From Vanrija pseudolonga (Eukaryota; Basidiomycota; Tremellomycetes; Trichosporonales; Trichosporonaceae): a stretch of 64,000 bases of DNA. This document shows, piece after piece, positions 1-64,000 of this stretch (positions within the stretch are counted from its first letter, which is position 1; each line of letters begins with the position of its first letter). A program made the position numbers and the translations under genes. The stretch is from positions 1,302,001 through 1,366,000 of the forward strand of contig NC_085852.1 of the NCBI RefSeq assembly GCF_020906515.1, in the 5' to 3' direction. The notes below the pieces were generated by a model. That model worked only from the letters and a program-made list of their open reading frames with translations. It made no database searches and was not told where the DNA came from.

Positions 1-1946
1 GGGACGCCGAGCCAAGGGCGTCGGCCTTGACCGGCGTGCGGAACGACAGGATCGGGTTGTACGTGTTCGAGCAGATGAAGACCGTGTTGAGGACCTTGTC
101 CTTCTCGTCTGGGTCGTGCCCGCCGTTCTCGTCCGTGAAGATGCGGCACTGCGCAAAGCTCGACGCGAGGGTGACGGCCACGGCGCGCATCGTGCGGCTA
201 CCCGGCAAGCCGACCACGTTCTGGGTCCTGTCAGCATGCCGACGCTTCATGGACGCACAGTCACGACTACGCCGCCGGGCTGGAGCACGTCCTGCACGTC
301 GTGCCAGAACTCGCGGGTGAACAGCTCCACCGGCAGCTCGCCCGCACTGAAGCAGTCCTGCACGATCACGGACCAGCGCGAGCCGGCGCCGCCCCGCGCG
401 TCCTCGGCTGACAGGCGGACGAACTCGGCGCCGTCGTCGATCACCGAGCCGTGCGGCGGCATAGAGTCCTCGGCGTACATGCCGAAGAAGTTGCGCGCGG
501 CCGCGGCCACCTCGGCGTCGTACTCTGGAAATAGTCAGTGGCATATGATAGAACGGCACGCACCGACGTAGTCGGTCGGGATGCCACGCTTCCTGGACGA
601 CTCGGCAGCGACGCCGACACCGAGGCCACTGGGGGTCAGTCGTGGTCTGCGCTCAGGCCTACATTATCAGTGCGCGCGGTTCTGGCTGTGCCACACTCGC
701 GGTGAGATTGACACCAGTGACCAGCTCGACGCCACGCGCAGACTCCGCCACACTGGCGCGCTGCGCGAACCACCCAAACTCCTGCACGAAGAACGCGGCG
801 AATATGCTGCTCGTCAGCCGAGCCCGGCCGCGTCATACCCACGAGTCGCCGAGGCGCGGCGTATAGCTCCCTCGCGCGTTCTTATCGTACTCGAACCATC
901 GGCCCCCGACGAGCGAGTTGTCAACACGCAGGAACCGGTACCCGTCGCGCCTGTTATCCGCGACCACGACCTGGCCGGTGCGGCCGCGGACCGAGCGGTG
1001 GATGAAGAGGTCGCCGTCGGGTGTGGCGTATGGCGGTGTGGCGGCGTTGTGGATCCAGACGTACCACACTGCGCCGATGACGCCGATATGCGCCAGCCGG
1101 ACGGCGTGCGGGAGGAGGGTGGCGAGGAGAGAACGCCGGCGGGGGCGTGGATCAACAGACGACTGTGATGGGACGACCAGCGCCACGAGGTGCAGACCCG
1201 CCGAGACGACGAGGAGCTCGGGGTCAGCGCTGCCACTTGGTCAACTTACTGCTCGTTCTGGATGCGATACGGCGTGTGCGATCCAGCTATACTTGTCTGC
1301 GCCATACTGATCAATTGTCGAGTCCATGGCCCTGCGAACCAGCCACACAGGGAAGGCAGGAGCAATGATGACGCCGAGGATGGTAACAGCTCCAACCACT
1401 GGACCATCTGCCGATGTCTTCTTCGATACCAGGCCCGCACCATGAACATAGGCATCCTGGTACATCAGCGTCGAACCGACACCCACTCACAGTCAGCGAG
1501 AAGAAGCACCCCGCGACGCCGACGACGGGCAGCGCAGAGAGCCCAAGCTGCGCCGCGAAGGCACCCCACTCCGGCCCGAGAAAGGTACCACACTCGCTCG
1601 CTATGCGACGCCCTCCGAGCGCCGCAACATCGACCCCCAGCGCAGCGAGGTATGCCCACGTTGCGGGCGACAAGCAGTCCACTCTCACCCACGCCGCGGC
1701 CGACGCGGCCAGGTACCCCGCCAACAGAAGGTAGGGGTGCAGGCCCAGCGGCAGCGAGTTGTACAGCGGCACCAGTTGCTGGTGCTGCAGCGCGATATAG
1801 GTGCCGAGGACGGCGGGGAGGACGACGGCCGCGAAGACGAGGGTGGGGTACGAGGGCGGCGTCCTCGCTGCGGTCTGCGACCCGGCGGACGCGGCAGGCG
1901 TCGCGGCCGAGGTCGAGGCCGGCGCGGCCTTGCGTTTCGGCAGCAT
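1..1946 (-). CDS. Polytopic membrane protein with C-terminal spermidine-synthase-like domain (partial, 3' end off the left edge)
   Basis: The ATG is at 1946-1944 and the gene reads leftward out of the window. About six hydrophobic segments come first (for example around 1850-1790, 1560-1500, 1430-1370 and 1120-1080). They are followed by a Rossmann methyltransferase domain of the spermidine-synthase type: a beta-strand region with the motif RVDNSLVGGRWFEY, the glycine loop ALIIGLGVGVAAESS, the acidic residue after strand 2 in TDYVEYDAE, and a later VIVQDCFSAGELP strand. At least five introns of 32-60 nt are needed to keep the frame (e.g. the one at about 1490-1457). Fungal proteins with this membrane-plus-synthase layout are known, but their substrate is not established. 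True polyamine synthesis is not implied, because the domain is only synthase-like. It shares a 335-bp divergent promoter with ARL2. Confidence 0.8.
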
Positions 1947-2281
1947 GCGTGCAGTAGGCTGCTTGGCTCAGTGAACCGCACGAAACGGTCCGGACAGCTC
2001 TGTTGGGATGCCCCGAGTGAGAGTAGACGGCAAGGATGAGCGTGTGACGACGACTTTACTGTCGCCGGAGACATTGTCCAGTTGTCCATCTAGGAAGTGG
2101 AGGCCGATACCGTGAACGCGTTTTGAACCGTGCCTGGAATCCGAGACGCAACTCACTTTGCCGTTGGCTTGGACCACCTCGTCGACTTGATGTTGACATC
2201 TCTGCTTTGCACTGGACGTTGTCTCTCTGCACGCACTTATCCCAAGCCGTCAGGAAGACAACCTCCCCGGTATCAGCAAGC
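1947..2281. promoter_or_regulatory. Divergent intergenic region between the synthase-like gene and ARL2
   Basis: This 335-bp gap separates two divergently transcribed genes and must hold both promoters. I see no TATA box and no convincing small gene in it. Confidence 0.5.
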
Positions 2282-3071
2282 ATGGGTACGTCCTACCCAC
2301 CGCACCCCACTCACACCGCCAGGCCTCCTCACCATCATCCGCAAGAACAAGGCCAAGGCGCGCGAGATGCGCGTGCTGTTCCTGTAAGCTGAACCGAGAC
2401 CTTGTACCAGCTGACATTCAGCGGACTAGACAACGCGGGCAAGACGACGATCCTGAAGCGCGTGTCGGGCGGCGACGTGACCACCGTGTCCCCGACACTG
2501 GGGTTCAACATCCAGACGCTGGTGCGGGGGGAGTACACGCTGAATATCTGTGCGTCGCGAACTGGAGCCCGGGTTGGTTCAGCAACTGGCTGACACACGC
2601 CCAGGGGACGTCGGAGGCCAGCGCACCCTCCGGCCATACTGGCGGAATTACTTCGAGTCGACCGACGCGGTGGTGTGGGTCGTCGACTCGAGCGACGCGC
2701 TGCGGCTAGGCGACGGGGCGGACGAGCTGCGCGCGTTGTTGTCTGAGGAGGTGGGTTGGGCGTAGTGACTAAAGCTGACGACGCAGCGCCTCGCCGGGGC
2801 CACGCTGCTCGTCTTCGCCAACAAGCAGGACCTGGCCGGCTCGCTCTCGCTCGAGCAGGTGCGTGACGCGCTCGGCCTCGACGCCATCGAGTCGCACAAG
2901 TGGCGTATTGTGCCGTGCTCGGCCATCTCGGGCGCCGGCCTCGACGAGGGACTCGACTGGGTTGTCGGCGAGGTCGCTGGCCGCCTGTACTGGTCTGGTC
3001 GGGCCACGGGCACCGAGTTTGCCAAAGTCCCCCTGCCTGCGGCCGGTGGCGCCGTGGCCACCGCGTCATGA
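2282..3071 (+). CDS. ARL2: ADP-ribosylation factor-like GTPase Arl2
   Basis: Five exons encode 207 residues. The first coding exon is only ATGG; the 37-nt intron 2286-2322 follows, giving [16 protein letters not shown], the characteristic Arl2 N-terminus. All GTPase motifs are present: P-loop GLDNAGKT (residues 23-30), switch I PTLGF with Thr47, switch II WDVGGQ (65-70), NKQD (125-128) and CSA (157-159). The stretch [10 protein letters not shown] is diagnostic of Arl2. The family binds tubulin cofactor D and assists tubulin folding, and also acts in mitochondria-related trafficking. Compared with animal Arl2 (184 residues), this protein has a tail of about 25 extra residues rich in Ala, Gly and Pro. 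The gene is convergent with the MAK32-like gene, 186 bp apart. Confidence 0.95.
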
Positions 3072-3257
3072 CGGAGCTGCAGTTGCACAGTAATGAGATG
3101 ACAGATGCTAGTTGTATGATATGTAAATCTATGCTCTATGATCTATGCTGATGATATATGTGCTGGCGCCGCTGCTCGCCAGGAGCAGCGGCATGATCCC
3201 AAAAGACTGCCGTTGATTCTTCCGCTCCTTCCTCCTTGTTGAATCCTCGTCACGCCT

Positions 3258-4855
3258 CTACGCCCACCCGACCCTCGCGCGCAGCTTCTCCAGCCGCGAC
3301 AGCGGCGTCTCATCGTTCCACATGTCCGGCAGCGGCTGCTTCGTCGCGCCGTTCGTACCACCAAAGAACCCGTCGTCATGCGCCAGCATTGGCGAGATGG
3401 GCGAGGGCACCGAGAGCGGCGTGGACGGCAGCGGCACGAGGCGCGGGCTGGGCGTGTAGCTCGGCAGGCCGCGCTGCTCGACCACAAACGACGCCGACAC
3501 GGTCGCGTACAGGCCTGCCTCGTACGGGTCGTTTGTGAAGTGCAGCCCGGCGACAAAGCCGCCGATAAAAGCGTTGCCCGCTGTCGAGTCAGCGAGGGGA
3601 ACAGCAAAGAACGTTTGTGCGCCACTCACCCCCGGTCACATCCTTGACACGCTGCGGACAGTCGTCGAGGTATGCAGGGATCCACCGCTTGCCGCCAGCG
3701 CGGGTGGCGACACACGCCCCCTGCGACCCGCAGCGCACAACAATGATGCCGTCCCCATTCTCGCCCACGCCAACGGCGAGGAGGTGGTCGATGACGTGCT
3801 CGACCTCTGCAACCGTCGCTGCTCCAGGCTCGGGGACGGAGTGTCCGTAAAACTTGAGGAGCTCTTCGTGATTTGGCCTGCGGGTCAGCAAATCGCCCGG
3901 CATGGTACGCCTAGCAAAGCAAGCAAAACCCACGATAGAACATGCAGCCTGTGCGCAATGGCCTCGAGGGCGGCCCGCTCGCCAGGGTTGATGATCTCGG
4001 GGTGTGGCTCAAACACCACTTTGGGGCGCCACGTCGTTTCACCCTCGAGCGCGTCGAGCAGCGCGCGCAGATGCGAGGGGGCGTACGGCGGGGATACGTG
4101 CAGGTACTCTGCGCCAAAGAGTGGGCTGGCGACGATCTGTGCGGCGGTGCGCACAGTCGGGCTTACGATGGGCGTGTAGCTGCTTGTCAGCCACGGGGTA
4201 GCCACGGGGTTGTATTGTTTCGGCTTTTGCGACTTTTTTTTTGCCTCTGATTGCCACTCACTTGCGCTTCCCGTCCGCATTGTACCACAGGTAGGCGCTG
4301 ACTGCGCGCAGTCCCGGCTGGCGGTTGTACGCCCACATATCTGGCCCGAACTGGGACAGGTGGGCCTCGAGGGGCTGTGGAAAATCGTCTGCCTCGGGGC
4401 CCGCCACGGCAGAGCCGTTAGCCTGGGCGTCGCTATTAGTGAGGCTCGACGTTTTTGCTGGCCTCGGAGCAGCGTCAATCAGTGTACGCAGCTGGCCGGA
4501 CTCGATCCACATCCGCGCGCCGATGAGGGCGTACAGCGCGCCGCCGCCAATCGTGCCACTTGCGTAAGCCGCCGCCTCATGAGTGGCCACCGCCACCGAG
4601 TCGACGGAAGGCAGCGGGGTCGAGTTTGCCGTCAAAGGAGTGAGGATAACCTCTGCCGCCGAGCCTCGACGCGACTGCAAGTCGGAAAGAGTCGGGGAGA
4701 GCGCTGGAACGGGAACTGGGGGCGACTGCGTGGCTGAGGCAGGTGGTGGCGCCTCCAAAATGTCGATGCCGACAGTTCCTTGGCGGGTGAGCGACACAGC
4801 TGGGCTCGCATTACATACCTATCGACGCGAGGATAAGACCGCTGCTGCTGCCCAT
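3258..4855 (-). CDS. MAK32-like PfkB-family carbohydrate kinase-like protein
   Basis: The start at 4855 gives MGSSSGLILASIGTVGIDIL after splicing a 40-nt intron, which is the N-terminal beta strand typical of ribokinase folds. Further in come a long Ser/Pro-rich insertion, FGPDMWAYNRQPGLRA, VVFEPHPEIINP, the PfkB/MAK32 signature LSPNHEELLKFYG, and, across an intron, DVTGAGNAFIGGF. That last motif is the anion-hole and catalytic loop of the PfkB family, but the usual catalytic Asp (GAGD) is Asn. I recall the same substitution in fungal MAK32 relatives, so the protein may bind nucleotide and sugar without typical kinase activity. Five exons encode roughly 450 residues. In yeast, MAK32 is needed for structural stability of the L-A killer particles; the biochemical role is unknown. 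Confidence 0.85.
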
Positions 4856-7800
4856 GGTGTTTGGTGTGAAGAGATAACCAGAGACTTCACGCGTCGTTTA
4901 CAGACATGGACACCGGAGACTTGGTCCTCGAGGATTTGAGCGCCCAGAGCGGGCCGTGCGACGGTGTCCTTGTGGCGTATGCTACGGCCTTGTGGCGGGG
5001 GCGTATAATTGATGATGTGTACGACAGAGTGTAATGCTAGCGAGCGAGCCAATGCTGCTGCTCGTGGCGAAAGAGTGGAAGAGTGGGGGCACGCGCGGCG
5101 CGGACCGAAGTGCGACCGACCGACCGAGTAAACCGACCGACGCAACGACGGAAGATGATCCTCAGGCACTGAAATGACCCCAGCAATGTCAAACTCAAAT
5201 GTGATGGAATTAGTCGCCGGCGAGTTTGGGTGCCCAGTGGTCGCCTCGTTCGGAGTTCGTCGTCGTCGTGGGCGAGGGAGCGAGCGTGCGCGTGTGTACG
5301 TGCAGCGTGATAGAGAAAGAGGGGACACGGGCGCGCGTCGTGCTCTCGCTTGGATGTCACCGCGTTGCGCTGGACAGCACAACAAAGCAATCAGCTTCCG
5401 ACGGGCCTCGGGAGTCGTCTCTGGATCGAGTCGCGATTTGGGCGGGACGCGATTTCACGCGGTACTGGGTGGTGGGCGGTTCACGCGGTGGCCAGTGGTG
5501 GAGGCGACACACGCGGTCTGCAGTCGTCGAGGCGAGGCTAGCGTTTCGCGGCGGCGGGCAGAAGCGGGTAGTCGGCAGGTCTGTGCTGTAACATGCAACA
5601 AACATATACATGGCAGCGGCAGCCAGAGTTCAGACGCACGCAGCAGCGCTGGCTGGCCGACTCTCTCTGCGCCACGAGAAAATCTAGTAGCTGCCATGGC
5701 ATCATGACAAGACACTCTCTGCTCACGGCTGGGTTCACGGGTTACGACCCCCGTCGTCAGTGGCTTGGCGTGGCGTCGGCGCAGCGCAGGAGGGTTCCGG
5801 CGCCACAGCGCGTGGTAAATCATTTTTGCTCAGCACGGCGGACCCTGGGCAGATCTCTTGTACAGCGCACCGTCGAGTCCTGAGCAGGCCTGCACATCCA
5901 TTCCGACATCTCCGATCGCGTGGGCCAGGACAAGTGACAGGAGCAAGCGACAAGCCACGCACGGGGGTTAATTATGAGCAGCGACGAGCACCGTCCTGCG
6001 TCGTCGGAGGCACCCTGCACGCCGCGGCACGGCATCGTGCCCTGGCGCGTGCTTGCATCCGTGCGTGCGCGGACAGCCGTGGATCGTTGCTGCTGCTGCT
6101 GCTCGCTCGGCGACATGACCCTACGGCGACTTTTCACCGCCACGGCCCAGGTACGCGACGACGACGACGACGAGTACGCGAGGTCTCGGGGCAACGAGGC
6201 CAAGCAACCAAGCAGCAAAGCAAGCGCTCGGGCGCTTGATTACTCGTGCCCTCTGACTTGGGTGCGGCGAGGGGCGCCCCACGGCGTCCGGTGACTGCTG
6301 TGTGCTGGCTGCTGGTGCTGCGTCCACAACAACTGTCAAGTGGTTGGCTTGGCAGCCAGCAGCGGCGATCGCCGCCGATCTGAATGCGGCACGAGCGAGC
6401 GGGCGGGACGGCGGCGTCGCGGCTGCTGCTCGCCCGCTCACGGCGTTGAGCCGCGCTGCGACAGAGTTTGTGCCCGGCCTGGCGGCAGGTCTAATCTTGT
6501 CGCGAATCTACCTCGCGCCGTCCCATAGTTGGCACACGGCGCCACGCATGGCATGCATCTTACTCATGCGACCGAGGTGTCGCTTCCGCATGCAAGAATA
6601 GCACGCAGCGGCGTATTGTACATGTGATGCGCTAGATCTCACCGACGACGGTGACGGTCGTCGCTAGTCGCGTCCGATCTCATCTCATCTGCCTCCCTGC
6701 CTCAACTCAGGGCCCGATGTTCTTTAGTCACTGATAGATATCAGCTAGTGTCGCCTGTCGGCTCGGCAGCGGGCCTTGTGCGGCGCGGCAGCGGCATGGT
6801 TTGTTTTTCGGTGTCGGAGCGTATTCTCGGCGCAGCGCGTGTGCTGCGCGGCTTTGGCGCGCCGCATCTGACCTTTTGTCGAGCGTATCTGACCTTTTAC
6901 GTTGTCAATAGAGGTCGTCTAGGTCGTCTAGCTTTTGGCATACGCTCAGACGACGCGCGACCTTGCCGCCCTCGGTCCTGTGCCTTCGCTTGGCGAAGCG
7001 ATGTGAGCAGGCCGAGGCAAGGCCGAGGCCGAAGGCGACGCCGGGATGGCTGGGAGTCAGCATAGTGAGGGGAGGTGGCGCACTGCTCGTGCACGGAGCA
7101 CTACAGTATTGTTCTCTTGCATGTGGCTGTCAGCAGCAGCTGGCTGCTGGCCAGTGTGGCACGGCGCAGCGCCATGGCCATTGTGCCACCTTTTCATCGG
7201 GAGTCTGCCCCACTCAGCCCATCTGATAGCCACATTCCGCTGCTCCTCTGCACCTCGATCCGGGCAGTCAGCAACCAGCTAACACCGCGTCGGCGCTCGT
7301 CGGAGCGTCGGACTGCCCGTCGCTGCAACGAGCGGGTGTAGACGGCAGCCTGACCGGACCGCAAGCCGCAAGCTTTGCCGTGCCGGAGGCGCCGTTGCCG
7401 CTGCAGGCGCAATGTCCGCACTGCCCCCGCGACGGAGGTTGCAGCGGACATCCCGGCGGTGCGGCGTTGCAAACAGCACATCGCTTGTCGAGAGTGCGAG
7501 CGCGCAGATCTGGAAGAGCGAGGAGCGAGGAGCGAGCATCCGTCAAGTCAAGTCAACGGACGCCGGACCGCGCGCCGAGTGGAGGTGAGTGAGTGAGTTC
7601 GGGATCGCCACGGATCTGGCGTCGACCAGGCATCGTCGCTCGCTCGCTTGGTCACTGCTTGCTTTAGCCCTCGCTCGCCTCTTCTGCACGCGAGGTCGGC
7701 TTTCTGCTCGCCTTCCCTGGTAGATGAGCATGACGTCGCCCTTGTTCTGCGCCATGACGTCCTGAGGTGGCACGCCCTGCGTGCGCCACGCCGACGCCGT

Positions 7801-8800
7801 GGCTGGCTGACAAGGGGAGGGGGTCATCAAATTTGAGCAACCAGCCAGCCAGCAGGAGGCGGCGGCCTCGTACGAGCAAAGCAACACCGCCCGCTGCCGC
7901 TGCCGCCGGCTACGCGACGGCAATCGGCGGGGCTGCGGGGTTCGGGGCGGCGGCATCTGTTCCAGCTATATTGGCGGCGTCGGCGTCGGCGCCGGGGCGG
8001 CGTGTAGAGTAGTGTGGCGGCGGCGTGGATCGAGCCACGCGGCGACGGCGGCTCGATCAGAGGAACATGCGGCGTTGTAGTGGACGCATTATGCACAATA
8101 TGTACATGCTGTACATTGTAGCCGGTCGAAGCGAGGAGATGCATGTGCCCAGTATCGTGGTCGCGTGAAGACATCGTCGCATACGTCGGCGCGTCGTCGA
8201 TGACTGACCGACCGTCGGGCGACGGGCGAGTGGGAGGATTTTCAACCCGAAAGTGGCAGACCCTTATCCCTGGATTACTTGAACTCTGTCCACTCACCCA
8301 ACCAGCGCATTACTCACGCCGCAGGCCGCAGGATTAATGACGCGTACAGAGTCGGTGTATCGGTGCATATGTCGTCGTGCACTATAGACCCGAAGAGCGC
8401 GAGCGTCGTTCGCTGGCTCGCTCGCTCACTCGCTGGGCAATCAATTGGCCGTGACGACTTGGACCCGACAGACAGTGATCTGATAAAGCCCCTTTCTAAC
8501 CTCTTAACTGCGCGTCGCCTGCCCCGGTGACTCGCGCAATTCACCGTGTCCTTATCACCAGCGCAGCGGGGACGGTGCCGCTCGCGCTTGATGTGTAAGG
8601 TGGCGTTCTGCTGAGATGAGCGAAAAGGCTGCGCTCAGCGAGTCGAGCGAGTCGAGTCGTGCAAGCAGCAAGGTTGCGCTGTAATTCTGCAGCATGGCCG
8701 AGAGTATATGACCTGACCTGCGCGACGAGGCGATACTAACCACTTACTTGCCTGATACGAACAGCTGCACACTCGCAGCGACACCATCCTCAGCCTCGCC
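4856..8800. other. 3.9-kb gene-poor intergenic region
   Basis: This is the largest gap in the window, between two divergently oriented genes (MAK32-like and the MFS transporter). Reading frames here are short, rich in Arg/Ala/Ser, and show no family signature or consistent splice pattern. Visible sequence structure is limited to short tandem and simple repeats: a (TGC)n tract near 6086-6105, a direct repeat at 6866-6898, a 9-bp tandem repeat at 6912-6929, and GAGCGAG-type runs near 7505-7535 and 7630-7650. It may contain an extended upstream regulatory region of the transporter or non-coding transcripts, but nothing in it can be called. Confidence 0.5.
6866..6929. repeat. Two short direct repeats
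   Basis: The 12-mer ATCTGACCTTTT occurs at 6866-6877 and again at 6887-6898, 21 bp apart. Just after, the 9-mer AGGTCGTCT is repeated head to tail at 6912-6920 and 6921-6929. Spacing of two helical turns is compatible with paired protein-binding sites, but no factor is indicated. Confidence 0.5.
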
Positions 8801-10394
8801 ATGGAAGCCCTGCGACAATACTACGCCTTCTCGCCCCTGCCGCCGACCGACCGCCCAAAGTCGCACATCGGCCTCTCCTTCTCCGACTCCGGCCACTCGG
8901 ACGCCTCAACAAAGGACTCCGAACCCTCCTTCCAGGTCGAGTACGAGTCCGAGTCGGACCCCCAGCTGCCGGCCACTTGGGGCAGGGCGTACCGCGCCTG
9001 GGTGGTCGCGCTTGCCGTTGGCGCCGTGCTCGCCTGCTCGGTCGGCATGGCGGCGTCCGTTGGCGCCGAGAAGAAGGGCCACGGCGTGGCGCGCTCCGCC
9101 CCGACGGCACTCTTCCTCCTCGGCCTTGGCGTCGGCATGGTTCCCGCCTCGCCGCTCTCGCACCAGCTGGGCCGGCTCCCGCTCTACGTCGTCCCCCTGG
9201 CCCTCGCTGCTGTCTTCGCGGCAGTGTGCGCCGTGTCCCCTTCTTCCCAGCCGCTGCTCCTCGCCATGCGCTTCCTCGCCGGCCTGTGCTCCGCCAGCCC
9301 GGTCATCACGGCCCCGCTCACCCTCGCCGACCTCGGCACGCCTATAAGGCGCACCCTCACCATCCCGCTCTTCACCACCGCCCTGGTCGCCGGCGCCGCA
9401 CTCGGCCCGCTCGTCGGCGATCTCGCCGCAAGCCACAAGGACACATACGTCGCCCTCGCTGCCATCACAGGCGCTGCAGCACTCGCCACCTCCTGCGCCA
9501 TGCCCGAGACCTGCGCACCCGCGCTCCTCCGCCTCAAGGCGCTCCGTATCCGCCGCGCAACGGGGGACAAGCGCTGGGCCGCGCCAGTAGAGGGTGGCTC
9601 CCTCCTCGCTGCGCAGTGGGTCGGCTTTCTCCGCCCGCTCCGCATGCTCGCCGAGCCCGTCGTGCTCGTCCTGAGCGCCGCTCTGGCAGTGGCGCTGACA
9701 ACGCTGTTCAACCTCACCGAGGCCTACTCGCTCATCTTCGCCGACATGCCCCACCCCGGCCTCGCGTACCTCCCCCTCATTGGCGGCGCACTCCTGCCAC
9801 TCGCCACAAGCTACCCCCACTACTTGCGCTACCGCCGCCTCGCGATGTGTAAAGACGACGAGGTGTGCCTCCCGCTCGACGAGGCGCGGATCGAGCCCGA
9901 GGAGAGGTTGTATGTCGGTGAGTAGTTGTGTCGCGAGGCATTCGCAACGTCGACGCTGACGCCATACCCCAGCGATGGCCACTGGCTTCCTCCTCCCCGC
10001 CGGCGTGTTCTGGCTCGCGTGGTCCGCCGACGCCTCCTCCATCTGGGTACCCCTCATGGCCGGCGTGTTCATCGGCACCGGGCTCAGCGGACTCCTGCAG
10101 GCCGCAGTGCTGTACATCATGGACGCGTACGGCCACTTTGCATCGTCGGCGCTCGCGGCGGTCTTCATGGTTGGGTACACTACCGCCGGGCTGGCCCTCC
10201 TCGGTGTCCCTGCGCTCTATGCGCGCGTTGGGATCCCATGGGCGACCAGCCTGTTCGCCTTCCTCACCCTAGCTATCATCCCCGTGCCGTTCGTGCTCCA
10301 CAGGTACGGGCACGCGCTGCGCGCGCGCAGCCTGTACAACGCGGCACAGGGTGAGGGCTCTGTCAACCGCACGATCGTGTCATTCGAAAAGTAG
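8801..10394 (+). CDS. Major facilitator superfamily transporter, DHA1/multidrug-like
   Basis: Two exons (8801-9917 and 9973-10394, 55-nt intron) encode 512 residues. An N-terminal cytosolic segment of about 65 residues, rich in Ser and acidic residues, precedes roughly twelve hydrophobic helices. The first is WVVALAVGAVLACSVGMAAS, and helix 4 carries the LLLAMRFLAGLCSASPVIT stretch that resembles the R-F/I-x-G-x-x-x-S/A-P loop of DHA1 drug:proton antiporters. A long central loop follows near residues 235-270, then a second six-helix half beginning around PVVLVLSAALAVALTT. Substrate cannot be told from sequence. The gene lies downstream of the 3.9-kb gene-free region and ends 59 bp from the convergent membrane protein gene. 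Confidence 0.85.
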
Positions 10395-10453
10395 CACCAA
10401 CAACATCATGTGTATAGTATAGAATAGTTGTGTATCACCAAATGTATCTATCA

Positions 10454-11813
10454 TTACCGCGCCCGCCCCACTCCGTCGTGCTGCTCCGCCGACGACGTGC
10501 TGTGCGACCATCGGCTCTCGAGCACCGTGTCCTCACGGAGAGGCGGCATGAGCGTCGACGGGCCGAAGGTGCTCCCCGACCGCGTGGCGACGCCGCCACG
10601 GCGCCCGATCTGAGCCTCCTCGTCAACTGGGTCCGGGTACAGCTGGTACCGTGGAGAGAGGGCGGCTGGGTCGGGCACGTGCAGGTACTGCTCGTGAGCG
10701 GGCGCAGCGTAGAGCCCCTCGCCGCCACTACCGGGGGGCGCGTCCGTGTGCTCGTACGGCTGTGGCATTGTGGGAACGTTGGCGTAGTACGACCCGGGGA
10801 TGTCGGGCTGCGAGTAGCGCGACTCGGGCGAGCCGTTGGCGTGCCCCTCGCCCTCGTAGCCGTCGGGGTAGACGACCGACTTGCGCAGCGGGCTGGGCCG
10901 CACGGGGCGGGACGCGGCGGTTGCCGGGTTACCGTTCTCGGCAGCGTCGTCCCCCTCCTCGCCGACGGAGCGCCGCAGCGTGCCGTACGCTGAGATGCGG
11001 GGCAGGTCGCGGCTGCCCTCGCGCGGCGTGAGTGGCGTGCGCGGGCGCGCAGGCCCCTCGTACTTCTCTACCTGGAGGACGGGGGCGGAAATGGGGCCGA
11101 GGCGCGACTTGGAGCGCGAGCGGTTACGGCGGACGTAGTGTGCCACGACGGCGGCGACGATGGCCAGGAAAGCTAGGCAGGCGACGACGATCCCGACAAT
11201 CGTTCCAGGCCGTACGCCGTTCGAGCCGCCAGCCACACCCACACCAGCGTTGCCGTTGCGCGCCGGGGAGCCGATGTTGGCGGCGGTTACGTAGGTGACG
11301 GTGCTGTGGCCGATCATGGTCACTGTAGTGTAGTACACCACCGTCTTGGGCTTGACCGTCGGCTGGAACTTTGTCTCCTCTGGGCGTCAGCGGAGTACGG
11401 CGGCGAAGAAGCTCACTGCACTCGGTGCACGACTTGGTGCGGTGGGGCTTGAAGAGGGTGAGCGAGGATGGCGGTGGGGGCGGCTTCTTGGTTGTCGCTG
11501 CCGCTGGATTTGGTCCGGGTGCGGGTGCTGTGGGAGGTGGGACCGTGACGGGGGCTGGAGCCCATGCGCCGGGAGGTAGAGACGACGCAGCGGGTGCTGC
11601 CGTTGGGGCTGGAGCTGGAGCTGCAGAGGGTGCGATGCCAGCTGACGGTGCGGCAGAGGGAAGAGCGAGGTCCGAAGTGGCGACCGCAGTGACTTGCTGG
11701 GGGTCGACAGCGGGGTCAGGCGTCGTCACTGGATCACTGGCAAGAGCGGGGTCTTGGGCCAGAGCCCGCCCCATAACGAGGGCTGCGACGACAGCTGGCC
11801 AGAAGCAGCGCAT
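10454..11813 (-). CDS. Single-pass plasma-membrane-type protein with signal peptide and Pro/Ala-rich ectodomain
   Basis: Two exons separated by a 37-nt intron encode 440 residues. The chosen ATG (11813-11811) starts a clear signal peptide, MRCFWPAVVAALVMGRALAQ. An upstream in-frame start would bury the signal and was rejected. The ectodomain is rich in Ala, Pro, Ser and Thr, contains two nearby cysteines (CTEC), and ends in a Thr/Val/Tyr-rich block before one transmembrane helix (GTIVGIVVACLAFLAIVAAVVAHYV begins it). A basic stop-transfer stretch (RRNRSRSKSR) and a tail of about 200 residues with many Ser, Pro and Tyr follow. The layout resembles fungal cell-wall sensor or mucin-like proteins such as Mid2/Wsc in shape only; there is no WSC domain, so no function is assigned. 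Confidence 0.75.
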
Positions 11814-12694
11814 GGTGGTGGCGAGCGGGGAATGTGAGTAGGGGGTTGGGTTAGATGTCAATGGCGACGCGAGGGAAGGTTGCTGGCTTTATGGCTCTGG
11901 CTCGCTGTGGTCGCGCCGGCTGGGTGTGATCTTGAAAGCGGCGAGGAAGGGGCGGTGAGGACGGAGGGAAGGAGCGCCCCGCCCCGCCGCCCTCCAAGTT
12001 CACAAGTGGTCAGTATCGCTTCAACGGGTTCACATGTGCCGCCGTTCCAGTCAGTGCCCCCTCTACTCTGTGGTATGGATGTGATGGCAGTGTGGGTCAG
12101 TTGCTCAGATGTGATTGTGGTGGTTTGCGAGGTGGTGGAGAGGATGGTCGATGGCGATTGCTCGACCTCGCTCACAAGAGCCACTTGAGCCGCGTCTATG
12201 ACGCAATGCACCTGCGGTTGTATTGACCGGCTTTACCCCGCACGCCAAGTTGTTATTCTTTGGGTGGGCTGCACTCATGCGCCCACATGCCACTTGCCGG
12301 CTACATGCAGCCGGGCCCCGGCAACGTAATGGGAGCAGTAGGTGTGGCGTGGGTGGGTGGGTGGCGACAACAAGCCCTTTTTATAGGCGACTAGGCGACT
12401 AGGCTGGCAACTAAAAGTGGAGGCGGGGAAAGAAGGCAGGGAAGGGTTGCAGCCTTGTTCGGTCTCGACTGCCAGGTGTTCCACAACTCGGCGTCGCGTC
12501 CTGGGCCACCAAGTGGACGCGGTCGTCAATGTCCGCCTCCTCGGTGACACCTTCCTCTGCATGCCACAACAACCACACCCACCACACAACCACCACCTTC
12601 AATCACACCCGTTGCTAAGCGCAGAACACCTCCAACACGCTCAAATAACGACCCATTCAACAACTTTCCACTCGTTCACCAGCCTACAGACACC
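11814..12694. promoter_or_regulatory. Divergent intergenic region upstream of the membrane protein and aldehyde dehydrogenase genes
   Basis: This 881-bp gap serves two divergent genes. It contains a TTTTTATA stretch at about 12377-12384 followed by a doubled GGCGACTA near 12384-12400, and a C/A-rich leader directly before the aldehyde dehydrogenase ATG. No gene is visible. Confidence 0.45.
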
Positions 12695-14934
12695 ATGGCA
12701 GCCCTCCCTCCCTTTGTTGACACGCGCATCGACGCTCTCGATGAGGTCAGTATCAGCCGCCAAATGTTCCCGGGAACATTTGGTGGCCAACCAACCAACC
12801 TGGCGATTACTGACAAAGCCACCAGATCTACGACAGGCTCCAGGCCACCCTTGACACGAACAAGACGCTCGACATTGCCTACAGGAACTACAACCTCAAG
12901 CAGCTCTACTTCCTCCTCACGGACAATGAGGAGCGTATCCAGGCCTCGCTCAAGGCCGACCTCGACAAGGCGGGCTTTGACGCCAACGTCGGCGACGTGA
13001 GTGACCGAACAGAACATGCCACCCACCCCCGTGCAACAAGCGCGTGCAAGCGCGTCACAAAGCTCACACACGTCAGATCTGGCCCGTCATCAACCAGATT
13101 GCGCTCGCTATCAAGCGCCTTCCCCAGTGGATGAAGCCTGAGTCGGCGAGCAAGGATGCATCGACCATGTTCAAGCTCATGCGTGAGTTGAGGAGTTAGC
13201 GGCTGGCGAGGTGTGATGGTTGCCCCAGGCGGCTGGCCCACGGACCCCACACACCCCGCATCAAGCCACAGCCGTGATGGCCGTGCTGACCATCCCAGGC
13301 CCGCGTGTCGTCAAGCAGCCCAAGGGTGTCTCGCTGGTAGGTGCAAGAGTGGCGGCCGGCGTGGGAAGCTCCGCGCTAAACTGTGCCAGATCATCAGCGC
13401 TTGGAACTACCCTTGGCAGCTCGCCCTCGGCCCGCTCGTCGGCGCCATCGCCGCTGGGTGCCCCGCGGTCATCAAGGTGAGTCCGGCTGCATTGGCGCAG
13501 ACACGCAGCCACTGACTTGTCAGATGTCGGAGCACTCGCCCGCCTCGGCCGCCCTCATGGAGGAGCTCATTCCCCGCTACCTCGACCCCGAGGCCTACGC
13601 CGTTGTCAACGGTGGTGTCGCCCAGACCACCATCCTTCTCCAGAAGCAGTGGGGCCACAGTGGGTAGAGGTCGAAGGCATCGCTGACCCACCAGTCATGT
13701 ACACCGGCTCTGGAATGGTCGGCAAGATTGTCGCCTCCGCCGCCGCCAAGACGCTCACGCCCACCACGCTCGAGCTCGGCGGCAAGAGCCCCGTCATTGT
13801 TGCGCCTGACGCCGACGTCAAGATTGGCGCTCGCCGTATCCTCTCCATGAAGTCGTTGAACCTCGGTCAGGTGGGTTGAGAGTTTCGTACGACTAGGTCG
13901 ATACTAACTCTCCGCCAGGTGTGTGTTGCTCCCGACTACATCCTCGTTGCCAAGGAGCGCGTCGATGACTTCGTCAAGGCGATTGTCGAGACGTGAGTGG
14001 TGCCATATTGCGGATAAGGACACCACTGACCATCAGAATGGACGAGTTCTTCCCTCGCGGCAGCGAGCGTTCGTTTGTCAAGGACGGCGCGTACGCCTGC
14101 ATCCGCAACGAGCGCGACTACGAGCGCATTGTGTCGCTCGTCGACGACCAGGACGCCAAGGGACAGCTCGTCTACCGCGCCGAGGCCGACGAGAAGCGCA
14201 GGCGCATCGGTATCAACGTCGTCCACCTGCCCAAGGACGGCGCTGGCGAGCAGGGCCTCCTCGTCACTGACGAGATCTTTGGCCCCATCCTTCCCATCAT
14301 GGCTGTCGACGTATGTGTGCGTTGATCAACAACTGCTGACACTTTTGCAGAGCGTCGAGGCTGCCATCAAGTATGTCAACGCAAGGCCCCACCCTCTCGC
14401 TCTTTACGTTCTCTCCAAGAACCGCTCCTACTTTGACAAGGTCATCCACGAGACCCTCAGTGGCTCGGCCATCTGGAACGATGTTGCCTTCACTCCCGTC
14501 GCCACCACTCTTCCCTTCGGCGGTGTTGGTGACAGTGGATGGGGCAACTACCACGGCGTCCACGGCTTCAACACATTCTCGCACCACAAGGGTGAGTTGA
14601 GCGTTTGTACCTCCGACTTGCCAACTGACACAATCCAGCCATCCTCGAGGTGCCTTACTGGCTCGAGCTCGCCCAGAAGTCGCGCTACCCGCCCAACCTC
14701 GACGCCAGCGCCCGCAAGGTCTTCAAGATGTTCATGGTCTCCAAGATCAACTTCAAGCGCCCGGTCAGCGTCGAGGGCGAGCAGCAGCTCCTCCGCAGCC
14801 AGCGGAACCGCCGCACCCTCTACCTGGGCGCTCTCCTCATCTTCCTCGGTGCTTGGGCCGGCATCATCGGCCGCCAAGGCGCCGAGAAGTTTGGTTCAGT
14901 CGGCGGCTGGCTCAAGGCCAAGTTCAACGTCTGA
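12695..14934 (+). CDS. HFD1: Fatty aldehyde dehydrogenase, ALDH class 3, C-terminally membrane-anchored
   Basis: At least eleven exons encode a class 3 aldehyde dehydrogenase that oxidises long-chain aldehydes to fatty acids with NAD. Recognised in order: the Rossmann start SAWNYPWQLALGPLVGAIAA with the class 3 W-N-Y-P motif, TLELGGKSP with the general-base Glu, the nucleophile in NLGQVCVAPDY, EIFGPILPI, and the C-terminal catalytic-domain motif PFGGVGDSGWGNYHG. After the domain, a segment LYLGALLIFLGAWAGIIG is a single tail anchor, placing the enzyme on ER, mitochondrial or lipid-droplet membranes, as in yeast Hfd1 and animal ALDH3A2. The first intron (about 12746-12826) carries an unusual perfect palindrome. 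The gene is convergent with the CAP59/CMT1-like gene. Confidence 0.93.
12760..12783. repeat. 24-bp perfect palindrome in intron 1 of the aldehyde dehydrogenase gene
   Basis: Positions 12760-12783 are a perfect inverted repeat with no spacer, centred on CCCGGG. Flanking bases extend the potential RNA stem by four further pairs, one of them G-U. It can be a protein-binding site or an intronic hairpin. Confidence 0.85.
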
Positions 14935-15245
14935 GCAGCAGGCACGCGAGCCCAGATCTGAGCCGAGCTCCGCCCCCAAGTACCCCGCGCGCATGTGAAT
15001 AAAAGGTCGACCCAGTCGGTTAGTTAATGTCTTGCAAGCTTGTTACCCTTCCGAGCCCTTGTGTAGCGATATGCTGGGTCTCTGTCCAAGTTGACGTCGC
15101 CTGTAGTGTTGTTTGATGCAGTGATCCATGCTCTACATTTGCAAAACAATGCGGCTCCTAATAGACAAGACGGGTAACGAGTTCCACCCAGATGTGCTAG
15201 GGCGCTCTCCTCGCCCACTCCGACGCTCAGCTCTCAACGCCACGC
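14935..15245. other. Convergent 3' region with AATAAA signal
   Basis: The gap separates two convergent genes. An AATAAA hexamer at 14998-15003 lies 64 bp after the aldehyde dehydrogenase stop and is a likely polyadenylation signal. Nothing else is seen. Confidence 0.5.
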
Positions 15246-17370
15246 TCAACCTCTCCTGTTGGACGCAATCTCGGTACCGTTGGGGTCGAGGATGATGAGG
15301 GGAGGGGGGTCGGTCCAGCGGGTGCCGTCCCAGGCCCAGTGGCCCTTGCCCGGTTTGTCGGGCCAGTCCTGGCAACGGACCTTGCGCGGGGGCTCATCGA
15401 CCCACTCAATCTTCTCCGAGTGCTGCGCGTCGGGCAATGGGTACTCGACGTAGCCGCGCACACGCGAATCGTCCTTGCCGTAGGTAAGGTGGATACCGGG
15501 CACGACGGCGATGCGGCCAAAGCCGTACTTCCAGAAGTCCCACGAGATGAACGACGACTCGGACGCCTGGCACTCCTCCTCGCCGGGCTGCTGGTCGGGG
15601 CGGCGGGGCACACCGCGACGGAAGCGTACGTTGTACGGCGGGAGGAAGGGCACGGGGTTCATGACGGCCATGCCGTTCCAGCCCGCAAACACCTGGTATG
15701 GGAGCACACGGGTGTGGCGCTCGAGCGTGGCGGGGTGGTTGATGAAGAGCTGAGGTGAAGTGTGTTAGTATCTGGGGGGTTCCACGAAATTCGAAGCCGC
15801 TCCCGTGGGTACTCACCCTCTGGGGGTCCTCCTGCTGGTCCTTGGGCACGGGGAACGGAGTGTAGAGGTCGCCACTCATATCACGGCCGACCCAGCCGTC
15901 GTAGAACCACTTGCCAGCGTGGTCCCAGCCGCAGGTCATGTCGGCGTCCTGGAAGAAGTGCTGATGGAGGATCTCGAGGAAGTGGCGGCCGCCAAAGTAG
16001 ACGTCGTTGTAGAACAGGACGGCCGACCACTCCTTGTTGTCGGGCGACTTGCCAGGGTACTTGCTGTCGTAGATGGGCTGCATGACGGCGTTGCGGAGGT
16101 CGGCCAGCGTCTGGATACGGTGGCTGTTCTCCCAGTCGATCGCGGGCATGTGGGTCTGGATGAAGAGGTTCTCGGGGGGAACACCGAGGAAGAGGAGATG
16201 CTCCTTCATCGCAGCGGCGATGATCTCACCAGCTCCGTCGTCTGACGGGCCCTCCATAAGCGCAAACACGCACGACTCGGGGCCCAGGAAGTCGACAACG
16301 ACTGTCCAAGTAGCAAACCAGTCGGCAAGCATACCAGTGACCTGGCGACACACGGTCGTGAAGAGGTACCTCTTCTCGCCGCCCTCGACCCACTTCTTCT
16401 TCTTGTCGTCCCACTCGCCACCGAGGTGGGCGTAGCGCTCCATAAGCTCGGGGGTGAGGAAGGGCGGGTGGATGGGGTTGTTGAGGTCGTGCTCCCTGGG
16501 GATCTCTGGGAACTTCTCCTTGAGGTCGTACAGGCGGGGGCGGAGGTGGGCGAACGCCTCCTCAATCGACGGCAGGGGGCGCAGCTCGTACTCGACCGGG
16601 TTGGTGTTTGGGATGACGACGCGCGAGTGGCCGGGGTGGTACGGGTTGGTCCTGCTGGAGGGGAGGGGGCGGTCCAGTCGGTACGTGTTGGGGCGGGGCG
16701 AGAGCTTGATCTGGCCGTTCTTGTCGCGTCCGATCGGCGCCTGTGATGAGGGCTGGCGCTGGCCCGAGCCGCCGCCAAAGAGGCGCGAGAGGCCGTCGAA
16801 GCGCGACCAGCCCTCGGACTCGCGGGCGCGTCCACGCTCAGACTCGGACGTCGCGGACCACGTGTCGTCGACCTTGCCGCCCGCGCCGGCGATGAAGTAG
16901 AGCGCGCCGAGCGCGACGAGGAGGATCAGCCCGCGTACGAGCGGACGCGGGATGGAGAATTGCGCGCCGCCGAGCGCAAACGATACGGGGTACCGCCTGC
17001 TGGGGCCCGGTTTTGAGCCAGACAGGCGCATGCCGCTCATTTCTTCGTCGTAGTGGTACTTGTTGTTGTTGCTGGTGCCGAATGTGATGCCAAAGCCGCC
17101 GCTGCTGTCCTTTTCCTTGTCGCGGACGCGTAAGCCACGTGGAGAGGTCCTGCTGCTGCTGTTGCCGCTGTCAGTCCCTAGGGAGGAAGAGAGGGCGTGT
17201 GTGCCGCTGTTGCTGTTGTTGTTGTTGTCGGTTGGTGGAGACGGTGTGCGAGGAGCAGAAGTGCGATGGTGTGCAAGTTGACCGGGAAGGTGCTGGTGTT
17301 GCTGATGGTGGTGGTGATGCGGCGGCTGTTGCTGTGTGGGAGGCATAGACTTGTCGACGCCAGGGTTCAC
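15246..17370 (-). CDS. CAP59/CMT1-family alpha-1,3-mannosyltransferase (GT69), type II membrane protein
   Basis: Two exons with one 67-nt intron (CTAAC branch site) encode 685 residues. The N-terminal 140 residues are low-complexity, rich in His, Gln, Asn and Ser, followed by one transmembrane helix (LVRGLILLVALGALYFIAGAG), a Golgi type II topology. The luminal domain matches the cryptococcal CAP59/CMT1 mannosyltransferase family: KRYLFTTVCRQVTGMLADW, ESCVFALMEGPSDDGAGEI, AVLFYNDVYFGG, DADMTCGWDHAG with FYDGWVGRDMSGDLY, then a C-terminal part with VFAGWNGMAVMNPVPFLPP and ECQASESSFISWDFWKYG. In Cryptococcus these enzymes act in capsule or glycan mannosylation. A role in surface polysaccharide or glycolipid synthesis is likely; the exact acceptor is not known. 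Confidence 0.92.
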
Positions 17371-19102
17371 GTCAAGAGACTAGTAGGTGCGGGGGTTGCG
17401 GAGGGAGGCGGCGCGCGGCACGGCGGCGTGGCAACAACACGAGGCAGGCAGGCGGCAGACGAGCGCAGGCCGACCGAGGGGAATGAAACCTTGTGGGCGT
17501 GCCGTTTGCGGCGGTGCGGTGCAAGCAGGCAGCCGAGACTCTGGTGCTGCAATGTGACACAGTGACCGAATAGTGCGGGCACTGGGATTGTGGGTGTGTC
17601 GCGGGTTGGGCGAGATTTAGGGGGGAGGGGAGCAAGCAAGGGATTCGTACTGCTGATGGGGCCTGCACACGGGCAAGTGACTGGCGAAAAGTGCACTAGG
17701 GACCAGGGGAGAGGAGCGATGCTTTAGTGGCCGGGCTTATCAGCTTTCGTGGCCTTTTGCTGTCGACGACGAGCTGAGCTGGGCTATGAGTAGGTGTAAG
17801 AGTTTAGACAAGTGAGTGCAAGAGTGCAAGAGAGAGAAAGTGCGAGAGTACCGCGAAACAACTGTATCTCCCAGTCACCGCTAGTGCGTGCACATGCACT
17901 GCGCCTGCACGGCACAGATCACCGTGGCGGCGGCGGCGGGGCGGGCGGGCGTTGGCTGCCTGACTGCCTGACTTGGTCGTCTCGTCGTGAGGCAGGCTTG
18001 TGTCGTGTCGACACGACCCCACGACCCCCTCCGGCCATGTGGTTGTCGCTGGTTGCTGGTGGGAACTGGGGCCTGCGGTGTTTCTCCAGCTCTCTGCTGC
18101 TGCCAGCGAAACAAGGGAAAAGGGGCGGGTGGGGACGCCGTTTACGGATACCTCGACTGAACTGAACTGCGGGTAGGGCCCCCCTCGTCCCGTGCCTCGT
18201 GCCGGGCTACTGCTGGGGACGACAGCTGAAACGGCACAATTGAGAGCCGGATGGATTGTATACTGGACGCACGCTGGCGCATGATGCTTAACGCTGAATA
18301 GAGCCATCGAGTGGGCATGCGCGCGCGCCAAGGGGCGGGCACTGCTCGGTGTGTGCGTGTGTCCGTGTGCCAGCGAGCTGCCATCACTTGCATTGGGCTG
18401 TGAGTGAGGTGGCTGCGAGACGCTCTCTGCTAGCAGCGGCGGCATGCTCGTCTCTCTGCATCACGCATCAATGCAGTCTGCAGCTCACCAGCTCATCACG
18501 TTTCAACCCCAGCCCCCGTACCTGACGGACCAGCAGCCATCTCTCTCCTGCCACGTCGCCGGCGAGCCGGCTGGCCGCCTGCCGCCACTGCCGTCGTCGG
18601 GCCAAGCGGTTGGTGTGGTGAATGCCGTGAGCCTAACCCCGTCTCCTGGTTACTGAGCTCAGTGGGGCAAGGCCGGCGAGCAGAGCTCGTCTTGTCCCGC
18701 CGCGTTGACTGCCAGCCGGCTCCAGCGAGCCTCCACGTCTCTGCATGGCAATAAACTCGTGGCTCATTTAACCATAATTGGGGTAGGCCCGCAGGCTGGT
18801 AGCGCATAGTTGCGACTTGCGACGCATGGCGGATATACATGGGCGGTAATCATGCCAACACGGTCTGTTATCCATCCTCGTCCTCCTCGTCACCACCACT
18901 CGACTCGCCCATGCAGTGCAGATGAAGTACAAACAATGTGCCACTCGGCAGATCTGATCCAGGCGCGAGGCGCTCAGGCGCCAAGCACAACACTCGCCCT
19001 AAGGGCGATGCACGTTGCCCGCAGTGGCGCAGAACAGTCGCGTCGGTCACGGAAGCTAGCTCGCTTATGCCGCCCATCCCATTCTGGCCCAGACGATCTG
19101 GG
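17371..19102. other. 1.7-kb intergenic region upstream of the mannosyltransferase
   Basis: The left side must carry the mannosyltransferase promoter and 5' leader; the right side is the 3' flank of FOL1. I find no coherent gene: frames are short with no recognisable motifs. A run of direct GA-rich repeats (agagtgcaagagagag-like) lies near 17810-17845. Confidence 0.45.
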
Positions 19103-21434
19103 CTAGGCCTTGGGAGGAGGTGTAGGTGGCACGTCGCGGATCGCGGCCGCCATCGCGACCGTGTCCGCGGCGCTCTCGGCGTCGTGGACACGGAGCACGT
19201 CGACGACGCCGGTAGCAGTGCACCAACCCGAGATGGCCGCGTCGCCCGCGCCGCGCTCTGAGGGCACGGTGCGCCCCGTGACTTTGCCAACGAAGCCCTT
19301 GCGGCTGCCACCGACAAGCAGGGGGAAGTTGGCGAGCGAGGGCGACGCGACGAGCTCGGGCAGCGAGCGGAGCAGGCGCAGGTGGTCGTCTTGCGACTTT
19401 GCAAAGCCGAGGCCCGGGTCCAGGATGATGTCCCACCGCTTCACGCCGGCATCGAGTGCCCGCTGCACAGCAGTGCCGAGCTCGGCCGCAACGCCGCTGA
19501 CCACGCCGCCAAGGGCGCTGTAGTCTTGCGCTTCGGCAGTCAGCATCGTCGTCGAGTCGCCGCGCGAGTGCATCAGCACGACGGGCACGTCGGCCTCAGC
19601 CATGGCGGCGGCCATGCCCTCCTCTGCACCACCGCGCACGTCGTTGATGCAGCTTGCGCCGGCTTTGACAGCTGTGAGGGCCACCTCGGGCCGGTATGTG
19701 TCCACGCTGAGTGGGATCGATGCAAGAGGGCCGTCCGCGGCTCGGACAGCGGTGACGAGGGGCACGACGCGCTCAATCTCCTCCTCGGACGAGCATGGCT
19801 CAGAGTTCGGACGCGTCGACATGCCTCCAATGTCGATGATGGCAGGGACGCGCGAGCCTGACGCGAGCTGCGTGAGGCGCTCGAGAGCACCGCTAGCTTC
19901 CGTATGTCTCTGGTTGCCGTCAGAGAACGAGTCGGGCGTCGCGTTGAAGATGGCCATGATGGCCGGTGTCGCTGGCGACGTCAGACGGAGCACCTTTGCT
20001 GGTGAGGGGAACGGGATAACGGGCGCGAGGCCGCCCGGTGCGACGCGGGACAGGAGCTCGGCAACGCTGGTGCCGAACGCGGGGTGGATGAGCTCTGGCG
20101 CGATGCTGGGGCTGTCAGTCGTTGTGCCTCATCGTCTGACTTACTCTGCCAGAGGCCGGAGGACAAACTCGCGCTCAGCCAAGCTCGCATGCGGGCATTC
20201 CAACCATCCGACGCCGTCCTCGTCCGCCGCGTCCCCAGGTTGGCCAACACGCACGACCTCGTCGCCATAGAGCACAAGGTCGAGGTCGATGACTCTGGGG
20301 CCGTTGCGGAACGTCTTGGTGCGCCCGATCTCCGTCTCGGTGCGCTTGAGGACGCGGAGGAGGTCGAGCGGCTTCAGGGTCGTCGACACCTCAATCACGC
20401 CGTTGAGGAACAGCGCCTGGTCCTCGACGTACATCGGCTCCGACTCGTACAGCCTGCTCGTGTCGACGAGGGTCACGCCCGCCGCCTCGAGCAGCTTGAT
20501 GGCGCGGCGCACGTGCCCGACCCTGTCGCCGATGTTCGAGCCGACGGCGATGAACACCCGCGGGCCGGAGCGCCTTGCCGACGTGTAGTATGGTCTCCTC
20601 GCGGCTGGGGCTGGCGCCGGCACCGCTGCGGCTGGCGTGGGCACGCCGCGCACGCCGCCGCGCTTGGCAAAGTCCTCTACCCTCCGCGAGACGCTGATTG
20701 ACGGCGTGGCGAACGGCAGCGCGCTGGGCTTGCGGATGTCCACGTCGATAGAGCTCTGCGGCGGCACGGCGGGGAGTGCGAGCAGCTCACGGGCGAACGT
20801 GTCGGCCAACGACTCGAGGGTTCCAAACGACGACTTTTCGAGCCACTGGGTGTGAGCGGGGCAGATGGGGTACACTCACGTCGAACGACGCATCCGCGAC
20901 GGCCTTGTGGCTCCACTGCTCGGCGCCGACGCCAGGCCCAGTGACGGTGATGTCGGCTTCCAGGCGCTGCCGCTCGGCGCGCTCGTGCGGGTGCAGGCCG
21001 ATGATGCACGACACGCGCAGGTCGCGGAGGGTGCAGCTGATCGGCCCCGCAGACGAGGGGGTGAAGGTGCGCGCGTACTCTGCGCTCTGGGCCGACAGGA
21101 GGGCGCGGGGGAGGCGCGCGGTGACGCGGACGGAGGACACGGCCTTGAGCTCGAGCGGGACGGCCGCGACGGCGTCCAGCAGCTCGGACGGGCGGGCGAA
21201 CGCGCGCGAGTTGATGGCCGCGTATACCGCCTTCGAAACGCTAGAGTAGTTCACGCCCAGGCCCTGCATGTCATCCTCGTCGACGCAGTGCGGGACGACC
21301 TCGGGTGCGAGGCTGATGTCGATGTCGAGCTCGACGGGGCACGGAGGGGGCGGGTTCAGCCCAAACGCGGACGGGCCGAGGCCTTGCGCTAGGTGACACG
21401 TGAGCGCTGTTACGCTGATGCGGTCGGCAGGCAT
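19103..21434 (-). CDS. FOL1: Trifunctional folic acid synthesis protein (DHNA-HPPK-DHPS)
   Basis: Three exons (introns of 34 and 39 nt) encode 752 residues with three enzymes of folate synthesis in the usual fungal order. Residues about 1-215 hold dihydroneopterin aldolase-type repeats (including DLRVSCIIGLHPHERAERQ). Residues about 290-440 are hydroxymethyl-dihydropterin pyrophosphokinase (FIAVGSNIGDRVGHVRRAI, then GPRVIDLDLVLYGDE). The last 300 residues are dihydropteroate synthase: FNATPDSFSDG, AIIDIGGMSTRP, SVDTYRPEVA, INDVRGG, ILDPGLGFAKS, GGSRKGF and the final RVHDA. The start at 21434 (MPADRISVTAL) was preferred over an upstream frame extension of Pro/Thr/His that looks like leader sequence. 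DHPS is the sulfonamide target. FOL1 is mitochondrial in yeast; no clear presequence is visible here. Confidence 0.95.
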
Positions 21435-21746
21435 CAGCCGGTGTGTGTGGGTGGGTGGGAGGGAGGATGAGATGGTACAGAACAAAAATCGGTGATGCCA
21501 TGGACGAGGCCGATTCCAGGCACGGTGAGGTCATGTTGGCGGCGGCAAACTGTAGAGTGGCACCAGCCGACCGGTTGGAGGCAGAATGCATTTTCCCTCC
21601 CCTCTGCACCTGAACTGGGTCTATCGAATGCATGGACTTGTACGATGTACTGATGGGAATCTTGATATTGTAGCGATCTCTTGCGATAGGATGGAAGCTT
21701 GCGCTTAGGTGTCTGTTGTTCGTTAGTACCCCTGCCAAAGCAGGCT
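21435..21746. other. Intergenic region between DMC1 3' end and FOL1 start
   Basis: This 312-bp tandem gap contains the FOL1 promoter and the DMC1 3' end. A GGTGTGTGTGGGTGGGTGGGAGGGAGG tract-like G-rich stretch lies at about 21440-21465, immediately before the FOL1 start. No gene is visible. Confidence 0.4.
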
Positions 21747-23418
21747 CTACCCACCCTCCCAGCCACTGAAGGTGTTAGCAAGGGAACCAACCCACATCGG
21801 AACACTCACCCAGACTTGAGGCAGTACGTCGCCTCGCCCTCAGGCATGTCAGGCGAGTCCTGGAGCTTGGCGATGCGCTCATCGCCGCGGCCCTTGCGGA
21901 GCTGGATACGGGTGGCGGATCTGAACGGGTGTTAGTTGGGCCGTCACCTCCCACCAACACTCACGCATGAGCAAGGATATGGCCACCGACGGGCTTGGCA
22001 CTCGAGGCAGCAGCAAACATGGCGGCAGCCTGAGAGTCAGCAGGTATCACAACTAGCTCCACTCACACCAGGGTCGGCCTGGACTTGGTTGGTGAGAATC
22101 ACTGCGACGTTGAACTCCTCGGACAGCTTCTGAAGACGGGCAAGGAACTGGTTGAGCTTCTGCTGGCGCTCGGAAAGCTCGCCGCGACCGGAGTAGTCCT
22201 GGCCTGAGTAGGTGAGCTCGCCTCCGACGGTCCGGCACCTACGGAACAGGTTCATGATACTGTCAACGATGATGAGCTTGTACGTGCGGTCCTCGACAAA
22301 GCTGCGTCGTCAGTTGAGTAGGTCACAAGTACTCACCGAATGGCAAGCTCAACGAGAAGCTCGCACTGCTGCTCGGAGCTCCACGCGCGAGCGCAGAGCA
22401 CATTCTCGAGAGCCATGCCGCTGTCAACGCCAAAACGATCCGCAACCGCGCGGACACGGTCGGGGCGGAAGGTTCCTCTGTGTGTTGTTAGACGCGGAGG
22501 ACTGACGCGAGGCTTACTCGGTGTCAATGTAGGCAACCTTGCCACCAGCGCCACCCTGGTCCTCAGGGAGTTGGGTGGTCACGCAGAGTGTGTGGCATAA
22601 CTGGGTCTGGGTGGAGGCGTCAATGGCCGCCGAGGATGTCAGCCTACCTTGCCAGTACGGAACTCTCCATAGACCTCGGTGATGCTCTGGGTGGAGATAC
22701 CACCACCAAGCATGCCATCAACGGCCTTGGAGCCAGTGGTGATCATCTGAACATTCTGACGGCGCTCGGAGAGCTCCGCAGCCGTGGCGAAAGTCGGCGG
22801 CTGTTGTGAGCGGGGGGTACCCGTGCCGTGCCACCTACGAGGAGCTTGACGGACACTTCCTATGCATGGTCAGCCATGTCCCACACATACCATCCCAGTA
22901 CACACCTTGAGCTTTTCGATCTTGGCCTATTGGAAGCAAGGCGTCAGTAAAAACGGATCAACCCGAGTCCGACAACGCGGAAAAGTACCTCGGAAAGGCC
23001 CTGAGAGACGTCAGTGCCTCGTCCTCTTCGCTTGTGCTTGCCTTAATCTTGGCCAGGTTCTTGCGCGGGGTCTGCGCCACTCCAAGGACTGTGACGATTC
23101 CTGCCGCCTTGAGCTTGGTGATATCGGAGACGTTGATGCCCTGAGATAGTGAGATAAGATGTGTTGATCAGTGGCATGGTGGTCGGTCACCCATCAATGT
23201 GGTCAGGGAAGGTGGTGGCTATTGGAACACAACACTCACGTGAGCCTGGAGCTCGTCCACCGCCTAGACGTGGTCAGTGTCTGTGTGAAGAGGAGCATCG
23301 CGTACCTCGTAGCCATACATGGTCTGTGGAAGCGGTCAGTTATGGATGGGACAGAGTTGGCGGCGCGGAGGAAGGCGGGGAAGGCCTTGTTACTCACGTC
23401 CTGGCCGTCGTCCGACAT
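21747..23418 (-). CDS. DMC1: Meiosis-specific recombinase Dmc1
   Basis: About fourteen short exons encode roughly 340 residues. The start at 23418 gives MSDDGQD, then [20 protein letters not shown] (the helix-hairpin-helix N-domain), then GLSEAKIEKLK. The core has [16 protein letters not shown], Walker [28 protein letters not shown], Walker [58 protein letters not shown] and [17 protein letters not shown]. Gln-rich ERQQKL and the ADPG loop distinguish DMC1 from RAD51. It catalyses strand exchange between homologues in meiosis. One intron after KNLAKIK begins with GC (GCAAGC) rather than GT. The protein ends KSGGWEGG after a final small intron. The gene is divergent from the aconitase gene. 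Confidence 0.93.
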
Positions 23419-23981
23419 GGTGGCGAGTGAGGTTCTTGTGCTTGTGAGAGAGTAAGTGGGTGTGAGTGGGAGGGGGTCAACGGTGAGGAGGGAGGAGGTT
23501 GTGGTAAGAGACTGTGAGAGCGGGGGTGGTGGGAGAGAGGGGAGCAACGAAAAGTAGAGCGAGTGGGAGGAAGTACAAAGTCAAGAAGGAATTCATGCGC
23601 CCAAAGGAAGATATACGCGGGCCTCAGAGCCAGCCAAGCAGCCAGGTGAGTGAGTCAACCAGACATGGTCAAAAGGAAGGCGAGGAAGACAGTCTCGAGG
23701 AAGGCGGTCTGTGCGTCAACATGTCGACCATCTCGACCACCAGCTCGATCGGCCGTGAATTTCCGACGAGTGATATCGTCGCCTGTATCGCTTGTCAGGG
23801 AGTTCCTGGCTGGCACCCAGCCAAAATGCGAGTCATCGACCTCGGCTTCATCCAACCAGCTGCCACCGTTTTCAAGCTGGCCCCCGACCGACTTTATCGA
23901 TCACTGGCCCGGGCTTTGCATAGACTTTGCTTTCTCAACTCCCACCTCACCACTCTCACCACGCCAAAAAGAGCAACAACC
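23419..23981. promoter_or_regulatory. Divergent promoter region, DMC1 / aconitase
   Basis: This 563-bp gap separates the divergent starts of DMC1 and aconitase. No TATA box stands out and no further gene is seen. It couples a meiotic gene to a housekeeping metabolic gene. Confidence 0.45.
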
Positions 23982-26559
23982 ATGCTCGTCCAAAGATCAC
24001 GCGCCCTCGGGCCCATGATGGCCCGCCGCGGCCTGGCTACCCCCTCGTCCGTGCCAGTCAAGGACTTCCCCTCCATCACACCCCCTTACCCCCGCCTGCT
24101 CAAGACGCTCGACGAGGTCCGCACCGTCCTCCCCAAGGACCGCAAGCTCACCTTGGCTGAGAAGATTCTCTACTCGCACTTGAGGAATCCCGAGGAGAGC
24201 CTCGGCGGTGGAGGCCAGATCCGCGGCGAGCGCTACCTCAAGCTCCGCCCTGACCGTGTCGCGATGCAGGTGGGTAACCTTTGCAGTATCGCGCTGACCC
24301 ACGCAGGACGCCTCGGCCCAGATGGCTCTTCTGCAGTTCATGACCTGCCGTCTTCCTGACACCGCTGTCCCCGCCTCGATCCACTGTGACCACCTTATCC
24401 AGGCCCAGACCGGCGCGGCCTCCGATCTGCCCCGCTCCATCGAGCAGAACAAGGAGGTCTTCGACTTCCTTGAGTCGGCTGCCAAGAAGTACGGTATCGA
24501 GTTCTGGAAGCCTGGGTCTGGTATCATCCACCAGATCGTTCTTGAGAACTATGCTGCTCCTGGTCTCCTCATGCTCGGTACCGACAGCCACACGCCCAAC
24601 GCTGGCGGTCTTGGCATGCTCGCTATCGGTGTCGGAGGTGCCGACGCCGTCGATGCCCTCACCGACACCCCCTGGGAGCTCAAGGCTCCTCTCATTACCG
24701 GTATCAAGCTCACCGGCAACCTCCAGGGCTGGGCCACTCCCAAGGACCTGATCCTTCACCTCGCTGGCAAGCTTACCGTTCGCGTAGGTGTCGTGGCTTG
24801 ACGAAGTTCACCTGCTGACTCTCCAGGGTGGTACTGGCCGTATCCTTGAGTACTTCGGCCCCGGTGTCACCGCCCAGTCGTGCACTGGTCTTGCTACCAT
24901 TGCCAACATGGGTGCCGAGGTCGGTGCTACCACCTCGACCTTCCCCTACTCGGACAACATGCGCCAGTACCTCCACGCGACGTACCGTGGCCCTGTCGCC
25001 GATGCCGCCGACGCTGCCGCCAAGCAGGGCTTCCTCTCGGCCGACGAGGGCGCCGAGTACGACGAGGTCATCGAGGTTGTGAGTGTTTTCGCACGCGAGC
25101 TTGGGCGATGGTGTCGAACCCCGCCGGCGCCCCACTGGAAGCCGCACCAGCTGACAAGCGTAGAACCTCTCGGAGCTCGAGCCCACCCTCAACGGTCCCT
25201 TCACCCCTGACCTTGCTACCCCTCTGTCCAAGTTCTCCGAGTTCATCAAGGAGAACAACTACCCCGTCACCCTCTCGGCCGCTGCTATCGGCTCGTGCAC
25301 CAACTCGTCGTACGAGGACATGTCGCGTGTCGCCTCGATTGCCGAGCAGGCCAAGGAGGCCGGCCTCAAGTCCAAGGTGCCTTTCCTTGTGACCCCCGGC
25401 TCTGAGATGATCCGCGCCACCATTGAGCGCGACGGCCTTCAGGGCCGCCTCGAGGACGTCGGCGCGACTGTCCTTGCCAACGCCTGTGGCCCTTGTATCG
25501 GCCAGTGGAAGCGTGATGACCACCAGGGCGAGGACAACGCCATCCTTACCTCGTTCAACCGCAACTTCAAGGCTCGTAACGACGGTAACCTGAAGACCCT
25601 CAACTTCCTTGCCTCGCCCGAGCTCGTGACTGCCTTTGCCTTCGCCGGTGACCTCAACTTCAACCCCACCACCGACAGCATTGACACCCCCAACGGCCCC
25701 TTCAAGTTTAAGGCCCCATCTGGCGACCGCCTGCCTCCTATCGGCTACACGGCTGGTGACCTGTCGTTCGCCCCCACTCCCTCCCCCAAGCCTGTCCCTG
25801 AGACTGAGATCGCTATCTCGCCCTCGTCGACTCGCCTGGAGATCCTCGAGCCCTTCGACTCGGTCTTTGCCGCTGGCCCTACTGAGCTCCCCGAGCTCAC
25901 CTGCCTCCTTCGTGTCCGTGGCAAGTGCACGACCGACCACATCTCTGCTGCCGGCCCCTGGCTCAAGTACAAGGGCCACCTCAGCAACATCTCTGAGAAC
26001 ACCCTCATGACGGCTGTCAACGACGAGGGTGGCCAGATCAACGTTGCCCGTGACGCCCAGGGCGAGGACACCATCCCTCACATCATGCAGCGCTACAAGG
26101 CGCGCAACGAGCCCTGGATGCTCGTCGTCGACGACAACTGTGAGTTAGCTGTCCTCGTCTAGGTGCAAAGCTGACAAATCAGACGGTGAGGGATCTGCCC
26201 GTGAGCACGCCGCTCTCCAGCCCCGTTTCTACGGCTGTGGCCTCATTGTCGCCCGCTCGTTTGCTCGTATCCACGAGACCAACCTCAAGAAGCAGGGTGT
26301 TCTTCCTCTGTGGTTCGCCGACAAGGCCGACTACTCGAAGATTTCGGCTGGCGACAAGGTCCAGACCGAGGGCCTCAAGGAGCTCCTCGCTGGCACCTCG
26401 CCTGATGGTCAGATCCGCCTCAAGGTCACCAAGCCTTCCGGCGAGGTCGTGACCATCGAGACGACCAACACCATGAGCGCCGACCAGCTCAACTGGCTCC
26501 GCGCCGGCTCTGCGCTCAACTTTATTGGTGAGCAGGCTCGTGCCGCGGGCAAGGCCTAG
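23982..26559 (+). CDS. Mitochondrial aconitase family enzyme (ACO2-like: aconitase/homocitrate dehydratase)
   Basis: Five exons encode about 780 residues. The N-terminus ([20 protein letters not shown]) is basic and Ser/Arg-rich, a good mitochondrial presequence. Iron-sulfur ligand cysteines sit in GSCTNSS and CGPCIG. Other family signatures are [76 protein letters not shown], and [16 protein letters not shown] in the swivel domain. The stretch [15 protein letters not shown] rather than the LTFADPADY of the main TCA enzyme suggests the second mitochondrial form. In Aspergillus that form (AcoB) dehydrates homocitrate in lysine synthesis; which form this is needs phylogeny. Codon choice is strongly biased, as in highly expressed genes. 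Confidence 0.9.
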
Positions 26560-26903
26560 ACGTAAAACTGTAAGGGTTGTAGCATCATCTTGCCATATGC
26601 ATTTTCCATAGCATCAGTGATATCGGTGTGCCGGGTGATGAGCGATTTGTGGAGGTCGGTCAAAGCGGAACCAAAAATTCCCTCTGTTGCACAATGACGA
26701 ACGGGTACGCACCCCTGGTGCCAAGGATGCATCACCAAGGGGCAGCGCCGCAGCAGCAGCACCAACTCCAACGACAACCACAGCCACCGCGTTACTTCTC
26801 CTCTTCCATCTTCTCTCCTTGACCTCGACACTTTCCAAACAGACGTCTCACGACAGGCATATGTACCCAGATCAGGAACCGAACACAAATCAAACCACCC
26901 ACC
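26560..26903. other. Intergenic region between aconitase and the DUF155 gene
   Basis: This 344-bp tandem gap contains the aconitase 3' flank and the promoter and leader of the next gene. A CAG/CAA-rich stretch lies near 26745-26790. Nothing else is seen. Confidence 0.4.
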
Positions 26904-28703
26904 ATGCCCACCGTAGGAAGTAATACCCTCCCCCTCCCCTATGCCCACGCCCACGTTTCGCAACAGCGTCGCGAGCCGCGACAGCCAATGCGGTGAGTCT
27001 TGCCGTCGAGGGGGGCACGGGCACTAGGGATGTACACTGACACGTACGCGCAGAACGTCAAAGCTGGGCACAAGTGCGTATCGCTCCATCTGCGCCTGGT
27101 CGGCGTTGCAACGTCAGTGCTAACCACACCACAACACAACAGAACTCAAAGTCCTCCCTACTCAGCCAGAACACCCCACGATCCCAGAGGAGGAGGATGA
27201 AGAGAACGAGCCGCTCCAGCGCATTGCTGAAGATACTGGAGATGGCGAGGGCGTCGAGGTCGAGGTGAGCTACTACAAAGGCCTCCTTCCTCCCTTCTCC
27301 TTTGACTAACAGCTCCAGTTCTACACGCCCCTCGCCCAGATCCCGGCCGGTTCGGCCCGTCGCGATGCTATCAAGCTCACCAAGTCAGAGAAGGCCAAGC
27401 TCCCGCGAGTGACGGCCTACTGCACCGCAGCGTGGGTTTAGTGCGCGTTGAAGTTCTAACGGACTCAGATCATATAACCTGCCTGGTCTGCAGGCATACC
27501 TTGCCGCAAAACCCGCGTCATATCGCACGCACCCGCGCGTGTTCGACACCGAGTGCCTGCACACGCCGTACCTCCCGCCGCCGACCAGCGCGTCGGCGTT
27601 GAATCGCTCACCCGCGATCAAGCCGGTCCAGCCGGCTGCGCTCCTCCCGGTGCCCGAGGGCAACCTGTTGAATCTGGACGACGACGACACCGTGTCGTAC
27701 TCGCCTGCACGTGTCCCCGCGCGGAACGACGCGACAAAACGCAAGACGGGCTTTGCGAGGCGTCCTGGCGGCGGCGGTAACCGCTGGCAGAATGGTGACG
27801 AGGCCACGGACAAGAACGACGAGACGGACGACGAGGACTGGGAGGAGGAGGAGTGGGTCCCTGACGTCTTCCTCTTCGAGTATGGCACCGTCGTCATCTG
27901 GGGCATGACGGAGAAGGAGGAGAAGGCGTTCCTCCGCAGCATGTGGGTTTGCTATGCGTCGTGGCGGTTCGAAGCTGACCCCTCCACAGCAAGAAGTTTG
28001 AAATCGAGCGCCTCAGCTCCGAGGACATTGAGATGGAGGATCTCAACTTCTACTACGCCGATTACTCGCGGTGGGTAGAGAGACGGTCAGTGTGCAGGGC
28101 CGAGCTGATAATCGCAGCATATACAACGACGTCATCACGCTGCGCAAGGGATCGTCGTACATGTGGGTGGCAGGTGGTCGGCCTGGCTGACCCGCACAGG
28201 ACAAAACTCTCTCTCTCGCACGCCCTGTCGCAGTCTGTCAAGATCTCGCTGTTCGAGGAGCTCATCAGCGCGACTATCGAGCAGACCAAGGACATTCCCA
28301 AGACACTGAGCGAGACGGGCAAGATTGGTCTCCCGCGCAGCGAGATCATGAAACACATTGGCAACCTGTTCATCCTGCGCATCAACATCAACCTCGTGGG
28401 GTCGATCTTGGACTCTCCTGTGGGTTAGCCTGGCGTTATAATTCACTAACCTCGCAGGAATTCTTCTGGACGTTCCCAGATCTCGAGCCCCTGTACAACG
28501 CGTGCCGCTCGTATCTTGAGATTGGCCAGCGTGTCGAGCTCCTCAACGGCCGTGTCGAGGTGCTTCAGGACATGCTGATGCTGCTCAAGGAGTCGGTCAA
28601 CAGCTCGCACGGCGAGCACCTCGAGGCGATTGTCATTGCCCTCATTGGTATCGAAATCATTCTTGGCCTGGTCACAATCCTGGTCGACCTGAGCCTTGCT
28701 TAG
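26904..28703 (+). CDS. RMD1/Sif2-like DUF155 membrane protein
   Basis: At least nine exons encode roughly 480 residues. The first exons spell MPTVGSNTLPLPYAHAHVS and then QPMRTSKLGTKLKVLP, which matches the R-T-S-K-x-x-x-K-L-x-x-L-P entry of the DUF155 (RMD1/RMD8/Sif2) family. The DUF155 core has WVPDVFLFEYGTVVIWGMTEKEE, FEIERLSSEDIEMEDLNFYY, LRKGSSYMTKLSLSHALSQS, GLPRSEIMKHIGNLF and FFWTFPDLEPLYNACRSYLEI. A C-terminal hydrophobic helix (EAIVIVLIGIEIILGLVTIL) is the expected anchor. A disordered acidic stretch of about 100 residues interrupts the N-terminal part. Relatives are needed for meiotic nuclear division in yeast or are mitochondrial (animal RMND1); the molecular role is unknown. Confidence 0.88.
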
Positions 28704-29347
28704 TCGGGCTGTTAATCATTCTAGTACATACAGTACGCCTTGTCATTGATTGTGTACAGTATGCATGTACGAGTGCGGGGAAGTGGGTGGAGTGGGGTGT
28801 GTGGGGTGGGGTTGTGCACGGGTTGACTGTCTGTCGATCTTTGCGGAGTGTCTCCGACAATCGGTGGGTCATGTTGTTGCTGTCGGCACCCGCCTCCACA
28901 ATCTTACACATCTTGCACTGTGCATACGCCGAGCAACGTGGGCTGGGCCATCGGCGGCTCATGGTCGGATTGCTTGGCACGGCCCGATGCAGTCACCCAG
29001 CAACGGTGCAAGCTGCACGCTGCACGGCCGTATGGCGGCATGATGCCGGGTGAGTTGCCGCACCCTGAAAAACTGACTGTGCGACTGTGGCATGACTGTG
29101 TGTGTGTGGTGGCACTTGGGCGGAGCACGCGGAGTGACGCGCTGCAGGTGACGCCTATGACGCCGCACCGTGTTCGGGAACATGGCGCCGAGAGCGATGG
29201 TGTCGAGCTTAATGCTGCGATGAATAAGCTGGCACGAGGTGACGGAGAGCACAGAGGGCATATAAGGCGGCACGCACGGCATCTACAGCCTCACACCCTC
29301 ACCAGCAACCACAACCAACCGCACAACCCACACCCACACCCCCCAAA
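28704..29347 (+). promoter_or_regulatory. Upstream region of the GST-like gene
   Basis: This 644-bp gap holds the 3' flank of the DUF155 gene and the promoter of the GST-like gene. A TATA element lies near its right end and a G/T-rich stretch at 28775-28830. No gene is seen. Confidence 0.5.
29261..29267 (+). promoter_or_regulatory. TATA box of the GST-like gene
   Basis: TATAAGG lies 87 bp before the start codon at 29348 and is followed by a C/A-rich leader. Most housekeeping genes in this window lack such an element, so the gene is probably regulated. Confidence 0.6.
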
Positions 29348-30058
29348 ATGCCAGACTTCACCCTGTACCACCTCCCCGGCTCGATGTCGACCGCGCCCCA
29401 CTGGCTGCTGCTCGACCTGGCCCGCACGCAGAACGTGACCTTCGACACGGTCATTGTCGACGTGCACGCCGGCGCGCAGTTCGACCCCGCCTTTTTGGCC
29501 ATCAACCCGAAGGGCAAGATCCCCGCGCTCGTCGCGCACAACGACCCCACCTCCCCGGGCGTGGTGGTCACCGAGGCGCCAGCGATCATGTACTACCTCG
29601 CCTCGCGCTTTGCCCCCCACCTCATCCCTGCCGCCTCGGCGCCAGCAGCCGACGTCGCGCGCTTCAACGAGGCGCTGGCGTTCTTCGCGTCCACGCTCTC
29701 CGCCGACATCCGGAACTGGTTCTTCGCGGGCGAGGAGGGCGAGCGCCTCGTCCCCGGCTGGAGCGGCGCCGACGCCAACACCGTGCGCCGGCTCACGCGC
29801 CCGCGCCTGGAGAAGGACTACGCCTTCCTCGACGGCGTGCTCGCCGAGCGCAAGTTCGTCGCTGGCGACAGCCTCAGCATCGTCGACTACCTCGTCGTCG
29901 CGGCCACCTCGCTCAGCACGGGCCTCCTCAGCTTCGCTGGCAAGCACGCGCACGTCAAGGCGCTTATCGACAGCCTGCACTCGAGCGACGGGTGGAAGGA
30001 GCTCGTGGTCAAGGACAAGTTCGCCCCTGGCTCCGGCGACGAGGCTTGGGGCCTGTAG
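29348..30058 (+). CDS. Glutathione S-transferase-like protein
   Basis: A single intronless frame encodes 236 residues, unusual here where most genes are spliced. The N-terminal thioredoxin-like half starts FTLYHLPGSMSTAPHWLLLD, where Ser or Thr near residues 12-15 is in the position of the catalytic residue, and continues with the cis-Pro motif NPKGKIPALVAH and the glutathione-gamma-glutamyl contact VVTEAPAIMYYLA. The C-terminal helical half contains the N-capping box-like FVAGDSLSIVDYLVVAATS. The length is normal for cytosolic GSTs. It may conjugate glutathione to electrophiles; the class is uncertain. The TATA box upstream suggests inducible expression. Confidence 0.88.
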   Translation: MPDFTLYHLPGSMSTAPHWLLLDLARTQNVTFDTVIVDVHAGAQFDPAFLAINPKGKIPALVAHNDPTSPGVVVTEAPAIMYYLASRFAPHLIPAASAPAADVARFNEALAFFASTLSADIRNWFFAGEEGERLVPGWSGADANTVRRLTRPRLEKDYAFLDGVLAERKFVAGDSLSIVDYLVVAATSLSTGLLSFAGKHAHVKALIDSLHSSDGWKELVVKDKFAPGSGDEAWGL

Positions 30059-30379
30059 AGTAGAGTAGAGAGAGTGGACGATATGTATATAGATGGATGA
30101 ATCCCGTGTTGACCAAAACAAGTGCCGCCGCACCACACCCCGCCGATCATATGCTTCAGGCCGTCTCATACCGCACGCAGTCGAAACCTTGAGAATTGTA
30201 TAATCTTGTCGGCGTCGAACGCGCGTGCCGCGGGCTGGCGCAGATCAGAAGCAGTATCATCGAGCCGCTGAGCAAGAGCTCGGCTCGACCCCTCGACCCG
30301 CTGACGCACGCCTCACTCACACAAGTACATGCAATAGAACCTACACCTGTCTAGCCCACCTCGGCGCGCCTACACCAGT
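30059..30379. other. Convergent intergenic region
   Basis: This 321-bp gap lies between the GST-like gene and the convergent UTP23 gene. It should contain both 3' ends; no gene or repeat is visible. Confidence 0.4.
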
Positions 30380-31364
30380 CTAGTCCGACTCGGCCCCGCT
30401 CGCCTCGGCGCCCTCAGCGTCTCCGGCCACCACGCCGCCCTTGGCCGCAATCTCCGCCTTGAGCTCGGCGATCGCGCCAGCGACGGCACCCTTGCCGCGT
30501 CCGCGCTTGCGCTTCTTCTTCCTCCTGCCGGCATCTGCTTCGCCGCCCTCCTCCTCGGCGGGCTCGTCCTTCTCCCCCTCGTCCTCTTCCAGCCGGCGCT
30601 TCTTGCCCTCGGCCGCGGCCGCGACAGGCTCAGCCTTGGCCTTCTTCTTCTTCATGCTGAGCGGGTTCGGCGCCTTGGCCTTGCGTGACCTCTGTGCTGG
30701 GGCCGAGTCGGCGCTGCCGACGACGTTGTCCCCGTCCACCACGCCGTCGAGCACCTTGGCGCCCTCGACGCGCCGCTCCTCCTCGTGTGCGTTCTTCACA
30801 CGGATCGTCGCCTGCGTAGGTGGTGACAACACCAGCACGCCGCGCGGGTTGAAGTGCACGATCGGGAGCCCGGGCACGTGGTTCAGCGACGACATGAGCT
30901 TCGGGCTGCCGAGGGCGAGGACGTAGCGGTGCTTGTTGGTCGCGCCTGCGGGGGTTAGTGCTGAATCTCGGGGGAAAAGGAAGCACGCGGCACCCACCGA
31001 CAACCTCCTTGACACACTCCCATGCGTCGATCGCCTCACGGTGGTTACACTTCCTCCGCTCGCACTTCTTGGCCAGGTCGACGATGGGCTGGTGCTCCTT
31101 GCCGAGCGTGTACAGCGCGTGGATGCAGCATTGTGTGATCACTGACGTGTCAGTTGGGAATACCAGCTTTACCTCCAACTCACTTGGCTTCGTCTCGCCC
31201 TGCACCACGTCCTTGAGCATCTTGTAGACGTCGTTGTCGCGCTGCTTGCCCGCCTCGAGGAGGAAGTCGTTGGTCAACAAGAGCTGGTACGGCTGGCGAA
31301 AGTTGAACGCCGAGACGTAGAGCGCCATAACGCGCTTGTAGGCCTTTGCTCGCTTCTGGCGCAT
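30380..31364 (-). CDS. UTP23: rRNA-processing protein Utp23 (SSU processome)
   Basis: Three exons encode about 290 residues. The start MRQKRAKAYKRVMALYVSAF and the PIN-like core QPYQLLLTNDFLLEA are diagnostic of UTP23. After the first intron (about 42 nt, restoring KPMITQCCIHALYTLG) comes the zinc-binding region with CCIHAL...KKCERRKCNH, then RYVLALGSPKLMSSLNHVPGLPIVHFNPRGVLVL. The C-terminal third is a Lys/Glu/Ala-rich tail with nuclear localisation-like KKKRKRGRGK. UTP23 binds snR30/U17 snoRNA and 18S rRNA precursor in the nucleolus. Confidence 0.93.
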
Positions 31365-31711
31365 CGTGAGTGGGTGTGTTGGGCAATGTTGTACAGAGTC
31401 GAGATGGTCACAACATTAGGTGGCGAGCATCTGGAACTCAACTTTTGCGGTGACGTTGGTCACGTGACAATTAGACACCAAAGGGTAATAACGTTTCACT
31501 CATTCCTAATGCGGGCATTACAATTCAATCTCGACAACCTCATGCGCTCCAGTCACAGGTCATGATGTGCATAGAAATATCCGAAACCGTCTAATAATAC
31601 GCAGTGGGCTTAGCTGATGCAACATTATTCACATCCGCGTCGTGTCCGTACAGCCCACGTCTAGTGGAGAGAGAGGGTTATCGCGGTTGTCGCGCTGGTG
31701 ACAACGGGTGT
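31365..31711 (-). promoter_or_regulatory. Intergenic region upstream of UTP23
   Basis: This 347-bp tandem gap between SAC1 and UTP23 (both leftward) contains the UTP23 promoter. It is A+T-richer than its surroundings and holds no visible gene. Confidence 0.4.
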
Positions 31712-34234
31712 TTAGTCGATAAGAGCGCCCTTCTTCTTCGCGCCAAGGTCGTACTCCTCGTTGCGGCCACGGCCAGCCTTGCGCTTGCCGATGCCAGGCA
31801 CAACGCTGCCAATCGACAAGCCACGGCCACGCCTAGACGTCTTGAAGCCCTGGCCCTCGTACGAGAGGATCTCGAACGGAGGGTTGAGACGAGGCCACGA
31901 GACGTACGAAATGCCCTGAGAGCGTCAGTCGCGGATCGCCTGGCGCCGCCGCCACACTTACATTACCCCAAATGAACGAGCCAGAGATAAAGGCAAGGAT
32001 GAACCAGAGGAACAGGAAGGAGTAAATCGACCATTCTGAGCGCGGGGTCAGCTGCTGTGTCTGTCCAGAGGACAGCAACTGACCAGATTGGCGGGGGAGC
32101 GTGACGGCCGCAAGGATCATTGTGAGGGCGAACACCAGCACGTATGGCATCGAGCGGATGAGGAGCGGGCGCGTGTCGGTGAGAGGAGGAATGCCGCCAC
32201 GCTGGGCAACATAGGCGCCAGTGACCAGGTCATAGGCATCCTGCCTGTCGCCGTCAAAGAAGTTGTTGCGGACGTAACGCGACACCGAGTTGACACCGTC
32301 ATTGAGGAGACCCTGCTTGCTACGCTTTCCAGTGCGCGTAAAGTCGGTCTTGAGCGCACCGGTGCCAGCGTACGCCTTCGAGACGTAGTCGGCGTGGTCG
32401 GCCCAGATGTTGCGGAAGTCGAGCATGAAGTCGGGGTGGTCGTCGACAGACTCCTTGGCGCTGAGAACGCCGACCTTGCGGAGCTGCTCGTTGAGCGCCC
32501 ACTTGGCCAGGGCGGCCTGCGCGACGTTGGTACGGTCGAGGCAGTCCATGCAGTTGGTGCGGATGACACCGCTCTGCTTTGAAACGACCTTGTTTGGGGT
32601 GGCAGGGCTCGAGTTGAAGCCAGAAGAGGCATTCGCCTGTCCATAGAAATAGCCCATGCGGTTGAGGGGCTCGGCCAGCTTGTCAATGAGAACCTGGATC
32701 CTGTCAAAGCGGTTCTTGCGGCACTCGTGGTGGAAGTCAAAGTAGACGTAGTGGGCTCGGTCCGCAAGAGTGTGGTCGGCAGTCGCCTGCGTAATGTAGC
32801 GCTCAAACGCCTCCTTGACGGGCTGCTCGTAGCCCTTTTGGTTGATGAGGTTGACCAGGTACACCGACTGGTACTTGTCGACCATGTTGTACAGGTGCTT
32901 CTTCATCGACGCGACCGTCTCTGGCTTCTCCATGATCTGCAGGTCGGGCTTGTAGCGGAGGTTGTTGACCTCAGCCCAGTAGAGGGGCACCGAGCCACGG
33001 ATCTGGACAAAGCTGAGGCGCTCACGGCCGTCCACGCGTCCGCGGTTCGCACCAGCGACGCCGTTCTCTGGGAGTGGGTCGATGAGGACGATCTGCTCCG
33101 TCTCGTTGAAGTTGGACACATCGCCTTGGTCATCGACACCACGCGAGAAGTAGCGGGTACCGGCACGGTGGCGCGAGCGGCGCGCGATGAGTGCGAAGAG
33201 GAAGTCACGGTTGTTGATCGTCGATGACCTAAGCTCAACGGCTGCTCGTCAGTACGGCGCCCAGATCAAGCCACTTACAGCCAAACATGACCGGCAGGAT
33301 GAATCGGCTAAGGTCGGTCGCGCCACTCTCGGTGAGGTCGATGAGCTTCTCCTGCAGGAAACGGTTCCAGAAGAAGCGCTCATCGGCACGCTTCCACAGC
33401 GGGGTGGTCGACGCACCCAGGCCCGCATCCTCTTGCTCCTTCTGACGCTGAAGGGTGTTGGTCAGGTCCCAGCCGTACGAGAACCAGAGGTTGCCGTTCT
33501 TGAGGCCGCGCTCGACGAGCTGGACGAGCTCCTTCTCGACCGGGTGGCCGAGAATCGCCTGCGACGAGGACGTGGGGTTGAGCGGCAGCAGGCGGAAGTC
33601 GGTCGCAAGGTAGATGGCCTGCGAGAGCAGTCTGGACGATGGCTTGCGGCCAGTGACGATCACAAGAAAGTCGGCTGCAGGTCGTTAGCCGGGGATCGCG
33701 GGCTTGGTGGACGGCGATATGCAGTCGACGGTGGGCACCATGCCGCCGACGCCGTGCAACACGGTGGATCGGCCTCAATCGGCATGAACGTGTGCCGGTG
33801 TCCAACGTCCACCTGTTGGATACTGGGAAGGCATGGGATCACGACTTACTCGTTGCCAGGCTGATAACACCCAGGATACCGTAACAGGAGATAACCTTCT
33901 CCTTGCCGTATGGGATGGCAGAGGAAACTGGGATGTCAGCGGGTACTTCGCAGAGCTCCAGCTACTCACCACTGAGGCTAAGGGCGCCAGTCTTGCGATC
34001 GACGTGCAGGCTCTCACGAACGTCCTTCTCATTCACGACGCGCTCGGCGCCCACGACGGGAACCGAGGACGACGAGGGCTCAAAGACGTATGATGAGGGC
34101 GAGACGTAGACATTGAACGACTCATGCAGCTGGGGCAGTGTCAGATATGCGCGTCGAGGGTTTGGTCTGCTCGGGGCAGTGTTACAGCCGTGGTGACTAC
34201 TCACTGGGAGCGTGTTGTAAGTCTGGGCGGCCAT
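31712..34234 (-). CDS. SAC1: Phosphoinositide phosphatase Sac1
   Basis: Seven or more exons encode about 630 residues. The start at 34234 gives MAAQTYNTLP, spliced to LHESFNVYVSPSSYVFEP, the N-terminal SAC domain entry. Further motifs are KEKVISCYGILGVISL, LLSQAIYLATDFRLLPLNPT, WFSYGWDLTNTLQRQ, RFFWNRFLQEKLI and the P-loop RTNCMDCLDRTN (C-x5-R-T), the catalytic site. Two C-terminal hydrophobic helices (YVLVFALTMILAAVTL and YSFLFLWFILAFISGSFIWG) anchor it in ER/Golgi membranes. The last exon ends in a basic tail RGRGLSIGSVVPGIGKRKAG. SAC1 hydrolyses phosphatidylinositol 4-phosphate. Confidence 0.95.
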
Positions 34235-34858
34235 GATCAAGGAAGGAACGTGTCCGGTATGTGGCTGCGATTTGGGTGACGTTTGCTAGTGATTAATCGA
34301 TGGGATGGGGGGGAAGAACAATAACGAGTGTCGAGGGTGGGGTTTTGGGGGGTTTAAATGGACGCGGACAAGACTGCGATATCGACAGCGATGCGGCGGT
34401 GCGTGTTGCTGCGTCAAAAGTGTGACGATGAGGGGTAGGTAGGTGATAGTGGCTAAGGTGAGGAGATCTGGATGGACGTGGTACAGTGGTGGTGGTGGCC
34501 GAATTGAAGCGATCATGCAGGACGCAGGACACGCCGTCACCGCGCGCCTCCGCCGCCGCTGACAGACACGCAGTGCAGTGACCATCGCCGCCGTGCCTTG
34601 ACGCGTCGCCACGCCACGACCACGCTCTCAACTGGCGGATGGCAGTATCACTTTCCACCCATAAAGCCACGTGTAAAGACAACCCAGACGCGTCAACCAC
34701 TGAACATGGGCCCTTGCATCAACGCGTCGCGTTTCTCCCCTGACCTTGCCTGACATTTGCTCCTTCCCCTCCCCTCCCCTCTTCCAAACAACTCGTCCCT
34801 CTCGACATTCTTGTCTCTTGCGCTCATCCCAAAACAATCCTAGACAGAATCAACCACC
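34235..34858. promoter_or_regulatory. Divergent promoter region, SAC1 / PCNA
   Basis: This 624-bp gap separates divergent starts. An ACGCGTC hexamer-like element (MluI-type ACGCGT core) occurs at 34689-34695 and another at 34720-34727, about 135-170 bp before the PCNA start. ACGCGT is the binding core of the G1/S factor MBF in fungi, consistent with S-phase control of PCNA, although MBF in this organism is assumed. No gene is visible. Confidence 0.5.
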
Positions 34859-36079
<1,221 letters not shown>

Positions 36080-36162
36080 AGAGATAAAGTGTAGCTGTAT
36101 TAGTGGAGAGAGTGGATCATCGAGTCGCTGTACCACGTCATTGTTACTTTGCTATGGATTCA

Positions 36163-36632
36163 TCATGCGCCAGCTGTGCCGGGGGGTAGACAGCCGACAA
36201 AGCTACACAGGCGCGCACGCTTGGCATCCAAGTCGCCCTGGTCTGTCAGGCCATACGCAGCAAGGAGCACGCTGACCTGCTCGTCGGTCAGGCGATGGGC
36301 GTCGCCGACGGTTGCGGGGAAGAAAGCTGGGGGTTCGCCTGGCGGTGGTACCTCGGTCGTAGCCTCGACGGATACGGGCCGTGCCGGCGGGGTCGGGAGC
36401 GGCCTGAGCTTGTCTGCGCTCGTGTTGGAATAGCTGTTGAACAGTCGTGCCGCGAAGCAAGCCTCTCTGTCCGTCAGATTGAGCGAGGCAACCATGCGCA
36501 CCGGTACTCTCTGTCTACGCAGAGCTGATAAACCCCTGTCGAGACATGGTTCAGCTTCGTCTGAAGGCTGTCGAGCTTCTTTATGAACTCGCGTCCCTCT
36601 GGTGTATCGAGGTCACTTGACACGTTGGCCAT
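36163..36632 (-). CDS. Small protein of unknown function (144 residues)
   Basis: Two exons are joined by a 35-nt intron (36467-36501, branch CTGAC) that gives the continuous stretch VYQLCVDREYREACFAARLF. The start at 36632 follows from MANVSSDLDTPEGREFIKKL. The N-terminal 60 residues look like a helical, possibly coiled-coil segment; a Pro-rich linker (residues 66-95) and a C-terminal helical piece with TDEQVSVLLAAYGLTDQGD follow. I do not recognise a family. The size, helical start and place between PCNA and SPC7 would suit a small adaptor or kinetochore-type subunit, but that is only a guess. Confidence 0.6.
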
Positions 36633-36797
36633 GTTGCTTGAGAAGAGTTGGTCTGAACATAGGTGACAATGCAGAGATTGCTTATGAACAGTGCTGTGCA
36701 CTCGATCACAGCGAATGATTGTCTCGGAACATGACACAAGAGGAAACGATACTACATTTATATGGTGGGCAGAAGCAAAATACAACACAAGTGGCAG

Positions 36798-39700
36798 TTA
36801 TGTCTGAGTGGCAGCGGCCTCGGCACACGCCTGGAGGAGCACGCCGGGGACGTGTGGAAGAGACTTGGCGACCGTCTCCTGGGCAATGCGGACTAACACA
36901 TCGGGGCTGGAGTGAGCGGTGTTCGCGGGAGAGACAACTTACCTGACGCTTCCATACACTACATCGGCGGTGACGTTGACGTCCTTGAGCTCCTCGGGCC
37001 AGGAGATGAGTGTGCTTGGGCCAAGCTGGACTCTTAGGCGGGCGCGGGCGGACGCAGCGGGTAGCATCAGCGCCGCAGTGCATGTCAGCACGCCGTTCTC
37101 GAGCTTGAAAGTGGCCGGGTAGTAGATCGACAGCAAGTCGAGCTCGCCACGAATGTGTCGAGCGGCGGTCCACAGCTGCCCAACAGCGCGGACGAGGGCG
37201 GATAGGCTGGTGATTTGGTGCGCAGCCATGAGCTCGGCCAAGGCGCTGCGCGTGAGAGCGAGCAGGCCGGCGGTGGCGTCGTTACGTCCGGGGTTGACAA
37301 GGCTCAGCTGTGCGGTCTTGACGTCCTTGCTCTGAACACTGAGCAACAGCTCGCCTGCGAACACCAGCTCGACCTGGGCGCCCATGCGGACCACGCGGAA
37401 CCGGTGGAGCTCCTGCAAACTCTTCCACTCGCGCTCAAGGCGGATCACGTCCGAGGGCATGAACTGGTCGCACATGCTTCGAGCGACCTCTAGCGCAGCG
37501 TTGTGCTGCCCAGCCTCGGACGTGAGCTCAGTCAAGCGAGTCGAAAGCTCCTCGTTCTTGGCGGTCTTGGTCTCCAGTTCTGACCTGAATCGCTCAATCT
37601 CAACACTGTTTGAGGGTTAGCCTCCATTAGGCACAAGAGATCCACGTACTTTTGCTCAACAACAGCAGCCTTGAGATCCGCCAACTCCTCAGGGTCACAA
37701 GCAGCAATCTCGGCAACCTGCGCACGGCGCTTGGCCAGCTCAGCCTCGAGCTCTGCCTTGCGTGCACGGAGGTCGGGTAGCAGGCTGTCGGAGACTTCCT
37801 TGCTTGCAGCGTGGCGCGCCGCGTCAGACTTCATCTCCTCGACAATCTCCCTAAAGTCGGGGAGAATACGCTCCATGAGGCTCTGCTTCCAGTCGTACCA
37901 TTGAGAGCGGGCCCGCAGCTGGGTGTTGGCCTTGAACTCGCGCAGGGTGAACTCGAACAGCTGCCGGTCCTCGTCGTTGGCGCTGAGGTAATCGCGCACG
38001 ACGGCTGGGTTCTCGGCGTCACAGATGGCCTCTGTTGATGCGAGCTCTTCTTTGCCGGTATCGATGTCCGTCCTCATCTTCTGGATCGCCCAGTTGAACA
38101 TGTTGAGCAGGATACCCTCAATGTGGGCCTCGGCAAAGTCGTGGATGGCGTACTCGCGCTCGCCGCCATCTCCACGCCCGAGAACGCCCCGTCCAACGCT
38201 GCTACGACGACGGCGCGGGGCGGCAGGCAGGTCGTCCATGAACTGTGCTCCGACCATTTCCAGGAAAGTGGTCAGCTGAATAGGTGCGGCCTCTTCAGGC
38301 TCAGCGAGCTCATCTTCCTCCGGAAAGGCGGGAGATGGTGTAGGCGGCGGGAAAGTGAAGCCGAAGCCGAACGACTCGCGAACCACAATGCCCTCGGCAG
38401 GCGACTTCAGATGGCGGACTGGAGTACCCATCGACTTGCGAGGCATGCCGAGTGACTGACGACCCGGTGTGCCAGTGTACTGAGGGAGAGGGCGTTCGGG
38501 CTCCGGTGTTGGTGACCGCTCGACCTCCTCTTCGTCTCCCTGCACGTCCTCCTCAGCCACTTCCTCCTCGATGTCTTCCTCAACCGCCTCCTCAGCAAAG
38601 ACATTCGCTGTCGCCTGCTCGTGAGCAGTGTGGAAGTCGCCAGATGTGTCCTCAGTCGAGGCCTCGGCCTCGTCATCCTCCTCTGGGGCGGGTTCGGCCG
38701 CCTGCACAGAGGCGAAAATGTTCTTCACGGGCGACGGGGGCTTCTGTACAACCGTCTTCTTGGCGCTAGGGAAGACAACGTCCTCGTCGTCGCTGTCGGT
38801 GCGGGGTCGTTTCCGGGCGCTGGACGGCGTGGCTGGTGCTGTCTGCGGATGACGGAGCGGGGTAGTCGCTGCCACCTGGGAGGCAGAGGGTGGCACCGAG
38901 CGGGACAGAGATCCCGGGGTAGGGGCAGACGTAAAGTCCAGCTTCTTGGCAACGCTCGCCGCAGTTGCCATGCCAGTCGGTCGTGGCGCTGAGGTGCCTG
39001 GCATTTCTGGGCTGGCACCAAAGATATTGCGCTTTTGGGGAGCGGTAGCGGGGGGTTGAGGTGGCTTCGGAGCCGAAAGCGGGGCTGTGGACGACGGCCC
39101 AGCAGAACCACCGCGAGCGTCCCGGCTCTTCTGAGCAGACGAAGTGGTGGGTCGGGCGAATGACGGAGTGCCACCCGAGCTCTTGCTCGGTGTCCGCTTG
39201 GGCGTGCTGGCGCCTCCAAGAGACTGCCTCGAGCGGGAACTCTTGGCCGGGCTCTTGCTAGTGCTCTGCGCTAATCCCTGGCTGAATGTAGGCTCAGCCG
39301 GGGCAGAGACTGGCGGAGGCGCAAAAGGGTTGGATACTGATGCCTTGAGGGTGGAAGTAGCGACAGGCTTCGGCACCTTGATGGGAGATAACACAGGGTA
39401 AGCGAACGAACCAGCGGATAGGAAGTCGCCGGTGTTGTCATCTGCCGCCGGAGCAGCCGGGGTAGGGGCAAAGATGTTTGTCGACATGTTGTACGTTGCG
39501 GTCCTCTGTCGCAAGATACCACCGCCGACGGTGGTGAGCTCCATTCCGCTGGCATCACCGATGGTGTAGTTGAATGTACCGGTCACGGCGTCGGGGTTTC
39601 TGGTGCCGCCAGTGTCATCGCCAGAAGAGATACTCTCATCTGTACTGCCGTACACGCCACCGTAGACAGCCGTCTCATCCATCTCCATCTCGTCGGCATC

Positions 39701-40885
39701 GTGATCCAAGGCGTAGTCGCCTTCGCCAGGGAGAATCGGGGCTCCCTCGCTAGCTTCTGCGTGCGTGTATCCGATTGACGCGCGGGAGCGCATGGCCGTC
39801 TGTGGGGCGGTTGCTGGCATCGGTCCACCAAGAGCAACGGTAAAGTCCATAGTCTTCTCCTCGTCGTCGCCATTGTCGGTAGCCGGTTCGCTCTCGAGTT
39901 CCATGTCGTCGTCGTCTTCCTCGTCGTCTTCCCACTCCTGCTGCACGATACCCCCGCCAACCATCGTGTCCTCCATGTCCATCTCGCCTTCAGCGTCTTC
40001 GTCTTCTTCCTCGCTGAAGTCGGGGTTGACGTTGTCGTTCACGGCAAACGAGTTCATTGAGTTCGACGTGACCTGAGCCAGGATCTCATCCGAGTCGGCA
40101 GAGATGTCCGACGCCTCGCTCTCCGACTCGAGCTCCATCGACTCCTCACCCTGCCCCTCGCCTTCGCCCTGGAAGTAGATTGCAGGAGGAGGCTGGGATG
40201 CGTATTCGCTGGACAATGACTGGCGGCCCTGCTGCGAGGAGAGCGACGACCGGGCACGACGAGATGGGGATTGCGCCGTCGGCGCCGGGCGGAACGAGGC
40301 AGGTACGCCTAACGACTTGCGCGCAGGCTTCTTCTCAAACATCCTGCGATGTCAGATGGACGTGCATGAGTGCGAGGTAGAACACACCTGACATGGGCGC
40401 TCGGAGCAAAGCTGACTCGTCGCTTGGCGCCCAGGCTCTCGTGCGCGGATGTGACCGGTAAGCTGGCTCTTGGGCCCCTGCTCGAGCTTGCGTCCATGCG
40501 CGAGGGCAGGTCCCCGAAATGGATGGTTTCGGCCTGGGCATCGCTGATGCTGAAGTTGAATTGCGCTGTCGAGTCTTCCGTGACGGAGCCCTTGAGGATG
40601 GACTTGCGGGGTTGCTGGGGCAGTCAGTTACCGCCAACGCTGCAAGGCCTTCCAACTCACCGCAGAACGACGCAGCTTTTGTCCCTCGCTCAAGTTCTCC
40701 CATCCAACGGAGAAGCGCAAGCCTTCACCCCCCATGGATACAGTGGCACGCTTGTGGCCCTTAGTTCGCTGCTCCTGCTTGGTGATTGGAAGAGTGAGGT
40801 TGTCGTCGAAGGTGTTGAGGTTGTGATCGGATAACGTCGCTGCTGCCGATTGTCTGCGCCTCGGGGAGCGTGATGGGATGGACAT
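36798..40885 (-). CDS. SPC7: Kinetochore scaffold Spc7/Spc105/KNL1
   Basis: Five exons encode about 1,300 residues. The N-terminus, across two introns, carries the PP1-docking motifs in the usual order: RKSILKGS (SILK) and KRRVSFAP (RVSF). A long acidic, disordered region follows with MELT-like repeats: MEDTMVGGGI, MDFTVALGG, MEMDETAVYGG and MELTTVGGGIL, the sites phosphorylated by Mps1 to recruit Bub3-Bub1. After a Pro/Ser-rich linker, the Spc7 domain starts at LTTFLEMVGAQFMDDL and is followed by a coiled coil (ELEAELAKRRAQVAEIAA to ELSTRLTELTSE). The C-terminal RWD region that binds Mis12 includes EWKSLQELHRFRVVRMG and LDLLSIYYPATFKLENG. The ATG at 40885 starts a basic stretch MSIPSRSPRRRQS. 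Confidence 0.92.
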
Positions 40886-41326
40886 GATCAGAGTGCCCCT
40901 ATGGCGTTGTTGCGCCCCGTCGGTGTCGGTGAAGTGAGGGGGGTGCGAGAAACAGGCGCCGTGATGGCCAATGTGAGTGGTTTGAACAAGTCGAGTGGTT
41001 GCTGTTTGTTTAGTGACTGATTTGTTGTTTTGACCTTTGTGGTGGTGGTGTGTTTGGGTGGCGCGGTGACAGCGGGTGATCGGGGTGGCATTTGATTCCG
41101 CACCACAAACCAAGATTACGTAACATCCGGTTGAGTCACGTGATAAAATGAACTGGCTCGGCTGCACTGTCGGGTGACACTTGTCACAGTGAGAGAGCCC
41201 CGCCCAGCGAGCGAGCGAGCGAGTGACCCAACGAGTGAACCAGCCAGGCCAGCCAGCCAACAGCCCCGCCGTCCCTCCCTCACCAGCGGCCATCACTATC
41301 CATCCTCTCTCCTCCCATCCATCGAC
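40886..41326. promoter_or_regulatory. Divergent promoter region, SPC7 / CDK8
   Basis: This 441-bp gap separates divergent starts. A GCGA tandem repeat lies at about 41206-41223, followed by a CCAGCCAG-type repeat at 41242-41260 in the CDK8 leader. A TCACGTGA palindrome (E-box core CACGTG) is at 41136-41143. No gene is visible. Confidence 0.5.
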
Positions 41327-43098
41327 ATGACGACGCTGGCCACCCCACGGCCAACAAGCATGGTCGACCCCATGCACGCCTACAGGGCGAAACGGGACAG
41401 GGAGCGAAGAACGTAGGTCACACGCAGGCGGGCAGCTCCCAAAAGTGGAGGGAGTGCACCCCGCGCCAGAATGGTACAGTGGGCACTCGGCTGACACCAA
41501 GCAGCGTCCTCAAGGCATACAAGATTCTCGGCTTCATCTCTTCAGGTGGGTAGCAGCCTTGGCATAGTATTGCCCAACAGATCAGAGCTCACCACAATGC
41601 AGGGACGTATGGACGAGTGTACAAGGCTGTTCTCCTCCCGCCCCCGAAAGCGACGGGCAAGAGTGCGCTCTCGGCGAGCTCGCGGTCTGCCCTCGGCGTT
41701 GGGGGGTCCAAGTCGCCCTCGGCCACACCAGGCCTGGCCGACGAACCGCTGAATAATCCCGAGCTGTGCATGCGCCCTGGCGATATGCCAGCCAAAGAGG
41801 GGGACGTGTTTGCGATCAAGAAGTTCAAGCCCGATAAGGAGGGCGATCAGCAGACGTATGCTGGCATCAGTCAGAGTGGAGCGCGTGAGATCATGGTGAG
41901 TGTGCAGGGGTCTGGAGGACAGCTGCTGACGACTCCAGTTGAATCGCGAGCTGCGGCATCGTAACCTGGTTGCGCTTCGCGAGGTGATTCTCGAAGACAA
42001 GGCAATCTACATGGTCTTCGAGTATGCGGAGCACGATTTCTTGGTGGGTGTGGGCGTGGTGTGGGCTGGGGCGCTGTGAGTCGTGCTGACTGGACTAGCA
42101 AATTATCCACCACCACTCGCAGACATTGAGAACCCCCATCCCAGCGCCAACTCTCCGCCGCCTGCTGCACCAACTGCTCTGTGGACTCCACTTCCTCCAC
42201 TCGTCGTTTGTGCTCCACCGTGACTTGAAGCCGGCCAATATTCTTGTCACCTCGGACGGTGTGGTCAAGATTGGTGACTTGGGTCTTGCACGTCTATGGC
42301 ATAAGCCATTGGCTCAGGGTGGTCTGTATGGAGGCGACAAGGTCGTCGTGACCATCTGGTACCGTGCTCCGGAGCTCATCCTGGGCTCGAAACACTACAC
42401 GGCTGCAGTTGGTGAGTTGTGCCTCGTCCTCCCTACAGGACTGACTAACTCCCCAGACCTCTGGGCCGTGGGCTGCATCTACGCCGAACTGTTATCCCTC
42501 CGCCCCATCTTCAAGGGCGAGGAGGCCAAGCTCGACAGCAAGAAGTCGCTACCATTCCAGAGGGACCAGATGGCCAAGATCTGTGACGTCTTGGGCCCTG
42601 TCAAGCGTGAGTGACCCAGCAAGGAGACTCCTGCTCACCCCAATAGCGGAGCACTGGCCAGGAATTCTCCACATGCCAGAGCACAAGACGTATCTGTCTC
42701 AAGGTCCATACCCGACGGGCAACCCCCTGCCAACGTGGTACGGCAGCAGATCGGGCAGCAGCAACGGGTACGACCTGCTGTCCAAGCTGTTCGAGTGGGA
42801 CCCAGCCAAGCGGATCACGGCGCGCGAGGCGCTTGTGCACCCGTGGTTCCAGGAGGACGGGGGGTGTGGCACATCGAGCGTGTTCGAGGGCAGCACGATC
42901 ACGTACCCCCAGCGCCGGGTCACGCACGAGGACAATGGCGACGCGAAGATGGGAAGGTGGGTTAGAATGCTCCGCCTATGCTGACTTGCCAGTCTGCCGC
43001 CTTCGCTCGCCGGTGGCCGTCTACCCAGCAGCAGCAACTTCCGCCCTGCCACAGGGGCGAGCCAACTGGCGGCCAACAAGCGAGCCAAGCTTCGGTAG
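41327..43098 (+). CDS. SSN3: Mediator kinase CDK8 (Ssn3/Srb10)
   Basis: Nine or so exons encode about 440 residues. The glycine loop is [14 protein letters not shown]; a 55-residue Ser/Ala/Pro-rich insertion separates it from [12 protein letters not shown] with the catalytic Lys. The cyclin-binding helix is [12 protein letters not shown], the CDK8-type variant of PSTAIRE. Catalytic loop [13 protein letters not shown] in place of DFG ([11 protein letters not shown]), the [15 protein letters not shown] segment and PLPTWYG follow. The C-terminus ends in a basic NKRAKLR. With cyclin C, Med12 and Med13 it forms the Mediator kinase module in the nucleus. Confidence 0.94.
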
Positions 43099-43396
43099 CC
43101 GCCGGCTTCCAGCTGCATACTGTCTCCAATCATTTGTACCACCTGGAGAGCCCTATTGTTGTAACTGTTTCCCTAGCCCTTAAGCATTGTACGGCGGTCT
43201 ATGCATGTGGTAGCATTGGCATGGGCACCATGTTGTGACACTTGTCGCAGCTCCTACTGGTGGGGCGGCGCCACGGGGTCATAACGCCGTTTAGTCCCGC
43301 TCGGAGTGGTCGGTTGTGGGTGCGGGTTGCACCAGGCTGGTGTTAACGACGAGCTCATCTCGTCTGTTGACGACCAAGCACCACTCCCACAACACA

Positions 43397-44308
43397 ATGT
43401 CGCTTCTCCGCACCTCGTTCCGCGCGGCCCGCCCCGCCGTCCGCGCGTTCAGCTCGACCGCCCCGGCCGCAGAGCGCTGGTCAACGCAGCACGTGCAGCC
43501 TGCCGACGTGGTGGCCGGCAAGGCCTCGGGCCTAGTAACGGTCCACGAGAGCGCGCGCGACATTACCGCCGACGTCGTGTCGGACGCGCCGCAGGAGCTG
43601 AGGCACCGCGGCGTGCGCATCTACAAGCCCACCAAGAACACGATGCAGTCGGGCAAGGGCAAGACCAAGGTCTGGCGCATCGACTGGGACACGCTCCAGG
43701 GCGCCGGGCGCTGGACCAACCCCCTCATGGGGTGGCAGTCGTCGGCAGACTACATGCAGGGCACGAGCCTCGTGTTCCGGACGCAGGAGGACGCCGTGCG
43801 CTTTGTGAGTTCGCCGAAGGAGCGAGCGGAGCGAGCGAGCGAGGCGTGGGTTGGAGTCGGAGGGACTGGCTTGGCGTGATGCCCCGCGCTGGGCTCTCAT
43901 CTCGCCTGCTCTGCCCAACCCGCCTGCTCTCGTTCGCTCGCGCAGCGCAGAGATCTCTGTGACAATGCTGACGCCTGTTTTCCTTGTCTCTCGACCGGTA
44001 TCGCCTCATCACATCTCACATTGGACCTTTCCGATGGCTTGCGACCCGTCCCATCACTCCCATGGCCCCCGGCATGCCCCTTCGCTCCACCGCTTGCCGT
44101 CCTCCCCGCTCCGCACGCTCGCTGCACTCGCGCACTCCTACCCGCTGTCGCTCATGCTCGCTCCGCTCGCATTCGCTGCACTTAGGCCGAGCGCCAGGGC
44201 TGGGAGTACTGGATCCAGGAGCCCAAGGCCCCTCGCATCCCCCCCAAGAACTACGCCGACAACTACATCCACGTCCCTGGACCTCTGCGTATCTGCCACA
44301 CCAAGTGA
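43397..44308 (+). CDS. NDUFS4: NADH:ubiquinone oxidoreductase 18/21-kDa subunit (NDUFS4)
   Basis: Two exons (43397-43804 and 44186-44308) encode 176 residues. The N-terminus MSLLRTSFRAARPAVRAFSS is a mitochondrial presequence. The NDUFS4 core follows: VRIYKPTKNTMQSGKGKTKVW, the W-x-x-P-L-M-G-W-x-S-S-x-D segment (RWTNPLMGWQSSADYMQG), then, after the intron, WEYWIQEPKAPRIPPKNYAD and the end PLRICHTK. It is an accessory subunit of complex I on the matrix arm. The 381-nt intron is roughly ten times the local norm and carries complementary ends. Confidence 0.95.
43805..44185 (+). other. Long intron of NDUFS4 with complementary ends
   Basis: This 381-nt intron begins GTGAGT and ends CTTAG. A 15-nt block near its 5' end (43822-43836, GCGAGCGGAGCGAGC) is exactly complementary to 44156-44170 near the 3' end. 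Pairing would loop out about 320 nt and bring the splice sites near each other. Confidence 0.7.
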
Positions 44309-44421
44309 GCGTGGAGTAGGACGGGACGGCGTGAGGCGAGCCACGCGCAATGTTAGAAGGGTTGTTCAGATGCATTCATTCGGATAGGAAGGGAAGGCAT
44401 ATGTGTATACTCTAGATCTAC

Positions 44422-46871
44422 CTACTGCTTCAGCTCGCCTCGCTGTACGCGCACAGCGGCAGCCTCATACGCCTCGGCGACACGGTCAAAGTCGCTCAGC
44501 TCGTTCCACACCTGCGCGCTCAGGCGCGTCCAGTACTTGCCGTCGTGGACGTAGAGCGCCGCCCAGCAGTTGTGGTTCTGGAACTCCTCCCACACGATCG
44601 TCTTCAGGCGCCCGTCCTCACCCGGCACAGCGGGAGGGAGATTGGGCAGCTCGATGTTGACCATCGCGGCGGTCAGTTCGCCCGCGTCGTTCTCCATAAA
44701 GGTCGTGCCCCAGCGCTTCGCGAGGCGCTTGCCGCCACTGCGGTGTCAGTTGGAAGCCAGCTCGTCGACACAACTCACGCAACGGCAAGCGAGTGGTTGT
44801 GCGCAATGATACGGTCTTCGCCGCCAATCTTCTTGCGGAACGCCACCGTATCGGCCACTGTGACGACCGGAGAGAAATCGAGCGTTCCGTTCCACGCGAA
44901 CTGTGGTGTGAGCAGGTGAAGGGCCTGAGAGAGGAGCTCATCTGGCACTCACCTGGTTGACAAAGTTCCACGGGTGAACATGACCCGTGGTGGTAGGATA
45001 CCGCTCCGACTCGTAGTAGTGTCCGGTGGGGTAAGACGAGCGGATGAGGCGCTGGTTGCGCTTCGGGACGTAGAGGATGGCCGTGGAGCGTTGGCTGAGG
45101 CGTAAGCGGGTTGCAGCATCGTACATAACCCATCCACGCACCTCATGAGCCACTTGTGGCAGTTGGACACCCAGAAGTCGGGGTCGGCTTTCTTGAGGTC
45201 GACATGGTGCTGGCCGATCGAGTGCGCGGCGTCGACAAGCGACAGGACATCATACTCACGTGCGAGCGAGACGACCTGTTCCCAGGGGTAGACGACACTG
45301 GGATCAGCTCACGCAAGCAGGTATAACTCACCCAGGGTTGGAGGCAATGCTGTCAATTACGACCATGCGCACACGTTCCTTGCCGTCGACGGCCACAGGC
45401 TTCGGAACAGAGTCGCCACGCGGGGCCTTGGCCTTCTGGTTGTACTTCTTGAACACAGCCTCAGTCTTTGCAACGATCTCGGCATGTGTCGTGGGGAAGG
45501 TGAGCTCGATGACCTCGAGGCGGAGCTGAGGGTTCCGGTCACACGTGTACTTGGCGGTCTGAGAGACGGCATCGTACGTCGTGGCATACACGACGAGAAT
45601 GTCGCCTTCAACCCAGTCAGTGTTGGAGATGACGGTATTGACACCGTGGGTGGCATTCGGCACCAACACCACGTCGTCGACGTCGGCGTTGATGATGGGA
45701 GCGACGGCCGCGCGCGACTTGGCGATCCTGTCCTCGACTTCGAGACGGATAAAGATGTCGGGGCTGCTCTCAATGTAGTCGCACAGCTTCTTGCGCGCGT
45801 CGCGGACATCGTTGGGCGTGGAGCCGTACGAACCTGGGGCTTAGCTTCGGTCGCAACTCAACGATCAGCTCAACCTACCGTGGTTCAAGTTGACATCTGA
45901 GGTGTTAGCTGACTTCCCGGTCATTACAAAGCAGCTCACATCCGGGCCTGAATGACCACTCCTTGAGGATACTGTGTCCAAAGTCGGGGAACCCAGGCAT
46001 CGTCTTGCCCACGATTCCCTCGGCGTCGGCAGCGGAGAACGCGCCACCCGCGACCGCGGCACCGCCAGCAACAGCGCCGCCAGCTGCGATCTGCGAGCGC
46101 GCCGCGTCGACATCGGCATACTCGTCGCCGAGGGTCGTCCACACATGAGCCTTGTCGCGGAGGAAGGCCTCGATACTGGAGGCTGGTCAGCTCGATTACA
46201 AGTACGGGAGCTGCTCACTTCCAGATAGCAGGTTCAACACGCTCGAGAGGAGCGTTCCAGACATAGACCCAAGCCGAGGCCTTACCCCACGAGGACGCAT
46301 CCGAGGACCGTGCAGAGGCTCGCTGCTCGGGACGTGCGAGCACTGGCGGGAGGTCGGCGAGCGTGCGGGGGTTGGTGAGGGTGTGGAGAAGGACCTGGAC
46401 GCGCTTGTATTCCTGTGGTGGTTAGAAAGGATACGAAGATGGACGGTGATAACGTACCGATCCCTCGAACACGTCGAGGAGCTCAATGTCCTTGCGCGTC
46501 AAGCCCGACACGACGGTGCCGCGGGTCCAGCGGTCATCGGCACTGAGCTCACTGGCGGGTCAGCGTCATCCATGACTCCTACTCACTTTGCATCGGCGCC
46601 GAGCAGCTTCTTCAGGCCCTGCTCGTCAATAATAGTGGGGTAGTCTTCGCCCTTGACATGGTGCCGGGTGTATCCCTGCCGTCAGCGACGTAGCCGTCAT
46701 CACACCTCACATCCAGCACGGCGTCCTGGAACTTGAGATCGCTTGCATCGCGACCGAGCACACGCGCAAGGATGGCGGGGACAAGGAGGGTGCCGTAGCA
46801 GAACACTGCGGTCAGCACTGTTGCAGCGTGCGGCACTCACGATCGAACGACTCGGGGCTATCGGACGGCAT
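44422..46871 (-). CDS. Fusion of AIG2/gamma-glutamylcyclotransferase-like domain with PLP enzyme of the EGT2/cysteine-desulfhydrase type
   Basis: At least eleven exons form one open frame of about 670 residues. The N-terminal part starts MPSDSPESFDLFCYGTLLVP and contains the AIG2/GGCT hallmarks: the Y-G-T-L loop, GEDYPTIIDEQ, and LLDVFEGSEYKRVQV with the conserved Glu. It ends near AWVYVWNAPLERVEPAIW and FLRDKAHVW. An Ala/Gly linker (GGAVAGGAAVAGGAFSAA) runs without a stop or intron into a class V aminotransferase-fold domain: FPDFGHSILKEWSFRPGYVN, then LNHGSYGSTPNDVRD, DDVVLVPNATHGVNTVI, LVDAAHSIGQHHVDL and the PLP lysine in SNCHKWLM. The second half resembles fungal EGT2 (hercynylcysteine sulfoxide lyase) and related cysteine lyases. 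Together the parts could release and break down cysteine from gamma-glutamyl compounds. Activity is inferred only. Confidence 0.85.
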
Positions 46872-47756
46872 GGTTCTGGTGTCAGTCAGAGTCCGGCAGC
46901 GCGACGTACAGATCTAGGTGTAGTGTTTGTTCAGTTTGGGAGGGCAGACGTCGAGATGGCAGCCTCATCGACTGTGATAATATAGGCGGCGGCGTGGAGT
47001 GGGGGACGACTGTGGATGGTACCTGTCGGTGTGATGCCGACTCGGCCTGGTGCGATGTCGGTTACGCGGCAGGGTCAGCGGTCGGTCACTGCGGGCTCTG
47101 CTGGGCTGCTGCAGCGTTGTCGGGTTGCCGAGACTGCTGTGATTACCAACAACAGTCGAGGGGTTGACGGGGTCGAGGCACGTCGGCTGTGAGATTGCGA
47201 ATGTGAGCAGGAGTCGAGGCGGCGCGCATCCAACACACTCAACCAGTCCCACCGCAGATAACCCGCCGATCCGCCGGACCTGTCGCCTCCACCACAAGCA
47301 CACGGCGATACCCGACACGGCTACCCGCCGAATATACAATGCCAACCTCCCCTCCACTCTCTCCACACAATCCATCTCTTGCTCGCTGTCACCTGCTCCA
47401 CTTTTATCGCCTTTGACCGACGGAGACGGCCCGGAGCGGGTGATGCATGCTCCGTCTGGGGCAGACAGAGGCTCAAAGGACGGCTTTAACGTGCCAACGT
47501 TCTCGACTCTGTCCTCGTCATGTTCTCGACTGATCGGGCCGATCGACTCACGGAGTGACCGTTGACGGAACCAAATTCACGTGGACAGACGGACCGTATA
47601 CAACGCAATGTTGACAATCTTGGCGATAATTTCACGGTCCACCATCTCACGTCCATCTCACGACTTCGGCACGAACGCCGGCAGCACGACATCTCTGCCT
47701 CCCTCAGACGGCTCACGACTCAACTACGATCAGCACGACCGACCCACTCCGCATCC
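46872..47756. promoter_or_regulatory. Divergent intergenic region upstream of the fusion gene and the conserved unknown
   Basis: This 885-bp gap lies between divergent starts. It holds short A/C-rich leaders but no clear TATA element and no recognisable gene. Confidence 0.4.
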
Positions 47757-48320
47757 ATGTCACGCAAGACGGCCGCCGGCCGCACCCTCGTCCAAATGGA
47801 CCCCGACGAGATCTACTTCACGCACGCGCGCATCCGGCCAGTCTTCACGGGCTGCAACAAGCGCATCGAGGAGACGCTCGAGGAGATCCTCTCAGGCCAG
47901 ACCAAGATCGAGGACGTGCCGTACATCACCGTGATTGAGAACTTTGAGACGCCCGCTCCGGCACCGGCGGGCGGCTCGTCAAAGGGCAAGAAGGGCCGCC
48001 GAGGGGACAGCGACGACGAGGAGGAGGAGCGCGGCGGCAAGCGCAAGGGACGCGGCAAGGCCGCACCAGCAGCAGCGAGCGCACCACCCGCGCCGTACTA
48101 CTTCTCGCTCAACAACCGCCGGTTATACCTCTTCAAGACGCTCAAGGCGATGGGCAAGATCGATACGATCGCCGTGCAGGTCAAGCCGGCGCTCGAGCGC
48201 GAGCGGACAAAGTACACGCGCGAGCGGTGTGTCCTGCGGGCCAAGATCATGGGCGCGGGGGAGAAGCGCGTAGGCGAGGGGGAAGGGGAAGAGGAGGACG
48301 GCGAGGAGGAGGAGCGGTGA
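47757..48320 (+). CDS. Conserved eukaryotic protein of unknown function with SLNNRRLY motif
   Basis: A single exon encodes 187 residues. Two conserved blocks, PDEIYFTHARIRPVFTGC with LEEILSGQTKIEDVPYITVI and YYFSLNNRRLYLFKTLKAMG with IAVQVKPA, are separated by about 65 residues of low complexity (Gly, Lys, Arg, acidic). I have seen the I/Y-F-T-H-x-R-I-x-P and S-L-N/D-N-R-R-L pair in proteins of algae, oomycetes and other protists, where no function is known to me. The C-terminus is a Gly/Glu run (GEGEGEEEDGEEEER). No transmembrane helix or targeting peptide is visible. Confidence 0.75.
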   Translation: MSRKTAAGRTLVQMDPDEIYFTHARIRPVFTGCNKRIEETLEEILSGQTKIEDVPYITVIENFETPAPAPAGGSSKGKKGRRGDSDDEEEERGGKRKGRGKAAPAAASAPPAPYYFSLNNRRLYLFKTLKAMGKIDTIAVQVKPALERERTKYTRERCVLRAKIMGAGEKRVGEGEGEEEDGEEEER

Positions 48321-48701
48321 CAGGAGCCATGATCTCGGCGTGGCCCTCTCTCCGACTCCGCGTGCCGCTCCCTCAGACTTCGCGCACGGACGCTCCGCAA
48401 GGGTCATTGCGCACTGAACGCAGCGACGCCGCCGCCTCCATCCAAGCTTGGCAGTGGAGCGGCAACACGACAACGCGGCGTCAACACCCCAGCATCAGCA
48501 TCAGCATCACCGCGCCGGGCCGCCAGCGCGCACCAAGCCTGCGTCTCCCGCCACTCGCACGCAGGTAACAGCACCACCTGCACCAATCTACGCATCTATG
48601 CATATTCTACGAACCAATGGCGGGGGCCGAGGGCCTCCTACAAGGTTGTGGGAACGACGCCAGTACGCCGAACCAGCGCGCGGTGCGCGCGAGGGCGCCG
48701 C
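48321..48701. other. Convergent intergenic region
   Basis: This 381-bp gap lies between the conserved unknown gene and the convergent small-protein gene 1. A short CATCAG repeat lies at about 48493-48512. No gene is visible. Confidence 0.4.
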
Positions 48702-49055
48702 TTAGCGGCCGTCGGGGATCTCGCCCTCGAAGAGGTAACGGGGATAATCTGCCACTGATCAGCTGTGCCCAGCCCCGCCGCCAGACGCTGACGCCAACTT
48801 ACGCGTGTCGCACAGGTTGTAAAACTCGGTGGTGGCATCGGGGATGGTGTGGCCACCATCCCATGGGCAGCCGGCGAAGTCACACCATGGGGTGTCGCTG
48901 GACCACGAGCCGCCGCTCGAGTTGGTGTCCGTCGAGGACGCCGAGTTGTAGCCCGAGGACGAGGACTCGCCGTTGTTGTTGTTACGGGGCCTGGTGTGGG
49001 TGAGCGGTGCCGCGTGCTGACTGACTACTTACGCGACAAAGGTAGCCTTGGCCAT
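48702..49055 (-). CDS. Small C-x4-C-x18-C-x2-H protein, paralogue 1
   Basis: Three exons encode 85 residues. The start at 49055 gives MAKATFVA, then a spliced Asn/Ser/Gly-rich stretch (PRNNNNGESSSSGYNSASS), and the motif CDFAGC-x18-CDTH followed by HYPRYLFEGEIPDGR and stop. The second intron splits the His codon after its first base, as in the three paralogues downstream. Cys and His spacing would suit a zinc site. There is no signal peptide or membrane helix. It is the most divergent member: it lacks the Trp-Glu between the first two cysteines and the final P-x-W-x-K. I do not recognise a known family. Confidence 0.7.
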
Positions 49056-49330
49056 GTTGTCTTGTGGTTGTGGGTAAGGGTGGGGTGGTTGGAAGGAGGA
49101 GAGAGAGAGGAGTGAGAGAGTTGGTGAGGAGTCGAGAGCAGGCCACCAGAGGACTACTTATCCCCACCGCCGGGCCGTCCATCACTGGTCGCGACGGACC
49201 ACGACGAGTCCACCGACCCCAGCGGCCAAACACCCAAACACGAGGCTGCCGCACAACACACGACGCGGCGCGGCGCACGCCCTCGCCCCATCAACTCCTA
49301 GCGCTCGGACAGCGGGCGCAGGAGTGCGAG

Positions 49331-49409
49331 CGTGTGATGTGTGTGCTGCGTGTTGTGTGTCGCGGCTGTGTGTTGTGTGTCGGGGTGGGTGTGTCGTGTG
49401 TGTTCGAGG
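49331..49409. repeat. TG-rich low-complexity tract
   Basis: About 80 bp of irregular TGTGTG and GTGTTGTGTG repeats on the + strand, upstream of small-protein gene 1. Confidence 0.75.
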
Positions 49410-49623
49410 TCCGGTGGTGGTGGTCGAGTGGTGGAGTGGGGTCTAGTGGCACATGCCACTGTGGCACGGCAGGGGTGACTGATACGCAGGGGCCACTGGC
49501 TCCGTTCTCCGTGTTTGGCGTTTGCGCTTTTGTGCGTCTCATCATCCCAACAATGTGCATAAAACGCTGGACAAAGCAGCGCCTATACATGCCCGGGCGT
49601 TTGATCTACCATTAATCTACTCT

Positions 49624-49692
49624 ATTGACTCCCTGCTTATCTGACGGCTCAGTTCAGCCAGCGGACAGCTATTGAATCCCTGCTTATCTGAC
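49624..49692. repeat. Duplicated 22-mer carrying TTATCT (GATA) sites
   Basis: The 22-mer at 49624-49645 recurs at 49671-49692 with one mismatch. Both copies contain CCCTGCTTATCTGAC, whose TTATCT is the reverse complement of the GATA-factor site AGATAA. The copies start 47 bp apart. They lie between the F-box gene's stop and small-protein gene 1. Confidence 0.75.
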
Positions 49693-49790
49693 AGATCTGG
49701 TGGCCTCGCCTCCCTGGCCATGATACAGATCTGCGTTGATGTCTGCCCCACGCCCTCTATGTGACACGCCTGTCGTGTGCCCAACAGACC

Positions 49791-52353
49791 CTACCACGAC
49801 GGCGCAAGCCGCGGCGCCGCAATGGTGCTCTGCGCGATCGCCACCTCGTCGCCGCGGACCTCCTCGCCCCGCCCAAACGTCCACACAAGCAGCTCCTGCA
49901 CCTCGCTCCCAGCGACCTCGCCCACGTCCTGCAGGCGGAACAGCGCGACGCGCTGCGCGTCAAGCAGCAGCCCGTAGCCGAGGCGCTCGGCCTTCGAGTC
50001 GAGCCGCAGCTCGGGCGCGAGGCGGCGCCGCGTGGCGAGGAACGGCAGCCGCGTGACCACCGGCACGGCGAAGCCATCGAGCACTGTCGCGTCGGAACGC
50101 AGCACCGCGCTCCCGCCCTCCAGGCCGCGCTCGTCGACCGGGTCGAACCGGGGCACCTCGGCACCCGGCGCAAAGTCGTACACCTCGAGATCGAACACGC
50201 CGTTGTCGGCAGCGGTGTATGCGCTGCTGCCCTCGTGCCCGAACCCACGGAGCGCGGCGAAGCGGTACCCGTGCGCACGGGCCTCGTAGTCTGCTTCCCA
50301 GTAGTTCTGCCGTCAGCGCGCTGCGCTCAGCGTGGATAACCCACCTTGCACCCCTCGTTGTCGGCGGTCTCACGCGCGAAGAGCGCTTCGGGGAGGATAC
50401 GCGTGTTCTCCTCGCCCCAGTCCGCCCACCTGACTTCTGTCGGCGCCGTCGCCTGGCTGGCATGTGACCGCGCCAAGCTTGCCAGCTTCTCCTGACGCAT
50501 GAAGAGCGTGTAATCCTTCGGCGGACCATCAGCGCCCGTGACCTGGAACCCGAGGACGAGGACGCCAGTGTCGGCGTCGGTGTCAAAGTTGCGCGGGACA
50601 GCGTACGGCGACGGCGATGCCGCTGACGGCGGTGAAATCGGCCCATGGCCCAGGATGACCGCCTGCGTCATGCGCTGGTCGTCCGCGATGGGCGGGAGGA
50701 GGAAGCGCACGCTCGGCTCGGGGTCGCCCGGCCCGAGGATAAGCTTCAGAAAGTCCCCCGTGTCCAGGATCGGCGGCTTCGGGAGCCCTTCGGACGGCGA
50801 CTCGCTGTCCGAGTCGGCCCAGTTCTCGATCTCGATCTCCGGGTCCGAGTACACTTCCGAGGCCATGTCGGGGAACGGGTCGTCGTGGGGTGTGCCGGGG
50901 GGAGCAGTCTCAGCCGCGAATGTGCCGTTGGCGTCCGCTGTGGTTGATGGCGCACCATCGAGGGCGGCGAGCTCATCGATAACTGCATCGACGGCGGCGT
51001 CGTCGTCGCTGTCGAGACTCTCCCACTCATTGTCGCTGCCGTTGTCAACCTCATCATCGTCGTCGAGGCTACCAGAGCCACTGTCATTCTCATCGTCCGT
51101 CATACTGTCGTCGTCAGACATCTCTTCCGCGAGGGTCTCAACGATGTCCTTCGGCGGCAGCAAGTCGGCCCATTCATCTCTCGGCGGGATGGTATACACC
51201 TCGAGCGCAAGACGCGGATCGTGAGGTACATGCGCAGGCCTCGGGACGGCCCTCAGTGGCGCGACAGCTATCAGGTCGTCGGCGAGGAAGGTGAACGACG
51301 GCGAGTCGTGCGTCTCGGGCAGGGAGATGGTCTGCCGTCCGTCAGTCGTTACCTCACAGAACACACTCACGAGCGCCACCTGCCCCGTCGTCCAGTCAAA
51401 CACGACGATGAACGTGCCTCTGAGCACCCCGCGCTCCGTATCGCTATACTTGAACACAAGGGTCGCGACGAGATTCCCGCGAACAGCGACACAGTAGCTC
51501 CCGCCCTTCCAGGTATCGCGCGCGGGGCCCATCACGGACGTGGTGTACGTTTCCCTGGCGTCGACCTTGAGCATGATCACGGGGTGCTGCGCGCGCGGGT
51601 GCCCCTGTCCCGTCGACAGCGAGAGGATGTGGAAGCGGGTCGTGCACGTCGAGTCCGAGTGCCACAGGTCCTCGGTGAGGAGGAGCAGGTCGGCCTGCGC
51701 GTCGATGCCGGCGATGCACGTCCACGAGCGGTACAGCAGGCGCCGGGTGAACGGGAAGTCGTCTTCGTCGCCGAAGTCGTTCGCGAGCCGCTGGTCGACA
51801 CGCCCAAAGTCCACGCTGATCCAGTTCCGGTGGAACCCCTCGAGGCTGTCGGCCTCCTCCTCCGCCTCGCTCATGTTGTCGCTCACGCCCGCGTGCCGGT
51901 GGATCACGACTAGCCCCGACGAGAAGTCGTGCTCCTCGGCGCGGTTGCCCGGCATGTCGAACCGCTGGAACTTGTGCGGCGTGAGCGTGCGCCAGGCGGT
52001 TTCCTGGGCGCGGAGCGCGGCGACCTTGGAGCCGAGTGTCTGGCGCTCCGGCGGTGGGGGCGTGGAGGCTGGACCGGCGGGATCCGCATCCGCAAGAACA
52101 TCGCTCTCGGCCGCTGCTGCCGGTTGCAGAGCCACCGGCTCAACATTCACGTACCCCCCGCCCGTGACGGCGGCCTTGTACCACTGCACGGCCGAGCACG
52201 ATCTGTACGCGCCGCCGAACTGTCGGCATGTCTGTTGGGTGTGAGCGCGAGGAGGGCCAAAGGACTTACCTCGGACAAGCGCGCGGCGTCGCGTACCGAA
52301 GAGTGCGAGAACACGGCGTGCAGGAGCTCGTCGGGGAGTTGTAGTATGCTCAT
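49791..52353 (-). CDS. Large F-box protein
   Basis: Three exons (two introns of 38 nt each) encode 828 residues. The F-box is at the very start, split by the first intron: MSILQLPDELLHAVFSHSSV, then RDAARLSETCRQFGGAYRSC. The rest is a long region with beta-strand-like repeats (FHILSLSTGQ, YCVAVRGNLVATLVF, TFIVVFDWTTGQVALVSVF, FTFLADDLIAVAPL), which suggests a propeller-like substrate-binding part. An acidic, disordered insertion near residues 400-480 (DDDSMTDDENDSGSGSLDDD) interrupts it. It probably recruits a substrate to an SCF ubiquitin ligase; the target is unknown. It lies between members of the small-protein family. Confidence 0.85.
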
Positions 52354-53203
52354 GGCGTGTGTGATGAGGAGATGAAAGTGAAGTTGTTGGTTGTCGATGG
52401 CGCCAAGAACTTCGTCGCCGTTGCCGATCCCGCGCGTCGCGTCGCGTCCCGCGTCGGTTCAGGACCAAATAACATTACCGCCTTGTCGTTTCGGGCTGGG
52501 CCGAATGTGGCACCTGGCAATCACCAGCGGCATCCGATGAGGTGGGTCACTGGAGATTCATAGCACAGCGCCTGTCTCACAGCGCTCTCGGTAGAGGGAA
52601 TATTGGGGGGTGGGCAACATAAGAGTGGCACTGGGCTACACGAAATGTACGACATGTTTATCGCATTCCAGTCATGCCGAGCCGCGCGGCACGGCGCGGC
52701 GCGGCGTCGGTCGCCGCTGTGCAATGATGACCGCGTTTGACCGAGCCGAGATGCCACACCTCCTCGCCCGACATCGGCACCGGCCACCACCTACACCCCA
52801 GATACACTACCGCACTGGCCGCTGCAGCACTGACGCTACTCACCCCCCGCCTCCCCACAGGTACGTCGTCGCGCACGGGCGGGCGGGCGCGCCGGTCGGT
52901 CAGTGGGTCGGCTGACATGCCGCTTGGCTGCAGCCTCTCGCCCCTCTCCCTGCTGCCTCTGCTGCCGCCAACCACCGCCGCACCCGCCGGTCACGCGAGC
53001 CGCACGCACGCTCCTGCGGCTCTGGCTCGCTGATTCTGTAGGCGAGGCGAGGTGTACGGCGCAGGCGAAACACTCGCCCAGATTTGCCGCCAACCCCGAC
53101 GACCCCTCGCCTCCCTCCATGCGTCGTCACACGATGACGAGGTATATAGCGAGTTGTGCGGGGAGGCTCGTCGCCGCCTCGCCCCATCCCATCCGTCAAC
53201 AAC
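52354..53203 (+). promoter_or_regulatory. Divergent intergenic region, F-box gene / small-protein gene 4
   Basis: This 850-bp gap lies between divergent starts. It contains a TATATA element near the right end and short GGCGC/CGGCG runs; no gene is visible. Confidence 0.45.
53143..53148 (+). promoter_or_regulatory. TATA box of small-protein gene at 53204
   Basis: TATATA lies 61 bp before the start codon at 53204. Confidence 0.55.
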
Positions 53204-53569
53204 ATGTCCACCCACACCCACGTTTCCGCAACCTCGCACTCGCACCGGCCGTACGCTCTCCCTTGCTGCCACTGCTCATGCCAGATCCCTCGCGCGCCTC
53301 TTCTCGCGCCCACTCGCAACATGTATCTGGGAGAACTGCGCGAGCAGCGCGTCGATCAACGCCAACACGTGTCTTTTCTGCGACCTGCGTGAGTAGATTG
53401 TTGTGTGTCGCCAGTCGACGTGCCGTGGCGTGCGTGGCGTCGGGCGAGACGACTCACACCGAACGGGGACGACAAACGGACAGGAGGGGGCGAGACAGCC
53501 CGCTGATCACTCAGACTACGCCTTGTACTTTTACCACGGGACACGGCCATCCTGGGTCAAGTCATAGCC
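53204..53569 (+). CDS. Small C-x4-C-x13-C-x2-H protein, paralogue 2
   Basis: Three exons encode 67 residues. Introns are 53251-53284 (34 nt, donor GTACGC) and 53389-53514; with both removed the frame is continuous from MSTHTHVSATSHSHRPSLAR through TCIWENC, 13 residues, CDLH and the tail HYALYFYHGTRPSWVKS. The second intron splits the His codon after its first base. No signal peptide or membrane helix is visible. Reading through the first intron would change frame and lose the cysteine motif, which supports the spliced model. A TATA box lies 61 bp upstream. The function is unknown; a small zinc-binding fold is a reasonable guess. Confidence 0.75.
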
Positions 53570-54314
53570 TGGTGCGCGCGGCGCCGGACGCCAGGCAGAG
53601 AGGCTGAAAGGCCCTCGTTTGCTCGCTCGCTCCCTACCCCTCGCACGGCCCACCACCGTCGCTCAGCCCACACCCCCGCACCCCTCGTCCTCATCCTCGC
53701 TCGTCGCCCGCCATCCATCCATCCCCTGTACTGTACTCGTTTGACCTATTGTACCACCCACCCTGCCACCATGCACACACTTATCGGAGAACGGCCAGCT
53801 AGCGAGCAGTTTCGGGGTCCCCTTGCTCATCCCCGTGGCGGTGTGCGTGTTGTCCATGCCTGTCACGCGAGAACAATAGCCCGCTCGTCGGGCCATGTCA
53901 GCCGTGAAACTTGAAACACCGCTCGGACCGGCACGAGTCTGCTGACACGAGGCGAGGCAACATGACGAATGCAGGCACACGGAGGGGCCGACAAAGGCGC
54001 GCTGTGACCAGAGTCCGAGTCCAAGGAGGTGCGCGAGGTGCAAGGGCGACGGGCGACGGGCGACACGCACACGAGGCTGCTTTGGCCGCCGGGCCCGTGA
54101 GTGACGGCCGGTGCGGCGTCGCTCCAGCCATCCAGAGTGTGTGTGTGTGTTGTGTGCGTGATGACCTCCTGCGGCCACGAGGCAATGACCAAACACACAA
54201 ACACACACCCACACATCATTCATTGTCCGTGCCATCCATCAGGCCATCAAGCCGACGCGCCCACCGCGCCCACACACGCCGTCGACATGAATCCCGCACG
54301 CACCCCTTCGCACT

Positions 54315-54366
54315 GACACACACACATCACACACACACCCGCACACGCACACACACCATCACACAC
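54315..54366. repeat. CA-rich microsatellite
   Basis: About 50 bp of interrupted (CA)n on the + strand; a shorter TG run lies at 54137-54158. Confidence 0.8.
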
Positions 54367-54498
54367 TGGCGCCACGGCGTCACTCGCCATGTGCCACACT
54401 CCACCCATCACCCTCTGGATGAAACCGGCCATCAAACTGCTGCTTTCTTTGTTGCGTGCAGCGGGTTGACTGACGGCGCGAGACTGCTACTGAGAATG

Positions 54499-54504
54499 TA
54501 TAAG
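54499..54504 (+). promoter_or_regulatory. TATA box of small-protein gene at 54620
   Basis: TATAAG lies 121 bp before the start codon at 54620, followed by a C/A-rich leader. Confidence 0.55.
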
Positions 54505-54577
54505 TTGGGATCATTCGGGATGTCTGCTCGTCATTCACACCAACAACTCTCAACCACTTCTCAACCAAGTCTCACCT

Positions 54578-54608
54578 CAACCCAAACCCAACCCAACCCA
54601 ACCCAAAC
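54578..54608. repeat. CCCAA short tandem repeat in a 5' leader
   Basis: Five to six tandem AACCC/CCCAA units lie just before the start codon at 54620, probably transcribed as part of the 5' UTR. It is too short and interior to be a telomere. Confidence 0.7.
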
Positions 54609-54619
54609 CACCAGCCAAC

Positions 54620-55095
54620 ATGTGCCAGCGCAAGTAAGTCACGCCTCCACCACCACACTACATGCTTCTTCTGCGCCAAGCTACATAGCCTCCCGGCTGC
54701 ACTCGCTTCTCCCGCCCACATGCACACACACTAACACCGCCCAGCACTTCCGCTCCCGTTAACCGTAACGACACCGAGGAGGAGGAGCTCCCGCAGTTCG
54801 ATTTTACCACCTCGTACGAGGGTATCTGCTGCTGGGAGATGTGTATGGTCCCGATTCAGGACCTCCCCCGTACCGACAAGCTCTGTGGTTCCCGTGAGTG
54901 TCGTGTCTGCTTTGCTCTGCATTGGGCCAGTGTGTCTGTCTGCTTTGGGCCGCTGTGTGGCCTTTGGACGGCCGTGTTCACGCAACCCCCTTCAACTTCA
55001 AACTTTCACCCCGCACTGCGCCATGCTGACAACCACCACCACCAGATTATATGGACTACTATTTCTACAACAAGATCCCCGGCTGGACCAAGTAA
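54620..55095 (+). CDS. Small C-x4-C-x13-C-x2-H protein, paralogue 3
   Basis: Three exons encode 70 residues. Introns are 54634-54744 and 54894-55045. The protein starts MCQRNTSAPVNRNDTEEEEL, has an acidic stretch, then the motif CCWEMC-x13-CGSH and the tail HYMDYYFYNKIPGWTK. The second intron splits the His codon after its first base, exactly as in the relatives. The first exon encodes only four and two-thirds codons. No targeting signal is visible. TATA promoter and long leader suggest regulated expression. The function is not recognised. Confidence 0.75.
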
Positions 55096-56486
55096 ACGCC
55101 CCGGCGTTCGCTCGGCGCCGCCGCCACAAAGGACCCGTTCACTCGGGGACTTTGCCTCAAGTCCTTTCCGTTCCGTCCGTTAGTTTCGTCACGCAGCATG
55201 CTGGCGGCCTCCCAGCCGTTTCAGCCCTCTCCACTCAATCCCATTGTTTAGATAAATAGATGTCATTGTGTCACAGTTTCGAGCGTGCGGCAAGGAGTGG
55301 CGTGGGACGGCGCGGCCAGGGGGGTGGCGTTGGTGTGTGTGTCGCGGACGTGGGCGTGCTTCTGCGCCTCGCCGCCGCCGCCACATTAAAGATCTCCGTT
55401 GCGTGCGCCGTCTTCGAGCGCGGACTAGGTGCGGGGCGGGTGAGCAAGAGTTTGCTGAGGGGTAGTGGCAGTTTCAAGGACGTGCATCGGCTGAATTCTC
55501 GTGCATTCAGCAGTGCTGCTCGGCGTCGTGGCTCCGCCGATGGGGCACTGCCTTTGTCGCGCCCCCACAACAAGCTCTGACTCGTCGGACTTGCGCAGCA
55601 GTGCACGCAGTACGTCCGCAATACTCGGTGCGTGTTATATAAGCGTGCGTACGGTGGAGACCATGGCCGCTCGGCGCACGCTCACAACCCATCTTTGCAG
55701 CTCACTCGTCATCGGCCGCCACCACCCACTCCGACACCCACCCCGAAAGAACAGGACCCCGTCGTGCCGTCGCACTATCCTCCTTCCGCGGAACGGCGAT
55801 CAGCAGGCACGCATCCACGTAAGTAGTAATCTAAGCGAGGTGTGGGCACATGTGCATCGTCCAGATCAGTAGCGGCGGTAGTCTTGTCGGCGCCGAGTCT
55901 CACGACGGCGTGGGTGTAAGGCGGCGGGGCGGCACCCACACACCCGTGTCCGAGGCATGTCGGGATCCCCGGATCGTCGCTTGCATACGCTCTAATGTGA
56001 TGCATAGTTCGTATTACGAATAATGCGCTGTTCCCGAGCGACCGCGACGGGTTATCGCAGGCCAGGCGACAGCGCACCAAAGACGCAAGTGGAGCATGGA
56101 GCGAGGCCAAGTCTGACCCCGCTCGCTCGCTGCCAGTCGACATTCCGCGATCTGCAGGAACGTAGATCGTCGTCACATGCTCCCAGCAACGACATGCCGC
56201 TCGGCGTGTCTATATCGGGACGGCGGTCGGATTGGTATTTACGTGCGTGTAATGCTTCTGCGGTGCGGCGTGCTGCACGGCGTGGGTGCTGCGGTGTCGT
56301 GCGGTGCCGGCGCGGCGCGGCGGATCTGGGCTGGGCGTCGGCGGGGTGTGGGATACCTCTTCTCGAGGCGGAGTCAGAGCATTGTTGCTGGGCGAGCATC
56401 CCCCAGCGTGATGTATATAAAAGGGGGCCTCTAGTGGACAACGAGGAGCAGCATCAACCCCCTCCCCAACACATCACACAAGCACC
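55096..56486 (+). promoter_or_regulatory. Upstream region of the SDR gene, with an orphan TATA box
   Basis: This 1.39-kb gap ends in the SDR promoter. A TATATAAG element at 55636-55643 faces right with no obvious gene behind it; 176 bp later there is a strong splice donor (GTAAGTAG at 55819). No frame here shows the small-protein motif. Confidence 0.4.
56414..56423 (+). promoter_or_regulatory. TATA box of the SDR gene
   Basis: TATATAAAAG lies 73 bp before the start codon at 56487; the close match to the TATA consensus suggests a strong, regulated promoter. Confidence 0.7.
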
Positions 56487-57365
56487 ATGGCCCCCCGCCT
56501 CGAGAACAAGATCGCCATCGTGAGTTCACCTCGCGGCGACTGACTGACCCCAGGTCACCGGCGCCGCAGGCGGCATCGGCTCCGCCATCGTGTCGCACTT
56601 CCTCTCCGAGGGCGCGCGCGTCGTGGGCGTCGACCTCGTCGAGCCGGCGCACAAGGCCGACGGTGTCGTGTTCGTCACTGGCTCCGTGGCGTACGTGCTT
56701 CTTGCCTCTCGTACCTCCGCTCACGCCCCTAGCTCCCCTGACACTTGGGACAAGGCCCTCGCTGCCGCCACCAAGGCCCACGGCACGCCCACCATCCTCG
56801 TCAACGCGGCTGGTATCCTCGTGCAGCAGCCGTTCGCGGACACGACCCTCGCCAACCTCGACAAGGTGCTCGACGTCAACGTCCGCGGCCCGCTTGTCGG
56901 GATGCAGAAGCTCGTCGCGGGGCTGAACGGTGCGCCGGGCGCCATTGTCAACATCTCGAGCGTGAGTGCGACCCAGCAGCAAAGCTCACCACGCCCAGGT
57001 GACCGCCGAGCGCGTCTTCCCCACCTGCGCAGCGTACGGCGTGTCCAAGGCCGCGCTGTCGACGCTCACGCGCTACGCGGCGGCAGAGTACGGCGCGCTC
57101 GGCGTGCGCGCCAACGCCATCGCGCCCGGCGCGGTCGACACGCGTGAGTCGAGGTCCCGTTGGTGCAATGCTCACGCCCACAGCCATGAGCGCCGAGGGC
57201 CTCCGTGTCCCCCAGAACGAGATGGGCCTCAAGATGCACACGCCGCTCGGGCGCTGGGCGGAGCCCGAGGAGATCGCGCCGCTTGTGGCCTTCCTCGCGA
57301 GCGACGAGGCGAGCTTCGTCACGGGGCAGGTGTATGGCATTGACGGCGGCTATTCGATTCTCTAG
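56487..57365 (+). CDS. Short-chain dehydrogenase/reductase (SDR)
   Basis: Five exons encode about 245 residues. The start gives [20 protein letters not shown], with the glycine-rich cofactor loop TGAAGGIG split from the start by a 33-nt intron. NAAG appears in [13 protein letters not shown]. The catalytic Ser is in VNISSV, and the Tyr/Lys pair is in [26 protein letters not shown] and the C-terminal [16 protein letters not shown] are classical. Asp after strand 2 ([12 protein letters not shown]) points to NAD rather than NADP. The substrate is unknown. It sits between two members of the small-protein family and shares their TATA-type promoter. Confidence 0.9.
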
Positions 57366-57946
57366 GCGGTGTGGGGGTGGGGGTGGGACTGATTGTATGT
57401 ACCGTACTTCTACGTATGCAGTGTGTGGCGCGAGAGCCGTTGGAGGCGCGTCTCGCCTCCTGCGGTAGGCACTGCAGTGCACATGACGGTGCGTTCCACG
57501 ACTACAACTTCCTCATGCAGTCCTCGCCGCTTCTCTGGAATGTGGCACTACCCACCAGCGTCAGCGGCGCCGCAGCGCACAACGCACAATGCGTCGTCGT
57601 CGCGCACGCACCCCGCACAGACCGCCACTCGCCACTCGCCACTCGGCGCGTCGTCGGCAGTCGGCCACGCCCGCCCGACCGGCCCGAACCACCACACAGA
57701 AGAAGCACTCCGCCCGTGCCACTCAGCACACAAGTGTGCACATGTGCGCGCGTGGGTGGGCGTGGGCGTGCTTGGCAGACTGCGGAGGGCGGGGGGACGC
57801 GAGAGGGGCCCTCGGGCGCAGAGAGTACAAGAGGGCGCGCGGCGTTGCGCGTGCTGCTCTCGTGTCTGTCCCCAGTGACTGACTACTGCTCCTTGTCGAT
57901 TGTCTCTTGACTTTGCAACCAATCGCCACCGACAACAACGACCGCC
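57366..57946 (+). promoter_or_regulatory. Intergenic region upstream of small-protein gene at 57947
   Basis: This 581-bp gap contains the SDR 3' flank and the promoter of the next small gene. CACTCGCCACTCG-type direct repeats lie near 57628-57645. No TATA box is evident, unlike the two related genes to the left. Confidence 0.4.
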
Positions 57947-58221
57947 ATGGCCCGCTGGCACTTCATGCAAGTGTCCCCCTCGGTCGCCTGCTCACCCCCC
58001 AGCGCCCCGCTAAACACCTGGCAGCTGCCCCCGTGGAAGGCGTGTATCTGGGAGGACTGCCCGCGCGAGGCGCTAATGCTCGTCTCGAGCGAGCTCTTCT
58101 GTGGCCCGCGTGCGTGTCGTGCGTCTCCCACGCCAGGCTAACATGCCCAGACAACGATGCCTACTTCCGCCGCTGGGAGCGTCCGCGCTGGCTCAAGCCG
58201 AGCCAGGACCCGCCGGCGTAG
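57947..58221 (+). CDS. Small C-x4-C-x13-C-x2-H protein, paralogue 4
   Basis: Two exons with intron 58110-58150 (41 nt) encode 77 residues. The protein reads MARWHFMQVSPSVACSPPSA, then a Trp/Pro stretch, the motif CIWEDC-x13-CGPH and the tail HNDAYFRRWERPRWLKPSQD. The intron splits the His codon after its first base, as in the other three. Trp-Glu between the first two cysteines and the P-x-W-x-K end are shared with paralogues 2 and 3. No signal peptide or membrane helix is visible. The function is unknown. Confidence 0.75.
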
Positions 58222-59854
58222 CGAGCCTGTCTGTCCCCTCTGCTGCCTGTTTCGTCTGCCTGCACACCGCTGGCCGGTGCAGCCTTCCGTCTGTATGTCA
58301 CTACGTGCGTCATGTATCCGTCAGAAGAAGTTCTTCGCGTTCGTCAGCCAGCCATAGAATGCTTGCTTCTCCCCAACGCGAGAAAAGAAGCTTGCATCGG
58401 CAAGGAAGGATGCGCGAGGCTCCACCATCACGTCGTCTATGGGGTGTCTGCCGTGTCTACTCTGAAGTCTACTCGTGTGCTGGCTCCACAAGTTCTGGGG
58501 TTCTGGGGTGCCAGTTGACCACACGCCGACGCGCAGCACCGCGGCGCGTCGCCCCCCTCGTAACCCCCGTCTCACGTCTCACGGCATCCCCTGCCGGCCC
58601 GGCCTGTGCGCGCCGCGCGCCGGCCAGCACAGCTGTGACTTGAAAGGTCCATCCGTGCGGTGGGCACGGCCGTCCGCGATCGGCAGGTGGGCGGTCGTGA
58701 CGAGCAAGACGCAGTGTACTCGGCTCGCTCGGATCGAGGTCGGTCGTCTGCTTGCGCCAAGCTCCAAGTTCATGGGGAACAGAGTGGCGTGGTTCCTCGG
58801 CCTGCGAGGCAAGGCAGGTTGGGTTCTCGTGTGGCGCCGGTCGTAGGTGGAATGATGCAAGGAAGTGCACGCCGCCACTGGCCACGGCGGCAGGTCGGCG
58901 TCGGCATTGGAGGCTTGCAGGCATCGGATATCGGGTGGGTGTCGGGCCAGGTCCCTCGAGAACCAAGTTTGCGGGGCAGGTGTCTTGGATCTCGAGATGG
59001 GCGTACGACGCGCCGCATGCGCCGCGTCGAGCAAGTCGGCGCCGCCTCTTAACCCATAAGCAGCCCGTAGCAGTCCCAAGGACCACAGCAGCCGACCTTT
59101 GGCGTCGCGTGCGGCGTGGGTGTCGCCACGACACAGCTCGTCGCCACCTTCTGCGCCGGCGTAGCCCCGCGCCACACCGCTGGACGGATATGCCACGCGC
59201 TCGCGCCGGGCGTGAAGCTCCTCCTTCGCTCCAGGTCTGGGAGTGCGTGGGGCGTGTATTTCGGCGTCGTCGTTGGCGAAGACATTTTGCGTGTGTGTGT
59301 ATGCTGAGAAAGAAGAACACGTTGAATGCACGTTCAATGTTGGCTGGCTGCTTGCTAACCTCTGTGGAGTCTCCCCCGCCAGCGCCACTTTGCGGCTTCT
59401 TGCCGCCGCCTCCGACGGACGCTTGTTCACCGAGGTACAAAGCCGCGGGGCCGAGGCGTGCATCTTTCCGATTTCCGAGCTCCATTCCACGCACGGCGGC
59501 TGCCCCACACGGCTGATACGAGGTATGCGCGTATGCATGTCCGCGTCATGGGGGTGGGCGGGCAGTTAGCCTTGGTTGATCTGACAGTGCACTGGAATCT
59601 AGCCGTGACGTATATCTTGCCGGCGGGGATGGATCCTGGGTGGGCCATCATGGGCTGCGCACGATTCACCTACACCTACCGTGCTCTGCTCTTCACGTCC
59701 ACTGCACCCAAGCCCCTACCTCCCTACCCACTTCATCACCTTATGCATGCCCTGATATAAACTATCGTCTACTACCTCTCCAGTCGTCTGGGTCTAATAG
59801 ACCAATTAGTGCCAGAAGCACTGTATTGCCGGCACGTTGTTCGCATCAAGCGTT
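58222..59854. other. 1.6-kb intergenic region
   Basis: The gap lies between small-protein gene 4 and the convergent cytochrome b5 reductase gene. Long frames exist on both strands (about 58.6-59.5 kb), but they overlap each other, are Arg/Ala-rich and carry no motif, as expected for G+C-rich non-coding DNA. I call no gene. Confidence 0.45.
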
Positions 59855-61964
<2,110 letters not shown>

Positions 61965-62732
61965 GTTGGATGGAAGAGCTGCGAAGGACATGTCAGGGGT
62001 GTGCTGCCGGGAATTGGGGAAGGTTGCTGCTGTTGCTTACTCTGGGGACTGATGGGTTTTATAGAGGAGAGGAGAGAGAGAAGCGACGCGTTGTTGTACT
62101 GTAGGTGATGGCTTAGTCGGGCAGACTATTTCCGCTTGCCGCAAAGATATGGGAATGGGGGGGGAGACGTGACGAGGCAATCACACCGGCAACAATGCGC
62201 GGCCATCGACGGCATCCAGACGGGCGAGGGCCGACACACCCACGACGCGACGCTTGGGCGAGAGCGACGGATTTATTTTTGGGGAAAGCAACGTCGTCGC
62301 GTGGTAATCGCATGGTATTACATAATTCGGCTTGGACCGGCCGAGCGGGGACCCCGCAGGGATTTTGGTCGTGCGACCCCTGGCTTTTTACTGCTGCGGA
62401 GTGGCATGAGCAGCAAGGGTCAAGGGGGCCAAGCGACGCAGACACCATGCGGTAAGCCAAGAGACTGTGCACCACAAAGCAGCAGCACAACAGCATGCTC
62501 CATCGGTCGGCAAGACTGCAAAAAGCACGCCGCAGCAGCTCGGGCATGATGGGCACCGGCAGAGGGGACAAGGACAAGCAGAAGAAGAAGAGGGACGCTG
62601 CATTGTTGTTCTCAATATAACACTCCTCACACTCTTTTACAATCGCACTGTTCGTTTGTCACCCCCACTGCCCGCAGCCAGCCGCCCCATGCGCACCACC
62701 GCAGCGGCACCACCACCACAGCAGCAGCAGCG
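61965..62732. promoter_or_regulatory. Divergent region, cytochrome b5 reductase / LCCL protein
   Basis: This 768-bp gap holds the 5' leader of the reductase, both promoters and a CAG/CCA-rich leader before the LCCL gene. A TTTTATAG stretch at about 62056-62063 reads as a TATA-like element on either strand. No gene is visible. Confidence 0.45.
61979..62040 (-). other. Probable 5'-UTR intron of the cytochrome b5 reductase gene
   Basis: On the minus strand a GTAAGC donor at 62040 is followed by a CTGAC branch site and a TTCGCAG acceptor at 61979, 15 bp before the start codon. The 62-nt size fits local introns. It would remove an upstream in-frame ATG. Confidence 0.6.
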
Positions 62733-64000
62733 ATGAACACGCCGCCGCCGACATCAACCAAGCCGGGCCTGTTCGACTCGCCGGCATCATCGACGCCGAG
62801 CACGTCCAAGCCCGGGCTGTTCGACTCGACGACGACCTCGCTGCGCGGCGGGTCGGGCAGCACCTCGCCAACCCTGGGGGACAAGTACGCCGACATTGAG
62901 GCCGGCGAGCCGGCGCTGGGATATGATGAGCCCCTCCCCGGCGGAATCCAGCTCCCCTCCGACGAGAGCACACACGACCCGCACAACCCGTGGCCCCGCC
63001 TCGGCAGGCGCCTAGCCAGACTGCCCGGCGTGCCCCCTCTGCTGCGGGTCACGAACCGCATCCTCGGCCCGACGCAGCGCAAGCCCCCGCCGGTCCCCTC
63101 CGCGCCGCTCACACTATCTCTGACTGCCGGCGCGCGCAACTACAGCTTCAACCCGGACGGCGGGTTCGCGCGCCTCTCGCGCCGCCTGCACCTGCGCTAC
63201 TGGTGGCTGCCGTTCCTTGCGTGCTGGGCGGCGCTCAACATCGGCCTCATCAAGGCGGCGTACTACCTCCCCTCGTCGCCCGCGATGATAGGCTGCACGG
63301 CGACAATGTGGCCGGACTGGCCGCCCGACACGTGCGGTGTGAATGGCACAGCATGCGTCGCGGACCTCACGCCCGGCGTATACCGCTGTCCCGGCGGCTG
63401 TGCGAACACCAACCTCGTGAACCCGCGCTGGATTGGCGCGAGCAAGATCAGCGGCCGCCCGCTGGTCGTCGGCGGAGGCGATGAGCGGGGCGTGTACCGC
63501 GCCGACTCTTGGGTGTGCCCTGCTGCCGTGCACGCGGGCGTCATCTCGCCCACGTTCGGCGGCTGCGTGAGCATCACCACGCTGCCGTACCCGGCCGGTT
63601 CGGCAAACTACACGTCGTCGACGTCGCGCTCGATCAAGAGCTGGCCCTTCGCACCCCACTTCCCGGCAGCCTTCACCCTCTCCTCCTACGGCTCGCTGGC
63701 CCAGTGCATGGAGTACCACTGGCCCATCACGGCCACCAACGTCGTGCTACTGTTCATCTTCACGCTGCTCTTCTCCCCGCCACCAGTGGCCCTGTTCGCG
63801 ACCCTCCTCGTGGGCGGGTACGCGCACATTGTGCTAGTGTCCGACCCGCCAAGCCAGCCGCCCGACTGGTCGGCCGTGTTTGGCGGGCTGCCGGCCGTCC
63901 TGCTGGCAGGGTACTGGATCTACCGCGTGTCCTTCCGCCACACGCTGGCGGGGTGGGCGCGGGCGAACTTACCGCTCGAGGCGGCGCTGTGGCAGGGGTG
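62733..64000 (+). CDS. LCCL-domain membrane protein (partial, 3' end off the right edge)
   Basis: The ATG at 62733 starts MNTPPPTSTKPGLFDSPASS, with a repeated KPGLFDS unit, then a Pro-rich cytosolic part. A first membrane helix (YWWLPFLACWAALNIGLIKA) leads to the LCCL domain: WPPDTCGVNGTACVAD, YRCPGGCANTNLVNP, RPLVVGGGDERGVYRADSW, CPAAVHAGVISPTFGGC. Four Cys in this domain match the conserved pattern. Further hydrophobic helices follow (TNVVLLFIFTLLFSPP and VALFATLLVGGYAHIVLV) and the frame stays open to the window edge. Fungal LCCL membrane proteins are widespread; their function is not known. Confidence 0.9.
   Translation, partial: MNTPPPTSTKPGLFDSPASSTPSTSKPGLFDSTTTSLRGGSGSTSPTLGDKYADIEAGEPALGYDEPLPGGIQLPSDESTHDPHNPWPRLGRRLARLPGVPPLLRVTNRILGPTQRKPPPVPSAPLTLSLTAGARNYSFNPDGGFARLSRRLHLRYWWLPFLACWAALNIGLIKAAYYLPSSPAMIGCTATMWPDWPPDTCGVNGTACVADLTPGVYRCPGGCANTNLVNPRWIGASKISGRPLVVGGGDERGVYRADSWVCPAAVHAGVISPTFGGCVSITTLPYPAGSANYTSSTSRSIKSWPFAPHFPAAFTLSSYGSLAQCMEYHWPITATNVVLLFIFTLLFSPPPVALFATLLVGGYAHIVLVSDPPSQPPDWSAVFGGLPAVLLAGYWIYRVSFRHTLAGWARANLPLEAALWQG

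Follow-up and report, generated by a model that had tools for sequence, protein, structure and literature searches.

Several small zinc-binding modules come close to the proteins described here. The treble clef, as outlined in PMC4999995, consists of a zinc knuckle, a loop, a beta-hairpin and an alpha-helix, with the knuckle supplying two of the ligands and the N-terminus of the helix the other two. A20 fingers are given in PMC9570247 as C-x2-4-C-x11-C-x2-C, and the CWCH2 arrangement is described in PMC2837044 as two tandem Cys-X-Trp-Xn-Cys-Xn-His-Xn-His fingers. In the basidiomycete yeast Vanrija pseudolonga (Tremellomycetes, Trichosporonales) we have found at least six tiny spliced genes of one family, four of which lie close together; the family resembles each of these systems in part. 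Like the treble-clef fingers of GATA and LIM proteins, a family member has been modelled, at low confidence, with a knuckle, a hairpin and a helix that carries the second ligand pair at its start. In contrast to them, the family has a Cys3His set arranged as C-x4-C and C-x2-H, its proteins are little more than the putative finger, no sequence relationship to GATA or LIM fingers has been found, and the fold matches are weak and not significant. A20 ZF7 shares a similar ligand spacing and has given one full-length structural superposition on a family member, whereas the family has histidine as fourth ligand, a spacing of 13-23 instead of 11, and no zf-A20 match. The first half of the CWCH2 C2H2 fingers (Zap1, Gli, Zic, PacC), C-x-W-x2-C, also occurs in the family, which differs by having one motif per protein, C-x2-H in place of H-xn-H, a cysteine as third ligand and, in one member, no tryptophan.

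The window, i.e., the whole stretch of 64,000 nucleotides of Vanrija pseudolonga that was analysed, contains four family genes (g1-g4) and, between them, two genes that do not belong to the family:

48702..49055, minus strand: g1 (NCBI LOC62_04G005774), 85 residues, C-x4-C-x18-C-x2-H; exons 49055-49033, 48990-48803 and 48748-48702
49757..52353 (low end approximate), minus strand: large gene between g1 and g2, not family, with an F-box-like start by eye
53204..53567, plus strand: g2, 67 residues, C-x4-C-x13-C-x2-H; exons 53204-53250, 53285-53388 and 53515-53567
54620..55095, plus strand: g3 (NCBI LOC62_04G005776), 70 residues, C-x4-C-x13-C-x2-H; exons 54620-54633, 54745-54893 and 55046-55095
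56487..57365, plus strand: short-chain dehydrogenase gene, outside the family, lying between g3 and g4, ends set by eye
57947..58221, plus strand: g4, probably 65 residues and not 77, C-x4-C-x13-C-x2-H; corrected exons 57947-57966, 58003-58109 and 58151-58221
57967..58002, plus strand: proposed intron 1 of g4, GC-AG, 36 nt, GCAAGT...CAG, phase 2 as in intron 1 of g1-g3

All four spliced genes lie where the initial annotation had placed them, g2 being two bases shorter than given there, and of the lengths it proposed (85, 67, 70 and 77 residues) the first three hold. The 77-residue model of g4, which assumes a single intron, is probably wrong. With the GCAAGT donor at 57967 and the acceptor at 58002, the gene yields a predicted 65-residue protein (MARWHFIAPLNTW...), which is colinear with the 64-residue V. 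albida protein Q8F55_000199 (P0004, MAHWHFWPPINTW...). Because this GC-AG intron has the same phase 2 as intron 1 of g1-g3 and because of the colinearity with P0004, 65 residues has been taken as the probable length. The least certain part of the gene models is exon 1 and intron 1 of g2, which are predicted only, the intron measuring 34 nt with a GTACGC donor. Splicing bears out C-x4-C-x(13/18)-C-x2-H as common to all four genes, and the W-E pair and the P-x-W-x-K element stand as claimed in three (not in g1). The statement that the N-termini differ completely was too strong, as the phase at the end of exon 1 is the same in all four models and A-P-x-N recurs near the N-terminus of g1, g3 and the corrected g4 (P-P-I-N in the V. 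albida counterpart of g4); otherwise the N-termini are indeed variable.

The strongest sign of common descent of g1-g4 is their shared intron structure. In each of the four (g4 as corrected), the first intron is in phase 2 and the second is in phase 1, the second always splitting the codon of the motif histidine, the fourth ligand. The two members found elsewhere in the genome fit this scheme, m6 with the same two phases and m5 with the same histidine-splitting intron. A scan for C-x4-C-x8-22-C-x2 followed by a phase-1 donor and an acceptor restoring the histidine, with spacing range and limits chosen after the genes were known, has returned exactly four places in the window (g1-g4) versus two in 100 dinucleotide-shuffled windows (mean 0.02). 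When H-x3-aromatic was added, the counts were four and zero. Four tail versions were scanned in all; in one of them the proline spacing was misset, and g1-g4 themselves failed to match it.

The search of the V. pseudolonga genome (nine contigs, 24.87 Mb) has placed further members and one remnant outside the cluster:

C7 near 1,271,600: m5 (NCBI LOC62_07G009358), 76 residues, one intron at the same place, hydrophobic N-terminus
C1 near 180,700: m6 (NCBI LOC62_01G000077), 77 residues, x23 spacing, two introns in phases 2 and 1
G000:C7:362758-362808 (L104 1493-1558): broken m5 copy, exon 3 at 94% over 66 bases

Across the genome, C-x-W-[ED]-x2-C occurs at 77 places versus 59 for the reversed control pattern, and screening of all 77 for architecture (30 as loci, 44 as regions and three in the window) has left finger, donor and tail together in three window genes, m5 and m6, the last found only once spacing and intron limits were loosened; one other place (L054) has finger and donor without the tail. 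The tail pattern gave 20 places and its control 15, and of the 20 just g1-g4 qualified. This screen could miss members with neither W-[ED] nor the tail pattern. The same architecture screen has revealed no further member within 20 kb on each side of the window. Protein searches of the same genome with g1, g2, g3, m5, m6 and V. albida g4 returned the respective genes and the broken copy of m5, and beyond these two places that matched weakly, L105 (39%, E 0.106) and L108 (32%, E 0.159). Beside exon 3, the broken copy shows a match of 74% over 179 columns, and it adjoins a long hexamer repeat; its 3-kb locus contains no match to the finger exon. The family is clustered within 9.5 kb, as proposed, for the four window genes, while m5 and m6 lie apart on C7 and C1. 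Such paralogs would have arisen by local and dispersed duplication, followed by divergence in partner or timing.

Across nine aligned sequences, C-x4-C-x13/18/23-C-x2-H is present throughout, and beside Met1 the invariant positions are three cysteines, one histidine and one proline. In leave-one-out profile tests, eight of the nine held-out sequences outranked all 20,000 shuffles; E-values ranged from 0.0023 (m5) to 1.6e-9 (g2), and V. albida g1 came at rank 16, behind shuffles. Alignments A4 and A6 place the first cysteine pair of g1, which is misplaced in A1-A3 and A5, the latter being the input for the g3 structure model; in A4, g4 is represented by the 77-residue model, and m6 begins at its second methionine. 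Five of the nine sequences (g1, g4, V. albida g4, m5 and m6) have no cysteine outside the motif, and net charge extends from -8 to +3.

Three of the window genes have orthologs in the sister species Vanrija albida, each entry being given with a contig of one and the same length, 3,975,977:

Q8F55_000199: V. albida g4 (P0004, 64 residues)
Q8F55_000202: V. albida g3 (P0002)
Q8F55_000204: V. albida g1 (P0005)

Their gene numbers are compatible with the order g4, g3, g1 with genes between, as in V. pseudolonga. The conservation of the Cys/His pattern that had been proposed as a check is found in all three, whose core ligands are intact. Core identity amounts to 37/39 in g3, 42/45 in g4 and 33/43 in g1, compared with 18/28, 14/19 and 29/42 in the N-terminus, so that in g3 and g4 conservation is clearly higher in the finger than in the N-terminus, and in g1 little so. 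A V. albida g2 has not been found in the protein database searches. These searches (∼5.8 billion proteins) have located the family in V. pseudolonga and V. albida only; relatives beyond both species are possible, since such a search detects only annotated proteins with shared five-residue words. One search did not list P0003 (identical to g1), although P0003 was a row of its query. Several assemblies of V. humicola are given in PMC12820176.

The assumption that the genes are probably unannotated proved half right for the window. The search with g3 led to the identical V. pseudolonga entry LOC62_04G005776 and g1 is identical to P0003 (LOC62_04G005774), NCBI giving both letter for letter as spliced by hand, and m5 and m6 are annotated there exactly as modelled here. 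Accordingly, four of the six members (g1, g3, m5 and m6) are in the protein database, and g2 and g4 have not been found in it; for g4 the absence is likely, one of the two sequences of the P0004 cluster having been examined. This spliced microprotein family has been partly caught by two annotation projects, and none of the sources consulted groups it.

The view that no named family carries the pattern is borne out by the libraries, with no significant match in Pfam, NCBIfam or PDB sequences. Pfam gave no match above cut-off for nine entries and three weak rows below it, namely DUF5903 on m6 and, on the first cysteine pair, zf-C2H2_15 (E 0.051) and Zap1_zf1 (E 0.2). NCBIfam, which is made for the genomes of bacteria and archaea, returned no row for five entries. 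Among PDB sequences none was obtained for g3 or alignment A6, and the core alignment A7 gave four weak rows, Zap1 (1zw8, E 0.35), Serpin B9, Cep192 and a Transcriptional adaptor 2-like protein. Among the literature matches listed, no title or abstract opening names a family of this kind. The SBP/SPL finger of plants also begins with a Cys3His finger of similar spacing. A Foldseek row (8j49_A, an entry holding AtSPL5, matched chain not established) superposed with an rmsd of 2.1 over 30 columns at E 5.3 and probability 0.07; in contrast to SBP/SPL, the family has no second finger, and SBP gave no row in the Pfam scans of nine entries.

The AlphaFold model of P0004 (mean pLDDT 68) shows strands at 31-34 and 37-40 and a helix at 41-48, with C40-x2-H43 at the helix start, and the low-confidence model of g3 has the helix and lacks the hairpin. 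Structure matches are not significant, many of them being zinc proteins (GATA, LIM, ZZ, A20 ZF7). Low as their confidence is, the models suggest a zinc finger of the treble-clef type, and the P0004 model follows the order of elements set out in PMC4999995.

The family is real, is partly kept in the sister species and fits no library family. As to its nature, we consider it fairly likely that it is an intracellular, single-zinc, protein-interaction microprotein family, so far found only in Vanrija. Of the initial reading as a zinc-binding microprotein family, the family itself is supported by intron phases, leave-one-out profiles, V. albida orthologs and the lack of a domain match above cut-off, and zinc binding is probable given the ligand pattern and the low-confidence models. 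A single zinc, bound by three cysteines and one histidine, would stabilise a small treble-clef-like fold, with C-x4-C as the knuckle and C-x2-H at the start of the helix; the aromatic, proline-containing tail may pack on or beside the zinc core, and the short variable N-terminus would be mostly disordered. The presence of only the three motif cysteines in five of nine sequences, together with the invariant histidine, points to one structural zinc and not to disulfides or a metal store. Docking onto a partner protein, as adapter or competitor, would be the most likely role of the module, ahead of one as enzyme, DNA-binder or metal store. No enzyme family matched in Pfam (nine entries) or NCBIfam (five entries), and the range of net charge does not suggest DNA binding. 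For any given partner, our confidence is much lower than for the reading as a whole. The find is modest but solid, in that small zinc-finger proteins are a familiar kind of object and this family of them is new. With its kept core next to N-termini that vary, its copies both clustered and dispersed, and one copy broken, it is a clean, small example and would offer a tractable case for the origin and diversification of lineage-restricted zinc modules.

Among other origins, the finger may have been re-wired from a single C-x-W-x2-C (CWCH2) C2H2 finger, and the resulting microprotein would interfere with factors of the C2H2 type. The local match of C-x-W-[ED]-x-C to Zap1 fingers and the weak zf-C2H2_15 and Zap1_zf1 rows speak for it; all of them, however, fall below curated cut-offs and are limited to 7-13 residues, and with a cysteine instead of histidine as third ligand, no tandem finger and no tryptophan in g1, we regard this origin as unlikely. 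It is quite unlikely, too, that the proteins are putative ubiquitin-reading microproteins built on an A20-like ubiquitin-binding finger whose fourth cysteine became histidine. With E allowed up to 10 and the HMMER filters in place, the zf-A20 profile (PF01754) gave no row for nine entries (g4 being the 77-residue model in one of the scans), and no match in the V. pseudolonga genome, the control genomes being uninformative. Equally doubtful is a broader version in which a young genus-specific family took a His-substituted A20-like module, duplicated and diversified it under own promoters, and now serves as putative readers of ubiquitin or other conserved partners. Disulfide-bonded secreted cysteine-rich peptides would likewise be small, contain cysteines and have strongly diverged paralogs, but exactly three cysteines, an odd number, in five of nine sequences, the invariant histidine and the lack of an evident signal peptide by eye (the hydrophobic stretch of m5 being the sole candidate) make this very improbable. 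That the genes are spurious, with motif and splice sites coincidental, is hardly credible despite short genes in GC-rich sequence, given four finds where 0.02 are expected, the same intron phases, two genes identically annotated at NCBI and three annotated V. albida orthologs, the last making coincidence appear very unlikely for g1, g3 and g4.

The six promoters have revealed no 8-mer common to five or six genes; the most widely shared ones occur in four, the background mean for five being 0.21. Shared regulation of the six genes is not claimed. GTGGCA/TGCCAC is seen upstream of five of the six (g1, g2, g3, g4 and m5, not m6), with no significance attached. TATA(A/T)A lies at -61 of g2 and TATAAG at -121 of g3. 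The large gene between g1 and g2 gave no Pfam match on two of its unspliced frames, and the short-chain dehydrogenase is matched by PF13561 and PF00106 on frame 56590-57147. Elsewhere in the window, a 936-residue frame on the minus strand (37532-40342) strongly matches the kinetochore protein Spc7 (E 1.9e-38).
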